A DNA stretch of 64,000 nucleotides from positions 92,270 through 156,269 of IMG/VR virus record IMGVR_UViG_3300048838_001106, one strand, 5' to 3'. The position numbers and the translations under genes were made by a program. This DNA is from a virus. Below the pieces are notes generated by a model, which was not told where the DNA came from, ran no database searches, and was given only the letters and a program-made list of their open reading frames with translations. Below are positions 1 to 64,000 of the stretch, piece by piece; position 1 is the stretch's first letter; each line of letters begins with the position of its first letter.

Positions 1-68
1 CTCTTTTCATCTGCACAAAGATGTCTTGAACGACTATGAACGCCTTCTGTTGGAAGAAGAGGAGCGCC

Positions 69-599
69 GTGACACAAGATCCGAGACTTGAAGACCTCCG
101 ACGGCAGCTAAAAGCCGGATTATTCACGCGAGACATTGCAAAACTATGGAGGTGCTCACAAGCGACTGTCAATTACTGGATTCGCAAAGATCCAGAGCTT
201 GTTCGGCTCAGGGACCGCACGTTTCCGGCGAGAAAACGCACCACACGCAAAGTAAGCGACTTTATGTTGCAGAAATACATAGAAGATGGCTGGACACACA
301 AGCGCATAGCTGCGTTTACAGGCATGCACCTGTCCACGATACAGCGACGCATGAAAAAGGCACCACACCTTGAAATCTTGTACGAAGAAACCGCGCATCT
401 TCGAATAAACCGAGCAAAACTTCGAAAAAGCGCGAGAGAACAGCATGTACCAGAAATTGCCAGGCTCACGTGTCAAGGCTACACCTTAAAAGACATTGCG
501 AAGATGCGTGGCCTCACCAAAAGCAAAGTAACTCACATAAAAAGAGAATTCAGAGAATTGTTTCTGCATTACATGGAGACATTCAATGGCCAGACATGA
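69..599 (+). CDS. DNA-binding protein with three HTH units
   Basis: This 176-residue protein carries three helix-turn-helix-like units. They lie around RDIAKLWRCSQATVNYWI, KRIAAFTGMHLSTIQRRM and KDIAKMRGLTKSKVTHIK, each preceded by a short basic helix. Repeated HTH units of this kind are typical of phage sequence-specific DNA-binding proteins, so a transcriptional regulator is the likeliest role. The frame is also open from an ATG at 36, but that start has no ribosome site. The GTG at 69 follows AAGAGGAG at the right distance and is preferred. The protein is rich in Lys and Arg. Its stop overlaps the next gene, so the two are probably co-transcribed. The target is unknown. Confidence 0.7.
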   Translation: MTQDPRLEDLRRQLKAGLFTRDIAKLWRCSQATVNYWIRKDPELVRLRDRTFPARKRTTRKVSDFMLQKYIEDGWTHKRIAAFTGMHLSTIQRRMKKAPHLEILYEETAHLRINRAKLRKSAREQHVPEIARLTCQGYTLKDIAKMRGLTKSKVTHIKREFRELFLHYMETFNGQT

Positions 600-837
600 T
601 TGGACACAGGAACACCTGTTCGGCGCATACATCATGAAAACAATGGAGATACTTTCTCTGAGCGAAGAACAGAACAACTCTGAAGAAGCTGACAAGATCC
701 GAGAAGACATGGAAAATCTCTGGAATGACATGGAACCAGAAACGGTAACTAAACTGCGCCCGGTATTGGGGCAACTAGGAGCGTTCTCTATTGTCCAGGA
801 CACTGTGCTTCATTACACAACCTTGTTTCACAAATGA
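586..837 (+). CDS. small acidic hypothetical protein
   Basis: This 83-residue acidic, mostly helical protein is not one I recognise. It starts 14 bases before the upstream HTH gene ends, and the GGAG at 575-578 inside that gene serves as its ribosome site. The Glu- and Asp-rich middle (SEEQNNSEEADKIREDMEN) suggests a coiled-coil or amphipathic helix. The overlap with the upstream gene suggests the two products are made together. No catalytic motif or membrane segment is visible. Confidence 0.6.
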   Translation: MARHDWTQEHLFGAYIMKTMEILSLSEEQNNSEEADKIREDMENLWNDMEPETVTKLRPVLGQLGAFSIVQDTVLHYTTLFHK

Positions 838-852
838 ATGACACAAAACGGG

Positions 853-885
853 TATAAGAACTTGTAATGAACAATGGAGTTCATT
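853..885 (+). promoter_or_regulatory. phage TATAAG promoter with leader hairpin (P1)
   Basis: The element GGTATAAGAA (core 853-858) is followed by TGTAATGAAC. The same arrangement recurs near 1991, 2401, 2932, 27066, 63007, 63130 and 63596. Just downstream, AATGAAC (866-872) and GTTCATT (879-885) form an inverted repeat around an AATGGA loop, so the transcript should begin with a small hairpin presenting GGA. The 902 start codon follows after AAGGAGA. The promoter call rests on recurrence and position; which polymerase reads it is not shown. Confidence 0.6.
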
Positions 886-901
886 TGAGCAAGGAGACAA
901 C

Positions 902-1426
902 ATGTTTGTCATTCTTATGCAAGGACTTCCAGGCTCGGGTAAGTCCACAACCGTCGAGGGCCTTCGCCAGGCCCTTGAACAAAGTGACTACAAAGTAGTC
1001 GTCGTCTCCGCAGACGACTACTTTGTAGACGCATCTGGCGTCTACAACTTCGATCCGTCGAAGATCGTAGACGCCCACGCCCAGTGCCAGCTGAAATTTC
1101 AGGTGGCACTGGATAGTGATGAAGTAGAGTGCATCATCGTCGACAACACCAACACTCAGTGTTGGGAAGCGAAGCCATACGTGGAGATGGCTTCGCGAGT
1201 CGACTGCGCCGTCATCGTCGTTGAGGTCCACACAGACCTCGACGACGAGGCGCTCGCCGCGCGTAACACGCACGGCGTACCCGTGGGAGCCATTGCAGCC
1301 ATGCGAGCACGCATGGAGCCCCTCTGCAGAGACGATGCTCCCAGCATCGTCATGGGAGGAACGGTGGTCTCTAGACCCATCGCTACTTCCCGTATCCTGG
1401 CAAGCAAGGCTCCCTGGGAGTCTTGA
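902..1426 (+). CDS. P-loop kinase-like protein (polynucleotide-kinase type)
   Basis: This 174-residue protein opens with a clear Walker A motif, GLPGSGKST (residues 8-16). It also has ADDYF after the second strand and IIVDNTNT at the third, the pattern of the small AAA_33 / polynucleotide-kinase-like ATPases. A phosphotransferase acting on nucleic acid or a small substrate is likely; the substrate cannot be read. It starts at an ATG behind AAGGAGA, downstream of P1, and ends just before a strong terminator. The coding DNA is unusual: about half of it lies in consecutive near-perfect inverted repeats (see findings). The protein itself looks intact, so selection seems to act on the nucleic acid as well as the product. 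Confidence 0.8.
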   Translation: MFVILMQGLPGSGKSTTVEGLRQALEQSDYKVVVVSADDYFVDASGVYNFDPSKIVDAHAQCQLKFQVALDSDEVECIIVDNTNTQCWEAKPYVEMASRVDCAVIVVEVHTDLDDEALAARNTHGVPVGAIAAMRARMEPLCRDDAPSIVMGGTVVSRPIATSRILASKAPWES

Positions 1427-1453
1427 ATTGCCACCCCACGCACAGAGAGCCGC

Positions 1454-1495
1454 GCCGCGCATACCTTTCCTCCAGGGTGTGCGCGGCTTTTTTTT
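1454..1495 (+). terminator. intrinsic terminator after the P-loop kinase gene
   Basis: GCCGCGCA (1454-1461) pairs with TGCGCGGC (1480-1487), extended by TACC against GGTG-type pairing, and is followed by eight T residues. This is a textbook Rho-independent terminator on the + strand. Confidence 0.85.
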
Positions 1496-1517
1496 CGCAT
1501 GGAGTAGGGAGATAGTT

Positions 1518-1892
1518 ATGGAATACTCAGAAAAAACCCACGCCCTCGGTGAGGAGCTGGACAGAATCAGCGAGCCTTACCACAAGGTAAAAGCTCGGCT
1601 TGCAGCGCACACCGAGGCCATGGAGCAAAAAGCGGAAGGGGACATCTTTCATGTTCCGAGCTTTGAAGACATTCTTCTCGCCGCCCGTCTTGAAAGGCGC
1701 TACGCAGCGTTACACACGGACTACACCGCGGCTCTCGAAGCCTACCGCGAAAGCAAGTGGGCCGAAGAGAGGGCGAATCCGGACTACGATCCGGTGGCAG
1801 AGTTCTTTGACGGGCTCGAGCTAGACCACCCTGACACGCAAATCTACTCCTACCGAGTTGGCGGGGAGGATGGGTGGCAGAGGGTTAAGTAG
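1518..1892 (+). CDS. hypothetical protein, helical
   Basis: This 124-residue protein is not recognised. Its N-terminal half is charged and helical (KTHALGEELDRISEPYHK, LERRYAALHTDYTAALEAY), suggesting a coiled coil. The C-terminal part is acidic and aromatic. The frame is open further upstream, but the ATG at 1518 follows GGAGTAGGGAGATAGTT and starts just after a terminator, so it is the likely start. It has no promoter of its own in the TATAAG class, so read-through from upstream is possible. A terminator follows at 1938. Confidence 0.65.
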   Translation: MEYSEKTHALGEELDRISEPYHKVKARLAAHTEAMEQKAEGDIFHVPSFEDILLAARLERRYAALHTDYTAALEAYRESKWAEERANPDYDPVAEFFDGLELDHPDTQIYSYRVGGEDGWQRVK

Positions 1893-1937
1893 ATCAGTCG
1901 CAAAGCGCTCGAAGGTCTTTAAGGTTCAGCACTTTCC

Positions 1938-1962
1938 AGGGACAATTCCGTCCCTCTTTTTT
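1938..1962 (+). terminator. intrinsic terminator
   Basis: AGGGAC and GTCCCT pair around the loop AATTCC, followed by CTTTTTT. The same AATTCC loop occurs in the terminator at 3336. Confidence 0.7.
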
Positions 1963-1990
1963 AGGTCACAAATCGGGGGCATGGAACGGG

Positions 1991-2030
1991 TATAAGAACA
2001 TGATCAATCGACACAATTAAGTGTCTGATC
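1991..2030 (+). promoter_or_regulatory. phage TATAAG promoter with leader hairpin (P2)
   Basis: GGGTATAAGAACATG matches the recurrent element (core 1991-1996). The leader folds as GATCA..TGATC (2002-2006 with 2026-2030) enclosing GACAC..GTGTC (2010-2014 with 2021-2025). It is followed by AAGGAGTTCTT and the ATG at 2045. Confidence 0.6.
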
Positions 2031-2044
2031 TATAAGGAGTTCTT

Positions 2045-2290
2045 ATGTCGAAATTCAATCCTGCAGATTATGAGACGGTTGTGTCCCCTGAGGGGCTTGA
2101 GCTAGAGATGGCTCAAGTCGCGATGCGCAGGGAGGAGGAGCGAAAGCTCTGGCGCCCCCCGCATCCCGACGACTTAGCCGAGATGGAGGAAGAGCGGGAG
2201 GAGGAGGCGTACCAGCGCCGTCTACAAATGGAGGACGAGGCGCTCGAGCGCCACCTAGACCGGCAGCTCTGGAAAGAGCAGCTGGATTAG
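2045..2290 (+). CDS. small highly charged helical protein
   Basis: This 81-residue protein is dominated by Glu and Arg (for example EMEEEREEEAYQRRLQMEDE). It is probably a single long helix or coiled coil. No family is recognised. It has its own P2 promoter, the AAGGAGTTCTT ribosome site shared with neighbouring early genes, and a clear ATG. The coding DNA holds exact inverted repeats: CCCC-TGA-GGGG at 2085, CTTGAGC/GCTCAAG at 2096-2117 and the 14-base palindrome GGCGCTCGAGCGCC at 2239. It is probably expressed early, to judge from its company. Confidence 0.65.
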   Translation: MSKFNPADYETVVSPEGLELEMAQVAMRREEERKLWRPPHPDDLAEMEEEREEEAYQRRLQMEDEALERHLDRQLWKEQLD

Positions 2291-2400
2291 CTCCTCGGGT
2301 TTCCTTCTACACCAGCGCTCCTGCGCCTTCTTTTTAGCTCACAAATTCCACACCCAATACTGGTGCAAGAAGCTGCGCAGAAATCGAAGACAAGAGCTGG

Positions 2401-2406
2401 TATAAG
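2401..2406 (+). promoter_or_regulatory. phage TATAAG promoter (P3)
   Basis: CTGGTATAAGTTTGTG is a member of the recurrent class with an extended TGG before TATAAG. The leader has GTGCAGAC facing GTCTG...GCAC, so it can form a hairpin ahead of the start at 2456. Confidence 0.5.
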
Positions 2407-2455
2407 TTTGTGCAGACCATTGAAATAGATCGATGTCTGATAATCGGAGCACGAT

Positions 2456-2902
2456 ATGAGTGACGTAAAGAAAGGGTTTAACATCACGGTCGGTGTAGTA
2501 CTGGCACTGATCTTTGCATTTGTGATTCTCCCAACAGGAGCCTGTGTGGGGTGCATGGTTCTTGGAGCCGGCTCTGCTGGGGTTGCCGAAGCCAACAGGC
2601 AGGTTGAGCAAGAGAAGCTCGGTCCAGAAATCGAATTCAGCGGACTGGACTTTAAGGTGATTCCAAAAGGGCAGACAATTAGTGACGTGGCCTACAAGTT
2701 CACTGTCGTCAACAATCGCGACACAGAACTTACCAAGTCATTCGGTGTCAAATTCCTGGACGCTGAGGGATTTCCCGTCGTTGAAGACACGCTCCTATTT
2801 GAGACTATTCCAGCGAGGTCTAGGCGCGTTGTTACAGGAGCACGCCTGGTGAAAAACCACCTGGCTGAAGCGGCACAGAGCATGAACGTAGAGGAAAAGT
2901 AG
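2456..2902 (+). CDS. small membrane-anchored protein
   Basis: This 148-residue protein has a short cytoplasmic start (MSDVKKGFN) and one hydrophobic segment at about residues 9-45, with Cys residues at its end (TGACVGCMVLGAG). A soluble beta-rich domain follows (residues 60-130; FTVVNNRDTELTKSFGVKF). The pattern resembles bacterial DUF4352/FxLYD-like extracytoplasmic domains, but I cannot assign a family. It probably sits in the host inner membrane with the domain outside the cytoplasm. A lipobox is not convincing. It has its own promoter P3. Its coding DNA is much poorer in inverted repeats than its neighbours. Confidence 0.65.
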   Translation: MSDVKKGFNITVGVVLALIFAFVILPTGACVGCMVLGAGSAGVAEANRQVEQEKLGPEIEFSGLDFKVIPKGQTISDVAYKFTVVNNRDTELTKSFGVKFLDAEGFPVVEDTLLFETIPARSRRVVTGARLVKNHLAEAAQSMNVEEK

Positions 2903-2931
2903 CACCACAGAAAACCAACACGGCGATCTGG

Positions 2932-2963
2932 TATAAGAAGTTGTAATGAACAATGAAGTTCAT
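2932..2963 (+). promoter_or_regulatory. phage TATAAG promoter with leader hairpin (P4)
   Basis: CTGGTATAAGAAGTTGTAATGAAC (core 2932-2937) is nearly identical to P1. ATGAAC (2946-2951) and GTTCAT (2958-2963) form the leader inverted repeat. The ribosome site AATGGAGTTCTT precedes the ATG at 2983. Confidence 0.65.
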
Positions 2964-2982
2964 ACACACCAATGGAGTTCTT

Positions 2983-3306
2983 ATGAAGATCACTGTGTTC
3001 AGACGAAAGCCTTCAACTAAGGCAGAGATGATCTCGGCTATCGTCGTTATGGCGATAGCAGGTATTGTAATCTACATCGACGCCCAGGCCGAGAAGGCCG
3101 CTTGGGCGTCCCTGCCCAAAAGGCCGGAGCCCCGTGCTTCGGCTAAAAACACGGCCGACTCGCTCGAGGGTTATGCCCTCGAATTAGAGGAGTGGCTGTG
3201 CCGACGAGGCAGGCACGCTCCGGACAATGTCCGAGCTCACGCGCTCCGCGAGGCGGAGCAGGCACGCCACACGGCGTTCCAGGTAAGGTACATGAGAGCG
3301 TCGTGA
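2983..3306 (+). CDS. small single-pass membrane protein
   Basis: This 107-residue protein has a basic start (MKITVFRRKPS), one membrane segment (MISAIVVMAIAGIVIYI, about residues 15-31) and a charged helical tail. The frame opens at 2953, but the ATG at 2983 follows AATGGAGTTCTT, the ribosome site shared with its neighbours. No family is recognised. The coding DNA is rich in exact inverted repeats: 3079-3110, 3164-3182 and 3243-3259. An 11-base arm at 3268-3278 pairs with 3312-3322 beyond the stop codon. It is probably an early host-membrane protein. Confidence 0.65.
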   Translation: MKITVFRRKPSTKAEMISAIVVMAIAGIVIYIDAQAEKAAWASLPKRPEPRASAKNTADSLEGYALELEEWLCRRGRHAPDNVRAHALREAEQARHTAFQVRYMRAS

Positions 3307-3335
3307 GTTGAAACGCCGTGTGGCTAGACTAGCTC

Positions 3336-3364
3336 AGGAGGTAATTCCACCTCCTCTTTTTTTT
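3336..3364 (+). terminator. intrinsic terminator
   Basis: AGGAGGT and ACCTCCT pair around AATTCC, followed by C and a run of T residues. It closes the early + strand block. Confidence 0.8.
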
Positions 3365-3377
3365 AGATGCCGTCAGA

Positions 3378-3406
3378 TTGCGCGACCCTGATCTCGCAGG
3401 TATAAC
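3378..3406 (+). promoter_or_regulatory. sigma70-like promoter candidate
   Basis: TTGCGC (3378-3383), a 17-base spacer and TATAAC (3401-3406) lie just upstream of the 3435 start and just after a terminator. This is a plausible host-type promoter judged on spacing and similarity only. Confidence 0.4.
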
Positions 3407-3434
3407 TGCAAAATACGATGTATTAGAGGAAGAC

Positions 3435-4265
3435 ATGTACAATCTTGGTTTTGCAACCGTTATGAAGACAGCAGGGCTATCTAAGACGGCTGTCACCCTG
3501 GATCAACTACGAAAGGCGACCAGTGCTCTGCAGAAAAACACGACTGTTGTCCGCAGAAGTCTCATGCCCGATGATATTTCTGGGGGATACTCGGGCGTAA
3601 TTAGGCCCAGGAACCACCTCCCAGAAACCTTTGGATTGGGACCAAATACGCTGGGAAAAACCAAAGACAAAGACCTAGAAAGTAAGTTACGACAGATATA
3701 TGGGGATATGTTGGACTGGTATCCCGAGGAAGATGTGGATCAGGCGCTCCAGGACGCTCTTGCAAGAACCAAGGCCGTGCACCAGCCATTTATGGCAGGC
3801 GGTAGGTCTACTATTTATCAGGGAGGAAGCCCTGCTATATGGATGAAGCACCTTGTCGACAGTGGCGATTTTCCATCCCCTCAAGCGCAAGGATTCCAGA
3901 ACATGCTTAAATCCGGACCAGGACAGGAGGCATTTAATCGGTCTACCCTGCTACATGAAGGGTCCGAAATCGGTAAGCAATTTGGTAAAAGGCTGTTTGA
4001 ATCTCATTTGTCTACAAGGCCCATGCTCCAGGATATGAATATCGCAGCTACACTGCGCGGCCCAGGTAGCGAAGCTGCAGGAGCCATCAAAGACCTGCGT
4101 GCACCAGAAGTGGCGTCGTTGAACAAGTACGTTCCGGGCCTGGAGCGTCTAAATCTCGGAGAAAATCGAATTTCTCGCCACGCCCAGAAGCGCATCCAGC
4201 AATCTTACGAGCGCAGCCTCGACAGAGAAGGCGTGAAGGGTATTCCCGGTATTAACGCGCCTTGA
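3435..4265 (+). CDS. putative packaged effector with the shared N-terminal peptide
   Basis: This 276-residue protein begins MYNLGFATVMKTAGLSKTA, a version of the peptide shared by six - strand genes just beyond it. The frame extends upstream to 3378, but the ATG at 3435 follows GAGGA at good spacing and puts the peptide at the N-terminus. The body has no family I recognise. The segment STLLHEGSEIGKQFG (about residues 176-190) could be a His-Glu metal site, but this is weak. Fusion of one peptide to unrelated bodies suggests a sorting or packaging signal. The gene converges on the 4273-4926 gene with only seven bases between them. Function of the body is unknown. Confidence 0.75.
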   Translation: MYNLGFATVMKTAGLSKTAVTLDQLRKATSALQKNTTVVRRSLMPDDISGGYSGVIRPRNHLPETFGLGPNTLGKTKDKDLESKLRQIYGDMLDWYPEEDVDQALQDALARTKAVHQPFMAGGRSTIYQGGSPAIWMKHLVDSGDFPSPQAQGFQNMLKSGPGQEAFNRSTLLHEGSEIGKQFGKRLFESHLSTRPMLQDMNIAATLRGPGSEAAGAIKDLRAPEVASLNKYVPGLERLNLGENRISRHAQKRIQQSYERSLDREGVKGIPGINAP

Positions 4266-4272
4266 CCTGCTT

Positions 4273-4926
4273 TCACATCACCTTCAAGTACTTCGGCGCG
4301 ATAATCCCAGTAGGCGTGTGAATCGACGCATGCGGTACATTTGCCGCGTAGTACCCTTCGTTGTCAGGGTCCTCATAATGCTTCCACAATTCCTCTGGTG
4401 TCCGAGCTTGCAGCTCTCGAAGCTCAGCGTCCTCTAAGAACCGACGCCGCGTGTCTCCGCGACCATCCGGGGTCAGCTCAATCCCGAAGGCACGCGTCTC
4501 GGGCTCATCACGCATAAGTGCATCCATGTCGACCTGGATTTTTGCGTAATCGTTCTGGCGAAGCGGATGCGCGTCTGCCAGTTGAACCGTGTCCGGAATA
4601 TCAGAGAACATGACATTCGGGCCTTCAAAGACGTCCTTCTCGTAGCCGGCTTGCGTACCCTGAATCGCGGACAGCAAGCGCCCTGTGCGCGTGCCTTTTG
4701 CCAGGGCCACGGCCTTCAGCAGCTCAGGGTTGGCAACCAGCCCTTTGTTCCCCGCAAGGCCGTGCGTCATAATCGAGTCTACCGAGGCAGGCGGCGCGTA
4801 GTGATAGACAGGAGCAAGGGGTTGAGGTGTTGGAGGTGTGACAACAGCAGGCGCAGGCGCAGGAACAACAGCGTCGAGCTCAGCAGTTTTGAGGACCAGG
4901 TTGTAGCCTACAGCATAGCTATTCAT
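4273..4926 (-). CDS. putative ADP-ribosyltransferase-like protein with the shared N-terminal peptide
   Basis: This 217-residue protein starts MNSYAVGYNLVLKTAELDAV, the shared peptide. A Pro/Ala linker follows (about residues 20-40), then a compact domain opening YHYAPPASVDSIMTHGL. An aromatic-His start followed by 'xSIxxHGL' resembles the first strand and helix of ADP-ribosyltransferase-fold proteins. GPNVMFSDIPD and PHASIHTPTGIIAPKYL are probably further core elements. I cannot show a catalytic Glu, so the fold is a suggestion. Its ATG overlaps the stop of the upstream gene (ATGA), so it is the last gene of a six-gene run. If ejected, it could modify a host target. Confidence 0.7.
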   Translation of the reverse strand: MNSYAVGYNLVLKTAELDAVVPAPAPAVVTPPTPQPLAPVYHYAPPASVDSIMTHGLAGNKGLVANPELLKAVALAKGTRTGRLLSAIQGTQAGYEKDVFEGPNVMFSDIPDTVQLADAHPLRQNDYAKIQVDMDALMRDEPETRAFGIELTPDGRGDTRRRFLEDAELRELQARTPEELWKHYEDPDNEGYYAANVPHASIHTPTGIIAPKYLKVM

Positions 4927-5831
4927 CGTTCAAAGTACCCCAGACCAAGTCTGTCGCGGAGAGCCTGGCCTTCTTCTGCAGTGATATAGAAGCGTCCACC
5001 GGGCTGTACTGCGTCTTTGAACTGCGTGCGAATCAAGCGGCGCGCTTCGTTCGCCTCGTCACTTATGTTCGGATCATGTTGCATATTTTTAATGTTGTCA
5101 AAATACGCGATGCCCGGCCTTTTCACCGTGCCTATATCGTCTACCATTGGAGAGGCCCAGCTGTTCCCAACCCCTTTTTGCCATGCACGGTCAATCGCCA
5201 CCTCCGCATTCCATAAGAGGTCTGGGTCGCGTGCTATGCGATCAGACGTCTCTCGCTCTATTACATGGTTAGGCGACAGTGGCGTATCGAAAGGTAAGGT
5301 GGTCTCGGCATGAAAAGGCCGCGTTCGTCCTCCGAACCCGTCATAACTACTTTGGGTGGGTGCTCCTGTCCAAAGATCCATGTTTTGAAGTTTCCACTTA
5401 TCTGTGTCGGCTTTTGAGGCGTCCACGTGGGTGGGGACGTATTCAGGATTTGCGCTGGTAAAGCGTGTTATTTGATGGCCTCGAGGACCACCAACCACAT
5501 CTTGAACTCTGAGCCCAACCGGCACTTCCTCACCCAACACACCTGGAATGACTTGCTTCGAAGGGAGTATTGGGAACGCATGACGCCAGCCTTTGCCTGC
5601 CAAAGCACCCAAGGCAGCTGTAGCCGCGCCGCCTACAACAGGCTTCGTCCAGTCGGGTTTTCGGTCGTTGACGAGCGTGTCTATTCCGAAACTTCCAGCG
5701 CCTATCGCACCGCCAGCAGCCCCAAGCCCGATCGCATTCCGCGTAGCAGGGTGTAAGTCGTGCCACTTACTGAGGTCGAGCTTCGCAATCTTCATCAAGT
5801 GGGCGTACCCAGATTCGTAGTGTCTATTCAT
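4923..5831 (-). CDS. putative packaged protein with the shared N-terminal peptide
   Basis: This 302-residue protein starts MNRHYESGYAHLMKIAKLDL, the shared peptide. A Gly/Ala-rich hydrophobic stretch follows (AIGLGAAGGAIGAGSFG, then VVGGAATAALGALAGKG, about residues 32-85), which could insert in a membrane. The soluble C-terminal domain (about residues 95-300) has no recognised motif. It contains many Asp, His and Arg residues and ends GGRFYITAEEGQALRDRLGL. The gene lies in the six-gene - strand run and overlaps its downstream neighbour by four bases. A membrane-inserting ejected protein is plausible but unproven. Confidence 0.7.
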   Translation of the reverse strand: MNRHYESGYAHLMKIAKLDLSKWHDLHPATRNAIGLGAAGGAIGAGSFGIDTLVNDRKPDWTKPVVGGAATAALGALAGKGWRHAFPILPSKQVIPGVLGEEVPVGLRVQDVVGGPRGHQITRFTSANPEYVPTHVDASKADTDKWKLQNMDLWTGAPTQSSYDGFGGRTRPFHAETTLPFDTPLSPNHVIERETSDRIARDPDLLWNAEVAIDRAWQKGVGNSWASPMVDDIGTVKRPGIAYFDNIKNMQHDPNISDEANEARRLIRTQFKDAVQPGGRFYITAEEGQALRDRLGLGYFER

Positions 5832-5835
5832 AATC

Positions 5836-7260
5836 TCAAAACTCCGGCTTCTTGCCTTTCGATTTGGAAAAGTCTTCCATCAATTCCAGGCCGCCATCTT
5901 TTGTTGGCCGCCAGCGTTTGGTCAAAGTAGGTCTTAGAGCACCTTCGGTGACTACTTTTTCGTAGTAGGGGGAGGTGTCAACGTGGGTGGGGTCTAACAT
6001 CTTCGACGAGGCAATTTCCTCAGGAGACAGGTATCGAGAGTCCCTGGCTACGTGCGCGTGCCAGGGACTTTGCTCTTTAGGGGGGACTTTCGCAGGGTCA
6101 AACTCGAACACAGACGCTCTATTATGTGTGCCTTCGGCGTATTGCCGGGCCACGTCTGGATGCCCTGTCACCCACGTAGGATCTTTAGGCTCTACAACCT
6201 GGTACGGACTCTGAGCTCTGTATGCACGAGATGCCGGGTCGAACATACTGTGTGACTTAAAAATCTCACCCGTCGAATAATTCAACGTTTGAATATCTGG
6301 ATCTATGGGAGAGACGGGTGTAGCTCTCGTGTTCATGATGTATTTTCTCAGGCGAGAGCGCGCAGAATCCGCTTCGAGTTTCGCCTCCCTTGCAGCAGCA
6401 AATATCGCGGCCATATCTTCTCGAGGCATTCTCTGAGGATTTCTTACAGCGTTGTGCACCGTGTCGAGCACAGGATTGAGCGCCGAAGAGGACGTCCGAG
6501 ACTCACTAACCCGGAGTTTGTCCGAGAGAGTTGCCAGCGCCTCAGCTGGAAACGCGGATAGTACATCTCCGGAATCTTGCAAATAAGAATCTACCAGGAA
6601 GGAGATGTCTTGTGCCTTCTCTTCTGGGGACATGACGCGCTCTAGGGTCCGCACAACATCGTGCGGCGACGCATCGTCTGGCAACGCCCTCAGATCGCGC
6701 TGAGCGTCAGGGTGCGCAAAACTAAACAACCTGGCTTGCTGAAGATTAGCAGGATCTGAGGATTGCCTAATCCACGAGGCTGGAACAGGGATGTTCTCAG
6801 CCCCAAGAATGCCAACAGCCTCTTCTGGCTTGAGAGGCCGATCGTGTAGCAGCTTATTGACACTGTATTGGATATTAGGGTTCAGGGCCTCGCCAGCAGA
6901 CGCGTGAAGATGGTCTTCCCGAAGCGGGTTCCGCGGCAAGAAAGACTTCAAATACTTCTCAGGCTCATAAGTTTTAGACAATATGATCTGTTCAATGTCT
7001 TCAGACACGGGCAATCTTCGGGCAGTGTCAGCTAAAGGCGAGAACCGCGAATCTTGCGAACTTGTCCATTCGCGAATCGCAGATGGAACGCCTTCCCAGT
7101 CGCCCGTGCGTCTCCCCCACTGCAATCTCTCTGCAGACACAGGTGCATTGGGGTGCTCGATGTCCAGGAGCTTCTTCAAGAGCCTTGTGTTGATTGCCGT
7201 CTTTTCCAGGCCGGCCACTTTGACCACCGAATTGTATCCATCGATATAACTTGACCGCAT
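5836..7260 (-). CDS. putative packaged effector with the shared N-terminal peptide
   Basis: This 474-residue protein starts MRSSYIDGYNSVVKVAGLEK and continues TAI, one of the clearest copies of the shared peptide. The ATG at 7260 follows GGAGGACTT. The middle is helical. The C-terminal third contains WVTGHPDVARQYAEG and ASVFEFDPAKVPP, a pattern often seen in ADP-ribosyltransferase-type toxins where a Thr/Ser-x-x-P-x-x-A-x-x-Y-A segment follows the NAD site. I cannot identify the catalytic Glu, so this stays tentative. The start overlaps the stop of the 7260-8357 gene (TGATG), which indicates translational coupling. Confidence 0.7.
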   Translation of the reverse strand: MRSSYIDGYNSVVKVAGLEKTAINTRLLKKLLDIEHPNAPVSAERLQWGRRTGDWEGVPSAIREWTSSQDSRFSPLADTARRLPVSEDIEQIILSKTYEPEKYLKSFLPRNPLREDHLHASAGEALNPNIQYSVNKLLHDRPLKPEEAVGILGAENIPVPASWIRQSSDPANLQQARLFSFAHPDAQRDLRALPDDASPHDVVRTLERVMSPEEKAQDISFLVDSYLQDSGDVLSAFPAEALATLSDKLRVSESRTSSSALNPVLDTVHNAVRNPQRMPREDMAAIFAAAREAKLEADSARSRLRKYIMNTRATPVSPIDPDIQTLNYSTGEIFKSHSMFDPASRAYRAQSPYQVVEPKDPTWVTGHPDVARQYAEGTHNRASVFEFDPAKVPPKEQSPWHAHVARDSRYLSPEEIASSKMLDPTHVDTSPYYEKVVTEGALRPTLTKRWRPTKDGGLELMEDFSKSKGKKPEF

Positions 7261-8357
7261 CAAGTCCTCCTGGAAGGCCGCTGCACGGCGGTGGCAACCG
7301 CAGGCAGTGCCTCGGTGTGCGCGGCATACGGCGCTGGCACTGTTTCAGCGCGCGGACCTTGTCTGTGCACTTTCTTTACTGGTATCTCTCCTCGATGCAT
7401 GTAAGCACGCATGTCCGATGCTGAGCTGGACAGCCTTGTGAGCGGGGTGGGGCCGCCCCACTGTGCGCGCTGCAAGTTCGGGAAGTAGCCAGATTTTGGA
7501 TTAGCCGCGCCCTCCTCTACGTGGATACCATGACCCGTTTGCGGAGAATACACGCCATCCGACGGGCGCGTCGGTATGAAGTCCACAACCTTTGATCTTC
7601 CGTCCGCTGTTACAGCAATGTTGTTGCCGTGACTAGACCGCTGCCATGTGTCAGCGAAGTCCTCGCTGCGAAATCCTGGGTGCGCCCGGTCTAGAGACCT
7701 ACGAAGCGCCGCCTCGTCATAGTGCGTGTTGCCGCCTGTCTGTGCGTGAGGCACGTACTCCGTGTAGTGAGTTCGATACTCCTTGCCGGTGACTGGACTG
7801 GTGACCGTCTTTGCGCCGTACAGCTCTGTAAGAGGATTGTCCTCCTTGGCGAAGCGGCGTTGCGATGCCTGCATGATTTGTTCTTTTCGCCTCACGCCCT
7901 TAGGAGAGTAGATGGCCGAGTCCGGGTTGTACGTCTTGCGTGCGACCAGTTGACCTTTGTGAGCCACTAGATCTGCGATGCCTTCACCGCCAGTTCCCAG
8001 GTGACCGACGTATTCCCTGGGAGAGTAGCCTCGCTGCTGCATGGTAGCTAGAAGCTGGTTCGCCTTGTCAGGAGAGGCACCTGCCTGGATGCGGTCAGGA
8101 GCAAGGCGAGTCTTTTTTAGAGGCGTTTGTGGTGCGGTGGCGCCAGGAAACGCCGCAGCAGTCTCCGCGTACGCTGAAGGCTGTGTTTCGGCTACGGTCG
8201 AAGCGTACCTAGTCGGCGCTGCTTTGTTGACATAAGATGGCTCCGTGCTCTTTAACAGAGACCGCAATATCTTTGTCTCTCGCCTGGCCGCTTCTTTTTC
8301 GAGCAGCCCTGCAGCAGCGTATACAGCGTCCATGCCGTCGAAGTAGTTTCTGGTCAT
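7260..8357 (-). CDS. kinase-fold protein, possibly inactive, with the shared N-terminal peptide
   Basis: This 365-residue protein starts MTRNYFDGMDAVYAAAGLLE, a divergent copy of the shared peptide. From about residue 115 it looks like a protein-kinase or aminoglycoside-kinase fold. It has a glycine loop LGTGGEG (120-126), a candidate ATP-binding lysine in ARKTY (K141), a hinge-like TEYVP (199-203), a catalytic-loop-like SSHGNNIAV (241-249) and VVDF (257-260) at the metal-binding site. The catalytic Asp expected before HxGN is Ser here, so it may be a pseudokinase or an unusual enzyme. The C-terminus is Pro-rich and basic. The start codon directly follows the upstream stop (TAAATG). A protein that phosphorylates or binds host targets after ejection is a reasonable guess. 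Confidence 0.7.
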   Translation of the reverse strand: MTRNYFDGMDAVYAAAGLLEKEAARRETKILRSLLKSTEPSYVNKAAPTRYASTVAETQPSAYAETAAAFPGATAPQTPLKKTRLAPDRIQAGASPDKANQLLATMQQRGYSPREYVGHLGTGGEGIADLVAHKGQLVARKTYNPDSAIYSPKGVRRKEQIMQASQRRFAKEDNPLTELYGAKTVTSPVTGKEYRTHYTEYVPHAQTGGNTHYDEAALRRSLDRAHPGFRSEDFADTWQRSSHGNNIAVTADGRSKVVDFIPTRPSDGVYSPQTGHGIHVEEGAANPKSGYFPNLQRAQWGGPTPLTRLSSSASDMRAYMHRGEIPVKKVHRQGPRAETVPAPYAAHTEALPAVATAVQRPSRRT

Positions 8358-8897
8358 TTACTTGGTCCGGGAGTACAAATAGGTAGCAGCTGCACCAGGA
8401 GCACCGACGTAGAGGGCCGCGTCAGACACGGACACGCCTTTTCTGGCCGTGTCTTTTAAGTCACGGAGCATCTTAGATCCCTTCGCCCCAACACTTTTTG
8501 CTGGCAGCCTGGCGACCTTCATTATGGTGTTGTAGCCATCACTGTAGCTGCTTTCTTTGCTGAAATGGTCGTGCAGTTTGTTTACGCCGTAAACTGTGGC
8601 GCCTATACCACCCAAGATTCCTGCGCCGGCGAGTCTTCGCCCCTTCATGGTCATCTTCCTGTTAGCGATGGCCTTGTGCCCGGCGTCTTCCATCGGAATG
8701 CCCTCGTCCACCATTTTCCTGATGGCCCTGGACGAGTCCTTGTCGCGCTTGGTGTCAACTGTCATGTTGAGGTACTTTAAGCCAGCCGCATTTGCTGCCG
8801 TGCCCCCAATGGCCGCCGCCGCACCAGGAGGCAAAGCAGATTCTTCTTGGTACGTGGCATATGCTGGCGCAGGGCCGTAGCCCAATTTTGTTGTCAT
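8358..8897 (-). CDS. hydrophobic protein with an internal copy of the shared peptide
   Basis: This 179-residue protein differs from its neighbours in carrying the shared peptide internally (SYSDGYNTIMKVARLPAKS, about residues 116-134). It is preceded by a region with two Gly/Ala-rich hydrophobic stretches (GAAAAIGGTAANAAG and LAGAGILGGIGATVYGV). After the motif come a basic helix and another hydrophobic segment (ALYVGAPGAAATYLY). The gene may be a fusion of a small membrane protein to a packaged protein, or the motif may be a cleavage point that separates two parts. No catalytic motif is seen. It abuts the 7260-8357 gene. Confidence 0.65.
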   Translation of the reverse strand: MTTKLGYGPAPAYATYQEESALPPGAAAAIGGTAANAAGLKYLNMTVDTKRDKDSSRAIRKMVDEGIPMEDAGHKAIANRKMTMKGRRLAGAGILGGIGATVYGVNKLHDHFSKESSYSDGYNTIMKVARLPAKSVGAKGSKMLRDLKDTARKGVSVSDAALYVGAPGAAATYLYSRTK

Positions 8898-8914
8898 CGT
8901 GGTTCTCGCCGTGG

Positions 8915-9406
8915 TTAGATCTCGTCAGCTGCCTGTAATCCTGCCCAGATACCGTGACGCGCCGCGCCTTCACCCGCTACACCACCTAGCAGACCTGCTA
9001 TTACGTTAGGGCTTAGCGGGATTTTGACATTTCGAATTTTAATTTCGTCTGGAAGATTCCCACGCAGAGCATGTCTGGCGATGGCCGACACCACTTGATC
9101 GGTGCCTTCTCCGGCGACTTCGCCGCCGATTGCAGCCCCAAGTTGGTACTTCAAGTCCAGATCTCTGGTGCCGTACATAGCCCCCAGTCCAGGCGCCATG
9201 CGCGCACCAACGTTAAACGGGGACAGCTTTCTGCCAGTTAGGGCGTGCGCTGCTTCTAGAGGGAACTGCGCATAGAAGCCAGCGGACCGGCCAGCCACAG
9301 CGTCTTCGGTAGCTTTGTCCAAATCAGGGCCGAAAGGCCAGGCGGCTGTTTTTGTTGGGAGGCCCGCGTGCGCCAGCACCAGATTGAACCCTGTATGATA
9401 CGTCAC
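8915..9406 (-). CDS. Gly-rich protein with the shared N-terminal peptide
   Basis: This 163-residue protein starts (GTG) with MTYHTGFNLVLAHAGLPTKT followed by AA, the shared peptide. The body is Gly/Ala-rich with several hydrophobic segments (LGAAIGGEVAGEG, VIAGLLGGVAGEG). It resembles the glycine-zipper segments in many virion proteins of this phage. GGAGCAAGGGC precedes the GTG. It is the first gene of the six-gene - strand run, and a divergent + gene begins 129 bases away. A membrane-active or core-packaged role is likely, but no family is recognised. Confidence 0.65.
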   Translation of the reverse strand: MTYHTGFNLVLAHAGLPTKTAAWPFGPDLDKATEDAVAGRSAGFYAQFPLEAAHALTGRKLSPFNVGARMAPGLGAMYGTRDLDLKYQLGAAIGGEVAGEGTDQVVSAIARHALRGNLPDEIKIRNVKIPLSPNVIAGLLGGVAGEGAARHGIWAGLQAADEI

Positions 9407-9534
9407 GCCCTTGCTCCGTAGCTGCGGTAAAACATCGCCAGCTTACTTGCGTGGGCCTCGTGCGTCAACGCGTCTGCACATCAATAGAAAACAACCTCAT
9501 ACTGTGGCACAAGAAAGCTCACACGGAGAATCAT

Positions 9535-10257
9535 ATGACGATCGAGGACAATTTAAGAAAAATGTTTGAGACAGTAAACGCGAAGGAGGGACTCAAGCCG
9601 GGTCAATGGATGGAAGAACCCGACTATCTTGTGTTTGAGGCGCACGGATTTACGTGCGCTATTGTTCGTAGAAGCGGCACAGGGCATCTCTGCGGCTACG
9701 TGGTGCTGGACCACGACCACCCATGGGTACGGGAGCAAGATCCTTATGTCAATGTGCACGGCGGACTGACGTGTTTGAAGGAAATGTATTGGAGCGATGG
9801 CAAAACAGTGGCGGGGTTCGACTGCGCACACTCAGGGGATGTGCTGCCGTCAATGTCTAATGGCGGATGGCTGTCGTCTCCTTATGGTGAGTCATACAAA
9901 GACATTACGTATGTGCAACGTCATACAACGTGTCTGGCGCAACAAGCAAGAGACGCCGTACCAGCGCTCTTCTCTATAGAGTCCTCGGACATAGCCGTCG
10001 TCAAAGAAATCACACAGCGCATCGTGAACACAACACAGACAGATGAAGACAATACAGCACACATCAACACACTGCGTGGAGTGACTAACAGAGTCACCGA
10101 GGTCACCGGAGGACGCACAGCGGAGAACATGGTGTTGCGCCAAACGCTAGGGATGCTGGAATGCGCCATCGAAGGACTTGACGCAGACGAGGCAGTCGAC
10201 GCACCTCATTCAGTAGTAGAGTATCTTCAAACGTTCCTGGACGAGATCATGAGTTAG
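9535..10257 (+). CDS. conserved phage protein of unknown function
   Basis: This 240-residue protein contains GYVVLDHDHPWVREQDPY, VNVHGGLTCL and GFDCAHSGDVLPSM, then YKDITYVQRHTTCLAQQ. From memory, this series (G-Y-V-x-x-x-x-x-H-P, V-H-G-G-L-T, G-F-D-C-A-H-x-G-D, Y-x-D-x-x-Y-V) is a widespread phage family without known function. The conserved Asp, His and Cys residues look like a metal or catalytic site. The C-terminal 90 residues are helical. The frame is open from 9451, but the ATG at 9535 follows ACGGAGAATCAT and is the likely start. It heads a + strand run divergent from the effector cassette. Confidence 0.75.
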   Translation: MTIEDNLRKMFETVNAKEGLKPGQWMEEPDYLVFEAHGFTCAIVRRSGTGHLCGYVVLDHDHPWVREQDPYVNVHGGLTCLKEMYWSDGKTVAGFDCAHSGDVLPSMSNGGWLSSPYGESYKDITYVQRHTTCLAQQARDAVPALFSIESSDIAVVKEITQRIVNTTQTDEDNTAHINTLRGVTNRVTEVTGGRTAENMVLRQTLGMLECAIEGLDADEAVDAPHSVVEYLQTFLDEIMS

Positions 10258-10347
10258 CTTGCTGAGTTTTTTAGCGCACAGCGCATTATTTTGACTTTCG
10301 TGGTAAAAGATTTCCCGTTAATGAACTAGATTTATTGTGAGGGTATT

Positions 10348-10656
10348 ATGTGGATTATGCAGATAGGCATCTTTGTGCTTGGTGCCGCCGCAGGCGCGCT
10401 AATCGTACTGCGACACACGATGCGGATGGAAAGAGAAACAGCAGCTGCCGTGGAGAGGTTGTCAGCCATCGCCAGAGGAGCAATTCGAAGAGCAGACTTT
10501 TATGGGAGAAGCTGGGGGCGCATGGCCAGGAAACTACCTCCCGACGAGTGTATGGCCGAGATGATGACGTACTATGATGACGCGCCACCGGACGTCAGGG
10601 CTGAAATAGACAACGTGCTGTGCAACGCGTGGCCGAGCCGAGAAAAACCGAATTGA
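10348..10656 (+). CDS. small single-pass membrane protein
   Basis: This 102-residue protein has one N-terminal membrane segment (MQIGIFVLGAAAGALIVL, about residues 4-21), then a basic helical domain outside it (residues 22-60) and an acidic end. GAGGG precedes the ATG. The topology resembles an inner-membrane spanin, but it is short and lacks a long coiled coil. Its end overlaps the start of the RlpA-like gene, so the two are probably made together and may act at the envelope. Confidence 0.6.
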   Translation: MWIMQIGIFVLGAAAGALIVLRHTMRMERETAAAVERLSAIARGAIRRADFYGRSWGRMARKLPPDECMAEMMTYYDDAPPDVRAEIDNVLCNAWPSREKPN

Positions 10657-11108
10657 TAGAGAAAATATTAGTCATAGTGCTGGCCATGAATGTTCAATGG
10701 GGGTCAGTCGATGTGCCGGCGTTACCAGAAATGACAGTTCAACACACCGGACTAGCCTCATGGTACGGCAGCGGAGTGAAAAACGACTACGGGCTGCACG
10801 GAAGTATAACTGCAACCGGTGAGCCGTTTGATCCGTCAAAAAAAACGTGCGCTATGCGGGCGGCTCCATTGCGTAGAGCCGTGTTGGTAAGGCTGACACG
10901 CACGGGACACAAGACATGGTGCCTTGTTAATGACCGTGGACCTTACGGGGCCTTAGACGATGAGGGCCTGTGGATTACCAAATTTTCTAGAGAGGACCCT
11001 GGAGAGTGGCGCGGCGTTATCGATCTCAGTCGGGCAACTGCCGTGGCTTTAGGGTTTGACTTTCAAAGAGGACTCGAGCAAGTCGAGATTCTATACACGA
11101 CACACTGA
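10620..11108 (+). CDS. RlpA-like double-psi beta-barrel protein
   Basis: This 162-residue protein has a basic N-terminus, a hydrophobic stretch (IEKILVIVLAMNVQWG) that may be a signal peptide or anchor, and an RlpA-like domain. Key elements are GLASWYGSG, TATGEPFD, VNDRGPYGA and IDLSRATAVALGF. RlpA proteins are septal lytic transglycosylases that cut peptidoglycan stripped of its stem peptides. The Asp of the NDRGP motif and the Asp of GEPFD are present, but the conserved AAH histidine is absent (CAMRAAP instead), so catalysis may differ or be lost. The start is uncertain: GTG at 10620, GTG at 10629 or TTG at 10653 are possible. A wall-degrading or wall-binding role at entry, superinfection or lysis is likely. 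Confidence 0.75.
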   Translation: MQRVAEPRKTELIEKILVIVLAMNVQWGSVDVPALPEMTVQHTGLASWYGSGVKNDYGLHGSITATGEPFDPSKKTCAMRAAPLRRAVLVRLTRTGHKTWCLVNDRGPYGALDDEGLWITKFSREDPGEWRGVIDLSRATAVALGFDFQRGLEQVEILYTTH

Positions 11109-11127
11109 AACGGCCATGGAGGCTTTA

Positions 11128-11358
11128 ATGGACAGACCTGACCCCGTCGATATCTTCGTTAAGACTTTGCGAGACGCGCGTCTTCTAAAGAAGATGACAC
11201 AGAGAGAAGTGGCCGATCGAATCGGAGTCACCACGCAAACTTTCTCTAACTGGGAAACAGAGTCATCTGTGCCACGATTCGATAACGCGTTGAAATGGGC
11301 TGCCCTTATGGGATATGACGTACGTCTGACTACCAGGAAGCAGCATGACGAACATTGA
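11128..11358 (+). CDS. Cro/XRE-family DNA-binding regulator
   Basis: This 76-residue protein is almost entirely one XRE-type helix-turn-helix domain. It reads FVKTLRDARLLKKMTQREVA, then DRIGVTTQTFSNWETESSVP, then FDNALKWAALMGYDVRL. The frame opens at 11056, but the ATG at 11128 follows GGAGG at five bases and is preferred. Such proteins bind palindromic operators as dimers. It lies directly upstream of the CsrA-like gene, so the pair may form a regulatory unit. Its operator is not identified; candidates include the GTTTAC/GTAAAC palindromes. Confidence 0.8.
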   Translation: MDRPDPVDIFVKTLRDARLLKKMTQREVADRIGVTTQTFSNWETESSVPRFDNALKWAALMGYDVRLTTRKQHDEH

Positions 11359-11417
11359 CGAGTTGATCAGAGGCAACCGCGTCGCCTATTCACAGTGGGT
11401 GGAAACCAGGAGAAGTC

Positions 11418-11735
11418 ATGCTAACGCTGACAAGGAAAGAAGGGCAGTGTATTATCCTGCATGCCCCGATGGAGACCGTAATAATCACATTGAAAAGCAC
11501 CAGGAGAGGACAGGCACGCCTGGGTGTGCTGGCGCCGAAATACGTCGACATTCATCGCGATGACACTGACGAGTTCCTCCCGCCCAACAGAATCTACACG
11601 TCAATTGAGCACTGCCCGAGGTGCGGTGGCACGCACAGGTCAGTCGAGATAACAGTCCTGAAGCAGAGCTCCTCCAGCGCTGCGCGTCAATTCTTCACCT
11701 CGTGTCCTGAAACCGGACACCCTGTCATCCTATGA
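11418..11735 (+). CDS. CsrA/RsmA-like RNA-binding domain fused to a zinc-ribbon
   Basis: Residues 1-50 align with the RNA-binding regulator CsrA. They begin MLTLTRKEGQCIILHAP, continue LKSTRRGQARLGVLAPK, and end YVDIHRDD. CsrA contacts its GGA-containing RNA hairpins with Leu4, Arg6 and Arg7 in strand 1 and Val42 and Arg44 near the end. Here these are Leu, Arg, Lys, Ile and Arg, so RNA binding is likely kept. Residues 60-105 form a C-terminal extension with CPRCGG and a later SCPETGH, probably a zinc ribbon that CsrA lacks. The ribosome site is AGGAGA. It could control phage leader hairpins or compete with host CsrA. The fusion is unusual. Confidence 0.75.
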   Translation: MLTLTRKEGQCIILHAPMETVIITLKSTRRGQARLGVLAPKYVDIHRDDTDEFLPPNRIYTSIEHCPRCGGTHRSVEITVLKQSSSSAARQFFTSCPETGHPVIL

Positions 11736-12007
11736 TTGAACACGACACGTCATTTATGGCGCTTTTTCGAGGAAGAGATGCCATCAGGTTTGAGCTTCTA
11801 CTTCTGGAACGTGTAGAGAGAGGAGAAGTTATCGACGCTGTTTTTCGCGGTTGGGTACGCGTGGACGCAGCCCATTCTAAGCTTGAAATAACACGCAAAG
11901 GCAGAGAGCACCTGGCAAAGCTCGCTGATAGAGACGTCGTTGTTGTAACATCAAATAACACGGAGATATCCAATGAAACATCGGTACACCTGGTGCCCGA
12001 ATTGTAA
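11732..12007 (+). CDS. small hypothetical protein
   Basis: This 91-residue protein has two halves: a helical segment (MALFRGRDAIRFELLLLERV) and a strand-rich part with KLEITRKGREHLAKLADRDV. The sequence LEITRKGREHL resembles the wing of a winged-helix DNA-binding domain, so a regulator is possible. Its ATG overlaps the stop of the CsrA-like gene (ATGA) and it has no clear ribosome site, which indicates translational coupling. Its end overlaps the next small gene by 35 bases. Confidence 0.55.
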   Translation: MIEHDTSFMALFRGRDAIRFELLLLERVERGEVIDAVFRGWVRVDAAHSKLEITRKGREHLAKLADRDVVVVTSNNTEISNETSVHLVPEL

Positions 12008-12182
12008 GAACTTGACCGCCTATTATGGGATTGAGATTTCGTCGCAAAAAGTCGTCTGCTTCGCATGCGACTTGATACTTGACGAGCAGCCCCCGCTGGT
12101 AGTTTCTCCAAAAGAAGATGCCGCGCTCATGAAGAACGCGGCAGAGAAACTTAAGGAAGAGTTGGAGGAGTACGAGTTTTAA
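11973..12182 (+). CDS. small zinc-ribbon protein
   Basis: This 69-residue protein has WCPNCKNLTAYYG and VVCFACDLILDEQ, two CxxC pairs about 16 residues apart, a typical zinc ribbon, and then an acidic helical tail. GGAG precedes the ATG. It ends at a convergent - strand gene. Such ribbons often bind nucleic acid or a polymerase subunit. The neighbouring CsrA-like protein also carries a ribbon, so a shared regulatory partner is possible but not shown. Confidence 0.7.
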   Translation: MKHRYTWCPNCKNLTAYYGIEISSQKVVCFACDLILDEQPPLVVSPKEDAALMKNAAEKLKEELEEYEF

Positions 12183-12904
12183 TTGTAGCTAGGCGGTACG
12201 GCACGCACATTCGTAGTCGTCTGTGTAAGGCCCGTAGCTTCTTCGAATAGAACTTCAGCAAGAACCACAAAGGAGAACACAGGCCCTGCCTCTTCAAGGT
12301 ATACTCCGACGGCAGTCGCCAACTGAGCTTCCGTAAGTGCAACGGCTTCTCCTGTGTCGGCCGCGTCTCCAAAGACGAGCAGCGTCTTCAAAGCACCGTC
12401 GTCATTGACAGCCAACACGTGTGCATAGCGGTCACTGGCGGTTGCCAGGCTTCCAACCATGGCGGCACCATCTTTGTCTAGCTGTGCGGTGAGCGTAGAG
12501 CTCACGGCAGCTTCTACTTCAAAGTAGGCGCCGTCCACGTAGATTTCACCGGCTGCGATGTCGACACGGCGCGTGGCCACGGTAGATGCTGCGGTGGGGT
12601 TTTCGATAGCAAGACCCGAAGCGACGCGGTTTGCGGCCCAGCGAGTAACATCAGCGGTAGCGACCTGAGCCTCTACAGAAGCCGTGTATCGGTCCACAGC
12701 AGTGTTTACCGTAAACAGAGGGTTGCCATCACTGTCAGTGCGAGCACGAAGCTCGTTGAGCTGCTTTTCAAGGCGCATCAAGGTGATGGACTCGATTGTG
12801 AATTGCTTGGTCTCGCCAGCTGGGAGACGCCCTTGGAACTGGCTCCACGGCTCGTGAATACCAGAGTCTGTGGTACCGAGATTTGTAATTGTCAGAAGAG
12901 GCAT
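12179..12904 (-). CDS. putative virion or fibre-associated protein
   Basis: This 241-residue protein begins MPLLTITNLGTTDSGIHEPW. The beginning is strand-rich, followed by a helical segment (LMRLEKQLNELRARTDSDG) and then an Ala/Thr-rich, strand-rich body. The composition matches phage structural proteins. The frame opens at 12931, but the ATG at 12904 follows CGGAG and is preferred. It is a lone - strand gene among + genes and has its own candidate promoter at 12947-12975. No family is recognised; a decoration or fibre protein is possible. Confidence 0.6.
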   Translation of the reverse strand: MPLLTITNLGTTDSGIHEPWSQFQGRLPAGETKQFTIESITLMRLEKQLNELRARTDSDGNPLFTVNTAVDRYTASVEAQVATADVTRWAANRVASGLAIENPTAASTVATRRVDIAAGEIYVDGAYFEVEAAVSSTLTAQLDKDGAAMVGSLATASDRYAHVLAVNDDGALKTLLVFGDAADTGEAVALTEAQLATAVGVYLEEAGPVFSFVVLAEVLFEEATGLTQTTTNVRAVPPSYN

Positions 12905-12946
12905 ATATGAGCTCCGAGTTTGGTCGAACAAGAGTTGTAATGTAAC

Positions 12947-12975
12947 GTTATACCTAGCAGCCCCTGGTTAGGCAA
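12947..12975 (-). promoter_or_regulatory. sigma70-like promoter candidate, - strand
   Basis: On the - strand, TTGCCT (12970-12975), 17 bases and TATAAC (12947-12952) precede the 12904 gene. The call rests on spacing and similarity only. Confidence 0.4.
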
Positions 12976-12981
12976 GTCCAG

Positions 12982-13215
12982 ATGACAGATGAAGAAGTGC
13001 AGTTCTTAATTAGCGTTGGGTTCACAGAAGTGGGCCGGACAAACTGTTATGTGTGCGATTCATTACAAACCGGTCGCGTGGTTTACATGGAATACGATCG
13101 CCGACACAAACGCTGGACACTGACCGAGATAGACGAGGCGCGCAATGTCGTTACGCGCACAGAGCGAAGCAACAATGCAGTTGCTCTGTGGCAAGACTTA
13201 CTGTTTAATCCGTGA
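12982..13215 (+). CDS. small hypothetical protein
   Basis: This 77-residue strand-rich protein has CYVCDSLQTGRVVYMEYD near its start and a later HKRWTLTEID. The pair of Cys residues could bind metal, but no second pair is present. It lies 47 bases upstream of the helicase gene and is divergent from the 12904 gene. No family is recognised. Its ribosome site is weak. Confidence 0.55.
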   Translation: MTDEEVQFLISVGFTEVGRTNCYVCDSLQTGRVVYMEYDRRHKRWTLTEIDEARNVVTRTERSNNAVALWQDLLFNP

Positions 13216-13261
13216 CAACTTTTTCCGCCGTGCGCGGCATAAACTAACCAAAGGGATAGCC

Positions 13262-14548
13262 ATGCTATCATCACCCGCCGAGGTGTTGAACGAACAACAA
13301 CTCGATGTATTACTGGAATTGGACAAGTTCGCTAAAGCAGACAGCCCGCATAGGGTCTTCGGCCTATTTGGGTACGCAGGCACTGGAAAATCCACAGTGC
13401 TTAGCTTCTTTGGACAGGCAGCGTCTGCCAGGAAACACAGCATAGTGTTCGCAGCGCCCACTCACAAAGCCGTGTCTGTGCTGCAGCACATGGCTGACCC
13501 CGAAGTCATAGCGCCTCAGCACAACAACTTTCAGACAGTGGCTAAGCTGCTGAACATGAAAGCAGTAGTAGATGAAGAAGGGCACCGTCAATTCAGGCCG
13601 GTTGTCGATCGATGGACCGACGCAAGGATATCTAAGTACGACATGGTCATCATTGACGAGTGCTCGATGATCAACAAAGACGTGTACCAGTGGCTCATGG
13701 AAGCCCAGGAGGCATTAGGGTTTCGTATCATCTTCGTAGGAGACCCGCTGCAACTCCCGCCAGTCCGAGAAGAAAACCTAAACAACGGGCGCTCGCTGGC
13801 GTTTGATGTCGAAAAGCAGGTTACGCTGACGCAGGTAGAGAGGTTTTCTGGTGACATCGCAAAAGTCGTGTCTCAGGTGCGGCGATGCATTGGGGAGGGC
13901 GTGGCGCCAGTGTTCAAGAACAGCGAGACCACGATTCGCCATGGCGGGTCATCGTCCTTCCTGCACGCATACCTTGAATATGCGGATACCGGACAGATCA
14001 TCGCATACCGAAACGAGATGGTTGTTAATGCCAACAACTGGGTTAGGAAGAAGATATTCGGAGAAAACGCGCCCGCGTTTGTACCTGGAGAGCGTATCGT
14101 GGCGGCGGACACCACGCTGCACTGGCATGTGCACCAGGAGTTCAAGGTGAGTGACGCCGAGCGCGTCAAGCACGACAAGACAGGATTGATGTGTTGGCGT
14201 CTGAAGTTCGAAGGCAGCTTCATGGAGGTCTACACTATGGACAAGGAGCAGAAACCAGCACTGAAAGCCCGGCTAGATGCCATAAAGGCAGACATCAACA
14301 CCATCAAGACCAACAATCCAAAAGCGTCGGTAGCCGCTAAGTGGGATGAGTTCTACACACTGAAGGACCTGTATCCAGAGTTCAGACCTGGCTACGCGCA
14401 GACTATTCACGCTTCACAGGGGTCTACGTACAAACAGGTCTTTGTGATGGAAAGAGACATTTCCAGGATTAAACGCGACAAGGACTTCTATGGGAAAATG
14501 CTGTACGTTGCGTATTCAAGAGCATCTCAAATGGTCCACGTTTTGTGA
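13262..14548 (+). CDS. dda: Dda-type SF1 DNA helicase
   Basis: This 428-residue protein is a complete superfamily 1B helicase of the phage T4 Dda / RecD type. Motif I is GYAGTGKST (37-45). APTHKAVSVL is motif Ia, IIDECSM is motif II (Walker B) and VGDPLQLPPV is motif III. TIHASQGSTYKQVFV is motif V-like and LYVAYSRAS is motif VI. T4 Dda moves 5' to 3', starts replication and strips proteins from DNA. The frame opens at 13145, but the ATG at 13262 follows AAGGGA and gives the usual Dda length. The endolysin gene follows closely. I expect a role in phage DNA replication or recombination. Confidence 0.88.
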   Translation: MLSSPAEVLNEQQLDVLLELDKFAKADSPHRVFGLFGYAGTGKSTVLSFFGQAASARKHSIVFAAPTHKAVSVLQHMADPEVIAPQHNNFQTVAKLLNMKAVVDEEGHRQFRPVVDRWTDARISKYDMVIIDECSMINKDVYQWLMEAQEALGFRIIFVGDPLQLPPVREENLNNGRSLAFDVEKQVTLTQVERFSGDIAKVVSQVRRCIGEGVAPVFKNSETTIRHGGSSSFLHAYLEYADTGQIIAYRNEMVVNANNWVRKKIFGENAPAFVPGERIVAADTTLHWHVHQEFKVSDAERVKHDKTGLMCWRLKFEGSFMEVYTMDKEQKPALKARLDAIKADINTIKTNNPKASVAAKWDEFYTLKDLYPEFRPGYAQTIHASQGSTYKQVFVMERDISRIKRDKDFYGKMLYVAYSRASQMVHVL

Positions 14549-14560
14549 GGAGCAGCGCGA

Positions 14561-15892
14561 ATGGGTGATGACTACACAGTGAACACAGAGAACCTCCGCC
14601 TGGTAAAAATTGAAGCCGTCTACACGTCTTACGCTATTGCGCACCAGAATGACGTGCTGGAAGATGTGATTCCTGATGAATCCTTTTCTGAGCCGAGCTT
14701 TAGGTATGAAGAAGTTAATGCCATGGAACTGCCCATATCCGCAGATCAGGTTGTGTACAGTGACAGCGTGCGTTCCGATCTGAAGTACATCAGCGAACGA
14801 GCCGCAACGCAAGGCGTGCCGGAATTCTGCGATGATGTGAAGGAAGACATTGTATCTGCTCTCCGACTCGAGGCATTCTACATGCACAGCAAGAGATTTA
14901 ACCAAGAGCTACTGCTAGAGCAAGGAGGCACAGTGAATACACGACCGACACTGAAACGAGGAGATGCGGGCACGGCGGTGCAGGACCTGCAGACATACCT
15001 AAACCAGATTGCGCAACACACAGGTGCTCGCGTTGACGGCGCGCCTCTTCGAAAGGATGGTTCATTCGGACCGGCCACAGAGAAAGCGGTGCTGTCGTTT
15101 CAAACGGGCCAGGATCTATACGCGGACGGGGTTGTTGGGCCTGTCACATGGGGCAAAATGGATGAGGTCTGGAGCAGGCACATCAACCCGGTAGCTCAGC
15201 CGGCCAAGGACAAGCCTGAGCCGACTCAAACTGTCGTGCAGTGGCAGACCACGTATAAAGAGGGGTACAACAGGTTCACCCTTCGAACAGACGTGGCTCG
15301 AATCTTCCAAGACAAGATTCTAGACCCGATGAAGAGCGTTGGCGCACTCATGACCTCTTCAGGGTCAAAGAGGGCGCTCACTGCGAAGGTAGGGTCCAAC
15401 AGGAGTGCCACCAGCTTTCACTATCTCCTGACGGCATTTGATCTTTATGTCTACTCGGCGATGGTCGACCCGCACACTGACCCATTTGTGGTTACCGTTG
15501 ACCCAAATAATCCACGGTATTGGGTAGTATGGGCACGCGTGGGAGCCACGGGATCTGGCAGACACAGGACCCTGGACGCGGTGACGTACGAGAAGTCCGG
15601 CGACGCAGATTACCCGCAAAAGATTGTGAAGACAGCAGGGTACTTCCTGAACTTCACAGAACTTTGCGCAGAAGCAGGGTTTAAGCCGATTCCGTGGCGA
15701 CCTGCATTTATGGACCCAAAAACCAAGTCGAATGGTGCTGCAGAGTGGTGGCACTTCCAATACGAGGCCGATTTGGTTCGGGGGGTTACCACATACGGGT
15801 CGCAGTTGTTGCGTGTATACACACAGAAACAGCTGAAGGACACCCCGCCGTGGAAATACCGAGACCTGAAATTTGGCACGCAGTGGAGATGA
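14561..15892 (+). CDS. M15-type endolysin with a peptidoglycan-binding domain
   Basis: This 443-residue protein has three parts. Residues 1-125 form an unusual acidic helical domain with no family recognised. Residues about 128-205 form a peptidoglycan-binding domain (TLKRGDAGTAVQDLQTYL, DGSFGPATEKAVLSFQ). From about residue 225 there is an M15-type zinc peptidase with HYLLTAFD (H287-x6-D294) and EWWH (E395, H398), the metal and catalytic residues of L-Ala-D-Glu or D-Ala-D-Ala peptidases. It should cut stem peptides at lysis. GAGGAG inside the helicase stop region is the ribosome site. The N-terminal extension is longer than usual and could mediate export or regulation. Confidence 0.85.
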   Translation: MGDDYTVNTENLRLVKIEAVYTSYAIAHQNDVLEDVIPDESFSEPSFRYEEVNAMELPISADQVVYSDSVRSDLKYISERAATQGVPEFCDDVKEDIVSALRLEAFYMHSKRFNQELLLEQGGTVNTRPTLKRGDAGTAVQDLQTYLNQIAQHTGARVDGAPLRKDGSFGPATEKAVLSFQTGQDLYADGVVGPVTWGKMDEVWSRHINPVAQPAKDKPEPTQTVVQWQTTYKEGYNRFTLRTDVARIFQDKILDPMKSVGALMTSSGSKRALTAKVGSNRSATSFHYLLTAFDLYVYSAMVDPHTDPFVVTVDPNNPRYWVVWARVGATGSGRHRTLDAVTYEKSGDADYPQKIVKTAGYFLNFTELCAEAGFKPIPWRPAFMDPKTKSNGAAEWWHFQYEADLVRGVTTYGSQLLRVYTQKQLKDTPPWKYRDLKFGTQWR

Positions 15893-15977
15893 TATTTGTG
15901 CGCACCGTGCGCATTTTTCTTATTTGAATGTGCCTGTAGTTGTGGCATGGTCAATCACCTAATTAGCGGAGGTGATT

Positions 15978-16277
15978 GTGGCTACGGACATAACAGAACA
16001 ACAAAACAATACGGGAGGAGACAAAGAAGAGGAGTGCACGGTCCTTTCAAAAGAGGAACTCCTTGCGCACATGGAAGCCGCGGAGAACGCACCGGAAATG
16101 AAAGTGCTGAAGGAAATCACCAAGGAGTACCTGGAGAGACGAGAGAAGGAAGCCAGGATTGATCGTATCATGACGTTGTATGCCAACGGCATGCCAATGA
16201 CAGTTGATGACTGGAACACAGTAAGGGCCTCAGTCGGCTTGTCTGCGTTACCACCACTTGAAGCGTCCAAGACGTAA
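15978..16277 (+). CDS. small helical hypothetical protein
   Basis: This 99-residue charged helical protein (KVLKEITKEYLERREKEARI) is not recognised. The frame is also open from a GTG at 15972. The GTG at 15978 is preferred because GGAGG lies five bases upstream. It is followed closely by the 16291 gene, so the two are probably co-expressed. A coiled coil is likely. It lies between the endolysin and the convergent spanin-like gene. Confidence 0.6.
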   Translation: MATDITEQQNNTGGDKEEECTVLSKEELLAHMEAAENAPEMKVLKEITKEYLERREKEARIDRIMTLYANGMPMTVDDWNTVRASVGLSALPPLEASKT

Positions 16278-16290
16278 AAAGGAGAAGACA

Positions 16291-16683
16291 ATGAGTGAAG
16301 AAACAACGGAAACAACGGAAACAACACCCAACGATGGCGCATCTGAAGCAGTTGCTGAGACGTCTGAGACAAAAACACGAGCGAAGCGAGGAGCTAACAC
16401 AGAGCTCAAGTTTGCCGTGACTGTGAGCGCCAATGGCACGGACTACATCATGGTTCCTCCTCAGGCTGACCACGAATCGATGACCGAAGTGCGTGCGGCA
16501 CTAAAGGAATACGCTGAGTCGAACGGTAACGCGGCTCAGGAGTTTTACAACAGTATTGTGGATTTGTTGCCGCACGAAAACAGTGAAGAGATGTCTCTTC
16601 ACTTCGCCGTGGTACGGTATTTGGGGCGGTACGTGGTCAAGACAGAAACTATTCGAACAACTACACTCGCCGAAGTCAAATGA
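16291..16683 (+). CDS. hypothetical protein with a disordered N-terminus
   Basis: This 130-residue protein has a Thr/Glu-rich start (MSEETTETTETTPNDGASEA), probably disordered, then a compact domain (residues 40-130) with strands and helices (ELKFAVTVSANGTDYIMVPP, VVRYLGRYVVKTETIRTTT). AGGAGAAGACA precedes the ATG. Its stop overlaps the convergent - strand gene by eight bases. No family is recognised. Convergent ends here may be a transcription boundary. Confidence 0.6.
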   Translation: MSEETTETTETTPNDGASEAVAETSETKTRAKRGANTELKFAVTVSANGTDYIMVPPQADHESMTEVRAALKEYAESNGNAAQEFYNSIVDLLPHENSEEMSLHFAVVRYLGRYVVKTETIRTTTLAEVK

Positions 16684-17188
16684 CCTGACTGTTCTCGGCC
16701 AACGAGTGCACAGTGTCTTTCATTTCGTTTAGCGTGTCCTTGTACAGGTCACGCTCTTTTTTTACCTCTTGCAGCTCTGCGGTCAAGATCTTGTTGTGCT
16801 CTTGCAGCATTTCAATCTCTAACTGCAGGCTAGCATTGTGAGTTGTCAGTCTCTCTATTTCACGATCTTGAAACGCGTCGTGACCGGCGAGTCTTGAGTT
16901 CTCCACTTGAAGACTTGCTATGGATGCGTGCATGCGAGCCATGGTCTCTTCTAATGAGGACACGCGCGCCGCAAAAAGAGATGACATGGCTATGCGCTCG
17001 CTACTCTCTGTCTGCACGGTCAAAAGAGTCGAAGAGTGCGTGTTGGCATCTCTTGTCTTCTTCCAGTCAGACACACGCTGAAACACCACAACCAACAAGG
17101 CCGTAACGCCGGAGACTATACTGGAGAGTACGACGGGGTTGTTAGTAAGTTCATCCATTGGCGCATAACTCTTTACTGCAGTGTACAT
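16676..17188 (-). CDS. membrane-anchored coiled-coil protein, possible inner-membrane spanin
   Basis: This 170-residue protein has one membrane segment near the N-terminus (VVLSSIVSGVTALLVVVF, about residues 18-35) followed by a long coiled coil to the C-terminus (heptads through LEETMARMHASIASLQVE and LQLEIEMLQEHNKILTAEL). This is the layout of inner-membrane spanins (Rz-like), which join the outer membrane at lysis. The frame opens at 17221, but the ATG at 17188 follows AAGGAG. It lies beside a holin-like gene. No outer-membrane spanin lipoprotein was recognised nearby, so the role is inferred. Confidence 0.6.
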   Translation of the reverse strand: MYTAVKSYAPMDELTNNPVVLSSIVSGVTALLVVVFQRVSDWKKTRDANTHSSTLLTVQTESSERIAMSSLFAARVSSLEETMARMHASIASLQVENSRLAGHDAFQDREIERLTTHNASLQLEIEMLQEHNKILTAELQEVKKERDLYKDTLNEMKDTVHSLAENSQVI

Positions 17189-17198
17189 TTTGGGCTCC

Positions 17199-17558
17199 TT
17201 AGAGTTCCAGTGTGTCGTCACCAGAGGTGTCTGGGGAGCGTACGCGTTTAACGTTTGTCTCCCACACCGCGTAGATGTTCGTACTGAGAGACCCCATCAG
17301 TATACCCGCCATGATACGTATCCCAAGGTCGAACTCAACGGGTGTAATGCTCGGTCCGATAAGCGGTGATGTACACGCGCCCAAAAACGGAGGTAGCAAA
17401 GGCAGAGACCGGTAGTACCACGAAGCCTTGTCCACAGCGGTATTTTTTAGCGCGGACTTGATAGCGGTCATAACGCCGTTTATGGCCCCAGCTATGATTC
17501 CAAATGCCACGATTGCGGGTATCCAGGCATCCAGACTTGTAATGGTTTCAGCCGGCAT
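17199..17558 (-). CDS. holin-like small membrane protein
   Basis: This 119-residue protein has two to three hydrophobic segments: AWIPAIVAFGIIAGAINGVM (about 11-30), SLPLLPPFLGACTSPLIG and IRIMAGILMGSLSTNIYAVW. It ends in a charged tail (RVRSPDTSGDDTLEL). Size, topology and a place next to the spanin-like gene fit a holin, which forms holes that release the endolysin at the set time. AAGGTGAT is the ribosome site. No sequence family is certain, and other small membrane proteins would fit. Confidence 0.55.
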   Translation of the reverse strand: MPAETITSLDAWIPAIVAFGIIAGAINGVMTAIKSALKNTAVDKASWYYRSLPLLPPFLGACTSPLIGPSITPVEFDLGIRIMAGILMGSLSTNIYAVWETNVKRVRSPDTSGDDTLEL

Positions 17559-17731
17559 AAATCACCTTTGCATGTGCTGTCATTGTATCTCAAAACACAT
17601 ACTTATCAACGCTTGAAATCACTAAGGTTAGAATGCGCCGCTATACGCGCACAAAATTATTAAAGCACTGCTACTCAACACGCACGCGAGCAATATGGGT
17701 AGCTCTAGCTTCGCTGCGTATTCTCAAATTG

Positions 17732-20641
17732 TCACATCAAAGCCAGGGGCGCGTAGCTCAAGTAATCCAGATATGAAATAATGCCAGACGCAGCAGTAGT
17801 GCGCCAAACGCTATGCGATATGTTGTAGGCAGTGCCGGTAGGGGAGTTGTGAGTTATCGTTGCGGAGCCGATCAGTGCCCGAGTGCCAGCGTTCCACACA
17901 GTCAACGTCGCTGTGCTTCCAGCCCACGATATGTTGATTGTGTACATTGTACCAACTGATATGGCTATTGACGATGAAACCACGCGAGTTCCAGAGGATG
18001 CACTCACAAGGTAGACAGTGCCAGAGGACCCGTATTCAGCCCAAATTCCGTTCAACGGCAATCCAGCGGCGGTGGTTAGGAAAATACCAGTACAGCACAC
18101 GACAGACGTGGCCGACGGCCAGCGCAGAGTTGCATTTACTTCGCCAGAGTCCATGACGGCAGCTCGGCCGGCCGTTTTGATCTGCCCGCCAGAGTTAGCA
18201 GATGCAACGGCCGCTATTGCAATCACGCCCGCCGTACCAGTGAAGGCGCTGGTTTGAATGGCCTGTGTGCCAGCGGCGAAAGTGTTGAACCACCAACCAG
18301 TGTGAGCCGTGGCCTCGGTAGTGGGTAGCAGGCCAAAGAAGTCGTTGGAGATTTCGCGGTGCCTTAGAACGAGTTTGCTGGACTCAGTGACGACCTTGAT
18401 CCCCTGGCTGCCAGTGATGATGTTTTCAAGGGTTCCAATTCCAGGGATAGTACCATCCACGCTTGATACAAACGCAGAACTGTACACAGCACGAAGAAGA
18501 GAGAATACAGTGTCTCCAGCATTGAACAAGGTATTGTAATCCGTCCAGTCTGCGGCTGCTCGGGAGAAGAATATCTCGGAACCCACCTTGTATTGATCCT
18601 GGAATGTCAGATCCGTGCCCGCGTCCAATTCAAGAACTCCAGCAGGAACAACCCTTAACTTGACCGTGGTCCCTGTAGTGGTAATTGCCTTGTCGCCAGC
18701 TCCAGTGAAATTGATCTGCCCAGCAACAACACCAATGTCTATCGGGAAGTCGTTGCTGTCGACAGACATCCCCTGCATAAACTCGGCGGAGTTCGTGTTA
18801 TTAACGATGAAAGTGTCGACGTTCGCAGAGAACGACCCAAGTCCGGTAGCTCCAGCCAACAACGACACGCGGGCGATCCCTGCACTGTTTCTGAAAACCC
18901 ACCCTGTGTTGTGGGCCATGTTGATAGATGTAGTGGCGCTAGATGTTACGGGAGTCGCGCCCTGATTGTCCACAGCGTTATCAAGCGTCACAATAGACGC
19001 AACGTAGCCAGGGGTAAGCCCCACCGAAAAGGTCTCTCCACCCCCACCACCAGCCGCTTCGGTAAGAGTGATTCCGGTTCCGGCAATCAGCTTTCCATTT
19101 AGGTAGCCCGCAGATGAATCGTCAGATGACACTTTTACAACCTGGTCTGTATTAACAACGGTGGTTGCTACGGTGAGAGTTTCATTGCCGCCTGGAGACC
19201 CCTCAGTCAGTGTGATGCCCGATCCAGCTACCAGCTTTCCAAGAAGATAACCCGAGGTAGTATCGTCTGAAGTCACTTTCACAACCTGGTCTGTGTTGGT
19301 AACAGTCGAAGCAATGGAAAGCCGCTCCACGTTCCCACCACCAGGTACGACTTCCTTTGTTACTGTGATTCCTGCCCCCGCTATCACCTTGCTTTCCAGG
19401 TACTGAGCCGTGTCATCCGCCGCCGATGTCCTGACAAGCTGGTCTGTGTTCACGACAGTACATGCCACAGTTAATTTCTCATTCAGGCCATCATCTGTTT
19501 CAGTGACCGATATACCTGTTCCCGCTACGACCTTTGAAAAAAGATAACCCGGAGTCGTGTCATTTGAAGTGACTTTCGCCAGTTCATCTGTCCCCACACC
19601 TAGCGCTGCAATGATAAGTGTTTCATCTAGGCCATCATCGTTTTCTGTCAATGATACTCCAGCCCCCGCAACCAGTTTTCCAAGCAGATAACCCGAGGTC
19701 GTATCATTTGAAGTCACTTTCACAACCTGGTCCGTGTTCGTAACGGTGGTTGCTACGGTGAGAGTTTCATTGCCGCCAGGAGATCCCTCGGTGAGCGTAA
19801 TACCAGATCCCGCAACCAGCTTGCCCAGTAGGTATCCTGACGTAGTGTCATCTGATGTCACCTTAACCACTTGATCTGTGTTCACAATAGTTGAGGCAAT
19901 AGTGAGCTTTTCGTTTAGTCCGTCATCGGTCTCTGTAACAGTGATGCCCGTACCAGCAACGACCTTGGAAAGAAGATACCCAGGTGTGGTGTCGTTCGAC
20001 GTAACTTTTGTAAGCTCATCCGTACCGATACCGAGAGCTGCAATGGTAAGTGTCTCCGCTGCCCCATCGTTATTCTCGGTCAAGGACACACCTGCGCCAG
20101 CTACCAGTTTTCCAAGCAGGTAGCCAGACGTTGTATCGTTTGAAGTTACCTTAACATTCTGGTCTGTATTAACAACGGTGGTTGCCACGGTGAGAGTTTC
20201 ATTGCCGCCTGGAGACCCCTCGGTGAGCGTAATACCAGATCCGGCAACCAGCTTTCCAAGAAGATAACCCGAGGTCGTATCGTCTGACGTGACCTTAACC
20301 ACTTGATCTGTGTTCGTCACGGTGCATGTGATAGTCAGGTCTTCATCAGCTCCTTCATTCACCGTTGAAATGGAGATTCCAGTTCCGGCTGCGATCTTAC
20401 CTTCCAGATATCCAGGTGTCGTATCATTCAGAGACACCTTTACCAGCTCGTCAGAATCCGCTGGTGCCACGTAAACGTCGTACCAGTTACCTGTGCCGAT
20501 AATTTTCTCAAGCTGGCTTCTGATGGCGTTTAAGTCATCCTCAAGCGAAGCCGCTGCTGACTCAAGCGTCACGCCAGATGCGAGAGTGTCATCATAGGTA
20601 GTGGACTTGTTGATCTGTGTGCTCTGTTTGATTTTCTTCAT
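17732..20641 (-). CDS. tail fibre with 47-residue repeats
   Basis: This 969-residue protein has a helical start (about 1-50), then about eleven imperfect repeats of 47-48 residues (about 55-530). Each repeat carries a core like DTTSGYLLGKLVAGSGITLT, followed by a strand-rich segment and TDQ. A beta-rich region follows, and the C-terminal domain (about 760-969) resembles laminin-G-like jelly rolls. Repeats of this kind form trimeric shafts in phage fibres. The ATG overlaps the upstream stop (TAATG). The tip is probably the receptor-binding end. Repeat number could change by recombination, and the DNA repeats are close to identical in places. Confidence 0.82.
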   Translation of the reverse strand: MKKIKQSTQINKSTTYDDTLASGVTLESAAASLEDDLNAIRSQLEKIIGTGNWYDVYVAPADSDELVKVSLNDTTPGYLEGKIAAGTGISISTVNEGADEDLTITCTVTNTDQVVKVTSDDTTSGYLLGKLVAGSGITLTEGSPGGNETLTVATTVVNTDQNVKVTSNDTTSGYLLGKLVAGAGVSLTENNDGAAETLTIAALGIGTDELTKVTSNDTTPGYLLSKVVAGTGITVTETDDGLNEKLTIASTIVNTDQVVKVTSDDTTSGYLLGKLVAGSGITLTEGSPGGNETLTVATTVTNTDQVVKVTSNDTTSGYLLGKLVAGAGVSLTENDDGLDETLIIAALGVGTDELAKVTSNDTTPGYLFSKVVAGTGISVTETDDGLNEKLTVACTVVNTDQLVRTSAADDTAQYLESKVIAGAGITVTKEVVPGGGNVERLSIASTVTNTDQVVKVTSDDTTSGYLLGKLVAGSGITLTEGSPGGNETLTVATTVVNTDQVVKVSSDDSSAGYLNGKLIAGTGITLTEAAGGGGGETFSVGLTPGYVASIVTLDNAVDNQGATPVTSSATTSINMAHNTGWVFRNSAGIARVSLLAGATGLGSFSANVDTFIVNNTNSAEFMQGMSVDSNDFPIDIGVVAGQINFTGAGDKAITTTGTTVKLRVVPAGVLELDAGTDLTFQDQYKVGSEIFFSRAAADWTDYNTLFNAGDTVFSLLRAVYSSAFVSSVDGTIPGIGTLENIITGSQGIKVVTESSKLVLRHREISNDFFGLLPTTEATAHTGWWFNTFAAGTQAIQTSAFTGTAGVIAIAAVASANSGGQIKTAGRAAVMDSGEVNATLRWPSATSVVCCTGIFLTTAAGLPLNGIWAEYGSSGTVYLVSASSGTRVVSSSIAISVGTMYTINISWAGSTATLTVWNAGTRALIGSATITHNSPTGTAYNISHSVWRTTAASGIISYLDYLSYAPLALM

Positions 20642-22278
20642 TAAAAAAGGTCCGGGTAAGTACGTCTAATCCAAGTGCGCATTTCAGCCTCTTCCTCGTC
20701 AGTGATGGTTGCGGGAACAGCCCACATTCCATAGAAAAACCCATTCGGAGGAACACCGAAGCCGAGATATTTTCGACCGATGCCAAAAGTGCTTGTGCCT
20801 GTTGGGAAACCTGTATTCGCTCGCAATACACGGCGCTTGGGCGTAAGTGTCCCCCAGAATGTAACCCCGTCAGCATCTGTGGACAAAGTAAGTAGTGATG
20901 CCTCTGCACTTGCATCCTGTGTATCAACAAGGGACAAATAAGATCCAGCATACGTCTGGAAGTGCGAACCCTGATGACCAAATAAACCAACGCCCGTTCC
21001 AGCTAGGTTGTCGTGACCCCAGATACGCACATCGGCGCTGAGCGTAATGAATCGAATCAAAACAAACAGTGTAAAGTGGCCACCCGCAAGGGTTGAGAGT
21101 CCTGCTCTGACATATTCATCGTTTGACCCGTCAAGCTGAATGGCGGGATAGCCTATGCCAGCTGCATTTGCACGATAAATTCCTCGCGCCGTACCTGTCG
21201 AAGAGAGTGTCATGCCGTTGACTGGCTCTGGAATAACATCGACAGGATCGCCATCTGCGACTGTTGTGACATAACTTGATTGCCAGTCGTTGACCACAAA
21301 TGCTGGCATAGGCCCTGGGTCAAGAGTTTCGAGCTTTGATAGAAGATCGTCAACAATGGCAGTCCGTTCTGGCGTCGTCAAAAGCTTATCAATTTTGATA
21401 AGGTCAGAGACCCAGCCATTCATAGAACTAAGACTATTGTATGACCCGATACTAAGAGAGGCGACCGACGATGTTGTACCTGTTTTCGGCGTTGTGCCAA
21501 CATCTACGCCGTTGAGTGAAACTATAAGATCAGTTCCAGTGTAACGCGCGTGCAAAACCTGTGGAGCAATGCTCATGCGAGAGGAAGCTCTTGCATAGAC
21601 GCCATCAAAACCAAATGCAACACCATGAGGCGACGCACTTTCGGCTGCAACTAAAAGCCACCCAGCGCTACCGTTCCAGATCCCTGAGACTACGGCGTTC
21701 ATTTGAGTATCTGTACGAATCTTGACAAGCGCAAAAATTTCAAAAGGGCCAATGATATCTGCTGCAACGGAGGACGGAGCTGTAAAAGTTACATTCCTAA
21801 ATCTCACAGCTTCGCGTCCCCTTATATCAGAAAGAAGCAACGAAGCGGATGGAGACCGCTCAGCCACTAAATTGTTTTCTGTGTTCGAGCGCCAAGATGT
21901 TAGTTGGTCGCCTGAAACTATTTCAGAAAAACGAGTTCCTGTTTTATTACCTGGGCGGAACCAGAACGCAACGTCATCAAGGTGATCCATGACAGGAGAA
22001 AGCTCAATTTCATTACCACCGTCTGAGTCGCGGAAAACGGTGCCATCCCAATACGCCAAAGCAATACCAACTACTTCATAATATCCAGGAGTAAGAGAAA
22101 CCTGACTTGCTTCAATCAAAGAAGTAACTGTAGCAAACGCAATGACACCGCCACCTCCACCCGTTACCGGAGTCCGTCCTACTGCAACCCATTTCACGCC
22201 ATCCCATCGGTACTTGTAGGCGTATTCGTGGACAAACTCTTCATCTAAGACTGGTGCGTTTGGAAAGTTAATTGGCAT
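20641..22278 (-). CDS. tail fibre or adhesin with LamG-like domains
   Basis: This 545-residue protein begins MPINFPNAPVLDEEFVHEYA with a YRWDGVKWVAVG segment. A second short gene at 23459-23770 shares this domain, so the N-terminus is a repeated attachment or collar module. The rest has two Trp-rich jelly-roll-like regions (NGSAGWLLVAAESAS, and a second with SYVTTVADGDPVD) typical of sugar-binding adhesins. GCCGACCTGATATG at its start is an almost exact copy of the sequence at 23770. The gene lies within the fibre cassette and probably binds a host surface polysaccharide. Confidence 0.78.
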   Translation of the reverse strand: MPINFPNAPVLDEEFVHEYAYKYRWDGVKWVAVGRTPVTGGGGGVIAFATVTSLIEASQVSLTPGYYEVVGIALAYWDGTVFRDSDGGNEIELSPVMDHLDDVAFWFRPGNKTGTRFSEIVSGDQLTSWRSNTENNLVAERSPSASLLLSDIRGREAVRFRNVTFTAPSSVAADIIGPFEIFALVKIRTDTQMNAVVSGIWNGSAGWLLVAAESASPHGVAFGFDGVYARASSRMSIAPQVLHARYTGTDLIVSLNGVDVGTTPKTGTTSSVASLSIGSYNSLSSMNGWVSDLIKIDKLLTTPERTAIVDDLLSKLETLDPGPMPAFVVNDWQSSYVTTVADGDPVDVIPEPVNGMTLSSTGTARGIYRANAAGIGYPAIQLDGSNDEYVRAGLSTLAGGHFTLFVLIRFITLSADVRIWGHDNLAGTGVGLFGHQGSHFQTYAGSYLSLVDTQDASAEASLLTLSTDADGVTFWGTLTPKRRVLRANTGFPTGTSTFGIGRKYLGFGVPPNGFFYGMWAVPATITDEEEAEMRTWIRRTYPDLF

Positions 22279-22300
22279 ATCAGGTCGGCGCTCCGGCTGG

Positions 22301-23449
22301 CTAAGTTCGTGGCAGTGGATAACTCAAAAACGGAAACGGTACGTCTGCTGGAAACAGAAAACCAATATACCTTGTCCACTTAACGTATTTCTTTTCAGGC
22401 ACCGGCCCGTCAAAAAAACGCATGTAATGTTGGCGTCGTGGCCTAGAATCACCTGACCCCATCTCTAAGCAAAGTCCCGGTTTGAGCCAACCCTTAGCGT
22501 ATCCGGGCGACGCGACTGCGATTTTTCTTGATAGCGTCTTATTGTCACCATCCCGCGGAGACGTTCCGTGCTCCGGCACTGCGTTAAGCTCGTCGTTGAA
22601 CGTGTAATTTTTAATCAGACCGAGCGCAAACGCCTTGTCGATGACACCTGACGCGTTGCGTCCGTGGATAACCACATTAACTTCAGCATTCGTTCCACCA
22701 AAAGTTTGTCGCTCAATCCACAGCACGCCCTCGGGATAGGTATCACCGACGTTTACAGGGTCGATCTGGTGAATATCCCCGCACATATACAGGAACCTGG
22801 CCTCGGGCACGTCGCTGCCGCCGAACCAGAACATTGCAGTGTTTTCCTCTGAATCGAGGACAAGCATCAAATCCAAACCTTCCGTGTTCTGGCCCAAAAA
22901 AGCGCCTTCAAAATCAGCACAGCCGTTCAGAAATCCAACCTGATTCGAGTATGGGTTGATTCCGCCCGATGTCACCATATCAGAAAAGTCGCCACCACCG
23001 AGCGCACCTGTCGAATCCCAACCACCTGCAAACGTTTTTGTGGTTGCCTCCATGTTTGGGAAAATTACAGGAACCCAGTTTTGAGTCCTGAACCCGTCTG
23101 AGCTGTCTATCGTGTACGTTGTGTTTGGAAGCAGGTAGTCGCCAGCACCCGGATAGGCTGAAGAGCTGCCATATCCACCAATGAGTAGCACAAATTCAAA
23201 ACCTTCTGGCGATGCGCCGATCATTCTCCTTACACGAATGGCGAATGTTCGGTTGCCACCACCGCCAGTGAATGTGGCAATATCTGACACTTGCCAGTCA
23301 GCTCCAACGCGCGCGCGAAGCCTGTTGCGAAAGTCGGCAATCATAGGCCGCATTCGATTTTCTGGCGTTGTTGGATAACTGACGCCGTCCCCGTAATTCC
23401 GAATCAAGTAAGCGCCGTCCACTACTAAATCTGCGTACGCAATACCCAT
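22301..23449 (-). CDS. putative fibre or receptor-binding protein
   Basis: This 382-residue protein begins MGIAYADLVVDGAYLIRNYG. It is strand-rich with many Gly and aromatic residues (FVLLIGGYGSSSAYPGAG, MFWFGGSDVPEARFLYM). No enzyme motif is seen, and no family is recognised. It sits between the two MPINFP genes in the fibre cassette, so a distal receptor-binding part is likely. GAGGTGCTAAT is the ribosome site. Fibre ends often recombine between phages, so relatives may be found in unrelated phages. Confidence 0.68.
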   Translation of the reverse strand: MGIAYADLVVDGAYLIRNYGDGVSYPTTPENRMRPMIADFRNRLRARVGADWQVSDIATFTGGGGNRTFAIRVRRMIGASPEGFEFVLLIGGYGSSSAYPGAGDYLLPNTTYTIDSSDGFRTQNWVPVIFPNMEATTKTFAGGWDSTGALGGGDFSDMVTSGGINPYSNQVGFLNGCADFEGAFLGQNTEGLDLMLVLDSEENTAMFWFGGSDVPEARFLYMCGDIHQIDPVNVGDTYPEGVLWIERQTFGGTNAEVNVVIHGRNASGVIDKAFALGLIKNYTFNDELNAVPEHGTSPRDGDNKTLSRKIAVASPGYAKGWLKPGLCLEMGSGDSRPRRQHYMRFFDGPVPEKKYVKWTRYIGFLFPADVPFPFLSYPLPRT

Positions 23450-23458
23450 ATTAGCACC

Positions 23459-23770
23459 TCAAATATCCTCTACCGTTGGATAGTAGGTTAGTATCTGTTG
23501 ATGTGTTGCGGTTGCTTTGGTTGGGTATTGGAACGATACGCCGTCCCAATATACCATGATCCACTCGCCAACAACCTCGTAATAGCCCGGCGCAAGATCA
23601 ACTTCTGAGGCGGAGATCAGTGCGCTGACCGACGTATATTTAATTGGCACACCTATAGGCTGACCAGGCTGACCCGCACCAACCCACTTCACTCCATCCC
23701 AAAAATAGCGTCTGCCATTCAGGGTATAGGGTGTGCCAATTTCTGGCGATGTTGGAAAATTGATTGGCAT
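23459..23770 (-). CDS. short fibre N-terminal module (MPINFP-type)
   Basis: This 103-residue protein begins MPINFPTSPEIGTPYTLNG. It shares the FWDGVKWVGAG and LAPGYYEVVGEW elements with the N-terminal part of the 20641-22278 fibre, but stops where that fibre continues. It may be a stand-alone attachment unit or the stump of a fibre that lost its tip. The frame opens at 23881, but the ATG at 23770 sits in the duplicated boundary sequence. The 22301-23449 gene that follows may act as its tip. Confidence 0.65.
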   Translation of the reverse strand: MPINFPTSPEIGTPYTLNGRRYFWDGVKWVGAGQPGQPIGVPIKYTSVSALISASEVDLAPGYYEVVGEWIMVYWDGVSFQYPTKATATHQQILTYYPTVEDI

Positions 23771-23771
23771 A

Positions 23772-24650
23772 TTAGGTCGGCGCTCCGGCTGGCTGGAAGT
23801 CGTCCTCAACCCCCATGACGGCTTGTGTGCTCGTGGTGTGAGATGAGGCGAAATGCTGCATTTTCCGCACGCCACCGACAAACTGGCACGTTCCGGGGAC
23901 CGCCGTTGGCTGGCGCGTGAAGATATATTTCATCATTCCAACTTTTCGACTTGTTGCGGTCGTAACACACGCCACTATTGGCTCAGGCTGATCGCGCCCG
24001 CCAATTAAATTCCCGTTGACGTGCCCGCCAGCAACGGACGCGTATGTGCTAATATTCATACCGAGCTGCACCCAATCTGTCGCCTGAACGCCAGTAGCTG
24101 CAACCCGGATTCGGGAGTCTGTGGATGTTGACGCACCTGGGAACCATGCATTTCCCCCACCTGCCGTATCAGGCGGCCCAGCCAGAAAGCCTTGCCCTGT
24201 AAGGCCGACGGAAGGATCGGTCGAAAACGCAGGATTGTGAATGTATCCGGCATGTATCCCTTGCGGGTAGCCGACGATCGACGATGCATAATTCGCTGTG
24301 AAAATCGTGAACGCGTCGCGCCATTCGTGGAACTGCCAGTAGGCCGTATTGAACGGAATTGCGTCAGTCGCACCAGACGCCATTGCGCTGATTCCGGTGC
24401 CCGAGCCGTCGGTAATTGTGCCGCTAGGATCAATTCGCATTGTGACGTTGTTTGTTGAGCGCACGAACAGATATTGTGACGTGGTGTCGCCAAGAAGCTG
24501 GCGCACAACAAAGCCGGTGTCAGACGTCTGGAATTGAACTTCCCAATGAGTCGACGTGTCGAATTTATTACGTAGCGCCACAAACGCGTCGGCGGCCACG
24601 CCGCCAGTGACGAGGTATTTGTGGCTTTTGGTTGGTTGCATTGATGCCAT
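23772..24650 (-). CDS. tail fibre or tail-tip protein
   Basis: This 292-residue strand-rich protein contains TSDTGFVVRQLLGDTTSQY and the pattern NVTMRIDPSGTITDGSGTG, seen in fibre and peptidase-linked fibre proteins. AGGAGAAG precedes its ATG. It ends FQPAGAPT, and its stop lies in the sequence CCAGCCGGAGCGCCGACC, which also occurs at about 22280-22297, before the other MPINFP gene. That shared boundary suggests cassette duplication. The role is receptor binding by context. Confidence 0.68.
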   Translation of the reverse strand: MASMQPTKSHKYLVTGGVAADAFVALRNKFDTSTHWEVQFQTSDTGFVVRQLLGDTTSQYLFVRSTNNVTMRIDPSGTITDGSGTGISAMASGATDAIPFNTAYWQFHEWRDAFTIFTANYASSIVGYPQGIHAGYIHNPAFSTDPSVGLTGQGFLAGPPDTAGGGNAWFPGASTSTDSRIRVAATGVQATDWVQLGMNISTYASVAGGHVNGNLIGGRDQPEPIVACVTTATSRKVGMMKYIFTRQPTAVPGTCQFVGGVRKMQHFASSHTTSTQAVMGVEDDFQPAGAPT

Positions 24651-24660
24651 ATTCTTCTCC

Positions 24661-26079
24661 TCAGCTCAGTTCAAAATCGCTGTACATATCAGGCGCTAGT
24701 GTTGTGTCTTCTTCAGGGGCAAAATCAGTAAAGTCAAAACCCGCTGACAGACTTGAATACATGCCGACAGACAATTCAACACACTCCACAGCATCACTAA
24801 CGATAAAAAAATCAAGAGTGACCTCATCACCCGATTCAAGATCTCCAAGCACTGTCAATGTTGTTCCGGCCAATTCCCAATCTGTTTTGTCGATTCGAAC
24901 ACCGTTCACATACACTGCAACATAACCAGTGTAAGGTGTGTCGCTAAGATCAAAAGTCTTAGGGCCACCCGCATAAACAGCATTGTCTTCGACAGGAACA
25001 AGGTTGACTCCATCAGTAACCTGAATTGCAATGACCCATTGAGCCGAATCACCATCGTCATACCAGATGAACGTATTGCCTGATTCATCATCGAACCAAA
25101 GCTGGCCGGGTTCAGGGTCAAGAGGTGGTGTTCCAGCGATAGGGACAAGAGCCTGTGCCTCAAGGGACTCAAGCCACTCAACCTCGGTACCAATGAAGCC
25201 ATTTGCAACCGCAACTTCGTACGCTGAGTCACCGTCTGCACCAGCGGGGCCAGTAGCACCCGTAGCACCAGTAGCCCCCGTAGCCCCAGTAGCACCAGTA
25301 GCCCCCGTAGCACCCACCAATGAGTCGAGCCAGTCCAGCTCAGTACCGACAAAGCCATTTGCAACCGCAACTTCGTACGCTGAGTCTCCGTCTGCACCAG
25401 CAGCCCCCGTAGCCCCCGTAGCCCCGGTAGCACCCGTAGCCCCAGTGGCACCCACCAATGAGTTGAGCCAATCCAGCTCAGTACCGACAAAGCCATTTGC
25501 AACCGCAACTTCGTACGCTGAGTCTCCGTCTGCACCAGCGGGGCCAGTACCCCCGCCTCCTCCAGATGACAATAAGGCCCAGCCAGACCCATCAAACACT
25601 AGCACAGACGAGCCGTAGTCAGTGCTTATGCTGAGCGTGCTCTGTCCATCTATCAGGTTAGACCCACCGGACACGGTTATGTTGTGTGTTTCTCCCGCCC
25701 CTCCGACATCTTTTACTACAACATACTGGCCTTCAACAGCGTCGTCAGGAAGTACTACGCTAGAGGCAGCAGCGATTGTGGCCGTATCTACGAACACAAA
25801 CACGTCTGTTAGGCCGACGGTGTAAGGCGTCTCAGCAACAACAGTGCTTTGCACGAGGTCCCCGATTTTCAGGGATTCGATGCCTCTGTACAGCTCACGC
25901 GCTACTAGCGTCCAGTTTCTGCGGTCAGGAATTCCACGGCTGCTTAGAGCGGCGGAGATGTTCATTCCGATGGTCTTGTAATCGAGTGGCATGTCTAACA
26001 CCTTCTCTCGTAGTATACGCGACAATAGCGTCGTGCGATACATTGACGCGACATACTGTTGTGGCGTAATGTCTACCAC
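24661..26079 (-). CDS. tail fibre with collagen-like GAT repeats
   Basis: This 472-residue protein has an N-terminal domain (about 1-165), then three near-identical blocks. Each holds a 25-30 residue unit (DGDSAYEVAVANGFVGTELD, then WLNSLV) and a collagen-like GATGATGATG stretch. The C-terminal domain is strand-rich and acidic. Collagen-like Gly-x-y repeats form trimeric shafts. The start is a GTG at 26079, immediately next to the divergent ATG at 26080, and neither has a clear ribosome site. The DNA repeats (25170-25540) could change in number. Confidence 0.8.
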   Translation of the reverse strand: MVDITPQQYVASMYRTTLLSRILREKVLDMPLDYKTIGMNISAALSSRGIPDRRNWTLVARELYRGIESLKIGDLVQSTVVAETPYTVGLTDVFVFVDTATIAAASSVVLPDDAVEGQYVVVKDVGGAGETHNITVSGGSNLIDGQSTLSISTDYGSSVLVFDGSGWALLSSGGGGGTGPAGADGDSAYEVAVANGFVGTELDWLNSLVGATGATGATGATGATGAAGADGDSAYEVAVANGFVGTELDWLDSLVGATGATGATGATGATGATGATGPAGADGDSAYEVAVANGFIGTEVEWLESLEAQALVPIAGTPPLDPEPGQLWFDDESGNTFIWYDDGDSAQWVIAIQVTDGVNLVPVEDNAVYAGGPKTFDLSDTPYTGYVAVYVNGVRIDKTDWELAGTTLTVLGDLESGDEVTLDFFIVSDAVECVELSVGMYSSLSAGFDFTDFAPEEDTTLAPDMYSDFELS

Positions 26080-26514
26080 ATGAGTGACATCACGCAGATA
26101 TTAAAACTGGCAAATCTTCTTTCAGGCTACACGAAAAGCCCACTGTCAGGAGGCGCATCGACACCTCCTCCAGCAGCAGGGTCTATGAAAACAGTGGAGC
26201 CTATCAAACCGGTAGCTCCTCTAGTGGCACCTAAGAGCGCACCGGCTATGCCAACGTCGCCATTGCCGCCACCAGCCAGTTCAAGCAGCGCGCCAATGAC
26301 TACACCTAAGATGCCTCAACTAAAAACTACAACTGGACCGTCTCCTGCGGCAACTAAGTCAGCTGGTCTGGGGCCTCCACCAAAACTGTCACTAGATTTC
26401 CCATCCAGGAATACCGTGGCGCCACCGAAACCACCCAAGGCGTTCAAGCCAGACACGAACAAGATTAAACCAGTTAGTCCATTCCGTAAGGGAACATCGT
26501 CTGGGTCTACCTGA
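26080..26514 (+). CDS. Pro-rich hypothetical protein
   Basis: This 144-residue protein is rich in Pro, Ser, Ala and Thr (PPPASSSSAPMTTPKMPQLK) and likely disordered. It begins MSDITQILKLANLLSGYTKS, which looks like an amphipathic helix. The frame opens at a TTG at 26059; the ATG at 26080 gives the cleaner start. A linker protein of the virion is possible. The divergent fibre gene starts at the neighbouring base, so the two share control DNA. Confidence 0.55.
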   Translation: MSDITQILKLANLLSGYTKSPLSGGASTPPPAAGSMKTVEPIKPVAPLVAPKSAPAMPTSPLPPPASSSSAPMTTPKMPQLKTTTGPSPAATKSAGLGPPPKLSLDFPSRNTVAPPKPPKAFKPDTNKIKPVSPFRKGTSSGST

Positions 26515-26537
26515 TTGAAAATAGAAAAAGAGCTGAC

Positions 26538-26846
26538 ATGAAATCAACACTTAACAGGCGCTCCGTAGCAAGAGCTATCGCATCTAAGCAGGGCATGTCT
26601 ATTAACGCAGCCGAGGATGTTATTGATGCACTCATTGAAGAACTGTCCAGACACCTTTGCAGCGGAGGACGCGTGTCGTTCCGGGGCTTGGGAGCTTTTT
26701 CGGTGTACGATCGAAAGACCGACAAATCGTACATCGACATTGCCACTGGCGAGAAAAAAACAGCGCCTCCTAGATCCTATATCAAATTCACCGTCAGCAA
26801 GAAATTGCAAGACCGCGTACGGAGACACCGACATGAACATCCCTAA
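26538..26846 (+). CDS. HU/IHF-family DNA-bending protein
   Basis: This 102-residue protein is a typical HU-like protein: RRSVARAIASKQGMSINAAE, DVIDALIEEL, GGRVSFRGLGAFSVYDRKT, and the C-terminal arm with SYIKFTVSKKLQDRV. The RGLGAF turn at the base of the DNA arm is conserved. HU-like proteins bend DNA, help replication and recombination, or pack DNA in the head. It starts 24 bases after the Pro-rich gene and overlaps the next gene by 14 bases. Confidence 0.85.
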   Translation: MKSTLNRRSVARAIASKQGMSINAAEDVIDALIEELSRHLCSGGRVSFRGLGAFSVYDRKTDKSYIDIATGEKKTAPPRSYIKFTVSKKLQDRVRRHRHEHP

Positions 26847-27048
26847 AGATCAAGAAGACAAGCTCAAGGCGTTTGAAGAACTTGTGAAGAAAGCGCAGCA
26901 GTGCGTGGTGGGAGCAGTGTATTCCAAGTATGACCAGTCTTCGATCAATTACGACGAAGCTAGAGTAGCCTTTCTAAAGGCAAGCACAGAGTTTCTTCGT
27001 GTGTGTGTTCCGGCGGACACAGATTACAACAATCAAGCTATACAATAA
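26833..27048 (+). CDS. small helical hypothetical protein
   Basis: This 71-residue protein (MNIPKDQEDKLKAFEELVKK) is helical and charged, with one Cys in the middle (AQQCVVGAVYSKYDQSS). Its ATG lies in the end of the HU-like gene, behind CGGAGACACCGAC. The frame is open further upstream, but that reading would run through the HU gene. The overlap suggests translational coupling with HU. No family is recognised. Confidence 0.6.
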   Translation: MNIPKDQEDKLKAFEELVKKAQQCVVGAVYSKYDQSSINYDEARVAFLKASTEFLRVCVPADTDYNNQAIQ

Positions 27049-27065
27049 CTGAGCTCCGCAAGTGG

Positions 27066-27071
27066 TATAAG
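27066..27071 (+). promoter_or_regulatory. phage TATAAG promoter (P5)
   Basis: AGTGGTATAAGAATATGGTAG matches the recurrent class. ATGGTAG can pair with CTGCCAT (27094-27100) to make a leader hairpin. The transcript would reach the terminator at 27189 after only about 140 bases. Confidence 0.5.
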
Positions 27072-27118
27072 AATATGGTAGAGCAATCACGCACTGCCAT
27101 TTTCAGCCAGAGGCGCAC

Positions 27119-27172
27119 ATGTTTGCAGCAACAACAACTTGGATCGAAATCGAGCCGCCGCCAGAAGCGTAG
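27119..27172 (+). CDS. possible 17-residue peptide (or small RNA unit)
   Basis: Between promoter P5 and the terminator at 27189 there is an ATG at 27119 behind AGAGG at five bases. It encodes MFAATTTWIEIEPPPEA and then stops. Either this is a short peptide gene or the unit makes a small RNA. The ATG at 27075 opens a longer basic frame but lies too close to the promoter to have a leader. The evidence is positional only. Confidence 0.3.
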   Translation: MFAATTTWIEIEPPPEA

Positions 27173-27188
27173 GTTCAACAAAGACAAG

Positions 27189-27219
27189 AAAAAAGCGTTT
27201 ACGGCGTAAACGCTTTTTT
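27189..27219. terminator. bidirectional intrinsic terminator
   Basis: AAAAAAGCGTTTAC, loop GGC, GTAAACGCTTTTTT: a perfect stem with T runs on both strands. It can end the P5 transcript on the + strand and the long virion-gene run that ends at 27222 on the - strand. Confidence 0.85.
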
Positions 27220-27221
27220 CT

Positions 27222-27551
27222 TTAGCTCGCGTCATCGAACGGGTTTGCCATAACTTCTGGTGTCTTAGAGAACGGCGTCCATGCCCTGCCTCGCGCGCCT
27301 GTGAGCGATATGTAAGCGCCTCGATTCTCTGGATTAGGGTCCATGAACCCTAGATCGTACTTCTTCCCGCCTGGGCGTGCCACTTCCACAATCTGAAGGT
27401 CGGCGGTCATGATACCGAGCTCACTACACGCGCGAGAGATAGCATCGTCGATTACTTTGTTGTCGGCGTGCGTTGCGCCTGAATTGATAAGCAATTTTTG
27501 AAGAAGTTTGTTGAAGGGAATGAGAGGGATTACTGTTTCTGCGCGACTCAT
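27222..27551 (-). CDS. small virion-run hypothetical protein
   Basis: This 109-residue protein begins MSRAETVIPLIPFNKLLQKL and contains GKKYDLGFMDPNPENRGAYI. It is the last gene of the long - strand structural run and ends beside the bidirectional terminator. The frame opens at 27602, but the ATG at 27551 follows AAAGGAGATCGC and is preferred. It overlaps its upstream neighbour by four bases. No family is recognised. By position it may be a baseplate or tail accessory protein. Confidence 0.65.
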   Translation of the reverse strand: MSRAETVIPLIPFNKLLQKLLINSGATHADNKVIDDAISRACSELGIMTADLQIVEVARPGGKKYDLGFMDPNPENRGAYISLTGARGRAWTPFSKTPEVMANPFDDAS

Positions 27552-27937
27552 GCGATCTCCTTTGAAGGTACCTGCGGTACGGATGTGTTTGTGTAAGACC
27601 ATTTCGTGTGATGCTCTGCTGAGACTGCTTTGAACATATTTCCATTAGGGGAACTGGCATGCTCCAGAGTCCCGTGATTTGTGGCAGATGACAAGGCACT
27701 TGCTATGGTGTGCAGATCCCAGCCCTTAGGCCATTTGGTCACACCACGAGGCAGCGCGTATCTGGAGTTAGGGTCAGCTGCTGCCATATCAACTCTTTCC
27801 GCGTCTATCTGACACAGCAACAAGAAGTCACCAACAGTGTCGATGTGGACCCACGTCCTACATTGAGACAGGTGTGCTACCGCTGCCCAGGCTTTTTCTT
27901 CGTGGAGTTCCCCAATAAGTCTGAATTTTTTTCCCAT
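27548..27937 (-). CDS. small virion-run hypothetical protein
   Basis: This 129-residue protein begins MGKKFRLIGELHEEKAWAAV. It has mixed strands and helices and no membrane segment. Strand-rich and Trp-containing segments (TWVHIDTVGDFLLLCQID) suggest a compact fold. It lies between the baseplate-like 587-residue gene and the last gene of the run. No family is recognised. Its ribosome site is weak (GTGATGGT). Confidence 0.6.
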   Translation of the reverse strand: MGKKFRLIGELHEEKAWAAVAHLSQCRTWVHIDTVGDFLLLCQIDAERVDMAAADPNSRYALPRGVTKWPKGWDLHTIASALSSATNHGTLEHASSPNGNMFKAVSAEHHTKWSYTNTSVPQVPSKEIA

Positions 27938-27992
27938 ACCATCACACTCTGTTTTCTAGTCTGATGGCAGAATCTAACCTGCCTGGCGGACA

Positions 27993-29756
27993 TTAGCAAG
28001 GGTCGTTAGCAGGTCCATCTATGCCTAGCGCTCTTACAGACACATCACTTTCAGAATTGTTCTGTTCAATGTCTATTCCAGAGTCTCCAGTAAGAGCCGC
28101 TGTCGATGACACTCGATTTATGGACTCGATGACAGAGAACCCACTGGAATCTGCAGGTCCTAGCAGCAGTTCGAGCGCGGCCCGAAACGATGACACGCCA
28201 GCCGCTGTCTCACTGCCGGCCACAAAAATCAACGCAGCTACTGACTCATCGCCGCGATCAAACGGAGGTCTGTTCTCAACCGACTTGTTTAGCAAAAGGT
28301 CTCCTACAGTGCGCATCATGTATGGCACGCCTCCCTGACCTGCAAACACGGTAGCATAAGCACCTATGTCAGAGGTAAGAAGGCCTGCTAGCATTGACTC
28401 CAGGCTGCCAAGCAGATCCAACAGCTCGTCTAACTGGTCTCTGATGGCGCGTATGGCATTCTCAGTGCTTTCCAGCAGTGACGCTGCTTCATTTCTGTAG
28501 CCAGCGTACGTTGAAGACACGGCGTCTATCACAGCTTGAATCTTGGCTATCAAATCCTGGACACCTGGCGCGAAAGACAGTGGATTGTTAATGGCAATCC
28601 AGTCGGGTACTCGACCCTCAACAAATTTTTTGTAGGGAGCTTGTTGGCGCAGATTCACGCGAACCTGATTGCTCAGAGTGGCGAATGTCGGCGGGAACAC
28701 CGCCGTGTCGCTACCCATTGTAATTTCTACACTGAAGCCGACACTGAAATAGTAGTCGTCTGATGGGTCAAATCCGTGCACGATGATGCTGTGCAGAGGC
28801 GTGGATGCGCTGACAGCACCCGCTATTGGGATTCTAGCCACGCCACCGGGCACGTCTATGCGCTTCACTTCGCGAAGCGACAGGTCATCCGAATTTTTGA
28901 TCCGCACAGACCTGCTCACAAAGATGTGTGTCGACACAATTCGATACGAAACAGGCCCAGATGCGGAGAAACTCAGATCAAACTTTACTACTGGAGTGGG
29001 GTCCCAAAACAGACGAACGGCGTATTCTCCTGGCGGAGAAGGCCGCTGCATTATCAGCGTGCGAACCGTGGCGCCTTGAGGCACTGGTATGCCTGCCAGA
29101 CTAAGCACCTCCTCATCGCCGATCGAACGTGCTCTTGGTACTGCAATGGGTCTTGCCTTGACGTTTTGAGGCACGGGCATGCGATACTGGTCCATCGGGG
29201 TTGGAAACGACACACCAAAAAATCTTGACAGGTTCAGCACGTCTCTTAGAACAGACAGGTAGTTAGGAGCTCCTATCAGAAGGATGCCCCCGGCCACGTA
29301 GGCGTCATTTGAGAACATAGGTCTAGAGTAGTCCCCTGCGTCAAACAGCGACTCTACGAATTTTCTGTACAGACCATAGTTGCCCCCATCCCCAAGAAGG
29401 TCTGGCAGGCCTGTCTTGTCCAACAGCAGCCCGTAGGCTGCGTCCCCGAAACCGCGAGCTGGAATAACGGGTGCTGCAGACTTGCGCTCGAATGGCGGTA
29501 TTGGCGGCACGACCAACACATGCCCCATAGCTGGCTGCAGGAAATCTTGTAGCGACGCAGATACCGCGTCGATCGCCGCCTGGATTGCTAGCGATTTCAC
29601 GTCAAACTCGGTGCGAAATGTGCTCACTATCCGCATCAACGAGGTGCTTGTCGTAGACAGGTTCTCCAGCGTTCCCATCAGGTCTGTAAGTACCTTTAGG
29701 GTGCCGGACGCCTCTTCAAATATAGGTAGCTCGTATTGTGCCTTGTCCCATCTCAC
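27993..29756 (-). CDS. large putative baseplate protein
   Basis: This 587-residue protein has helical coiled-coil segments at both ends of a mixed middle domain. Coiled-coil parts include LVTLMGTLENLSTTST-like segments near the start and LLESTENAIRAIRDQLDELL further on. It starts at a GTG behind GGAGG and overlaps the region of the spike gene's stop. Its place just after the spike gene suggests a baseplate wedge or hub partner. No family is recognised. It is long enough to be a tail chaperone or hub adaptor, but no tape-measure pattern is seen. Confidence 0.68.
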   Translation of the reverse strand: MRWDKAQYELPIFEEASGTLKVLTDLMGTLENLSTTSTSLMRIVSTFRTEFDVKSLAIQAAIDAVSASLQDFLQPAMGHVLVVPPIPPFERKSAAPVIPARGFGDAAYGLLLDKTGLPDLLGDGGNYGLYRKFVESLFDAGDYSRPMFSNDAYVAGGILLIGAPNYLSVLRDVLNLSRFFGVSFPTPMDQYRMPVPQNVKARPIAVPRARSIGDEEVLSLAGIPVPQGATVRTLIMQRPSPPGEYAVRLFWDPTPVVKFDLSFSASGPVSYRIVSTHIFVSRSVRIKNSDDLSLREVKRIDVPGGVARIPIAGAVSASTPLHSIIVHGFDPSDDYYFSVGFSVEITMGSDTAVFPPTFATLSNQVRVNLRQQAPYKKFVEGRVPDWIAINNPLSFAPGVQDLIAKIQAVIDAVSSTYAGYRNEAASLLESTENAIRAIRDQLDELLDLLGSLESMLAGLLTSDIGAYATVFAGQGGVPYMMRTVGDLLLNKSVENRPPFDRGDESVAALIFVAGSETAAGVSSFRAALELLLGPADSSGFSVIESINRVSSTAALTGDSGIDIEQNNSESDVSVRALGIDGPANDPC

Positions 29757-29757
29757 G

Positions 29758-31221
29758 TCAACCTCCGATCTTCACGAACGTAGACTTTGCCGCAGAAAGT
29801 GATCCTCGACTCAGAGCGTATGGCGGCAGAAATGGTGGAGCAGTAGGTATGATTCCAAGACCTGGATGAAAATGAACGTGGGTGTCTATCATCGCTCCAA
29901 ATATGTCCATGAATATACTAAGTGTTTCGAACAGCACAGCACTGAATGGGCCAACACCGGACACCCCACCGAGTTTAACGTTGCCAGCTACTGTAGAGTT
30001 GAGTTCAATCTTCCCTAATACCGACGAGATAGCTATGTCTCCTGTCAGGGTATCTACCGTGAAACCACTATGACGCACTTGTGCGTCTACTCCAGGCTCC
30101 CCAATCTTAAAGGCGACATCTCCGTTTCCTACGGTAAACAGCAATGCCGGGTCTGCTGATGTGACATCCCCGGTAGCTGTTACCAAGGTGTTTCTGAAAG
30201 ATGACAGCAACAAGTCGTGCGCGGCCGCCAGACCAATGTCGTTGCTAGATCGAACACGGTGACTACCACTCGTGTCGTGGTCAACATTTTTGCCTGTTAT
30301 GACAGTGCGGCTGCCGCCTACCACGTCGGTCTTGTCTTGCTCTGTACTTTCGTATCTGCTGCCTCCAGTAGCGTCCCAGGAGTCTCCTTCCACGGCAGAC
30401 GTCCTTTGAGCCATCTCAGTGTCTACACGGCCATCGGGGTCAACATGGATGCGATATAGGTTTCGGCCACTCCCATCCGTCACGCGGAAGTCCACGAGCT
30501 CACCATCGTCTCCAAGTTCGCACCTAATGCGAAAATTTTCCTGGTCTGGGTTGGACTCTACATCACAGTCTGCGCCCGCCCGCAGTATGATAGATGTTTT
30601 GCCGTCTGACGTTTTGAAGTCTAATGACCCTGCCCCTGTGTAGATGCTAAGATTCTGCCCAATAAGACGCAGCATGTTCTTAGCCTGGGTTGCTATTATC
30701 TGCGCAAGGTCGGCAGCTTTCATAACAACGCTTCCGCCTTCCAGGACACCTAGCACATTTCCTAGATCCCCCATTTTCAGCCAGTCGCCGCTGACCACGT
30801 CTTTTGGCTTGTCGCCGCGCAGGTCGTTGTCACCTCTTCCAGTGTAAGCAGTGTCATTGCCACCCACTGCTGCTACAGGAGTAACCGCTATTGGAGCGCG
30901 ACTCTTTGCCTGGTTTTTTTGTGAACCAGGCTGCGCGTCAGGAGTGATTGGCAACAACATAGGAGTGCCGAGCTCGTACATCACGGTGTATTTGTCCCCG
31001 CGCTTTGGTACCAAAATCTCCCCAGAGTTGTTCGGCCACGGCACACCTGCCAGGAATTTGCCCTTCTCTGTAAAGACGTCGCAGCAGTACGTGTCTGGGT
31101 ACACCTCATGGATGTACGCCTTTTCCCATCGCTGACGTGAAGAAGCGAATGCCGCGCCTTTCATGGCTGCCAGAGCGGCATTCGAGGCAGGATTTGGATT
31201 TGGATTGTAAGGATTAAACAT
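29758..31221 (-). CDS. putative baseplate spike (gpV/gp5-like)
   Basis: This 487-residue protein begins MFNPYNPNPNPASNAALAAM. From about residue 35 it has an OB-fold-like segment (KAYIHEVYPDTYCCDVFTEK, GKFLAGVPWPNN, GDKYTVMYELGTPMLLP), as in phage spike proteins. A long beta-helix-like region follows with regular short strands (SGSHRVRSSNDIGLAAAHDL, IELNSTVAGNVKLGG), and a His/Pro-rich end (DTHVHFHPGLGIIPTAPPF). In contractile tails the spike punctures the outer membrane. It starts at an ATG behind GGAGG and follows the tube gene. Confidence 0.8.
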   Translation of the reverse strand: MFNPYNPNPNPASNAALAAMKGAAFASSRQRWEKAYIHEVYPDTYCCDVFTEKGKFLAGVPWPNNSGEILVPKRGDKYTVMYELGTPMLLPITPDAQPGSQKNQAKSRAPIAVTPVAAVGGNDTAYTGRGDNDLRGDKPKDVVSGDWLKMGDLGNVLGVLEGGSVVMKAADLAQIIATQAKNMLRLIGQNLSIYTGAGSLDFKTSDGKTSIILRAGADCDVESNPDQENFRIRCELGDDGELVDFRVTDGSGRNLYRIHVDPDGRVDTEMAQRTSAVEGDSWDATGGSRYESTEQDKTDVVGGSRTVITGKNVDHDTSGSHRVRSSNDIGLAAAHDLLLSSFRNTLVTATGDVTSADPALLFTVGNGDVAFKIGEPGVDAQVRHSGFTVDTLTGDIAISSVLGKIELNSTVAGNVKLGGVSGVGPFSAVLFETLSIFMDIFGAMIDTHVHFHPGLGIIPTAPPFLPPYALSRGSLSAAKSTFVKIGG

Positions 31222-31279
31222 ACGCGCCTCCTGAGGCTGATTTCCGCACAATAGCGCGAAAAGCCGCCGAGGGCTACGC

Positions 31280-32041
31280 TTACTTCGTCTTCAGTAGGTC
31301 CAGATCCAGCTGGATGTTACTGTTCGGCACGCCACCGGCTTCCATTGCGGCAGCCATCACAGACGAGTCGTTGTGAGCAACAGTGGTCTTGAGCTCTGCG
31401 CCGAATATTGGCTTGAGACGGTCAGCCATACCAGACACGTTTTCCATGATCATGTTCTGTCCTGCGCCAAACGACGTATTCCACGAGTTCAGCATGCACA
31501 GTTCGATGTAGAACGCGCCGACGGTATCTTGCGCCACGCTGCGGAAAATGACTGCTAGACCAAACGGGATATAGAACAATTCTGAGTCAAGGTTCAGCCA
31601 CGCTTTTTCGTCGTTGGTTCCGCCATACGAGGCCGGGGAATCTCCGAACTTGGAAAAGTCGATATTGGCCTGCTTTGCGTTGGTGTACAGAACACGAAGC
31701 AGGTTTCGACCGTTAACCCACAGACGCCCGATGTTGAAGCTAACCTGCCCCTTGCCTGTCAGGAAGAAAGTTCTTCCCGAACCAACAGCCTGCATGGGCT
31801 GCAGTGGCTTTGAGCAGGACACACCCATCTGCGCTACCATACCCACAGGGAGCATCACATCAGCGAACGACGATCCTGCCGCGTTACCCGTCGGCAGGCG
31901 GGCTGGCCCAGCAAGCACCATCGTGTTGTTTGGGTGTGCGGCAGTGAACGAGGCATCGTCCATGAGACGCTCAACGTATTGCTCTTGAAAACTCCACGAG
32001 CTGATGTCTCGCGCAGTGGTTACGGGTCTGTTGTTTGCCAT
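31280..32041 (-). CDS. putative tail tube protein
   Basis: This 253-residue protein begins MANNRPVTTARDISSWSFQE. It has strands across the middle (GSGRTFFLTGKGQVSFNIGR, WVNGRNLLRVLYT) consistent with a tube-type beta-barrel. GAGGA precedes the ATG. It is separated from the sheath only by the 281-residue Gly-rich gene and precedes the spike, the usual place of the tail tube. I assign it by position and fold expectation, not by a certain family match. Confidence 0.7.
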   Translation of the reverse strand: MANNRPVTTARDISSWSFQEQYVERLMDDASFTAAHPNNTMVLAGPARLPTGNAAGSSFADVMLPVGMVAQMGVSCSKPLQPMQAVGSGRTFFLTGKGQVSFNIGRLWVNGRNLLRVLYTNAKQANIDFSKFGDSPASYGGTNDEKAWLNLDSELFYIPFGLAVIFRSVAQDTVGAFYIELCMLNSWNTSFGAGQNMIMENVSGMADRLKPIFGAELKTTVAHNDSSVMAAAMEAGGVPNSNIQLDLDLLKTK

Positions 32042-32082
32042 GTTATGTCCTCGCAGATGCGTGTATTCTTATCAGTTTCGTG

Positions 32083-32928
32083 TCAACCCTGCGCGTAGTC
32101 AAACCCTGCGCGTGCTCCCAGCCCGCCGCCTGCTATTCCACCTGCAGCGCTTCCGATGATTGAGCCGAGTCCTGAGCCTGTAGCGGCACCCAGTCCTGTG
32201 TTGGCGTAGTTCTTTCCGAACAAGCGTTCTTTTAGCGTAGGGTCTCGCATCAGATCGTAAGCCAGCCCAGCTCCGCCGCCGGCAAGACCTCCGAGGCCAC
32301 CTCCAAGCACACCTCCCGCGAGGCCGCCTCCAAGCGCACCTCCAAAGCCACCTGCCCCTGCAGCTACTCCTGCCAGCACACGGTTTCCAGGGTCTGCCAG
32401 CGCTGCGCCGCCTCCTGCAGCCAGCAGCGGGCTCAGGCCGCCCGCGATGCCGACGATGTTTCTGTCTTCCATTGCAAGCTTTTCGAGAAATGGGCGCCGA
32501 ACCGACGCCTGTTTCTTTCCTGCATAGGCGCCCTGCGCCATGTTATGTCCTGCACTTCCTCCCATGTATCCGCCAGCGACAGATCCCAGCGCTGCACCAC
32601 CCATGGCCCCAAGACCTGCACCAGCAGCTGCGGCACTATAGTCCTTTTCCCCGTCCCACCACTCATCCCACGTGGGGTCACGAAGAGCATCATAGGCCAG
32701 GCCGATGCCGCCGCCTAACAAGCCGCCTCCAACACCGCCAATGGCTGCGCCGCCGTACTGCCCTGCACCAGCCATGGCGCCAGAGGTTAGGCCAGATCCA
32801 ACGCGGGTTCCGGACGGTGCCAACATTGCTGACATAGGTGCGGCGCCCCACGGCCCAAGAGCGCCGCCTGCGAGGCCTACCAGTGTACTATCTTCAATAG
32901 CAATTTTTTCAAGAAATGGACGACGCAT
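32083..32928 (-). CDS. Gly-rich virion protein with an internal duplication
   Basis: This 281-residue protein has two copies of one unit of about 140 residues. Each begins RRPFLEK(I/L)A(I/M)ED (first copy at residue 2, second near 144) and continues with long Gly/Ala stretches (GGVGGGLLGGGIGLAYD; GGLAGGVLGGGLGGLAGG). A Trp/charged break (DPTWDEWWDGEKDYS) separates the hydrophobic parts in the first copy. The glycine-zipper pattern can insert into membranes or pack in helical bundles. A one-copy relative lies at 36606-37025. It sits between sheath and tube, so a tail or ejection role is possible. Confidence 0.72.
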   Translation of the reverse strand: MRRPFLEKIAIEDSTLVGLAGGALGPWGAAPMSAMLAPSGTRVGSGLTSGAMAGAGQYGGAAIGGVGGGLLGGGIGLAYDALRDPTWDEWWDGEKDYSAAAAGAGLGAMGGAALGSVAGGYMGGSAGHNMAQGAYAGKKQASVRRPFLEKLAMEDRNIVGIAGGLSPLLAAGGGAALADPGNRVLAGVAAGAGGFGGALGGGLAGGVLGGGLGGLAGGGAGLAYDLMRDPTLKERLFGKNYANTGLGAATGSGLGSIIGSAAGGIAGGGLGARAGFDYAQG

Positions 32929-32940
32929 GTTTCGTTTCCT

Positions 32941-35556
32941 TTAAGCTACAAGGCGCATTGTTACGCGATTAAGTGGAGCAGGAAGAGTGAGGTCCATCAT
33001 CACCTCTACATGGTCTCTCTGCCCTTCCAATACTTTTATGCTGGCCACACGACCTGCGATCAGCGGTGCGCCGATGCGCGGCATATCCATGCGTTGCAAC
33101 TGACGAGACCCTCCGTCCAGCGCTTCTTTCATCAACCCGATTGTCGAGTCAGTCACGTTGTATCGGCCGATGAAATCGTCAACAATGTCTTTGTAGAAGC
33201 GGCTGACATAGTCAAAGTTTTTGACCATGCTGAATTCGCCCGACTCTAGCGTTGAAACGTCAGTGGTGAGCTGGTGCACACAGTATGGCAGTGTGTTTGG
33301 CGTGTTCTGTGCGAACAGATAAATTCCAGAGTTGGACAGCGTTGTCAGCTGCGCCTCACTGAAGTAGCGAGAGGAGTGTCTGATCTCCGAAATGCCAGCA
33401 ATGCCAAGATTCGTAAAGCCTTGTTGTGGCGGCAAGCCCGCTGTCATCGCGCCGACAACAACAGCCATGTAGTAGCCGGGCAGGAAAGACTGCGTGCCGG
33501 TAGCGTTGTTCTGCACGCCAGACACCTTTACCTGGTCAGGCCACACAGCCAGTACTCTGCTCGAGCTGATAGACTCAGCGATGCTAATGAGCTCAGACAC
33601 CTGTCCTGGCTTGTCAAGCGTTCGAATAACGCGATAAGAGATGCCATCCTCGGACCCATAGTCGTCCTGCACAACGTCAGCGCCTACAGCCAGACGCACC
33701 TGGTTGTTCGACAACACCGCTGCGATAGGATACGTGAAAGTAAGAGTGGAGTAGTCATCTGCGGTCAGGACTGTAGGAGCAAGAGTCACTTCCAGCAGGT
33801 CACCTACAACCACACCGGAGTCCAGGAACGTACCAACCGAGTCTATCACGATGTGTCGTGTGCCGGTGATAAGCAGAGTTCCCCCTACGTCGTACAGTAC
33901 AGGCTCCTTGAATTTCGCCGACACAGTGTCATTAGCGGCCCAGATAACAGGCTCTGAGAGGGTGTACTCCATGAAACCCACGCCACCAGCGCTGATAGAC
34001 TCCACAAAGAACAGGTTGTCTCCACGGCTGCTAAGCCCGTCGTTGGCTACGTCAGCAAAGGTCAATTCTATTATTTTGAACTCGTGTGCAGGGTCGTAAT
34101 CAGCGTCAGGAACTGTCACAACGCCAGGAGCAACTATAGCCACTGTAGCTGCAGCTATTTCTATTGCGCCGAAGCTTGTCGAGGGCCGGTCGATCCACCA
34201 AGTGTTCCCGCCAGCACCGAACCACGTCTCACCGGTACCAATTGGTGCGGCAGTAGCAAGCCCTGTTAGTCCGTCCGTGGGACCAGTAAGCAACAGATAC
34301 TCCGGCACGTTAACGTCCGCACCGTACTGCACGAACACATCCCCGGCCAACACTGTTGACGTGTTTACGCCTACGTCTACAACGTAGTTGCTCAATGTTG
34401 CATCGTGCGTCGGCTCAGCGGTAGAGGCGTTAACGATGGTTTTTGTCACAGGCAACTGCCCAAGGTTTCCAATAAGTGATTTGTACTGCGACACTTCTGG
34501 AATGGCTGAGCCCTCAACAACAGTCTTCAGGGCTGCGATTACGGACAGGTCTTCTGTAAGAGGAACTAGAGCGTAGATGTCTTTGTAAGACTCTGTCTCT
34601 GCAGCCATCGCCTGGTATGCTTGCAGCCTGTCCAGGTCGCCATTCAGGTTGTCTCCGGTTATGCCGAAGTAGCTTATAGAACTGGTCGTGTTTTGCAGAG
34701 CAAGGTGTAGTGCCACAGCCAGAGGATTCCGTTCGTCAATTTTCCCGACGCTGGACTCGATTAGTCGCGCGTCACTTATCTCGCCTACAAGAGCCAGGTC
34801 CTGGCGCAGAGACTTGTACGCGAAATACATTTCGCCATACATGACTGTGGCAGCGGTGGTGGTACCAGGAAGCGTGACTGTGTGGTTGCCAAGGACTGTA
34901 ATCTGGTTGCCAGACACAACAATGTTGTCAGGACTGGTAGTTTCGACATGCGTCAGTCGCCGCTCGACTCGGTATTTTAGCCCAGTGAACGACGCGCCTA
35001 CATAAGGCACACCGTGAGCGTCCAGTCCGTCCTCGGCATACGCTGTAGACACAACGATATTTGTAGTGTCCACAGAGACTACAACACGCGTCACGACAGT
35101 TCCTGCATCGTCGGTGACCAGGATGTCTCCAGGCAACACGCCCGCCGCTTCAAAGTCAGTTGCGCTAGAAAACGTGTGCTCCATGTTAATCGTGTTGTCA
35201 TAAGCGCCGCCTTCACCAGCACTTCCTGGCACTAGAACGTAAGCCTCACTGAAGAACAACTTGACGGAGGATGCGTCCAACACAGCGCCCAAAACGTTGC
35301 CAGGAGCGTCGGACAAGACACTTGCAGTGGCACCTTCGACATACGGGTACACAGAGGCTTCGCCGCCTATGATGGCTGCCTGCACGTTAAACTTCGTGCC
35401 ATACTCGCCCCCTGAGGCTGCTGCAGCGTCACCAGGAGAGTCCATAAAGTGGTACGCGGGGCCAGCAATCAGAGTAACCAGGTCCGGCGTAGCAGCGGTG
35501 AAGTTCTGCTGTGCAAATTCTTGATATACGAGTACGAGCGGTCGTTGTGCAGCCAT
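32941..35556 (-). CDS. contractile tail sheath protein
   Basis: This 871-residue protein begins AAQRPLVLVYQEFAQQNF after Met, a typical sheath start. It has a variable strand-rich middle and a C-terminal sheath domain. That domain includes GISEIRHSSRYFSEAQLTTL, a FYKDIVDDFIGRYN-type helix and an end with LNRVTMRLVA. The arrangement is known from phage and contractile-injection sheath proteins, in which the C-terminal domains interlock between rings. GGAGAG is the ribosome site. Its length, above the roughly 660 residues of T4, leaves room for surface insertions. This is the main evidence for a myovirus. Confidence 0.85.
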   Translation of the reverse strand: MAAQRPLVLVYQEFAQQNFTAATPDLVTLIAGPAYHFMDSPGDAAAASGGEYGTKFNVQAAIIGGEASVYPYVEGATASVLSDAPGNVLGAVLDASSVKLFFSEAYVLVPGSAGEGGAYDNTINMEHTFSSATDFEAAGVLPGDILVTDDAGTVVTRVVVSVDTTNIVVSTAYAEDGLDAHGVPYVGASFTGLKYRVERRLTHVETTSPDNIVVSGNQITVLGNHTVTLPGTTTAATVMYGEMYFAYKSLRQDLALVGEISDARLIESSVGKIDERNPLAVALHLALQNTTSSISYFGITGDNLNGDLDRLQAYQAMAAETESYKDIYALVPLTEDLSVIAALKTVVEGSAIPEVSQYKSLIGNLGQLPVTKTIVNASTAEPTHDATLSNYVVDVGVNTSTVLAGDVFVQYGADVNVPEYLLLTGPTDGLTGLATAAPIGTGETWFGAGGNTWWIDRPSTSFGAIEIAAATVAIVAPGVVTVPDADYDPAHEFKIIELTFADVANDGLSSRGDNLFFVESISAGGVGFMEYTLSEPVIWAANDTVSAKFKEPVLYDVGGTLLITGTRHIVIDSVGTFLDSGVVVGDLLEVTLAPTVLTADDYSTLTFTYPIAAVLSNNQVRLAVGADVVQDDYGSEDGISYRVIRTLDKPGQVSELISIAESISSSRVLAVWPDQVKVSGVQNNATGTQSFLPGYYMAVVVGAMTAGLPPQQGFTNLGIAGISEIRHSSRYFSEAQLTTLSNSGIYLFAQNTPNTLPYCVHQLTTDVSTLESGEFSMVKNFDYVSRFYKDIVDDFIGRYNVTDSTIGLMKEALDGGSRQLQRMDMPRIGAPLIAGRVASIKVLEGQRDHVEVMMDLTLPAPLNRVTMRLVA

Positions 35557-35652
35557 TGTTTACTCTCCAGTGCGGTTCATGCGCGTTATCATGGACCAAT
35601 CAGGTTAAATGTTCAAGCTCCAACTGCGCAGCCTCGACACGGATCGCCTGTG

Positions 35653-36603
35653 CTAGGGCCAAGATGCGTAAGCCAGATTTTCTCTATTGTTCCAGGCGGT
35701 TGTATAATTGTCCGCGCCCAGGGAATAAGATCGATCCTGAGTGCCCACGTGCCGTCTGTAGATGTACCAACTGCCAAGAATTCTTTTTACGTAACCAGTG
35801 TAGACGTAATCACCGGTCTGTACAGGGTCGTTCGCCATAACGAACTCTTCAGGGGTGACCCAGCCTACGGCGTAGCTAGCATCAGACAACTTTGTTAGAA
35901 CTTGCCCTTCTGATCCACCAGGCGGTAGGTTGACAGGCCACATGACGGTGGTGCCAGAAATAGTCTCAGCACCAGGGTCGGCGCTGTCCGAGGACGCCAA
36001 ACTAGCGCTAGATACAGCTAACGAAGCACCCCTCAACACAGGGGATGCCTTAATGGTATACCAGCGGTGCTCCGCCGTTATTCTGAAGTCAACATAGGTA
36101 ACAAATTTGTGCTCATCGCGCGGATATGGCGCCACTGGACTCAGAACGACTGGGCCTATGTCTCTTAGAGTGAATGCGTGCGTTAGTTCTGGCAGTGTCA
36201 TGCTTATAGCGCTCTGCACTATGTCTCCCAGGATAGACGCTTCCCCATACGTCTGGCCTATGCATTCCAGGCGGATGTCAGTCTCCATAGCCCCGTATGA
36301 GTACTTACCGCCAGTTCGAAGCTCATTTACGTTGTTCTGGTCTCGATCGGCTAGCACATTTCGCGTGTGGATAACCGACCCACGTGTGACCACGATTGCT
36401 GGAGATTGGTTGGTCGTGCCTTTGGCTATGTTTAGCTCTGTGTCTATGAATATACCGGTGTCGGCCTCATTGTCTAAGTATCTCCACGGTGTCTTGTCGG
36501 TAGAGAATCGGTGCCGAAGAAAAGACGTGAACTTAGCCAGTATGTTGATAGGCGAGTTCTTGAACACCAGGTCAGAGGTGTGTGCTTGTGGGTTGTCCGC
36601 CAC
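35653..36603 (-). CDS. virion protein upstream of the sheath
   Basis: This 316-residue protein begins MADNPQAHTSDLVFKNSPIN. It has mixed strands and helices up to about residue 200. The later part (GGSEGQVLTKLSDASYAVGW, VTPEEF) resembles a short linker repeated in fibre and collar proteins. It lies between the RRPFLEK-type gene and the sheath gene. A tail terminator or collar role would fit its position. The first 100 residues (FTSFLRHRFSTDKTPWRYLD) have charged and aromatic surface residues but no catalytic motif. Confidence 0.65.
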   Translation of the reverse strand: MADNPQAHTSDLVFKNSPINILAKFTSFLRHRFSTDKTPWRYLDNEADTGIFIDTELNIAKGTTNQSPAIVVTRGSVIHTRNVLADRDQNNVNELRTGGKYSYGAMETDIRLECIGQTYGEASILGDIVQSAISMTLPELTHAFTLRDIGPVVLSPVAPYPRDEHKFVTYVDFRITAEHRWYTIKASPVLRGASLAVSSASLASSDSADPGAETISGTTVMWPVNLPPGGSEGQVLTKLSDASYAVGWVTPEEFVMANDPVQTGDYVYTGYVKRILGSWYIYRRHVGTQDRSYSLGADNYTTAWNNRENLAYASWP

Positions 36604-36605
36604 GC

Positions 36606-37025
36606 TTATCCTCTGAAGTGTCGAGGCGCAGCAGCGGAGGCGTCAGCATCGTGTCCTCGCATTCTGCGCAGAATTTCGGCACGGTCTTGCATGCGTTGCA
36701 GCTCCATTGCATGCTCAAATTTCTTTTTATGAGCAAGATCGACGCCAGCGTGCGCGCCGCCAAGACCGCCAAGCAAGCTGCCGATGGCCGCACCTGCGAG
36801 ACGTCCTTCGTTGTTTTCAAGCCGCTGTGTGCCTGGGATAGGGATATTGAAGAAGTTCCGGTGTGTCTGCGAGGCTACAAGGTCTCCGATACCCGCACCT
36901 ATCGCGCCACCCAACACGGCACCCGTAGCACCTCCTCCCGCACCGTATCCCTTACTCATTTCAGGGATGATTCCAGCAAAGTCATCTTGTGCTAGTTTTT
37001 CCAAGAATGGCCTTCGTTTATACAT
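36606..37025 (-). CDS. Gly-rich protein with RRPFLEKLA N-terminus
   Basis: This 139-residue protein begins MYKRRPFLEKLAQDDFAGII. It has a Gly/Ala hydrophobic segment (GAGGGATGAVLGGAIGAGIG), a short connection, another (LAGAAIGSLLGGLGGAHAG) and a basic helical tail. It is a single-copy relative of the duplicated 32083-32928 protein. The pattern F-L-E-K-(L/I)-A near the start may be a cleavage or assembly signal. Its start overlaps the neck-type gene by eight bases. It may be a head-tail or core protein. Confidence 0.68.
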   Translation of the reverse strand: MYKRRPFLEKLAQDDFAGIIPEMSKGYGAGGGATGAVLGGAIGAGIGDLVASQTHRNFFNIPIPGTQRLENNEGRLAGAAIGSLLGGLGGAHAGVDLAHKKKFEHAMELQRMQDRAEILRRMRGHDADASAAAPRHFRG

Positions 37026-37935
37026 GAGGTAGCTCCATCAAACTGTCTGACGTGACAGGCACTTTATACTTTATAGATGTTGAAGCAACTTCTGTACAGG
37101 TACAGAATTGCAAGACACGACGCCGCCTGAGACTGCTGATGTCAATGGCATTGACTTCCCAGCGTCTGTTCGAGTCAATCTCTACCAGGACGTCCTCTAT
37201 TTCGATTCGAGGAAAGTCGATGGTGTCTATCTTGGCGCGGATTATTTCTGTAGTACCAGCAGACTCTAGTGACGAAGACGTTGGAGATTCCGTGACTCTT
37301 CCCAGTGTTATGAATGCTGGGTAGTAGCCGCCAGTCCAACCTGTCCCGAAGCACGACAAACAATTAGACACGAGCACGTGCTTGGTCACGTGATCAAAGC
37401 ACACTGTGCAGCGCTCGCCGTAGTGTTTTCGCTTCAACACCGCGACTTCAACACCAGAGAAGTGCCGCAAGGCAACCATAGATCGACGTATCACATTGTT
37501 TTGCACTAACTGCAGGCGCTTGTCGATGCCTGAGCCTTTGCTAAACGTTGTGGCTGGCAGAGGACTAGCCGTGTCATTGACTGGCGCGAGACCAATAGCC
37601 TGCACCGACGTGTAGTGGGTCTGCTCGTTTCCGCGTGTGTCTGTCGGCGGACTATAGTGTGAGCGACCAGACGCGTCCGTTGCTTTTACACGGTACCATA
37701 TTTCGCGAGTAACAGACCACAGTGACGCCTCCGACGTTCCATTCTGCGCGTCCTCGAAGGTGTCTGTGTAGTAAACAGATAGCAAACCATTAGCCAATTC
37801 TAGCCACGGCCCGCCTGGGCTACCCGATCTTTCAATGGAGAAAGTGACTGCACTTGGAGATGCCGCGTTCACAGTCCATTGGACTAGAATCCATTTCGGG
37901 TACTGGTGCAGTGTGTGTACAATCCTTACATCCAC
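37018..37935 (-). CDS. virion protein with a Cys cluster, neck-type
   Basis: This 305-residue protein starts at a GTG. It begins with a strand-rich domain (DVRIVHTLHQYPKWILVQW; a fibronectin-like fold is possible). It then has GERCTVCFDHVTKHVL and NCLSCFGTGWTGGYYPA, two Cys pairs in the pattern CxxC...CxxCxGTGxxGGY. From memory, this pattern recurs in head-to-tail connection proteins of large phages. The C-terminal third is mixed. It lies upstream of the RRPFLEKLA gene and downstream of smaller neck genes. A metal-stabilised connector is a reasonable guess. Confidence 0.72.
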   Translation of the reverse strand: MDVRIVHTLHQYPKWILVQWTVNAASPSAVTFSIERSGSPGGPWLELANGLLSVYYTDTFEDAQNGTSEASLWSVTREIWYRVKATDASGRSHYSPPTDTRGNEQTHYTSVQAIGLAPVNDTASPLPATTFSKGSGIDKRLQLVQNNVIRRSMVALRHFSGVEVAVLKRKHYGERCTVCFDHVTKHVLVSNCLSCFGTGWTGGYYPAFITLGRVTESPTSSSLESAGTTEIIRAKIDTIDFPRIEIEDVLVEIDSNRRWEVNAIDISSLRRRRVLQFCTCTEVASTSIKYKVPVTSDSLMELPHV

Positions 37936-37938
37936 TTG

Positions 37939-38325
37939 TTATACCGCCGGTCCAGGACTTCCGTCTATGATCGCACCAGACCAGGGGCGATAAGCATCAT
38001 GCTCGTCCCATGTACTTGTAGGACTAGGGTCGGTGCTGTCGTACCCGACTTGAGGTTTTTTGCCGCGGTCGCGGTTTTGGTCCACTGTCTCGCTTACTGC
38101 TACTTCCTGGTCAAAAGCTGGACCTTCAGATGTCTTTACAACGTTTCTGGAAGGCTCACTAGCAATAGAGTCTTGGTGCTGAACATCGTGGAACATGTTT
38201 CGTATGCGATATGTCTGCTCTTGCGCCGTTTGAGGAACGTGAGCATACGATTCTGTTCGGCTGCTTTCTTCTTCCAGGAGGGCCCTTTTGATTAGGGCAA
38301 TCCCAAATGCTTGGCCTGGCGTCAC
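37939..38325 (-). CDS. small virion-run protein
   Basis: This 128-residue polar protein starts at a GTG behind AGGAGGT. It begins MTPGQAFGIALIKRALLEEE and has a disordered, charged middle. The start resembles the helical N-termini of several virion proteins in this phage. It overlaps the 38322 gene by four bases. No family is recognised, and its role in the neck or tail is only inferred from position. Confidence 0.6.
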   Translation of the reverse strand: MTPGQAFGIALIKRALLEEESSRTESYAHVPQTAQEQTYRIRNMFHDVQHQDSIASEPSRNVVKTSEGPAFDQEVAVSETVDQNRDRGKKPQVGYDSTDPSPTSTWDEHDAYRPWSGAIIDGSPGPAV

Positions 38326-38830
38326 TTAACACCTCCTACGCCAGAAAGAGTGGAGTTTGAGACTGGGGGCTCTGCCGTGTCCGATGCCTGACCCCTGTCA
38401 TTCAGACCGCGCCACGCAGATTCGACGCCGGCGGCGTTGTCAAATTCCTCCTCTGGATTGTACACACCGTCTGTCGGGTTTGTGTTGGACGCTGCGTATG
38501 GCCGGCGGGATGCCTCCCAGCTGACGGCCATAGCTATCTTCGACACAGCACGTATTGTGCGCCGTGCAGTCAACCCGTCCTTCTTTGCCTCTCGGAACGG
38601 GTCATGCTGCACGTAATGCGGCGTTTCTCCTCGAGCAACTTGTTCCTGGTACGTTTCCTCTGATGGCACCATCAGAATGTTGGAGGCCATTGTGTCTTCG
38701 AATCCTGGTATGAGCGGTGCGTAGTACGTAGCCGCACCCCTGTCCTGCAGCACCTTGTCTGATAGGCGCCGCCACACGTCTGTGCCAGGTTGTTTTGCCA
38801 CACTAAGAGCGCGGTCGACAATGTCGTCCA

Positions 38831-38831
<1 letters not shown>
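38322..38831 (-). CDS. small virion-run protein
   Basis: This 169-residue protein begins MDDIVDRALSVAKQPGTDVW. It has helical segments (KIAMAVSWEASRRPYAAS) and an acidic, probably disordered end. It sits between the polar 128-residue gene and the acidic poly-Asp gene, in an overlapping run with shared stop/start bases. No family is recognised. It may be part of the neck or head completion. Confidence 0.6.
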
Positions 38832-39217
<386 letters not shown>

Positions 39218-39227
39218 GAGAGTACCT

Positions 39228-39695
39228 TTAGGCAATGACGCGTCCACCGGAAGAAGACGTGGATATGAAGTTTGCAATTACCAGGTTCGGCACTACTGCT
39301 GCCGCTCCTACCACAACGCGCAGTAGCTGTGTGCGCAGGAACTCTCTGTTTACTATTTCCAGAGATGGCCCGGTACCGGAAGCGATAGGAACGTCTTGAG
39401 CAGGGTCATTGACCTGCCCTGCAATGCCTCCTGCGATGCCGGAAGTCATGTACAGAGTCCATGTCACATTGGAACCGCAGGATATGAACACGGTAGTACA
39501 AAACGGCGCGAATTTCTTAGCTACGGGATGCGGATCGAACAGGCCGCCACCGGGCGCCCCCAGTTCTGGCGTTTCGATCACGCCGCGTGTCGAGTTCCAC
39601 GTCTGAACTCCGCCATTTTCTACGCCGGTCATAGCGTGCGACACGGCAGTAGATTGTTGCATGCCGATAGCTACTGGTCCCAGTGTTACGTTCAT
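39228..39695 (-). CDS. putative virion protein
   Basis: This 155-residue protein begins MNVTLGPVAIGMQQSTAVSH. It is strand-rich (TTVFISCGSNVTWTLYMTSG), with Gly-rich and hydrophobic turns and a basic end. It lies between the connector-like gene and the acidic gene. It looks like a small beta-rich head, neck or tail protein. No family is recognised. Confidence 0.62.
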   Translation of the reverse strand: MNVTLGPVAIGMQQSTAVSHAMTGVENGGVQTWNSTRGVIETPELGAPGGGLFDPHPVAKKFAPFCTTVFISCGSNVTWTLYMTSGIAGGIAGQVNDPAQDVPIASGTGPSLEIVNREFLRTQLLRVVVGAAAVVPNLVIANFISTSSSGGRVIA

Positions 39696-39705
39696 TGGTT
39701 ATCTC

Positions 39706-40185
39706 TTAGCTGTGTTGGAATCTTGAAACGTTAGCGTACCCGCTGGACATCGTACCATAGCCCGACTCGAGATTGCGAGATGTTTTGAGCTCGCGCGCCT
39801 GCATCATGAAATCATTCTTCAGCTGAGCAGCTTGCGAGGCGTACAGCTGGTATTTGTCATCAAGACCTACCACCCCGAGCCCGTCCGTCTGGACCGAAAT
39901 TTGATTCCTCGCCTGCAAAAAAGACTCAGACAGCATCAACCACCTACATATGCCGGTAATCAGAAGGCCTTCTGGTAAATCCCGCCAGTGCACGCTTGTT
40001 ATTGGAGGCATGGCGTTGTAGTCGCTCATGGTCAGGCGTAGAGCTCCTCGGATTTCCCTGTCTGGGAATTGCACGTCATCTAGGAGCACGTTGTTCGGTA
40101 TGAAGTCGCGAAGGATCATACGACACATGTCGACTACTTCCTTCATTTCCTCATCGCTTATGTCAAATGTAGTGGACACCGCCAT
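39706..40185 (-). CDS. putative head-tail connector protein
   Basis: This 159-residue helical protein (EEMKEVVDMCRMILRDFIPN) contains REIRGALRLTMSDYNAMPPI and ESFLQARNQISVQTDGLGVV. Size and helical pattern fit head-completion or adaptor proteins placed after the capsid gene. The C-terminus is disordered (LESGYGTMSSGYANVS). Position in the neck region supports the call, but no family match is certain. It begins eight bases after the gene upstream ends. Confidence 0.65.
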   Translation of the reverse strand: MAVSTTFDISDEEMKEVVDMCRMILRDFIPNNVLLDDVQFPDREIRGALRLTMSDYNAMPPITSVHWRDLPEGLLITGICRWLMLSESFLQARNQISVQTDGLGVVGLDDKYQLYASQAAQLKNDFMMQARELKTSRNLESGYGTMSSGYANVSRFQHS

Positions 40186-40193
40186 ATGTCACC

Positions 40194-40793
40194 TCATGGA
40201 ATAGGGCCAGGAACTCCTACCTCTACTGCCACGGTAGTCAGTCCTGGCTTTGAAAATACTATCATGTAGGACATGCCTGGAGCTACAGTAACAGGAGCGG
40301 TCCAGTATCCTCGATGGTCGGTAGATGACAGGCCGTACGGCGGCACTAGATTCCTAAGATCGTACGCTGTTTTTTCGTACACGTAAACCCGAGCGCCCTC
40401 TACTGGGCCGCCGTCTTCGTCCACAAACTTGAACGCTTCAAAGCCGCCATAAGACTCGTGCAGATGTGCGACCTCTTCGAATGGATTTGGAAACACAACT
40501 CCGTTTACGACGTAAACACGAAGAACCTGGTCTGTAAACAGCTCATCTGTGTCGGCTGCTCGAGGCAGGATTACCCACACGCCTGTGAAGTCTGTGTCCA
40601 GTACCAGTAGCCACTCTCCAGGCTGGTCTGGATTCTCGGACATGGTCCACTTACCGTCCACCAATTGGTCAAAGCTTCTGTAGACACTATCTGAGTCCAG
40701 ATACAACCCTGTCTTGTCGTCACGCACGTAAGCGTAGTAAGACAGCGCCACGTCTATGTCGCTGCCGGGCGCGTATAAGCGGTAAGTGAACAT
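40194..40793 (-). CDS. virion protein with beta-sandwich-like domains
   Basis: This 199-residue protein begins MFTYRLYAPGSDIDVALSYY. It is rich in strands. The C-terminal part (EGARVYVYEKTAYDL, VEGARV, GYWTAPVTVAPGMSYMIVF, SKPGLTTVAVEV) resembles a carboxypeptidase-regulatory-like or Ig-like sandwich, common in phage surface and collar proteins. It lies in the neck block. No catalytic residues are seen. One GTTTACGACGTAAAC palindrome lies within it (40503-40517). Confidence 0.62.
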   Translation of the reverse strand: MFTYRLYAPGSDIDVALSYYAYVRDDKTGLYLDSDSVYRSFDQLVDGKWTMSENPDQPGEWLLVLDTDFTGVWVILPRAADTDELFTDQVLRVYVVNGVVFPNPFEEVAHLHESYGGFEAFKFVDEDGGPVEGARVYVYEKTAYDLRNLVPPYGLSSTDHRGYWTAPVTVAPGMSYMIVFSKPGLTTVAVEVGVPGPIP

Positions 40794-40806
40794 TGTACCA
40801 ACTCAC

Positions 40807-41343
40807 TTATTTTGCAGAAAGGTAATCTTCGTAGGCGTCTTCGAGCGCTTTTTTTGTCGAAGAGTCGGCATCATCAATGCCGAGAGCTTTCAAGTAGTCG
40901 ATCTGCTCTTCCTTCTTCAGGAGCCGGAAATTGGTGATGGACAGCAGGTCTTCCCCTTCCGATTTTTCCAAGTTCTCCTCTGGACCAGCCACGGCTGGGG
41001 CATCTGGCAGCACGTCTGTGGTCGGTGCTGGCGAGCCTTCCGCCGCAGCTTCGGCCGGCGCCGGCACTGCTTCTGCAGGCAGTTGCACTTTTTTCGCCAC
41101 TGCGACTTCTTTTTTCAGCGCAGCAGCTACCTTTACAACGCCACTAATCGAGTGCCTGCTCCCGTGCTTGACCGCAAACTCAGAGTCAGCCATTAGACTC
41201 AGATTTCCAGAAGACCGCAGCGTCTGAACGTCTGTGTGCGCAGCTTGTGCCGCGGTTACAGGCTTTGCCGCTTGCGCGTTTAGTGTGATACCAAGCCCTG
41301 GGAGTACCAGGCGTGCAGATGTTAAGTTTTTGATGATGGGCAT
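40807..41343 (-). CDS. virion protein after the capsid terminator
   Basis: This 178-residue protein begins MPIIKNLTSARLVLPGLGIT. It has a strand-rich start, then a long Ala/Pro/Glu-rich linker (PAEAVPAPAEAAAEGSPAPT) and an acidic helical C-terminus (NFRLLKKEEQIDYLKALGID). The terminator after the capsid gene lies just upstream of its start, so it may be made at a lower level than the capsid. No promoter is seen between. The role is probably a minor head or neck protein. Confidence 0.62.
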   Translation of the reverse strand: MPIIKNLTSARLVLPGLGITLNAQAAKPVTAAQAAHTDVQTLRSSGNLSLMADSEFAVKHGSRHSISGVVKVAAALKKEVAVAKKVQLPAEAVPAPAEAAAEGSPAPTTDVLPDAPAVAGPEENLEKSEGEDLLSITNFRLLKKEEQIDYLKALGIDDADSSTKKALEDAYEDYLSAK

Positions 41344-41361
41344 AGATCACTCCGTAGGGTC

Positions 41362-41391
41362 AAAAAAAAAAAGAGGCCGAAGCCTCTTTTT
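41362..41391 (-). terminator. strong terminator after the capsid gene
   Basis: On the - strand, AAGAGGC, loop TTCG, GCCTCTT is followed by about ten T residues. It sits right after the major capsid gene. The TTCG tetraloop makes the hairpin very stable. It probably sets the capsid gene apart from downstream tail genes. Confidence 0.9.
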
Positions 41392-41416
41392 ACACGAAAA
41401 CAAGAGATTATCAATC

Positions 41417-42322
41417 TCAGAGGCGTACGCGCGTAATCGACTTAGTGTTACCGATGCCGATTCCAGGCGCAGCGTATGAGAAGAACTCGATCATGTCGGC
41501 TTCCTGCTTGATGAACAGCGTCGCGTCCTGAAGCAAGAAGAAGTTGCCGAGGTACTCTTGAGGACCAAAGACAAAGAACTCATTGGCGGGAAGGATGTCG
41601 TTCTTGATGGTCGTAATGACGGGGTAGCCCCAGAGAACGTTTTCGTTCTCGACGCCTTCGTCATAGTGACGCGCCGCCACCGGATCGCCGACAGAAGTTG
41701 CGGGCAGCTTCAAGCAATCGTAGTAGAGCTCCTTGGTCATCAAGATCTTTCCAACGGGAATGCGTCGTGATGTAAGGTTCTTGAAAGCGTCAGCAACGTT
41801 GTCTGCGGTAAGACCACCAACCGGCGTCAACTCTTGAGCAGGGTTCATCGAAATGATGGTGTCAAGAGTCTCGTAGAAACGCTCGTCTTCCTGGTCCGCC
41901 ATGTCCTTCACAGAGTTGTCCGAGAGGATCTTGCGGATGTCGTTCTGATACGTCATCAGCTCGAACTTCGATTTGCGGAATCGCTGCGATTCGGTCTTGC
42001 CGAAGTACACTGCGTAGCGAGGTCCTTTGAACCACGTACGGGGGCCTGTGCCTTTGAATGGAACAAACGTGGCGCGTGAATCGGGCTCGATCTCTACGAT
42101 CTTCTTGGGAAGATCGGTGTGCTCGTCACGGTCGAGCTCGTCATCCGACAGGAGCTGTGGCGGGAGGATCTCTCGCGCAAACGACGCCTGGCGCAGTTTC
42201 GATCGAATGAATGCGGAGCCCTCCGCCTGGGCTTCCTTCGTCTGGCCGTTTTCAATCTTTCGAATGAAGTTGCTGTTAACAAGCTGCGCACTTACGCGCG
42301 AGGTTTCTGTATTATATGACAT
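41417..42322 (-). CDS. major capsid protein, HK97-type
   Basis: This 301-residue protein has the features of an HK97-like capsid. The N-terminal helix region contains SFAREILPPQLLSDDELDRD. The E-loop-like middle has FKGTGPRTWFKGPRYAVYFG, and the later P- and A-domain-like segments include PVITTIKNDILPANEFFVFG and an end KQEADMIEFFSYAAPGIGIG. The gene lies after a decoration-type gene and before a strong terminator, which suits a very abundant product. It has no clear delta domain, so the 121-residue coiled-coil gene upstream may be the scaffold. The N-terminus is a candidate for prohead-protease trimming. Confidence 0.82.
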   Translation of the reverse strand: MSYNTETSRVSAQLVNSNFIRKIENGQTKEAQAEGSAFIRSKLRQASFAREILPPQLLSDDELDRDEHTDLPKKIVEIEPDSRATFVPFKGTGPRTWFKGPRYAVYFGKTESQRFRKSKFELMTYQNDIRKILSDNSVKDMADQEDERFYETLDTIISMNPAQELTPVGGLTADNVADAFKNLTSRRIPVGKILMTKELYYDCLKLPATSVGDPVAARHYDEGVENENVLWGYPVITTIKNDILPANEFFVFGPQEYLGNFFLLQDATLFIKQEADMIEFFSYAAPGIGIGNTKSITRVRL

Positions 42323-42371
42323 GGTATTAACCTTGGTTGTATTGAATCGCTAAACGAATCACCGCCTGCTA

Positions 42372-42887
42372 TTACACAGTTACGGTGAGGACTCCTCGAG
42401 CACTGTCGTATGCACGGACTTCTGCGTATGGACGGTAGCCAGCTTTGGTAGCCAGGCTCTCGAGCTTCCCGCCGATGACGGTGACGTTGGTGCCAGGAGT
42501 ATAAGAACCGGCAACAAACTCCTCAGTCTCGAACATGTACGTTCCGCGAATTGCCACAACCTTCCATGGAATGTATCCAAGAGCGCCGCTGACATTCCCG
42601 TGCTGCAGGCCGTCGAAGTTTTGAGCGGTTGCACCAGACACTACCAGCCAGAACTGCTTGTCTGTAGACAGCGCGGTTGCCAGAGCAGGTGCGCTAGTGG
42701 TAGCGGCGGTGCCCCAGTCGGAGGCGGTAGCGCGGGCCAGTGTGCCGTCAGACTGCTGAAAGCATACATCGCCTTCCACCAGAGGAGCGTTTGAAGGCAC
42801 CGTACTGTGCTGCTTGAAGTCCTGTTCGATGGTCGAAGTGTCGGGCCATCCGCGAATCACATCAAATAGAGAATTGAGAGTACTCAT
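42372..42887 (-). CDS. putative head decoration protein
   Basis: This 171-residue protein is strand-rich, beginning MSTLNSLFDVIRGWPDTSTI. It has many Ala/Thr/Gly turns (ATTSAPALATALSTDKQFWL) and ends RPYAEVRAYDSARGVLTVTV. Phage decoration or cement proteins are of this size and are encoded directly before the capsid gene, as here. CAGGAG precedes the ATG. No catalytic motif is seen. I assign the role by position and composition. Confidence 0.65.
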   Translation of the reverse strand: MSTLNSLFDVIRGWPDTSTIEQDFKQHSTVPSNAPLVEGDVCFQQSDGTLARATASDWGTAATTSAPALATALSTDKQFWLVVSGATAQNFDGLQHGNVSGALGYIPWKVVAIRGTYMFETEEFVAGSYTPGTNVTVIGGKLESLATKAGYRPYAEVRAYDSARGVLTVTV

Positions 42888-42917
42888 CTATGCTCCTGGG
42901 TCATATAGACCGGATTG

Positions 42918-43283
42918 TTATTTAAGAACCCAACTGAGGAAATGATCATCTTCAGGTGGGAGGTTGGCTGCTGTTTTTGTCTGAGTATCCATGGAGGACC
43001 CCAGCTCTTCTGCCTCATCAAACGAGGAGAGCTTTTCTAAAAGTGCTGAGACGGCAGGGTCGCTGGATGCAGCCAGTTTGCTGATCATGGCGTCATCGAT
43101 GCTTTTGCCCATAACGGTTTGAAGTTTTTCTTTCAACACCGTTGCCTTCTTTTCGACCACGTCGCCGTGCACCTTAGAGGCTATCTTTTCAAGCTCGGCG
43201 GAACGCACTTCCAGAGCCTGGATGTACTCCGCGCTTTTTTCAAAGATGTCAGCTATGGTATCTAAAGGGTGTTGCTGCGACAT
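42918..43283 (-). CDS. putative scaffold-like coiled-coil protein
   Basis: This 121-residue helical protein begins MSQQHPLDTIADIFEKSAEY. It has coiled-coil heptads (IQALEVRSAELEKIASKVHG), K-x-A motifs, then an acidic part and a Phe/Leu end (DDHFLSWVLK). Scaffolding proteins are small, helical and encoded before the capsid gene, and this fits. K-T-A and K-I-A motifs may be protease sites. No family is recognised. Confidence 0.6.
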   Translation of the reverse strand: MSQQHPLDTIADIFEKSAEYIQALEVRSAELEKIASKVHGDVVEKKATVLKEKLQTVMGKSIDDAMISKLAASSDPAVSALLEKLSSFDEAEELGSSMDTQTKTAANLPPEDDHFLSWVLK

Positions 43284-43349
43284 AATGTATGCTCATGTTC
43301 TCAGTTTGAATGAAGTTATCATCGAACTCCGTGCTCGTAAACACTTTGT

Positions 43350-43520
43350 TTACGACAGACGAGAGTCTCGACGAAGTTTTGCTGTCAACAAAGCTAGCCC
43401 AGTAGATGCCTCTACGACCTGGGCCGTTTTTGTTGTTTTGTCGATACGTGCCTGCCTCCGCAATAGCTCTGCTACTTTTCGGAATATCTCAGCGGTATCA
43501 GTAGTATCTTGGTGATGCAC
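43350..43520 (-). CDS. small basic peptide gene overlapping the 330-residue gene
   Basis: This 56-residue protein starts at a GTG at 43520, five bases after GGAGG. It overlaps the end of the upstream 330-residue gene by 23 bases. It is basic and helical (IFRKVAELLRRQARIDKTTK, then TAQVVEAS) and has the K-T-A motif. The clear ribosome site and overlap support a real gene, although it is short. An inverted repeat (CGTAAAC-ACTTT-GTTTACG) lies at its end. No family is recognised. Confidence 0.5.
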   Translation of the reverse strand: MHHQDTTDTAEIFRKVAELLRRQARIDKTTKTAQVVEASTGLALLTAKLRRDSRLS

Positions 43521-44490
43521 TTTGGCCTCCAAAGTTAGACATAGCTTGCCCTGCCTGTCCGATTATTTTTGGAGCAGCCACACCGGTGGCTAGCCCAGCA
43601 CCGAATGCCAGGTTGCGATTGCGGTCGGCCTCGGCCTTGGATTTGTTTTTACCATAGTGGTAGGCACCAGCAGTGCTCACAGTGCCTGCTGTCGCCAAGC
43701 CGAGCGGTAACTTCCAGTTCCGACGTGTCAAATCAACTTCGTCATCAGCTGCATCAGCAGCCGCGTTGCCCGTGCCAGGTGCAGGACCAGCGGCGGCTGC
43801 CTGAGACGGGGGTGGGCTAGCTGCCTGAGACGGGGGTGGGCTAGCAGCCGCGTTGCCCGTGCCAGGTGCAGGACCAGCGGCGGCTGTCTGAGACGATGCA
43901 GAGCCGTTGTATGTAGGAACCGTGCCGGCACTTGAAGACGCTGGTGCTGGACCAGCAGCTGCAGCTCTCGACGGGGCCGTGCCTGCGATAGACGGGTCCA
44001 TCTTTGCGGGTCTAACTTCAGGTGCCTTCGCCACAAAATCAACAACGCTTCGCTGCCACTCTTCTGGCGACACCATGTTCCCTGCAGCGTCTCTCATCCT
44101 AACTGCAGGAGCAGCAGGAGCAGCAGGAGCAGGACTTTCAAACATACGGTAGACACTGTCAGGTATTTTCTCACCGATGCGGTCCACTCCTTTGTATATT
44201 TTTTCGGCCGCATTGTTTAGCCCACGCTCAAATCCAGCGAACATACGGCCGCCTATGCCGGCGTTTTTTTCTTCGCTGCCGTACACAAGAGTGAGCACGT
44301 CATCAATGGACACGTCAGACGTGTATGTCCGTGTGTAGTCGGCTGCTAATTTGAGCAGGGTACCTAACTCCGGGTTGGCATGGACGTATTCTTCGTAGTC
44401 CCATGGCGGAGTCACAACGTATTCCGGTGCGGCTGCAGTTTTGTGCATCTCCGCGTAGATCGCCTCAATGCTGTTGGCTATAGAAGACAT
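43498..44490 (-). CDS. virion protein with Ala/Pro-rich repeats
   Basis: This 330-residue protein begins MSSIANSIEAIYAEMHKTAA. A charged helical region leads to a long Ala/Pro/Gly/Ser linker with two exact copies of AAAGPAPGTGNAAA and SPPPSQAA pairs (about residues 165-245). It then has a hydrophobic Gly-rich C-terminal domain (KLPLGLATAGTVSTAGAYHY; LAFGAGLATGVAAPKIIGQA). The pattern (leader motif, linker, hydrophobic part) resembles other internal virion proteins of this phage. An ejected or core protein is possible. No family is recognised. Confidence 0.65.
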   Translation of the reverse strand: MSSIANSIEAIYAEMHKTAAAPEYVVTPPWDYEEYVHANPELGTLLKLAADYTRTYTSDVSIDDVLTLVYGSEEKNAGIGGRMFAGFERGLNNAAEKIYKGVDRIGEKIPDSVYRMFESPAPAAPAAPAVRMRDAAGNMVSPEEWQRSVVDFVAKAPEVRPAKMDPSIAGTAPSRAAAAGPAPASSSAGTVPTYNGSASSQTAAAGPAPGTGNAAASPPPSQAASPPPSQAAAAGPAPGTGNAAADAADDEVDLTRRNWKLPLGLATAGTVSTAGAYHYGKNKSKAEADRNRNLAFGAGLATGVAAPKIIGQAGQAMSNFGGQSASPRYY

Positions 44491-44515
44491 GACACCGCCT
44501 TAGGATAAACCCGGA

Positions 44516-45187
44516 TTATTGAGTGAGTTGTGCGTGCAAAGACTGCATGTGCTCGAAGCCTCGTTCGAAACAGTCATTACTCAGTGCTGCGACCTTTTCG
44601 AGACCGTCGTAGACGCCCTCCATGAAGTCTGCTTGCTGTGCGGCCGCTGTTTTCTCTGCGCCAGTCAATACGCCAAGCGCCCAGTCCGCATCATTGTATC
44701 CTGACACAGCAGCTTCTTTGATCATGACACCTTCAGCGTAGGCCGCCGTTTTCTCTGCGCCAGTCAGCGCGTCTAGCGCCCAGTCCGCATCATAGTATCC
44801 TGACACGGCAGCTTCTTTGATCATGGCATCCTCAGCGTAAGCGTTGTACGCGGCTGTTTTGTGTGAGCCTGGCGTTGGCGCGTTCGCTGCAAACTGGTTA
44901 GCGCGGCTAATAAAGCCGTCAAACACAGCGGCGCCGTAAAGCTGCGCTTCTTTGTGCATGCGATGTTCATCAGCAGCGGCCAGATCAGATGCCATTTTTT
45001 CTAGAGAGGCGACGGCCGACTCACTGGCTACTTTTTCTCGAGGCTGATTCAGCTGATTCAGGCTTGCACTCAGCGCGTTGCGCGCCGCATTGACGTCGAC
45101 TTGCTGGGCCGGCTGCGCCGCAGCTGCCGTTTTTTCCACAGGTGGACGATTGAGGTCCGACAAAATTTGCATGATAGATTGAGACAT
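44516..45187 (-). CDS. virion protein with 34-residue tandem repeats
   Basis: This 223-residue protein begins MSQSIMQILSDLNRPPVEKT followed by AAAA. It contains two copies of a unit of about 34 residues: YAEDAMIKEAAVSGYYDADW then ALDALTGAEKTAA, and again with small changes. The K-T-A/K-E-A motif occurs at least five times (VEKTAA, MHKEAQ, SHKTAA, IKEAAV, AEKTAA). If these are prohead-protease sites, the protein would be cut into many fragments, as expected for a scaffold or core protein. It lies next to the protease gene, which supports this idea. Confidence 0.65.
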   Translation of the reverse strand: MSQSIMQILSDLNRPPVEKTAAAAQPAQQVDVNAARNALSASLNQLNQPREKVASESAVASLEKMASDLAAADEHRMHKEAQLYGAAVFDGFISRANQFAANAPTPGSHKTAAYNAYAEDAMIKEAAVSGYYDADWALDALTGAEKTAAYAEGVMIKEAAVSGYNDADWALGVLTGAEKTAAAQQADFMEGVYDGLEKVAALSNDCFERGFEHMQSLHAQLTQ

Positions 45188-45247
45188 TCTAAGTCCTTCG
45201 TTCGAGTGGTTACAACATAAGACACATTACCCAGATTTGGCAAGGCG

Positions 45248-47227
45248 TCAACGCATTAAGGCTTCTCCGATCGCCTGTATAGCATCTTCAAGGTCTACTT
45301 CATCGACAGTGGCATTCGCGAATTTAGATATGATTGGAGTCAAGTCTGGAATGTGATTTCTGACACTGGCTGCAACCGATGACGGGTGCAGTGCCATTAG
45401 TCCAGCCAGCGCGGTTGTGTTCGCGAGCCAACCCGCACTTGGGTTGTCCTGATACATTCTTGTGATTTCTGACGGCGCACCCACCATATCTTGTGTGAGC
45501 AGCGCCGTGGTTAGCGCGCCCCCGGCTATTGGAATTCCTACGTTACGCAGACCTGATGCACGTTTTTCCACGAATTCAGTGTTTACAGGGACCTTGACAC
45601 CCTCAAGCGTCTCTACGGTGGGTGTCCGCTGCTTTGTCAGCGTATCTGTGACACCCCACGCGCCACCCAACAACGCCGGTGCGGCCAGCACAGGGTGCCG
45701 GCCCGACAAGGCTTTGTATCCAATACCCGTCACCGCTGCCAATCCAGCAGCCTCTGCCATCTCTTTTTTTCGGTTGGACCAGTCAGCCTTTTCCCCTGCG
45801 CGGCGAGTCGTCTGATAAGTTTTGCCTGTCTTGTCGTCTTGCCAGTGCAGAGGCTGATTTGTCTCGGAGTAGTATGCGTTGGTAGCAGACATATTTTCGT
45901 CACCAGGCAATAGCGTTGCAATGCCTGATTGTTCGGCTAGCCCACCAACACTCTCTGGAACGTATCGCCGGGCAAGATAGTCCTTGTAAAGGGCCCTCTT
46001 TTCTTGCATAGGCGATGTCAGGTCTATCAGGTCCCGTCGGATGTATTCATGGCTCAACTTCACTAAGCCGGCGCGCTCTATCGCCGTCAAAATTTGTGGT
46101 GCCACGCGCAGGGCAGCGGCAACTTTCCCCTGCGAGTACGATAGGCGTTGCTCTATGTCTGGGTCACTAGGTAAGCCTTTCAACATACATATGAGCCGGA
46201 ACAGTTCTACAACGGTGGGCAACATCCCGATAGCGAACATGGAGCTTGCCAATTGAGGTGCGCTGCAGCCGCCAACAGAGGATAGTGCTCTGACGCTGAG
46301 AGTTGGAATCCCCGACTTCCATGGACTTAGAATCTTTGTTGTGTGGTTGACAGCGTTAACTTCAGCCGCGTCCAGCGACGGAGTAGACCTCGGATCAACA
46401 ACGTCACCGGCTACCACCTTTTCTATATCAGACACTTTCTGAAGCGCGCTTCGCTTTTCAGAGATGTCTTGCTCTTCCGCGCCTAAGTCTGCAGATGTTC
46501 GCACATCATATATGTAGGCGACTTTTTTCATCATGAAACCGATGCGATCGGCAGGCTTAAACACGAAGCTGATGTCGAACAAATCTGGTGCGGGGTTCCA
46601 CACAAAGTGACGCTCGCCATCGGGCATCAAACGGTTCATGCCATATTTAGGATTGGTACCGTTCACATGCTCGCAGTACTGCGCACGTGTGGGAGCCCGA
46701 TTGCCGCAGTGATTGCACACATCGTATTTGATGCGGCATCCCATGGACACTGCGGGGTAGTCACCTGCGTCTATTCGATCCACAATGTCTTGCCCCGCGC
46801 TATGTGATACGCGCAAGAACAATTCGACACGGTGCATTTTGTGATTATAGAACGACTTCCTGACGCCGCCCATGGACTTAGCAGGATCTTTGTTGATGTG
46901 GTGGCGATATACGTGCGCGCGCCGCTCAAATGAGCTGTGGTGCTCTGGAAGGGTTTCGCCTGGCGCCACTGCCCACTGCCCATTTACCTTTACCGGTTTC
47001 TCGGCAAACGCATCTCCGTTCCTGTTAGGACCGTAGTACTCGGAGGCACTCATTGCGAGTACCAGGACGTTGGTAAATCCTGGCTCGGTCGTAATGGTGG
47101 AAGCGTAGTCCATCACATCACTGGACGCATACTTATACAGGTGCCTGTCGCGAAGATCCAGGATCTGACATCTCGGCTCTCCTGTTTCCTCGAAATATTC
47201 GTCGAATGTGATGGTCTTTGGAAGCAT
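45248..47227 (-). CDS. prohead (capsid maturation) protease with C-terminal extension
   Basis: This 659-residue protein has an N-terminal protease domain (about 45-200) of the HK97/herpesvirus-type serine protease group. RNGDAF (70-75), a candidate catalytic His in HVYRHHINKDP (about 109) and a Ser in YPAVSMGCRIKYD (161) fit that fold. A zinc-finger-like insert CNHCGN...YCEH (171-187) follows, a known variation in large phages. The long C-terminal part is helical with hydrophobic, Gly-rich segments (LAAVTGIGYKALSG; IPIAGGALTTALLT). It should cut scaffold and capsid proteins. GAGGGGTGA precedes the ATG. The active-site assignment is by pattern. Confidence 0.78.
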   Translation of the reverse strand: MLPKTITFDEYFEETGEPRCQILDLRDRHLYKYASSDVMDYASTITTEPGFTNVLVLAMSASEYYGPNRNGDAFAEKPVKVNGQWAVAPGETLPEHHSSFERRAHVYRHHINKDPAKSMGGVRKSFYNHKMHRVELFLRVSHSAGQDIVDRIDAGDYPAVSMGCRIKYDVCNHCGNRAPTRAQYCEHVNGTNPKYGMNRLMPDGERHFVWNPAPDLFDISFVFKPADRIGFMMKKVAYIYDVRTSADLGAEEQDISEKRSALQKVSDIEKVVAGDVVDPRSTPSLDAAEVNAVNHTTKILSPWKSGIPTLSVRALSSVGGCSAPQLASSMFAIGMLPTVVELFRLICMLKGLPSDPDIEQRLSYSQGKVAAALRVAPQILTAIERAGLVKLSHEYIRRDLIDLTSPMQEKRALYKDYLARRYVPESVGGLAEQSGIATLLPGDENMSATNAYYSETNQPLHWQDDKTGKTYQTTRRAGEKADWSNRKKEMAEAAGLAAVTGIGYKALSGRHPVLAAPALLGGAWGVTDTLTKQRTPTVETLEGVKVPVNTEFVEKRASGLRNVGIPIAGGALTTALLTQDMVGAPSEITRMYQDNPSAGWLANTTALAGLMALHPSSVAASVRNHIPDLTPIISKFANATVDEVDLEDAIQAIGEALMR

Positions 47228-47231
47228 CTAA

Positions 47232-47771
47232 TCACCCCTCAATCGGCATAATACCGTACTGCGTACCCTGCTCTTGCTTAGGACGGGTAGCGCGGTCTAT
47301 CACACCTTTAGCACCGTAGCCCGTCAAGGCCATCGCACCCAGACCAGCGCCGGCTTGAAGGGCTCGATCGCGTGCCTGCTCAGTGGCTTTGTCTGACGCG
47401 GCTGTCGCATACAGATAAGCGGGTGCTCCCGCGCCTGTAGCCAGTGCGCCGCCGGTCAACATGGATTTGCCAGCAGACCTGAGCATCTCATTTTTGCTGA
47501 TGCCGTCTAAAACACCCCCAACGCCTGCTGTCTTGTCCAGACCAAGCACTGAAGACAGGGCGCTGAGTCCACCAAAGATGGCTTCGTTCTCCTTTCGAAC
47601 AGCCGCAGCATGTTTGGCGATGTGTCCGGCAGCATGCGCCAGCGTGAATTCCTCGGCCTCATTGTCGTGTCCGAGCAAAGAGGTAAGCGGAGCGGACCTC
47701 AGGTACGCCGTTTTCACTGTCCCGAGGCTGCCTTCTAAAGCGCGCCACAACAGGTTATCTAAATCATTCAT
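47232..47771 (-). CDS. internal virion protein with hydrophobic segments
   Basis: This 179-residue protein begins MNDLDNLLWRALEGSLGTVK followed by TAYLRSA, another K-T-A motif near the N-terminus. It has Gly-rich hydrophobic segments (GGALATGAGAPAYLYATAAS; GAGLGAMALTGYGAKGV). Its ATG overlaps the stop of the upstream gene by one base. It is probably a core or ejected protein, since it has the same layout as others near it. No family is recognised. Confidence 0.62.
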   Translation of the reverse strand: MNDLDNLLWRALEGSLGTVKTAYLRSAPLTSLLGHDNEAEEFTLAHAAGHIAKHAAAVRKENEAIFGGLSALSSVLGLDKTAGVGGVLDGISKNEMLRSAGKSMLTGGALATGAGAPAYLYATAASDKATEQARDRALQAGAGLGAMALTGYGAKGVIDRATRPKQEQGTQYGIMPIEG

Positions 47772-48985
47772 TATCTGTCTCCGGTAAGCGACTGGTTCAC
47801 CCTGGCCAGGTTCCCCAACGTAGAATAGTCAGGTCCGTTCGCGCTCATAAGCGCCTCTCGAAGATAGTTTTTCACCGCAAACTCATCAGTAGCGACGTCT
47901 GGCGCGAAGCGTGTCATGGAGCCGTAGGCTTTGATGAGCAGAGCCTTGTCTGCTTCGGTAGCCTGGCTCAGCATGGGGTCGTTGGCCATAACACGTGAAA
48001 ACACTGCTGACTGGGTGAACGTAAGCGCCGCATTGCCAGCAGCATGTCCTGCGCTGCCGATTGCATTACCTACCATTTCACTCACAACTTTGCCAAGACC
48101 TCCACTGCTGCTTCGAACAAACCCAGTCAGGGCCTCATCTTGCAACTTGGTTCGGTCATCGGAGTCTGTTAACCCTTTCTGAATCTTGTAACCCCACACG
48201 TCTGCAGTCGGAGCCATCAGGTCTGCTGTGCCTGCTAGGGCTAGCATAGCCGCACCACCTCCGTACAGATTTCGCTTGTTTAGCTCACTCACTCGCTGAT
48301 AAATTCTACCATCGTTGAGGTTCATGTGTACGTCGTCACCGTGAGCTCGTCGCGCCATATCTAGCAGCTCTTGCCCTTTGTATGCGTTTTCTCCCGGCTT
48401 TAGCTGTCCCAAAAATTTGGGTGCTTGAGCATTAACAGCGTCCGTGATGTCCGCGTCACGCGTCGTCATCATCATTCTCTTGAGAAGGTCGGAGATTGGT
48501 TCCATGCCTCCGCCGACCGCGCGCCCTGCGCCACCAGAAAACAGGCCAGCATGCTTCGAGAAGCTTCTCATATTATTTGTCATCGCAGATTCTCCAGCTG
48601 ACTGTGCATGCGCAGCATGTCGCATAAAGTCTTGTCGTCTGTCGTAGTTTGTAGTGTTGGCCAGGAACGCAACGCCTGGCAGCGTAAAAGATAACAAGCT
48701 TAGGGGTTTAGTGGCTACATTTATGAGCGGATTGGCGACATATTTTTGCAACACCGGTATCTTCCTGGACGGGTCCAGGAAAGCTTCTCCTGCATTACCA
48801 ACCGTGCGGAGGGCTGCGTCGACAGCGGGCAACGCGGCTTCTGCGACATCACCTGCTGCCGCACCGCCGTGCAGCATCGACTTCAGCATGGCGCGATATG
48901 CTACGCCAGAAATACCGCGCCCCTCCATAACAGGACCGATGTCCTGTCTTGCACTGTCCCTCAGCATCTTTCCAAAAGCGCTCAT
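47771..48985 (-). CDS. internal virion protein, large
   Basis: This 404-residue protein begins MSAFGKMLRDSARQDIGPVM. It is mainly helical with Ala/Gly-rich stretches (LLSFTLPGVAFLANTTNYD; AAMLALAGTADLMAPTADV; VGNAIGSAGHAAGNAALTF). The frame opens at 49021, but the ATG at 48985 follows AAGGTGCGAG and is preferred. It may form part of the internal core or the ejection apparatus. No catalytic motif is seen. It overlaps the 48982 gene by four bases. Confidence 0.62.
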   Translation of the reverse strand: MSAFGKMLRDSARQDIGPVMEGRGISGVAYRAMLKSMLHGGAAAGDVAEAALPAVDAALRTVGNAGEAFLDPSRKIPVLQKYVANPLINVATKPLSLLSFTLPGVAFLANTTNYDRRQDFMRHAAHAQSAGESAMTNNMRSFSKHAGLFSGGAGRAVGGGMEPISDLLKRMMMTTRDADITDAVNAQAPKFLGQLKPGENAYKGQELLDMARRAHGDDVHMNLNDGRIYQRVSELNKRNLYGGGAAMLALAGTADLMAPTADVWGYKIQKGLTDSDDRTKLQDEALTGFVRSSSGGLGKVVSEMVGNAIGSAGHAAGNAALTFTQSAVFSRVMANDPMLSQATEADKALLIKAYGSMTRFAPDVATDEFAVKNYLREALMSANGPDYSTLGNLARVNQSLTGDR

Positions 48986-49782
48986 TGAACTCGCACCTTC
49001 TGTGCATTGTCGTGAAACCATTGTACAGCAGCGGCAGCTGTCTTAGCCACCTTGCGGGCGTCAATTGCGGCGTTGACCAGCTCGTGCTCCTTGCGCAAAA
49101 TTACATGTTTTACCGAAGCTGTTTTTGTAGTGACCGAATCACCGAACACGTCTTGGAGAACGGGCAGTGCGTCTACACCACGAAGAGCCAGCATATCTGA
49201 CTGCACTTCATCTGCTGGTGCGGCGTCGATGAATGACATTGCATGCTTTACTGCAGCAACTTTCTCTTGATAGCCGATGTAAGCAATCTGAAGTTGTGTG
49301 TGCAGCTCGTCTTCGACCCGTTGCGCGTGATCTATAGCGTAGTGCGCACGCACGCCTGCGTACTTGTCCTGTACGGGGTCTGCCATAGCCACTTTCTCCA
49401 AGGCAGTGTCTGACAGTTCTCTGGCGCGTTCTTTAACGAACTCCCATCGCTCGTCTGGAAGTTCCAGGCGAAGGTCGTAGGATGCTAATTTTTCCTCACC
49501 CTCAGTGTTCAGAGCCCTCGACGGGTCGGCGAATAGCGTGTCACACACGTGCTCAGGGTCCACAATGTCGAACTCTACATACTTGTGCTCAGCCATCTTG
49601 CTGAACAAGGTCAAGTGCGCAGTCACATTGGTAGCCTCCACCAGCCTGCGCGTTTCGTTTACATTCAGCCCAGACTCTTGCGCCATCTTGATAACGCTTT
49701 TCTCCAGCGGAATGCTGGACGACACGAAGTCAGCCACTACGGCTTCGGCAAGTTTTTGATAGTCGCGATCGCTGTAGCTCAT
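48982..49782 (-). CDS. helical virion-run protein
   Basis: This 266-residue protein begins MSYSDRDYQKLAEAVVADFV. It is helical with multiple K-x-A motifs (LEKVAMADP, YQEKVAAV, TKTASV, VAKTAAAA). No membrane segment is seen. Between the HTH-like gene and the 404-residue gene it may be a head core protein. It resembles the N-terminal half of other ejected proteins in charge pattern but not in sequence. No family is recognised. Confidence 0.62.
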   Translation of the reverse strand: MSYSDRDYQKLAEAVVADFVSSSIPLEKSVIKMAQESGLNVNETRRLVEATNVTAHLTLFSKMAEHKYVEFDIVDPEHVCDTLFADPSRALNTEGEEKLASYDLRLELPDERWEFVKERARELSDTALEKVAMADPVQDKYAGVRAHYAIDHAQRVEDELHTQLQIAYIGYQEKVAAVKHAMSFIDAAPADEVQSDMLALRGVDALPVLQDVFGDSVTTKTASVKHVILRKEHELVNAAIDARKVAKTAAAAVQWFHDNAQKVRVQ

Positions 49783-49798
49783 ACAAAGCCTCTAATGG

Positions 49799-50512
49799 TC
49801 ATTCTTCTGGTGTACAAATCAAGTCGGCAGGGTCAACTTCGGCCGATGTCGGCTTGTCCTGCACAAGCTTTAGCTTAATACGCAATTCATTCACATCGCC
49901 TCGTATACTATCACGTATTTCTGGCAGTGCACGTATCGTATTAACAAGATTTGCGCTCCACTGTCGCGCCTCTTTCGCAGCAGCACCAGTGCGTTGAGAA
50001 GTGTACGCGATCTTAGAAAATACGAAAGACTGCGATATTACGTCTTCAAGAATGTCTACGTGTGGCAGCTTGTATGAGCCTTTGCCGTACGTAGCACACA
50101 GGTAATTCAGTCCAAGATCGACTGCGGCGCACTTTAGCTGCTTGCCGAATCCGTCATCATGAAACTCCGGGTATCGACGAGCATACGCCTCCACATCCAA
50201 CCTATTCCTGAAAACGTCTATGTCAAAGTAGACGCGGCTGTACACATCTGTGACTTCGGTCGGTATCCCCAATACATCATTGATTACCGTAGGCGAAGCG
50301 CCAGCCAGCAAGAATGCCTCTATGACCTCTCGCTGCCACTTGTCGCTGAACAGGGTGTGTGCATATCTAACTTCAGGCGGAGTGGTCTTCGATCCGCGCA
50401 AGTAGTCCGCCACGCTTCGAATCAATACATCGCTCGACGTGTTTGGCGCGCCGAGGTCTTCTCGGAGCAGCGCTTGGATGTGGTGGTCTGGCGGTTCGAA
50501 TTTCCATCGCAC
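49799..50512 (-). CDS. HTH-containing protein in the virion run
   Basis: This 237-residue protein starts at a GTG. It has a helical domain with DKWQREVIEAFLLAGASPTV and INDVLGIPTEVTDVYSRVYF, which resembles a helix-turn-helix of the kind in phage small-terminase or sigma-like proteins. A Tyr/Asp-rich middle (DVFRNRLDVEAYARRYPEFH) follows. It is unusual among structural genes. It could bind DNA in packaging or recruit the polymerase. No certain family; the HTH is by pattern. Confidence 0.6.
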   Translation of the reverse strand: MRWKFEPPDHHIQALLREDLGAPNTSSDVLIRSVADYLRGSKTTPPEVRYAHTLFSDKWQREVIEAFLLAGASPTVINDVLGIPTEVTDVYSRVYFDIDVFRNRLDVEAYARRYPEFHDDGFGKQLKCAAVDLGLNYLCATYGKGSYKLPHVDILEDVISQSFVFSKIAYTSQRTGAAAKEARQWSANLVNTIRALPEIRDSIRGDVNELRIKLKLVQDKPTSAEVDPADLICTPEE

Positions 50513-50519
50513 AGCAGGC

Positions 50520-53027
50520 TCACTCGTCTTGAGGCATAGACATACTATTGAGGGATGTTATCGCAGAGCCCATGTCGTGAAACAGTGACTCTAGCTTATC
50601 CCTAATCTCCGAATAGGATCGGTCACCAATCTGCTGCCGAAGTGGTGCTGACTTCATGCGAACTTCCGTGAGCATTCGTCCTACACCATCAAGGGCATCT
50701 CGCAGGGCTGGGGTGTATGTGGACACCGATTGGTCTACGCTGCCGTTAGACGCCATTGAGGCGATAGCAGACGCGTCGAACAACTCAGGGTCCTCCAGTT
50801 CCATGGCGGACTCCATCATGCCAGGCTCCTCTACAGGCATACCGCCAGACATATCCTGCGGCGCGCCGCCCATGCTGGGGTCCATCATGCTGGGGTCCAT
50901 CATCATTTCCATAGGAACAGGCGCGATGGACGGCGGCATTACACCCATTTCAGCAGCGATTTCATGTGCACGCTGGGTCACGGCGTTGATAGCTCCCATC
51001 TGCGTCTGCAGATTCTGCATCTGCATCTGCATCTGCATCTGAATCTGCTCATTCTGCTCCATCAAAGAGTTGGCCACTTCCTGCGCCGCCAGCTCTACCG
51101 GTGATGGAGGTGGCGGCCCCATCATGCTTGGCCCCATCATGCTTGGGTCCATCATGCTTGGGTCCATCATTGACGGATCTTGCATGCTTGGGTCCATCAT
51201 TGACGGATCTTGCATGCTTGGGTCCATCATTGACGGGTCTTGCATGCTTGGGTCCATCATTGACGGGTCTTGCATTTGCGCATTTGGGTTGGCCATCTTA
51301 ACAAGGACCGCTGCTGTTTTCCTATTACGAGGGTCCACTAGGAAGTACTCTGCGACCGACCCTTGCCGAGCAGAAGCCTCCTTTATTGCGGACTCGGCAT
51401 CTCCTACGCGAACGCCGTAAGACGCTGCCAGATGCATAGGCGCAGACGCTCCGCAATGCAGCGCGCCGTTGATGTAGTAGTCGCCAAATCCTGCGCTCTT
51501 AATCTGTATGCGCTCTGCACCGCTGCCACTCAGTGAGTGAAAGAACATCGCGGTTACTGCACGCGAGTCGCGCAAAATCTCGTGATGGTCAATGAACTCT
51601 GTCACCGGCTGAAAAGCCCACGTGTGAGGAATTATGACCTTGAGCACAGCCTCACCCGATCGGTCTGCCGTAGCTGCTCGCTCACGCATCGTCTTGAAGC
51701 CGCTGGTACCGTCAACGATACGTCCGCGTTCATATGACGTGCTGGCCTGTATAATTTTGGGCTCGTTTACAGGACTATCTGGAATCTGGATTAGCCCAAC
51801 AGGCGTGCCATCTATCAGCGTGCCTCGGACATTTCGCGCGCCATTCGCATTGTAAACAGTGTCGATTTTGACAGGCTCGAATGCGTGCACACTAGAGCTG
51901 TTCATGCTTGCGAATACCCCTCGCTGCCCATTGCGTGGCGTGCCAGCAAGCGGCTTTGTGAACATCTCTGTGAGCGCCGTTGGCACATCCTGAAACCCGA
52001 TGGGTGTAACCACAAAGGATTCAATCATGAACGCCAAACCTCCGTCGGCGAACAGTATTACATGGCCACGCTGTGTTCGAGTCTTCTCCCATTTGTACGC
52101 TGGACGAGGCCGCGTGTCTGGCGCATCCTGGCTGGCACGCATCACATCTGTAATGATAAACGCCGGTTTCTTTTCACCGTCTGCCATGTAGACATAGTAG
52201 AATCCTGGAGCTGTGGGCTCAAACAGCTGGATAGGGTGCTCCGTGCTGACCATAATGGGAGCGAAGCGCCGGTCGTCTCTAGCAGCGTATCCTTTTGAAG
52301 TGATGTCTTTGAATGCGGTAGGAGTGTCCGCGCCAAACATAGATTTCAAGACGGTCACAGGCGTTTCAGCCGTGGCGAAAGACAAACTTCCATCGAGATT
52401 AGACGCCCTTTTGGTTCGAGGCTGTGTGTGCAGCGCCTCGTGCAAATCGTTTACGTCGTAAACGCTGAATGCGTACTGCGCGATCTTCGGATACTTAGCC
52501 AGGGTGGCCAGGAATGCGGTTTTCACTCGATGCGGCGCCCCTGCAAGGTATGCAGGCAAAAGCCGGCCGTTGGACGCGTACGAGTATCGGCCCGTAGTAG
52601 GGGGCACAACGATGTTGCGTATGTCCACGTCACTCTGCGAAAACTCTGGCGGGGCTGCACTGTCTCCAATATTGGAGGTGTCCATTCGATCGAGCTCCAC
52701 TAACCAGTCTTCGGTTAGCGGCAGCATCATGTCCAGGCTCCGCACGTACATCGTGTCGAACGGCATCAACTCATTATCAGTCAGGACAACGGGTACGTGC
52801 ACCTCGTCATCCCCGCGCATGATAATGATGCTGCCTGTAGCTGTGTTGCTCTGCGGATCGGCTTCTAGAATTTTGAAAGAGGCCACCTGCTCAGCAAGCT
52901 CTGGCTTCCTTGACAGAAATTGATTCAGCGCCATGTCTTGGAAAGCGCTTTCGAACAGCTCAGTAGGAGTGGCATTGCCATTCGCACCGGGAGCTTCCAT
53001 GAGAGATTGAGTACGGGGTGAAAGCAC
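50520..53027 (-). CDS. large virion protein with Met/Asp/Pro repeats
   Basis: This 835-residue protein starts at a GTG behind GAGGA. The first 600 residues are mixed, with VPVVLTDNELMPFDTMYVRS near residues 75-95. From about 580 to 640 it has tandem repeats of the MMDPSMQDPS type (four near-exact 30-base units at about 51175-51285), then Gln/Met-rich and Met/Asp/Pro segments. The last 150 residues are helical (QSVSTYTPALRDALDGVGRM). The repeats are probably disordered linkers. It is large for a head protein and may be an internal or portal-adjacent protein; a portal role is not supported by motif. Confidence 0.65.
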   Translation of the reverse strand: MLSPRTQSLMEAPGANGNATPTELFESAFQDMALNQFLSRKPELAEQVASFKILEADPQSNTATGSIIIMRGDDEVHVPVVLTDNELMPFDTMYVRSLDMMLPLTEDWLVELDRMDTSNIGDSAAPPEFSQSDVDIRNIVVPPTTGRYSYASNGRLLPAYLAGAPHRVKTAFLATLAKYPKIAQYAFSVYDVNDLHEALHTQPRTKRASNLDGSLSFATAETPVTVLKSMFGADTPTAFKDITSKGYAARDDRRFAPIMVSTEHPIQLFEPTAPGFYYVYMADGEKKPAFIITDVMRASQDAPDTRPRPAYKWEKTRTQRGHVILFADGGLAFMIESFVVTPIGFQDVPTALTEMFTKPLAGTPRNGQRGVFASMNSSSVHAFEPVKIDTVYNANGARNVRGTLIDGTPVGLIQIPDSPVNEPKIIQASTSYERGRIVDGTSGFKTMRERAATADRSGEAVLKVIIPHTWAFQPVTEFIDHHEILRDSRAVTAMFFHSLSGSGAERIQIKSAGFGDYYINGALHCGASAPMHLAASYGVRVGDAESAIKEASARQGSVAEYFLVDPRNRKTAAVLVKMANPNAQMQDPSMMDPSMQDPSMMDPSMQDPSMMDPSMQDPSMMDPSMMDPSMMGPSMMGPPPPSPVELAAQEVANSLMEQNEQIQMQMQMQMQNLQTQMGAINAVTQRAHEIAAEMGVMPPSIAPVPMEMMMDPSMMDPSMGGAPQDMSGGMPVEEPGMMESAMELEDPELFDASAIASMASNGSVDQSVSTYTPALRDALDGVGRMLTEVRMKSAPLRQQIGDRSYSEIRDKLESLFHDMGSAITSLNSMSMPQDE
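51175..51285 (-). repeat. 30-base tandem repeats
   Basis: Four near-identical units encode Met-Asp-Pro-Ser-Met and variants within the 835-residue protein. Exact repeats allow loss or gain of units in frame. Confidence 0.8.
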
Positions 53028-53038
53028 GGTGGTCCTCT

Positions 53039-53560
53039 TTATCGTAGCATTCGCGCCAGGGAGCGCAGCGTTGGTATCGACTGAATTAGAGCCTCTTGTC
53101 CAAGTTCTCCAGCAGCCATCATAGCCGCCTCTCGGCGTTTGTTGGGGTCGGCGCCTACAACATTGTCAATGCCGCGTGTTGTGACGTCGGCTACGACTGG
53201 CGCGGCTGACATTCGCTGTAGGATATCCATAATTGCGAGTAGGTCATCTCTCTTTGCCTGGTCCTCAATAAACACTTGTGCGCCAAGAGTTACCGGGAGT
53301 TGTGACATCGCCACTGCTCGATTGAGCTCTCGGATAATGCGCAGCAGGCGCTGAGATTGTGTTACAGGGGTAGCGTCGACCGACGCCACCGGGTCTGGAG
53401 ACCGCAGTGCAGGCATGGCCCTTGGAGTTCCATAGCGGATGGACTCAACCAGGAACTCTAAGGGAATGCTAGACAAAGACGGGTCTTGACGCAGCAAGTC
53501 GCCTATGATGGCCGCTTCCTGCGGAGTGACGTCTCCGGATGCTGGGCCACCGATAGACAT
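53039..53560 (-). CDS. helical virion-run protein
   Basis: This 173-residue protein begins MSIGGPASGDVTPQEAAIIG. It has helical segments (RIIRELNRAVAMSQLPVTL; RREAAMMAAGELGQEALIQ). No membrane segment or metal motif is seen. Its ribosome site is weak (GGCGATAAGCT). It lies between the repeat-rich 353-residue gene and the 835-residue gene. No family is recognised. Confidence 0.6.
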   Translation of the reverse strand: MSIGGPASGDVTPQEAAIIGDLLRQDPSLSSIPLEFLVESIRYGTPRAMPALRSPDPVASVDATPVTQSQRLLRIIRELNRAVAMSQLPVTLGAQVFIEDQAKRDDLLAIMDILQRMSAAPVVADVTTRGIDNVVGADPNKRREAAMMAAGELGQEALIQSIPTLRSLARMLR

Positions 53561-53563
53561 AGC

Positions 53564-54625
53564 TTATCGCCTGTGAAGGTTGGACAGGTTGCCGAGCACG
53601 GAACTTACCGACTGTTGTGGAGGCGCATAAGCGTGAGCCACTTTCTGCAGGAAGTTTCCAAGCTCGTGAGGCTCGAGCGACATGCAATGCTTGACGGCAG
53701 CTACCTTCTGATCCATCGGCATGGTTTCAGGGAGATAGGGCCCGACATCCTCCGCGGTCTGATTAAACCGGTCATTCCATCGAGCGGAGGCGCTCTTCGT
53801 TGCTTCAACTATAGAGTTAGAGCTGGCACCGCCAACACCTGTCGGGGCAAGTGGGTGTGGCTGCTCTGTGCCAATTCGGGACGCCTGCGGCTCTTTGATA
53901 TTGGCATTCCCCTGTCCGACCACTGCGTAGCCTTCTGGGCGATGCGCATCAAGTACAGCGGCAGCATCCTGGCTTCCTGCTACTGTGTTAGGAGGCGTCT
54001 CGCCAGCGCCTGTGATGACAGGGTTCTCAGCAAGTTTGTTCAACAACCTGTTGAAAGCAGCGGACTTGGAAGCCTCGACCACCGAGTTAGTTGCCGCACC
54101 ACCTACGCCTGTTGGAGCAAGTGGGTGTGGCTGTTCGGTTCCAATGCGCGCAGCTTGTGGCTCTTTGAAGTTAGCATTTCCCTGTCCGACCACTGCGTAG
54201 CCTTCTGGGCGATGCGCATCAAGTACAGCGGCAGCATCCGGGCTGGCACTCAACGTATTTGGTGTTACAGACCCGCCGGTGCCCTGCACGAGGCCTCCGC
54301 CAGCAGATTCCATGGCAAGTTTGTAGGTGAGGTGCACCAAGTCACCGTACGCATCTGAGATAGAACCCGAGATGGAAGCACCACGAGCGTTTGACGCAAA
54401 CTTGCCAGTAGCGCGCAATCGCTGGTCATAGTCTTGAATGGCGGCTGCGATCTTGATGCACTCGTCATGCGGCACAGCCTGTGATGCCGGCTCGGATTGC
54501 AGAGTCCCCGCAGCATAGGCACACGCTTCTTTAAGCAAGCCTGCTGTTGGGATGTTGGTAATGCCGGCTTGTTGCAGGTATTCACCCACACCGCGTGCGT
54601 ATGCTTGTCGGGTAACGTTTGACAT
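53564..54625 (-). CDS. virion-run protein with two long repeats
   Basis: This 353-residue protein begins MSNVTRQAYARGVGEYLQQA. Its middle has two copies of a unit of about 80-90 residues. Each contains DAAAVLDAHRPEGYAVVGQG and RIGTEQPHPLAPTGVGGA, almost identical in DNA too (53880-53975 and 54146-54240). The end is helical and contains KVAAVKHCMSLEPHELG. The frame opens at 54670, but the ATG at 54625 follows GGAGAAGGAAGA. Repeated Pro/Gly linkers suggest flexible joins. No family is recognised. Confidence 0.65.
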   Translation of the reverse strand: MSNVTRQAYARGVGEYLQQAGITNIPTAGLLKEACAYAAGTLQSEPASQAVPHDECIKIAAAIQDYDQRLRATGKFASNARGASISGSISDAYGDLVHLTYKLAMESAGGGLVQGTGGSVTPNTLSASPDAAAVLDAHRPEGYAVVGQGNANFKEPQAARIGTEQPHPLAPTGVGGAATNSVVEASKSAAFNRLLNKLAENPVITGAGETPPNTVAGSQDAAAVLDAHRPEGYAVVGQGNANIKEPQASRIGTEQPHPLAPTGVGGASSNSIVEATKSASARWNDRFNQTAEDVGPYLPETMPMDQKVAAVKHCMSLEPHELGNFLQKVAHAYAPPQQSVSSVLGNLSNLHRR

Positions 54626-54673
54626 TCTTCCTTCTCCTGTTTTGGTGTCACACACCTTTTGTACATGCACCGT

Positions 54674-54701
54674 AGTTTATGTGCAACTGTTGTTTGGTCA
54701 A
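54674..54701 (-). promoter_or_regulatory. sigma70-like promoter candidate, - strand
   Basis: On the - strand, TTGACC (54696-54701) and TAAACT (54674-54679) are 16 bases apart, in the gap between the beta' C-terminal gene and the 54625 start. This is a candidate host-type promoter for the genes downstream, judged by similarity only. Confidence 0.35.
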
Positions 54702-54713
54702 GCTATAATTGGT

Positions 54714-57641
54714 CTAGCCGTAGTGCTGCGTTGGCGGGCGGCCGTAGCCTGACTGTTGTTGCTGTTGCTGCTGATAGTATCTGTGCTTTGCCGCTTCGGC
54801 TGCGCGCGCCGCATTGCTATAATATTGCATGTACTTGTAATTGTCCAAGCTGGAGTTAGCCGCGTTGTGTAAGCGCGCACCAACTGGAGCTGGACTGGCC
54901 GGCACGTAGTCTGGGTCTAGCTTTTCTCCGATCGCCCTGCCAGCACCTATGACAGGAGTGGCAATAGCCCAGCCGCCAAGGAAGCCCGCGGGACTCCCGA
55001 GGCCCCAGCCAGCTGTCTCACCAATGGCAGATCCGACGTTTCCAAGACGGGACTCGCCCTCGCCAGCAGGTGTTGTCGCAGCGGTGTACACCGATGCCGC
55101 AGGCAATCCGATGGTGAAAGACTTCTGCAGAGCCTCACTGCCGACCGCAGCGCCTAGTCCCATGTACCTCTCACCTGTGGTGTTAGCATGCACCCTGTAT
55201 TTCTTGCCGTTACGCTCTACGACTTTCGTTTTGTTGAACTCACGCCACGCGCGGGCTGTATCTGGATCTACCGCAAAGTCTCCAGTCAAAAGACCTCCCT
55301 TGCCTATAACGCCACCATGCTGATAACGCTGCTTCAGGACCTGCAGAGGCGACTGTCCGATGGACATATCCTGGAATACACCTTTTCCAATTCGATACCC
55401 TGTAGTGTTCTTGTCGTTCCACGCCTTGAACTTCTCTGGTGTGATGTGCTGAGACAGCCCTGGTATGTGCGCATCCAAAGCTGCAGCATCGTACTTGTGG
55501 TCCGGCGTAGGGACACCCTGCAAGGAGTTGCTCATCCTGTCCCACAAACCGGGCTTCCGCATGCCTTGAATGCTTTTCAGTGCGTTGGCGCCCTCATCTG
55601 TGACAACGCCTCCCCGCGTCACACCAGCCGATTCCCAGTCCACGCCTCCCATACCCTTGCCCATACGGCGAGCAAGGTGTGCTGATTGGTCGATGCCGCC
55701 CTGGGTCCAGCCCTTAGTTGAGATGTGTTTTAGAGGAGCGCTGTCTAACGCGCCGGGTGCGCCAAACAGAAATTTCTTAGCCATAGGTATTAACTTGCCA
55801 GCGGACGCCAGCTTTTCCAGCGCTGACTCGTACTCATCTTGCGCACTGGCATACTTGCCGTCTTGTCCTGTACCGAATGGCGTACCCATAGCAAACGCCG
55901 GCACAGGACTGGTAGACGCCACATTTGTCGTGTGTCCAAAGCCGGCTCCATCTACAAGTGTCTTTCGAAGATACCGATGCGACAATCGAGACATCCAATC
56001 GTCACTCAATAGCGGCGTTTGGATGATGGACTTCATAATGGGTTCGAACTCTGGCGACTTTGTGGACACCTCAATATCTTTGATTCCTGCTTTTTCCAGG
56101 TCTTCTATAACTCTGGATGTGACGCGCGTGCCCACGGAGTAATGCATCGCCGGCGCACCGAGAATCATGTTCTTAGCTTTGGACACCGGCACGCGCTCTG
56201 TATGCTTGCCAAACGCTTTCTGCATGTCTTTGAAAGCCACCACGTCGCCGCGGATGAACGTGTTTGTTGGGTCCTTGTCCACACGTACATAGTTCATCGA
56301 GCTGCGCGCCAGCAGTTCTGCGTGACGTCTGTCCAGATCCACGCCCTGGCGACCGTACAGATCTGATATTGAGTCGGCCATGTACTGTCGTCCGGCGCCG
56401 ACACCCTTCAATCTGACCACATCATTGGGCATTGGGGTGCCATCAGACAGTGCATCCCCCGCCTCAACTCGGTCGTTGACCTTCACGATTGGTTGCAGGC
56501 CTGGCGGAACGTAGTAGTTCTTTGCGTCTACTTTGATGTTCCACCCGCCTTGCGGTGCTTTTGTCACGCTAGATACCGTGCCATCCATTTCCGAAATGGA
56601 GGCCTTGTCCATAAATGACTTTGGAACCTCGGTCAGCGTTCTAAAACCATCTAGGCCGCTCAGAGCACGGCTCTTGCCACCGGCCATGCGTACGCCGTGC
56701 TTTGCGTTTAGAGCGAACTGCGTGAGCGGCTCGGTCAACGCCTGCGCAGACCTGACGCCTACGTTTGACCCTATGGGATATGGATTGCCCCACTCGTTTA
56801 GTCCCATGCATTTCTGACATATGCCGTCGTCTGCTTCGCATGTTGCTGGGCTTCGGACCATAATGCGGTACAGTTTCGATTTTTTAAGATCCGACAACAC
56901 GTGTGGCGTTATCAGGTCGCCAGCCATGTGAGATGCTTCAGCTCTAGCTAGATACCGGTCCACAGCCTGGGCACCAATGGGCAGCATGATTCCGCCTCTG
57001 GTTTTGCAGTCTGGGATGGTGATGACCAAATTTTCCATGTTTGACACGACGACTTTGGCCACAGCACCGGGCTCAACAACGCTGCCCGTCGAAGCGATAG
57101 CGTTGCGACGAGACTCGGCACCAGTTACCCACGCGTCGGCTGCGCTTAGCCCCTGGGAGTAAGACTTGGTAATCAACCACGGCACCTCCTGGCCGTCGGT
57201 TGACGACGCTACAACCGGAGACGCCACTGTTTTCATCAGCTGCGCCATTGAACCGCGCCCACCAGAGCGTGCCATCAGGGTCATGTCAGACTTATGGTGC
57301 GGCACGGTTGCCAAAACCTTGTCCTGGGTCTCCAGCAGAATCTTTCTCTTGTCGGCATCCGTCGTTGCTTTTTTCATCTGCGACAGCGCGCTTTTCAGGA
57401 TTGGATCACGCCTGGCGTAATCCGGCGCGATGTCGTCCAGTCCTACACTGATGCCCTCCAGAGTTGAAATATCATCTCCGACTTTTTTAACATCCTGTAT
57501 CGCACGCGCATATCCTTGTGGGTCTTTCTTAGCGTACGCAGACAGTGCCTCGGATAGCGCCTTCTTGGTGACAGGACCTGTTAAGCGCATGTCCCCCGGA
57601 AGAGCGTCGTTGAGCAGCATTTGGCCGAATGTTTCTGTCAT
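54714..57641 (-). CDS. RNA polymerase beta' subunit, C-terminal part
   Basis: This 975-residue protein holds the C-terminal part of beta'. SGGRGSMAQLMKTVA (126-140) and a trigger-loop-like ITKSYSQGLSAADAWVTGAE (157-176) are present. The four zinc cysteines are C212 (DCKTRGG) and C268, C275, C278 (CEADDGICQKC), and the segment NVGVRSAQALTEPLTQFALN matches the conserved helix after them. Residues to about 600 are polymerase-like. The rest is an extension with Gly-rich hydrophobic stretches (AIGETAGWGLGSPAGFLGGW) and a poly-Gln run near the end. It should pair with the beta/beta'N protein. The extension may serve in virion packaging or membrane contact. Confidence 0.88.
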   Translation of the reverse strand: MTETFGQMLLNDALPGDMRLTGPVTKKALSEALSAYAKKDPQGYARAIQDVKKVGDDISTLEGISVGLDDIAPDYARRDPILKSALSQMKKATTDADKRKILLETQDKVLATVPHHKSDMTLMARSGGRGSMAQLMKTVASPVVASSTDGQEVPWLITKSYSQGLSAADAWVTGAESRRNAIASTGSVVEPGAVAKVVVSNMENLVITIPDCKTRGGIMLPIGAQAVDRYLARAEASHMAGDLITPHVLSDLKKSKLYRIMVRSPATCEADDGICQKCMGLNEWGNPYPIGSNVGVRSAQALTEPLTQFALNAKHGVRMAGGKSRALSGLDGFRTLTEVPKSFMDKASISEMDGTVSSVTKAPQGGWNIKVDAKNYYVPPGLQPIVKVNDRVEAGDALSDGTPMPNDVVRLKGVGAGRQYMADSISDLYGRQGVDLDRRHAELLARSSMNYVRVDKDPTNTFIRGDVVAFKDMQKAFGKHTERVPVSKAKNMILGAPAMHYSVGTRVTSRVIEDLEKAGIKDIEVSTKSPEFEPIMKSIIQTPLLSDDWMSRLSHRYLRKTLVDGAGFGHTTNVASTSPVPAFAMGTPFGTGQDGKYASAQDEYESALEKLASAGKLIPMAKKFLFGAPGALDSAPLKHISTKGWTQGGIDQSAHLARRMGKGMGGVDWESAGVTRGGVVTDEGANALKSIQGMRKPGLWDRMSNSLQGVPTPDHKYDAAALDAHIPGLSQHITPEKFKAWNDKNTTGYRIGKGVFQDMSIGQSPLQVLKQRYQHGGVIGKGGLLTGDFAVDPDTARAWREFNKTKVVERNGKKYRVHANTTGERYMGLGAAVGSEALQKSFTIGLPAASVYTAATTPAGEGESRLGNVGSAIGETAGWGLGSPAGFLGGWAIATPVIGAGRAIGEKLDPDYVPASPAPVGARLHNAANSSLDNYKYMQYYSNAARAAEAAKHRYYQQQQQQQSGYGRPPTQHYG

Positions 57642-57645
57642 TTAG

Positions 57646-58137
57646 TTACCCTACGCCAATGCCGCGCTGGAATCGTGTCTTGTTTAGATTGCCTATCTGG
57701 TGTGCTGTAGTTCCAGCACCGGCCACGTCAGCCGTGTGACCTAGCGCGCGTCCCACAGGTTTAACGCCAGGCGCGTCCAGCACCTTCTTTGCACTACCGG
57801 TAGCGTTACCCACACGCTGCATTGCTTTAGGCGCTACTTTAGACAGCAACCTGCCTCCGGCAGCCAGTGCACCACGCGCGGCCGCGGCAGCAGCTACACC
57901 AACCGCTGCCTCTTTCTCGGCCTGGTTGTACGCTATCAGCAGGTTTCGCATAGCAGCTGCCTTTACGGAGGGTTCCCCCATGTTGATGCCCATGCGTCCT
58001 GCCGCGTCCCCACCCTCCAACGAGGTTGGAGGCCCCCACAACACGGGGTCTACCTTGCTCATCTCTCCAACCATCTTGATGGTGTCTTCCTGCTGCTTGA
58101 TAGCACTGATCAAGTCATCAACACTTTGAATAGCCAT
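57646..58137 (-). CDS. small protein between the polymerase genes
   Basis: This 163-residue protein begins MAIQSVDDLISAIKQQEDTI. It has helical charged segments, a small Ala-rich hydrophobic stretch (EAAVGVAAAAAARGALAAGG) and a basic C-terminus. It sits exactly between the two polymerase genes (4 and 4 bases apart), so it is probably part of the same complex or packaged with it. No family is recognised. It could be a polymerase assembly factor, but nothing in the sequence proves that. Confidence 0.6.
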   Translation of the reverse strand: MAIQSVDDLISAIKQQEDTIKMVGEMSKVDPVLWGPPTSLEGGDAAGRMGINMGEPSVKAAAMRNLLIAYNQAEKEAAVGVAAAAAARGALAAGGRLLSKVAPKAMQRVGNATGSAKKVLDAPGVKPVGRALGHTADVAGAGTTAHQIGNLNKTRFQRGIGVG

Positions 58138-58141
58138 GCGA

Positions 58142-61100
58142 TTACCCTATTTCTACCGGAGTTGTTAGTTGTAGTTCCCCGCGTTTGTACGCGGCCATTG
58201 CTTCATCTTTCGTCTTAAATTTACGCACAGGACCTGTTGCTTGTCCAGAGGTGGCCATATATGCACCGATGAGGGCCTCGTGGGCAGGGAACACCATCAA
58301 CTTGTCTTTGGACGTGTCTCCAAAGATTAGATTAGACAACGTCATACCCTGAGCTTCTTTGACCGCGGCGTCGCCCACCGGCACATGTATTTGCATGGCA
58401 TCACCGTCATAGTCTGCGTTCATACCAGCTTCAGCGAATGGGTTTAGCCGGATTGTCTTGCCAGGCACCAGAGATGGATACGCTGCTACCATGTTGAATC
58501 GGTGCAGCGTCGGAGCCCGGTTGAGAATTGCAGGGCGTTGCTGGATCTCTATGTCTAGCACACGCTTGGCAGCCATAGTTCTGTTCTTGACTTGCTGTCG
58601 CGCCTCTACTGCGCTGTAGCCATTTCGGACCATGCCTTTGACAATGAATGGCTCATACATCTTCCAGGCCATGTCTTCTGGCATGCCTACCTGGTCGAGA
58701 GCAAGTGTGTGGTCGGGAGCGATTGTTCCTCGCCCAGACAGGTCTTGACGACGTCGCATTAGCTTGGATTGAAAGTAGCCTCCTTTCGGACTTCCGGTAC
58801 CCGTAATCTGGGTCAGGTGTCCTTTCACCCCGCGACCTTGATTTTGCGGACTAACGGCGTCTCGAGTACCAAACAGCGCACCTACTGCGTCATGCATGTG
58901 TTGTCTTTGCTTAGCCATTTCTTCTGGGAATCTAAGCTCCTCCGGAATAGCTCGCATAGATTCATCGGCCAGCATCAAGTCACGGTACAGGTAGTTGGCG
59001 TCGGCCACTAGCGTAGTCCCGTCGGCATTGGGAACGATAGGACGCACTACAGGAGGCGTCACGGGTATCTTGCTGAGAACGTAAGCATCTCCAGCTCTAA
59101 GTCCTTGTTTTCGCAGAGCCTTGGCGTACTTCAGTTGCTTCACAGCTGTGTTGAGTGGCGTGCCTGATAGCTTGTTTATTTGCTGTGATAACTCTCGCTC
59201 GTACGCAACAAGGTCTATGGCGTTCAGCCGATCGCGTATCTCAGCCGCGCCTTTCTCATTTCGCAGCTTAGTGAATTCCTTGCCTGACATACCTAGCAAG
59301 TACCTGGCCGGGTCTTCAAACATGGGGTTTACGATAGGCTCAAACAGCTCGATCTTGGAGTATTTCGTGCCCTCCAGCCCGCCTGTGCTTACCGGATCAA
59401 ATAGGCCATCTTTTTCTGGAGCTATTTGAGGGATGCCTTTGACTGTCTGAGGCTTAACAAGCAATGCGTTCTTGATAGACTTCGACGCCAGCGCGTCAAT
59501 ATCTTTGTCCGTCAGGGGAGCTAACGTCATCATCGTGCCCTCCTTCTTGACGTTGACACCTGCACCCCGAAGGGTGTGCGTGAACTTGTCGAATGCGAAA
59601 TTATCAGTGGGTGTCTGCACCGGAAGACCTAGCTGAACTCTGCGCCAGTATTCGTCGTTTCGTTGGCCTTTCACTGCCGCAGTTTCTTGCAATATGTTGC
59701 GCGCGTTATGTGCAATTAGTGCATTGAACTCCATCTTGGCTATGGACTTAGCACCTTCCTCTCCTCCTTTACTTGGCTGCAGATTCGCGTCGTAGCCCGG
59801 TCCAACGCCGCGTGCAGCATAGTTTGTGTCGGTAGACTTAAACATCTTCAGAGTGAATTGGCGTCCGACGTGGATGTTTGGAATGTGCTTCCCACTGATG
59901 GGGTCGTACACAGTCTCTTTGTCCTTGATGCCGTGCTGCTTCAACAAGCCCTTGACCCACTCGACGTTATCCTGATCCTTGAATTGATCAATTTGAATAG
60001 GCTTTCCGGTCTTCTCAACGACCTTGCCGAGCGAGGTCTCCAGGATTTGGGAAGGATTGATGCGCGAGATGATGCCGGCTGACGTCATCAACACGTCGAT
60101 AGGCCTGCCCTTCTCGTCCTTGACCATCTGGTCGTCAGGGATGATCTTTGATACAACGCCTTTGTTGCCGGCTCGTCCTGCTATCTTGTCTCCAACTTGG
60201 ATAGGCTCTTCGGTGCGGATAGTCACCATCACCATCGATGGCGTCACGGCTACGTCCTGCACGGTTCCTGGATAGTCGTGGTCCCAGGTAACACCTGAGT
60301 CGCGGAAAGGTTTGATGAGGGACTTGTGCAGATTGCCTAACATTTGGGCCTTTGCTGTGGGCGCGGTTTTTTGCAGCCCGGCAATCAGCAAGTCCCCGTG
60401 GTTTACCGTGGCCCCTTTTCTAATGACTCCTCTTTCATCCAGCGCCTCGTACTGTGCTCTGGAATACCGCACGCCAAAATGAATTTGATGCTTCTTCTTG
60501 TCGACGCTGGTGGAGGCGTCAAGCCCTATAGACTCCTTGTACATGTGCAAAGATGTGAGTTTCTTCGCCGCGGATTCTGAGATGACAACAGCGTCGTTGG
60601 AGTTGTAGCCGTAGTAGGGCATATAGGCGACGAGCAAGTTCTTACCCAGAGCAAGAGAGCCATCGACGGTGAAGTTGTTGTCTCCTAAGACCTGGCCTTT
60701 TGTGACTTTGTCTCCGGCTTTCACTTTGATGTCATCGTGCATGTACGTCTTAGACATCAGCGGGAAGTAGTTGGATTTTGGAACTCTGACCAGGCCGTCT
60801 TTGTCTTCTTTTGATGCGTACTTGTGCATCTTCGCAGGGTTCGACGGGTCACTTGGGCGGTAGCCCATATCTTTATACATCTGCACAAGCGTATTCACAT
60901 CTGTGCTTCCATCTTTGTAGGGCCGCGCCGTCAGTGTAATACTCCTTCCTTTGTAGTCTTTCTCGATGCGCTGCATCAAATCTCTGGCAATACCCTGCCT
61001 GCGGTACTCCGGCTTCACCCACACGCCAGAAATAAAAACAGAGCCGTCGTCTTTGGGCTCAACAGATGCGTACGCCACGTTGATACCGCCAGAGTGTACG

Positions 61101-62911
61101 TCGTACCTTTTTAGTGTGTTCTTTGTGTCTCCAGGTTTACGGTCTGGCGCCATGCTGTAGCGCAGCTCAGGTGCGGCCTTCTTCAACGCATAGGGTCTGA
61201 TGTACACGTAGTCGTCATCGACGCGCTCAACAGTGCCGTCAATCGGGGACACCGGCACGGTCATGTTCCCAAAGATGTTCTCCACAGACCTGTCCCCAGA
61301 CCAGCTCTTGACCTGGACGAACGGCTGCTCTCGTTCTTTGAGCGGCAAAGCTTGCGTCTGAAACTTTGCGCCCATGATGTTTCGGTTGCCCTGCGCAGAG
61401 TTCAAAAAAGGCACGAGGTTCGTCGTAGGAGAGTACATCGAAGCTGCCGACGGAATAACGTAGTCAACTTCGGTCACACTTACGCTCTGGACTTTTCCGT
61501 CTTTCATGGCGCTGATTTTTCTTCTCCCCGACATGTCTTGCTGAGGAAAGGCAATCACTTTCGATGACAATTCGTCGGCGCGCTTGAACTCCACTTTGTT
61601 GGTCTTCATATTCTTCATTGGCGCATACATATTGCCTGAGCTGTCGCGCACTGTGTGCATCGCTGTGCGGATATCGACACCGGCTTTCCCAGACTCCGGC
61701 GTACGGATCGGGTCCAACACTCCCAGGTGCGAGTGATGCACATCGCGCGCTTCGTCTGGAACAGCTAGCATCGAAGAAATTCCGCCTTCACCAAGCGACG
61801 TTACTTTCACGGAACTGTCGATAATCTCCATGGGGTTAATCTGCATTGGCGTAGCAGCCAGCGCGCTCGTGGTGATGAATGAAGTAATCGACTTTGTGAA
61901 CGGAGAGTTCGGCAGTATGCCAGATATTTTTGGTGCATCACCTGCTCTTTTGAGCTTCGTGCCGACCTTGCGCTTCAGGTCGCGCATCGCATCCTTCTCG
62001 ATGCGCTCCTGCATAAACGTCTCAGCAGTGTGCAGTGTCTTAAACGCTGTGGAATCTCGGTCGTCCTGTTCTTCTTTCCCATTGAACACGTGTAACAATT
62101 TCTGGCTTGCACGAAGCAACCCGAGAGGATTTACGCTGGCCATGCTGATGCCGAGCGTGATTTGCGTAACCTGAGGGTCGAGCACAGTCGCGTCGTACGT
62201 GGATCGAATAGCTTCGACCATGTATTCCCTCGTCGGATTAGCGACCTTAGAGTACGGCGGCGCAAGCTGCTTATACAGTGCTGCTAGCGCGCGGTCTTCT
62301 GCGCCCATACTATGCTGCTTGTTGATCTGCGTGACCTCACGTCCCCAGAACTGCACAACTTTGGTCTCTGGAAGTCCCAATGCAAGTAAGACCGGGAACA
62401 ATGGGATACGCGTCGTTGCGTATTCCATGAAGAACACGCCTTTCTCCGGGTCCATTGACAGACGGAAGTTCTTGCCCTTTGCCAGGTTGAACGCCGCCTC
62501 AAGCTGGCCGTTGTCCCGCTGTCGTGTGTAGACACCTGGCTTAATACGAACCTGATTGGAGATAGAATAGTCGTTTCCACCAACCACGAACGTATGCCTC
62601 TCGGTCAGATAGGGGATATGTACCAGGGTTCGGGTAGACCTATCAATAACTTTACCCGTCGCCTTGTCCTTGAGCACGACTGTGCCTTTCAAGGCCTCGG
62701 TCAGTGTTCGTCCTTCAAGCAGTGCTTGCTTCTGCTCAGTCGGAGAGTACAGCGCTGGAGATGGGTCGAACTTCTCTACCTCCATGATGTACTTGTCACT
62801 GTCGATCTTGAAAGACCGCTGGATGCCCTCCATCACGTGTTCGCGTATCACGTCACGCCGGTCTTCGGCTCTAGACATCAATTCGTACAGTCTCGGTTCT
62901 TTCTCAGCCAT
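58142..62911 (-). CDS. RNA polymerase beta fused to N-terminal beta', with GNAT insert
   Basis: This 1589-residue protein is a fusion. Up to about residue 1150 it is a beta subunit: EDVIREH-type start region, GNKGVVSKIIPDDQMV with SRINPSQILETSLG, and GEEGAKSIAKMEFNALIAHN. Then beta' begins: RRQDLSGRGTIAPDHTLALD, QRPAILNRAPTLHRFNMVAA and the catalytic NADYDGDAM (about 1500), whose three Asp residues bind Mg. It stops shortly after, so the rest of beta' is in the 54714-57641 gene. Within beta, residues about 585-695 form a GNAT-like domain (VWVKPEYRRQGIARDLMQRI) placed just before a conserved beta segment ending LGKNLLVAYMPYYGYNSNDA. The frame opens at 62974; the ATG at 62911 follows GGTGAGAGC. 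Confidence 0.88.
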   Translation of the reverse strand: MAEKEPRLYELMSRAEDRRDVIREHVMEGIQRSFKIDSDKYIMEVEKFDPSPALYSPTEQKQALLEGRTLTEALKGTVVLKDKATGKVIDRSTRTLVHIPYLTERHTFVVGGNDYSISNQVRIKPGVYTRQRDNGQLEAAFNLAKGKNFRLSMDPEKGVFFMEYATTRIPLFPVLLALGLPETKVVQFWGREVTQINKQHSMGAEDRALAALYKQLAPPYSKVANPTREYMVEAIRSTYDATVLDPQVTQITLGISMASVNPLGLLRASQKLLHVFNGKEEQDDRDSTAFKTLHTAETFMQERIEKDAMRDLKRKVGTKLKRAGDAPKISGILPNSPFTKSITSFITTSALAATPMQINPMEIIDSSVKVTSLGEGGISSMLAVPDEARDVHHSHLGVLDPIRTPESGKAGVDIRTAMHTVRDSSGNMYAPMKNMKTNKVEFKRADELSSKVIAFPQQDMSGRRKISAMKDGKVQSVSVTEVDYVIPSAASMYSPTTNLVPFLNSAQGNRNIMGAKFQTQALPLKEREQPFVQVKSWSGDRSVENIFGNMTVPVSPIDGTVERVDDDYVYIRPYALKKAAPELRYSMAPDRKPGDTKNTLKRYDVHSGGINVAYASVEPKDDGSVFISGVWVKPEYRRQGIARDLMQRIEKDYKGRSITLTARPYKDGSTDVNTLVQMYKDMGYRPSDPSNPAKMHKYASKEDKDGLVRVPKSNYFPLMSKTYMHDDIKVKAGDKVTKGQVLGDNNFTVDGSLALGKNLLVAYMPYYGYNSNDAVVISESAAKKLTSLHMYKESIGLDASTSVDKKKHQIHFGVRYSRAQYEALDERGVIRKGATVNHGDLLIAGLQKTAPTAKAQMLGNLHKSLIKPFRDSGVTWDHDYPGTVQDVAVTPSMVMVTIRTEEPIQVGDKIAGRAGNKGVVSKIIPDDQMVKDEKGRPIDVLMTSAGIISRINPSQILETSLGKVVEKTGKPIQIDQFKDQDNVEWVKGLLKQHGIKDKETVYDPISGKHIPNIHVGRQFTLKMFKSTDTNYAARGVGPGYDANLQPSKGGEEGAKSIAKMEFNALIAHNARNILQETAAVKGQRNDEYWRRVQLGLPVQTPTDNFAFDKFTHTLRGAGVNVKKEGTMMTLAPLTDKDIDALASKSIKNALLVKPQTVKGIPQIAPEKDGLFDPVSTGGLEGTKYSKIELFEPIVNPMFEDPARYLLGMSGKEFTKLRNEKGAAEIRDRLNAIDLVAYERELSQQINKLSGTPLNTAVKQLKYAKALRKQGLRAGDAYVLSKIPVTPPVVRPIVPNADGTTLVADANYLYRDLMLADESMRAIPEELRFPEEMAKQRQHMHDAVGALFGTRDAVSPQNQGRGVKGHLTQITGTGSPKGGYFQSKLMRRRQDLSGRGTIAPDHTLALDQVGMPEDMAWKMYEPFIVKGMVRNGYSAVEARQQVKNRTMAAKRVLDIEIQQRPAILNRAPTLHRFNMVAAYPSLVPGKTIRLNPFAEAGMNADYDGDAMQIHVPVGDAAVKEAQGMTLSNLIFGDTSKDKLMVFPAHEALIGAYMATSGQATGPVRKFKTKDEAMAAYKRGELQLTTPVEIG

Positions 62912-63006
62912 GCTCTCACCGCCTGTTCTAATCGTTGGGAGTATACGCCTGGTTGGAGGAAATCGCCACCCCATCTGAGAGTCAAAAAATGGACACCTGT
63001 TTCTGT

Positions 63007-63012
63007 TATAAG
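63007..63012 (+). promoter_or_regulatory. phage TATAAG promoter (P6)
   Basis: GACACCTGTTTCTGTTATAAGAAGATG has the TATAAG core at 63007-63012, with TGT directly before it. AAAATGGACACCTGTTTCTG is repeated before P7, so the two promoters arose by duplication. P6 and P7 lie divergent from the RNA polymerase gene. Confidence 0.6.
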
Positions 63013-63031
63013 AAGATGTAATGAAAGATAT

Positions 63032-63077
63032 AGTTCACTGCAGATTATCACAATGGTGTGACAATTCGCAGTGAACT
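63032..63077 (+). promoter_or_regulatory. long leader hairpin after P6
   Basis: AGTTCACTGC (63032-63041) pairs exactly with GCAGTGAACT (63068-63077). Inside it, TCACA and TGTGA form a second stem around ATGG. The leader could fold into one 46-base hairpin right after the promoter. Confidence 0.6.
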
Positions 63078-63129
63078 GCACTTCCTTATGGCGGGCCCAG
63101 ATGTTCAGAAAATGAGCACCTGTTTCTGT

Positions 63130-63135
63130 TATAAG
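63130..63135 (+). promoter_or_regulatory. phage TATAAG promoter (P7)
   Basis: GAGCACCTGTTTCTGTTATAAGAAAGTG is near-identical to P6. It precedes the 63216 gene, whose ribosome site is AAAGGAG. Confidence 0.6.
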
Positions 63136-63215
63136 AAAGTGTACTGGAGAACATAGGTTATGCGGCTTATCCCTCTGCATGACTGATACACTAACAAGGG
63201 ATTAAAGGAGCCGTC

Positions 63216-63458
63216 ATGGCTGGATTCATCGTTGGAAATCCTGGTTTCAAGAAACTTGGTAAGGCCGTAGTCAAGGCGACCGTGAAAGCGGCCAAGAAAA
63301 ACCCAAAGACCGCTGCGGCGGTCGGCGGGGCCGTTGTACTCGTCGCCGTGGCGACGCAGGTTGACTATGCAACGCTTGCTTCGAAGCTGGAGAAAAGGGC
63401 AGACAAGTTGGCTGAAAACATCGAGCGCAAGCTCGATGAAATGGACAACGCGGCCTAA
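63216..63458 (+). CDS. small basic membrane protein
   Basis: This 80-residue protein has a basic amphipathic start (KKLGKAVVKATVKAAKKNPK), a membrane segment (TAAAVGGAVVLVAVATQV, about 32-49) and a charged helical tail with LEKRADKLAENIERKLDEM. A small anchored protein of this kind could act on the host membrane or nucleoid. AAAGGAG is the ribosome site, and promoters P6 and P7 lie upstream. The coding DNA has exact inverted repeats: 63308-63323, 63342-63355 and 63419-63438 with a GCAA tetraloop. No family is recognised. Confidence 0.65.
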   Translation: MAGFIVGNPGFKKLGKAVVKATVKAAKKNPKTAAAVGGAVVLVAVATQVDYATLASKLEKRADKLAENIERKLDEMDNAA

Positions 63459-63486
63459 GCTTCAGGTCACGAACAATCAAATGACT

Positions 63487-63510
63487 GGACTACGTCGCAA
63501 GACGTAGTCC
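63487..63510 (+). other. stable RNA hairpin with GNRA loop
   Basis: GGACTACGTC, loop GCAA, GACGTAGTCC: a perfect 10-base stem with a GNRA tetraloop after the 63216 gene and directly before the terminator. It could protect the mRNA 3' end. Confidence 0.7.
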
Positions 63511-63518
63511 AAGGTCTA

Positions 63519-63542
63519 AAAGAAACGCGGGGGCGTTTCTTT
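63519..63542 (+). terminator. intrinsic terminator
   Basis: AAAGAAACGC, loop GGGG, GCGTTTCTTT: a 10-base stem ending in a short T run. It follows the GNRA hairpin. Confidence 0.65.
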
Positions 63543-63580
63543 AGCTCGCTCCTCCCATCCTTTTTTAGCCTCCGAAACAC

Positions 63581-63645
63581 ACCACTCAATAGTGGTATAA
63601 GAGTATGTAATACAACAGCAAAGCCAGTCACCTGGTGTGGCTTTG
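63581..63645 (+). promoter_or_regulatory. phage TATAAG promoter with operator-like palindrome (P8)
   Basis: TAGTGGTATAAGAG has the TATAAG core at 63596-63601. The palindrome ACCACT-CAAT-AGTGGT (63581-63596) overlaps it and may be an operator. The leader has CAAAGCCA (63619-63626) facing TGGCTTTG (63638-63645). CACGGAGTTCTT precedes the ATG at 63682. Confidence 0.6.
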
Positions 63646-63681
63646 TTTGTTTCACTTGGCCACCAGGGCACGGAGTTCTTA

Positions 63682-64000
63682 TGAAGAACGTCGCACGTAT
63701 TGTTCTCGCGCTTCGGCGCATGGTTAAACCCTCCCCTGCTCCTAAGAAGAGCAGGGCTGTCACGCCCACCCCTGAGCCTCCCGTCGAGACGGTTGAGGCT
63801 GTCACGCCCACCCCTGAGCCTCCCGTCGAGACGGTTGAGGCTGCTCCCACCCCTGAGCCTCCCGTCGAGACGGTTGAGGCTGTCACGCCCACCCCTGAGC
63901 CTCCCGTCGAGACGGTTGAGGCTGTCACGCCCACCCCTGAGCCTCCCGTCGAGACGGTTGAGGCTGTCACGCCCACCCCTGAGCCTCCCGTCGAGACGGT
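63682..64000 (+). CDS. protein with 14-residue Pro/Glu/Thr/Val repeats (partial)
   Basis: The gene runs past the window end. It begins MKNVARIVLALRRMVKPSPA and has repeats of PTPEPPVETVEA with VT or A between them, encoded by 42-base units. One unit is three bases shorter. The ATG follows CACGGAGTTCTT, like its early neighbours, and P8 lies upstream. The repeats are acidic, rich in Pro and likely disordered or fibrous. Each DNA repeat contains CCGTC-GA-GACGG, and CCCTGCTC/GAGCAGGG (63734-63756) is another inverted repeat. Confidence 0.7.
63764..64000 (+). repeat. 42-base tandem repeat array
   Basis: Near-exact 42-base units encode the 14-residue repeats of the 63682 gene. The third is 39 bases, and the array continues beyond the window. 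It is a coding repeat, not a CRISPR: the units are contiguous, without unique spacers. Confidence 0.9.

Follow-up and report, generated by a model that had tools for sequence, protein, structure and literature searches.

Alignment of relatives shows that one hairpin loop in the beta subunit of a predicted phage RNA polymerase (hereafter the slot) is the same site throughout a phage family and that its contents have been exchanged within that family. In the window (that is, the whole 64,000-nucleotide stretch of DNA analysed, part of a 156,269-base IMG/VR phage record, G000), the slot contains an acetyltransferase-like (GNAT) domain, and we suggest that the polymerase may double as a vehicle that brings swappable enzymes into the host. 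The catalytic subunits of RNA polymerases are among the most conserved proteins, and the repeated swapping of unrelated enzyme domains at a single loop of beta is unexpected for so conserved a protein. As the GNAT is one of several domains found in this loop, the question becomes why the loop accepts enzymes rather than why a polymerase should be acetylated.

The fused polymerase and its family

Six features of the window, all on one strand, make up the polymerase locus:

58142..62911, minus strand: fused beta and N-terminal beta' (beta'N), P0001 (open frame, Pfam and PDB matches; same fusion at ~100 loci)
61190..62911, minus strand: N-terminal part of beta, residues 1-574 (Rpb2_3 match, alignment)
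59537..60790, minus strand: C-terminal part of beta with GDKIAGRAGNKG, residues 708-1125 (Rpb2_6, 3e-53; Foldseek to bacterial beta)
58145..59419, minus strand: beta'N, residues ~1165-1589, with NADYDGD at 58394-58420 (Pfam, PDB matches)
57646..58137, minus strand: 163-aa ORF lying between P0001 and P0002 (homologue at the corresponding position in relative L001, 33% identity, 1e-15)
54714..57641, minus strand: C-terminal beta' (beta'C), P0002 (Pfam, TIGR02386)

A first-pass annotation had read beta motifs followed by beta' motifs up to NADYDGDAM in one frame, with the rest of beta' in a separate gene, and both readings are borne out. P0001 is a single open frame of 1589 aa, the start of which (62911; the longest frame begins at 62974) agrees with the start in aligned relatives, and its Pfam matches run from beta (Rpb2_3 at 357-411, Rpb2_6 at 730-1049) to beta' (Rpb1_1 and Rpb1_2 within 1266-1524, 7e-25). 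The beta barrel retains its conserved lysines (GDK.AGR.GNKG, residues 907-918) and beta' its catalytic aspartate triad NADxDGD (NADYDGD at 1498-1504, NADYDGDAM at 1498-1506). In a PDB sequence search, residues 1213-1587 align to residues 163-538 of Bacillus subtilis beta', indicating that the first ~150 aa of beta' are absent and that the chain stops just past the catalytic barrel. P0002 resumes beta' from position 550 of the TIGR02386 model (3.5e-50 over residues 3-495; Rpb1_5, 1.4e-13) and contains a bridge helix (AWVTGAESRRN) and trigger loop (ALTEPLTQFALNAKHG), both assigned by eye and spanned by the Rpb1_5 and TIGR02386 matches. In a 796-residue AlphaFold model of beta, large parts of the core are well predicted (pLDDT around 90 in many blocks), and a Foldseek search with this model returns bacterial beta chains. 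Together, P0001 and P0002 are a predicted multi-subunit (that is, double-psi-barrel) RNA polymerase. P0002 also has a ~375-aa C-terminal extension (window 54714-55850) that is common to L001 and absent from most relatives (~600 aa).

Two profile searches of IMG/VR (80 loci each) yielded 108 distinct beta sequences after removal of near-copies. The fusion of beta to beta'N occurs at ~100 distinct contigs, including nearly all members of the first 80-locus set, and in cultured phages: Salmonella phage Arash and Vibrio phage D69 encode it as a 1525-1527-aa protein with beta'C separate, and in Vibrio phages D148 and D181 the match to the fused protein is interrupted. Judged from these sequences, the fusion is a trait of a large family of phages and is not unique to this genome. 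The record is metagenomic, and nothing else was found in favour of an assembly or frameshift artefact, which we regard as vanishingly improbable because the same fusion recurs in these ~100 independent contigs and cultured phages and because the GNAT recurs at the same site in two further contigs (L008 and L100).

Several other departures from a plain gene structure were observed in the family. In D181 (L006), the polymerase gene breaks off after residue ~505, where a region annotated with a homing endonuclease intervenes, and in L069, L070, L072 and L082, beta, beta'N and beta'C all lie in one open frame (2090-2871 aa). In-frame insertions of ~350-540 aa interrupt three highly conserved polymerase motifs, namely the RTPE site of beta (L030, L035, L043, L054 and L069), the GDK site (L057-L059, L061, L062 and L066) and the NADYDG site (L044, L046, L048 and L052); those seen at the RTPE and GDK sites begin with Cys and end with GN, and are thus intein-like in sequence. 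A separate 166-aa insert at beta position ~256 (L083/L084:10718-11215) had no PHROG match.

An exchangeable slot in beta

The slot and its contents in the window are as follows:

60791..61189, minus strand: slot, hairpin loop of beta, residues 575-707 (alignment of relatives, AF2 strands)
60821..61111, minus strand: predicted GNAT domain, residues 601-697 (Pfam, AF2 pLDDT 78.8, Foldseek PDB/BFVD)
60986..61003, minus strand: putative acetyl-CoA loop R-R-Q-G-I-A, residues 637-642 (R and G retained in L100 and L008)
60860..60880, minus strand: MYKDMGY with candidate general-acid Tyr, helix alpha4 (Tyr retained in all three GNAT inserts)

In the alignment and the AF2 model, the slot is bracketed by the strands DDYVYIRP (566-573; 568-573 in the model) and LVRVP (707-711; 708-711 in the model), and the stretch that follows it has weak Pfam matches to barrel-sandwich-hybrid families. 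The first-pass annotation had proposed a GNAT insert at residues 585-695; the fold is supported by Pfam, AlphaFold and Foldseek, and the range is corrected to ~601-697 by the model. The Pfam matches, at 610-685, fall between the two beta matches (35.5 bits for Acetyltransf_7, the curated cut-off being 27, with E 1.3e-8; 33.5 bits for Acetyltransf_1, cut-off 20.7), and the GNAT signature WVKPEYRRQGIARDLMQRI occupies residues 631-649. The R/Q-x-x-G-x-G/A acetyl-CoA loop is represented by RRQGIA in the window, RGQGLA in L100 and RGKGLS in L008, and its R-x-x-G core, an ARP[YF][KR]D stretch and the alpha4 Tyr are common to the three inserts, which are only 30-45% identical.

Structure prediction and a search for the same insert in large-phage genomes, both proposed at the outset as checks, agree with this assignment. 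An AlphaFold model built from two sequences (pLDDT 78.8, pTM 0.72) has a GNAT fold, and every PDB match listed by Foldseek is a GNAT or a protein with a GNAT domain (probability 1.00), with AcrVA5 giving the best target-normalised TM-score among the matches listed (0.78). Its PDB neighbours also include 4cry (PanZ) and ICL2 (6edz), in both of which acetyl-CoA binding by a GNAT-like domain is regulatory. Viral structural matches include GNATs within large phage proteins (for example, in Tenacibaculum phage Gundel_1, a structural protein of 1241 aa). The usual helices alpha1-alpha2 before the central sheet are missing in both AlphaFold models; this does not exclude membership of the GNAT superfamily, because AcrVA5 and other small GNATs are short as well. 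In the 796-residue beta model, confidence is moderate for the domain, which is folded, and below 50 for the linker (~577-597). We conclude from these matches and models that the insert is a predicted GNAT-fold domain, for which we infer acetyl-CoA binding, catalytic activity and a target; the first-pass annotation had listed the polymerase, a host target or a small molecule as candidate substrates. No catalytic base was found in the P0001 domain; this and the missing helices alpha1-alpha2 count against an active effector.

Acetyltransf_7 had no further match in the record of the window or in the L008 contig, the GNAT alone had no match in a close-homologue search of IMG/VR, a two-row GNAT profile matched only the L008 contig itself in IMG/VR (L100 came from the beta search), and tblastn against cultured phages gave weak matches only.

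Across the family, the loop is short in most members, and where it is filled its contents differ. A GNAT occupies it in the window, L008 and L100. An inorganic pyrophosphatase (InPase) domain, PF18823, occupies it in L007, L009-L012, L015, L050, L054, L106 (below the curated cut-off), L107, L132 and L152; the inserts of L009-L012 and L015 are near-identical, and only that of L010 was scanned as such. Compound contents include an InPase plus a stretch that is ParB-like to the eye, without a Pfam match (L045), an InPase plus one further stretch (L150) and a 551-aa load with sub-threshold InPase and P-loop kinase-type matches, the first part of which has no assignment by Pfam (L129:5505-7157). 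In L013, L014 and L016 the slot holds a 141-aa domain; that of L013 matches only phrog_30942 (unknown function) and received no assignment in Pfam, NCBIfam or PDB sequence searches. The provisional label 'hydrolase-like' for the L013 insert came from its GHSRG motif and is no assignment. Five divergent relatives from a scan of MAG contigs have no slot insert.

Mapped onto trees, slot content requires four changes among 66 rows and seven among 108 rows, six of which are forced by well supported branches, and the GNAT accounts for two. The nearest sequence by beta core, L100 (67% identical over tree columns), has a GNAT in the slot, and the close relative L001 (64-65% identical in the beta core) has no insert. 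On this sequence basis, the GNAT appears to have entered the slot at least twice, once in the lineage of the window and L100 and once in that of L008. The window and L008 GNATs are homologous (33% identity), which implies that distant branches acquired one kind of domain, whether by entry or by exchange. Loss of the GNAT from a common ancestor instead of repeated gain is possible and would require many losses. The patchy presence of the insert and its fast divergence (45% identity between the window and L100, compared with 67% for the beta core) would also be expected of a neutral passenger, inactive or decaying; given that the CoA loop and Tyr are kept in all three inserts, that the frame is undamaged and that independent gains are repeated, we consider such a passenger quite improbable.

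A proposed role in delivery and its alternatives

The polymerase genes lie on the same strand as, and in one late gene run with, genes for a head maturation protease, the major head protein and a tail sheath:

45248..47227, minus strand: predicted head maturation protease, same late run (phrog_18299, 2e-6)
44516..45187, minus strand: putative scaffold protein (from its position), four KTAA motifs
41417..42322, minus strand: major head protein (phrog_2522, 6.8e-7)

In Arash, gp206 is the most detected virion protein (3516 spectra) and gp216 ranks fifth (1210 spectra; PMC10585845). As these homologues rank among the most abundant proteins of the Arash virion, the P0001 polymerase is most likely a virion RNA polymerase, and we infer by analogy that it is packaged in the window phage itself. 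The 156-kb record contains a single match to P0001; the record is possibly incomplete, and a divergent second (that is, non-virion) polymerase could escape the search. Sigma70_r2 had no match in G000, nor in L001 and L100 of the same clade, and is present in 25 of the 30 family records searched; promoter recognition in this clade may differ, or these records may be incomplete.

Further observations were made on the record. Both of its ends (window 63680-64000; G000:C1:13-1278) lie inside the same VTPTPEPPVETVEA repeat, so that the record may be circular, its ends meeting in a repeat that has been collapsed. An N-terminal motif (Y..G[YF]N..l.KtAGL-like) recurs in eight G000 proteins against 0.33 expected from shuffles (including window 5836-7263, 7260-8357 and 8915-9406), and is possibly a head-targeting peptide. 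Outside the window, L090:13889-16912 encodes a family A DNA polymerase with an N-terminal uracil-DNA-glycosylase-superfamily domain.

We propose that the beta-beta'N chain and P0002 would be packaged in the phage head and injected together with the DNA, that the beta hairpin loop would serve as a tolerated landing site for additional enzyme domains, and that the slot GNAT of the window phage, still binding acetyl-CoA, would enter with the polymerase as infection begins and acetylate a host (or early phage) protein in a manner that favours infection. We regard this early host-modifying role as evenly poised between right and wrong. GNAT and InPase are listed among the components of polyvalent phage proteins that are injected, and N4-type virion polymerases bear ART, lysozyme or PBECR domains (PMC5512222). 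InPase PF18823 is itself a polyvalent-protein family, and the domain families of the slot match those of polyvalent proteins (GNAT, InPase), with injection here proposed by analogy. Two relatives with empty slots have an InPase elsewhere in the late region (a 460-aa ORF with a HEXXH motif in L024 and a 157-aa ORF in L018). It is because GNAT and InPase occur in polyvalent proteins, virion polymerases bear such domains and InPase occurs elsewhere in late ORFs that we favour delivery. The Arash polymerase, which has no slot insert, counts against it; action on the polymerase, acetyl-CoA sensing and release by proteolysis are also possible roles.

The main rival to delivery is a role in cis, in which the GNAT would acetylate the polymerase or sense acetyl-CoA to tune early transcription and the InPase would remove the pyrophosphate that the polymerase produces. 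Every insert occurs at one place on a polymerase, as such a role would predict, and the GNAT model has among its neighbours 4cry and ICL2 (6edz), whose GNAT-like domains have the regulatory role noted above. InPase domains have been proposed to clear pyrophosphate for polymerases (PMC5512222), and a slot InPase that could do so here would point to action in cis by slot domains generally; the role suits InPase better than GNAT. Set against this, slot contents are mutually unrelated and mostly absent (the close relative L001 has none), and model confidence is very low in the linker that leads into the GNAT from its N-terminal side, as it would be for a flexible tether. We consider a cis role rather unlikely.

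Alternatively, or in addition to delivery, the insert may be a cleavable cassette. Two motifs from a motif scan flank it:

61166..61183, minus strand: K-x-A-A motif (KKAAPE), N-terminal edge of the insert
60803..60823, minus strand: K-x-A-S motif (KYASKED), C-terminal edge of the insert

Here, the head maturation protease would cut at K-x-A/G/S-A on both sides, freeing the GNAT as an ejection protein and leaving beta nicked in the virion. Among related and hence not independent sequences, 18 of 19 inserts have K-x-[AGS]-[AS] at the C-terminal edge, where 1.7 would be expected, and 8 have it at both edges, against an expected 0.2. Of the 53 slots that lack an insert and are at least 4 aa long, 43 contain it (5.9 expected), and similar motifs lie between the parts of the L129 load. 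KTAA occurs nine times in minus-strand (late) proteins of the window phage (0.9 expected) and in none of the plus-strand (early) ones; four copies are in the putative scaffold, which adjoins the protease. The vRNAP beta of phage 201phi2-1 is cut by its prohead protease, whereas that of SPN3US is unprocessed and the known giant-phage sites are x-x-E (PMC5694885). Lys/Ala-rich linkers are, moreover, common, and enrichment in de-orthologised flanking ORFs is weak (3 against 1.4). A test of 4-mer enrichment in the late genes of relatives was set aside, being swamped by orthologues, and KTAA was no longer clearly enriched once these were removed. Owing to this shared ancestry and the weak de-orthologised test, protease cleavage is retained as a rival or addition to delivery that we find doubtful, and the fuller scenario, in which a cellular-type polymerase acts as a delivery vehicle for interchangeable loop domains, which would be excised inside the phage head and set free in the host along with the polymerase, is just as doubtful.

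Injected virion polymerases are already known; what would be new, by analogy with them, is polyvalent-type cargo carried at one exchangeable site on an injected polymerase of cellular type. The first-pass annotation knew of no comparable insert, and likewise a literature search (main texts, few subscription papers) found no report of a GNAT or InPase inside a multi-subunit polymerase subunit. The slot joins two lines of research, on injected virion polymerases and on injected polyvalent effector proteins, and the phages listed here, with one short stretch of sequence, indicate where new early effectors can be sought. The subunit arrangement, in which beta is joined to beta'N and beta'C is separate or, in a few members, part of the same chain, also bears on how phage polymerases split and fused.

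Comparison with known systems

The closest cultured counterparts are Arash gp206/gp216 and the polymerases of Vibrio phages D69, D148 and D181, which share the fusion (interrupted in D148 and D181) and the separate beta'C and are 36-38% identical to the window proteins, yet have no slot insert. Both Arash subunits are detected in virions, and Arash has a sigma factor, compared with no Sigma70_r2 match in G000; the Arash annotation, in the parts consulted, does not comment on the fusion (PMC10585845). The mReC Caudovirales (Weinheimer and Aylward 2020) likewise have clearly recognisable beta and beta'; fusion and slot inserts are not mentioned in the parts consulted. Polymerases of phiKZ-like phages (virion and non-virion) are also multi-subunit, with a virion-packaged form and a beta' split after the barrel domain, but their beta is itself divided between polypeptides and unjoined to beta', with no GNAT or InPase insert found described, whereas beta in P0001 is unsplit. 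The first-pass annotation held that known multi-subunit phage polymerases (phiKZ-like) split beta and beta' differently from this one, which is right for the joining of beta to beta'N and not for the break in beta', as phiKZ-like and cyanobacterial beta' break at the same point (PMC7598289). It is thus only this joining that sets P0001 apart from phiKZ-like enzymes. Bacillus jumbo phages provide a further case of an added domain, an N-terminal HD domain on a beta-C subunit. The anti-CRISPR acetyltransferase AcrVA5 resembles the insert as a minimal GNAT (96 residues in the structure), but is a stand-alone protein with 23% identity to the insert, and a common target is not implied.

Among cellular enzymes, the rpoB-rpoC fusions of Helicobacter and Wolbachia join beta to beta', as P0001 does, and cyanobacterial rpoC1/rpoC2 split beta' near the same place. 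To our knowledge, neither combines the joining with the split, and P0001 differs from all of them in that the first ~150 aa of beta' are absent. Closest in proposed function are the polyvalent proteins (Iyer et al. 2017) and N4-type virion polymerases, which are injected with GNAT, InPase and other domains and demonstrate that a polymerase can carry them; they use a single-subunit T7-type polymerase or a non-polymerase protein as carrier, whereas in the window the domain lies inside a catalytic subunit of cellular type.
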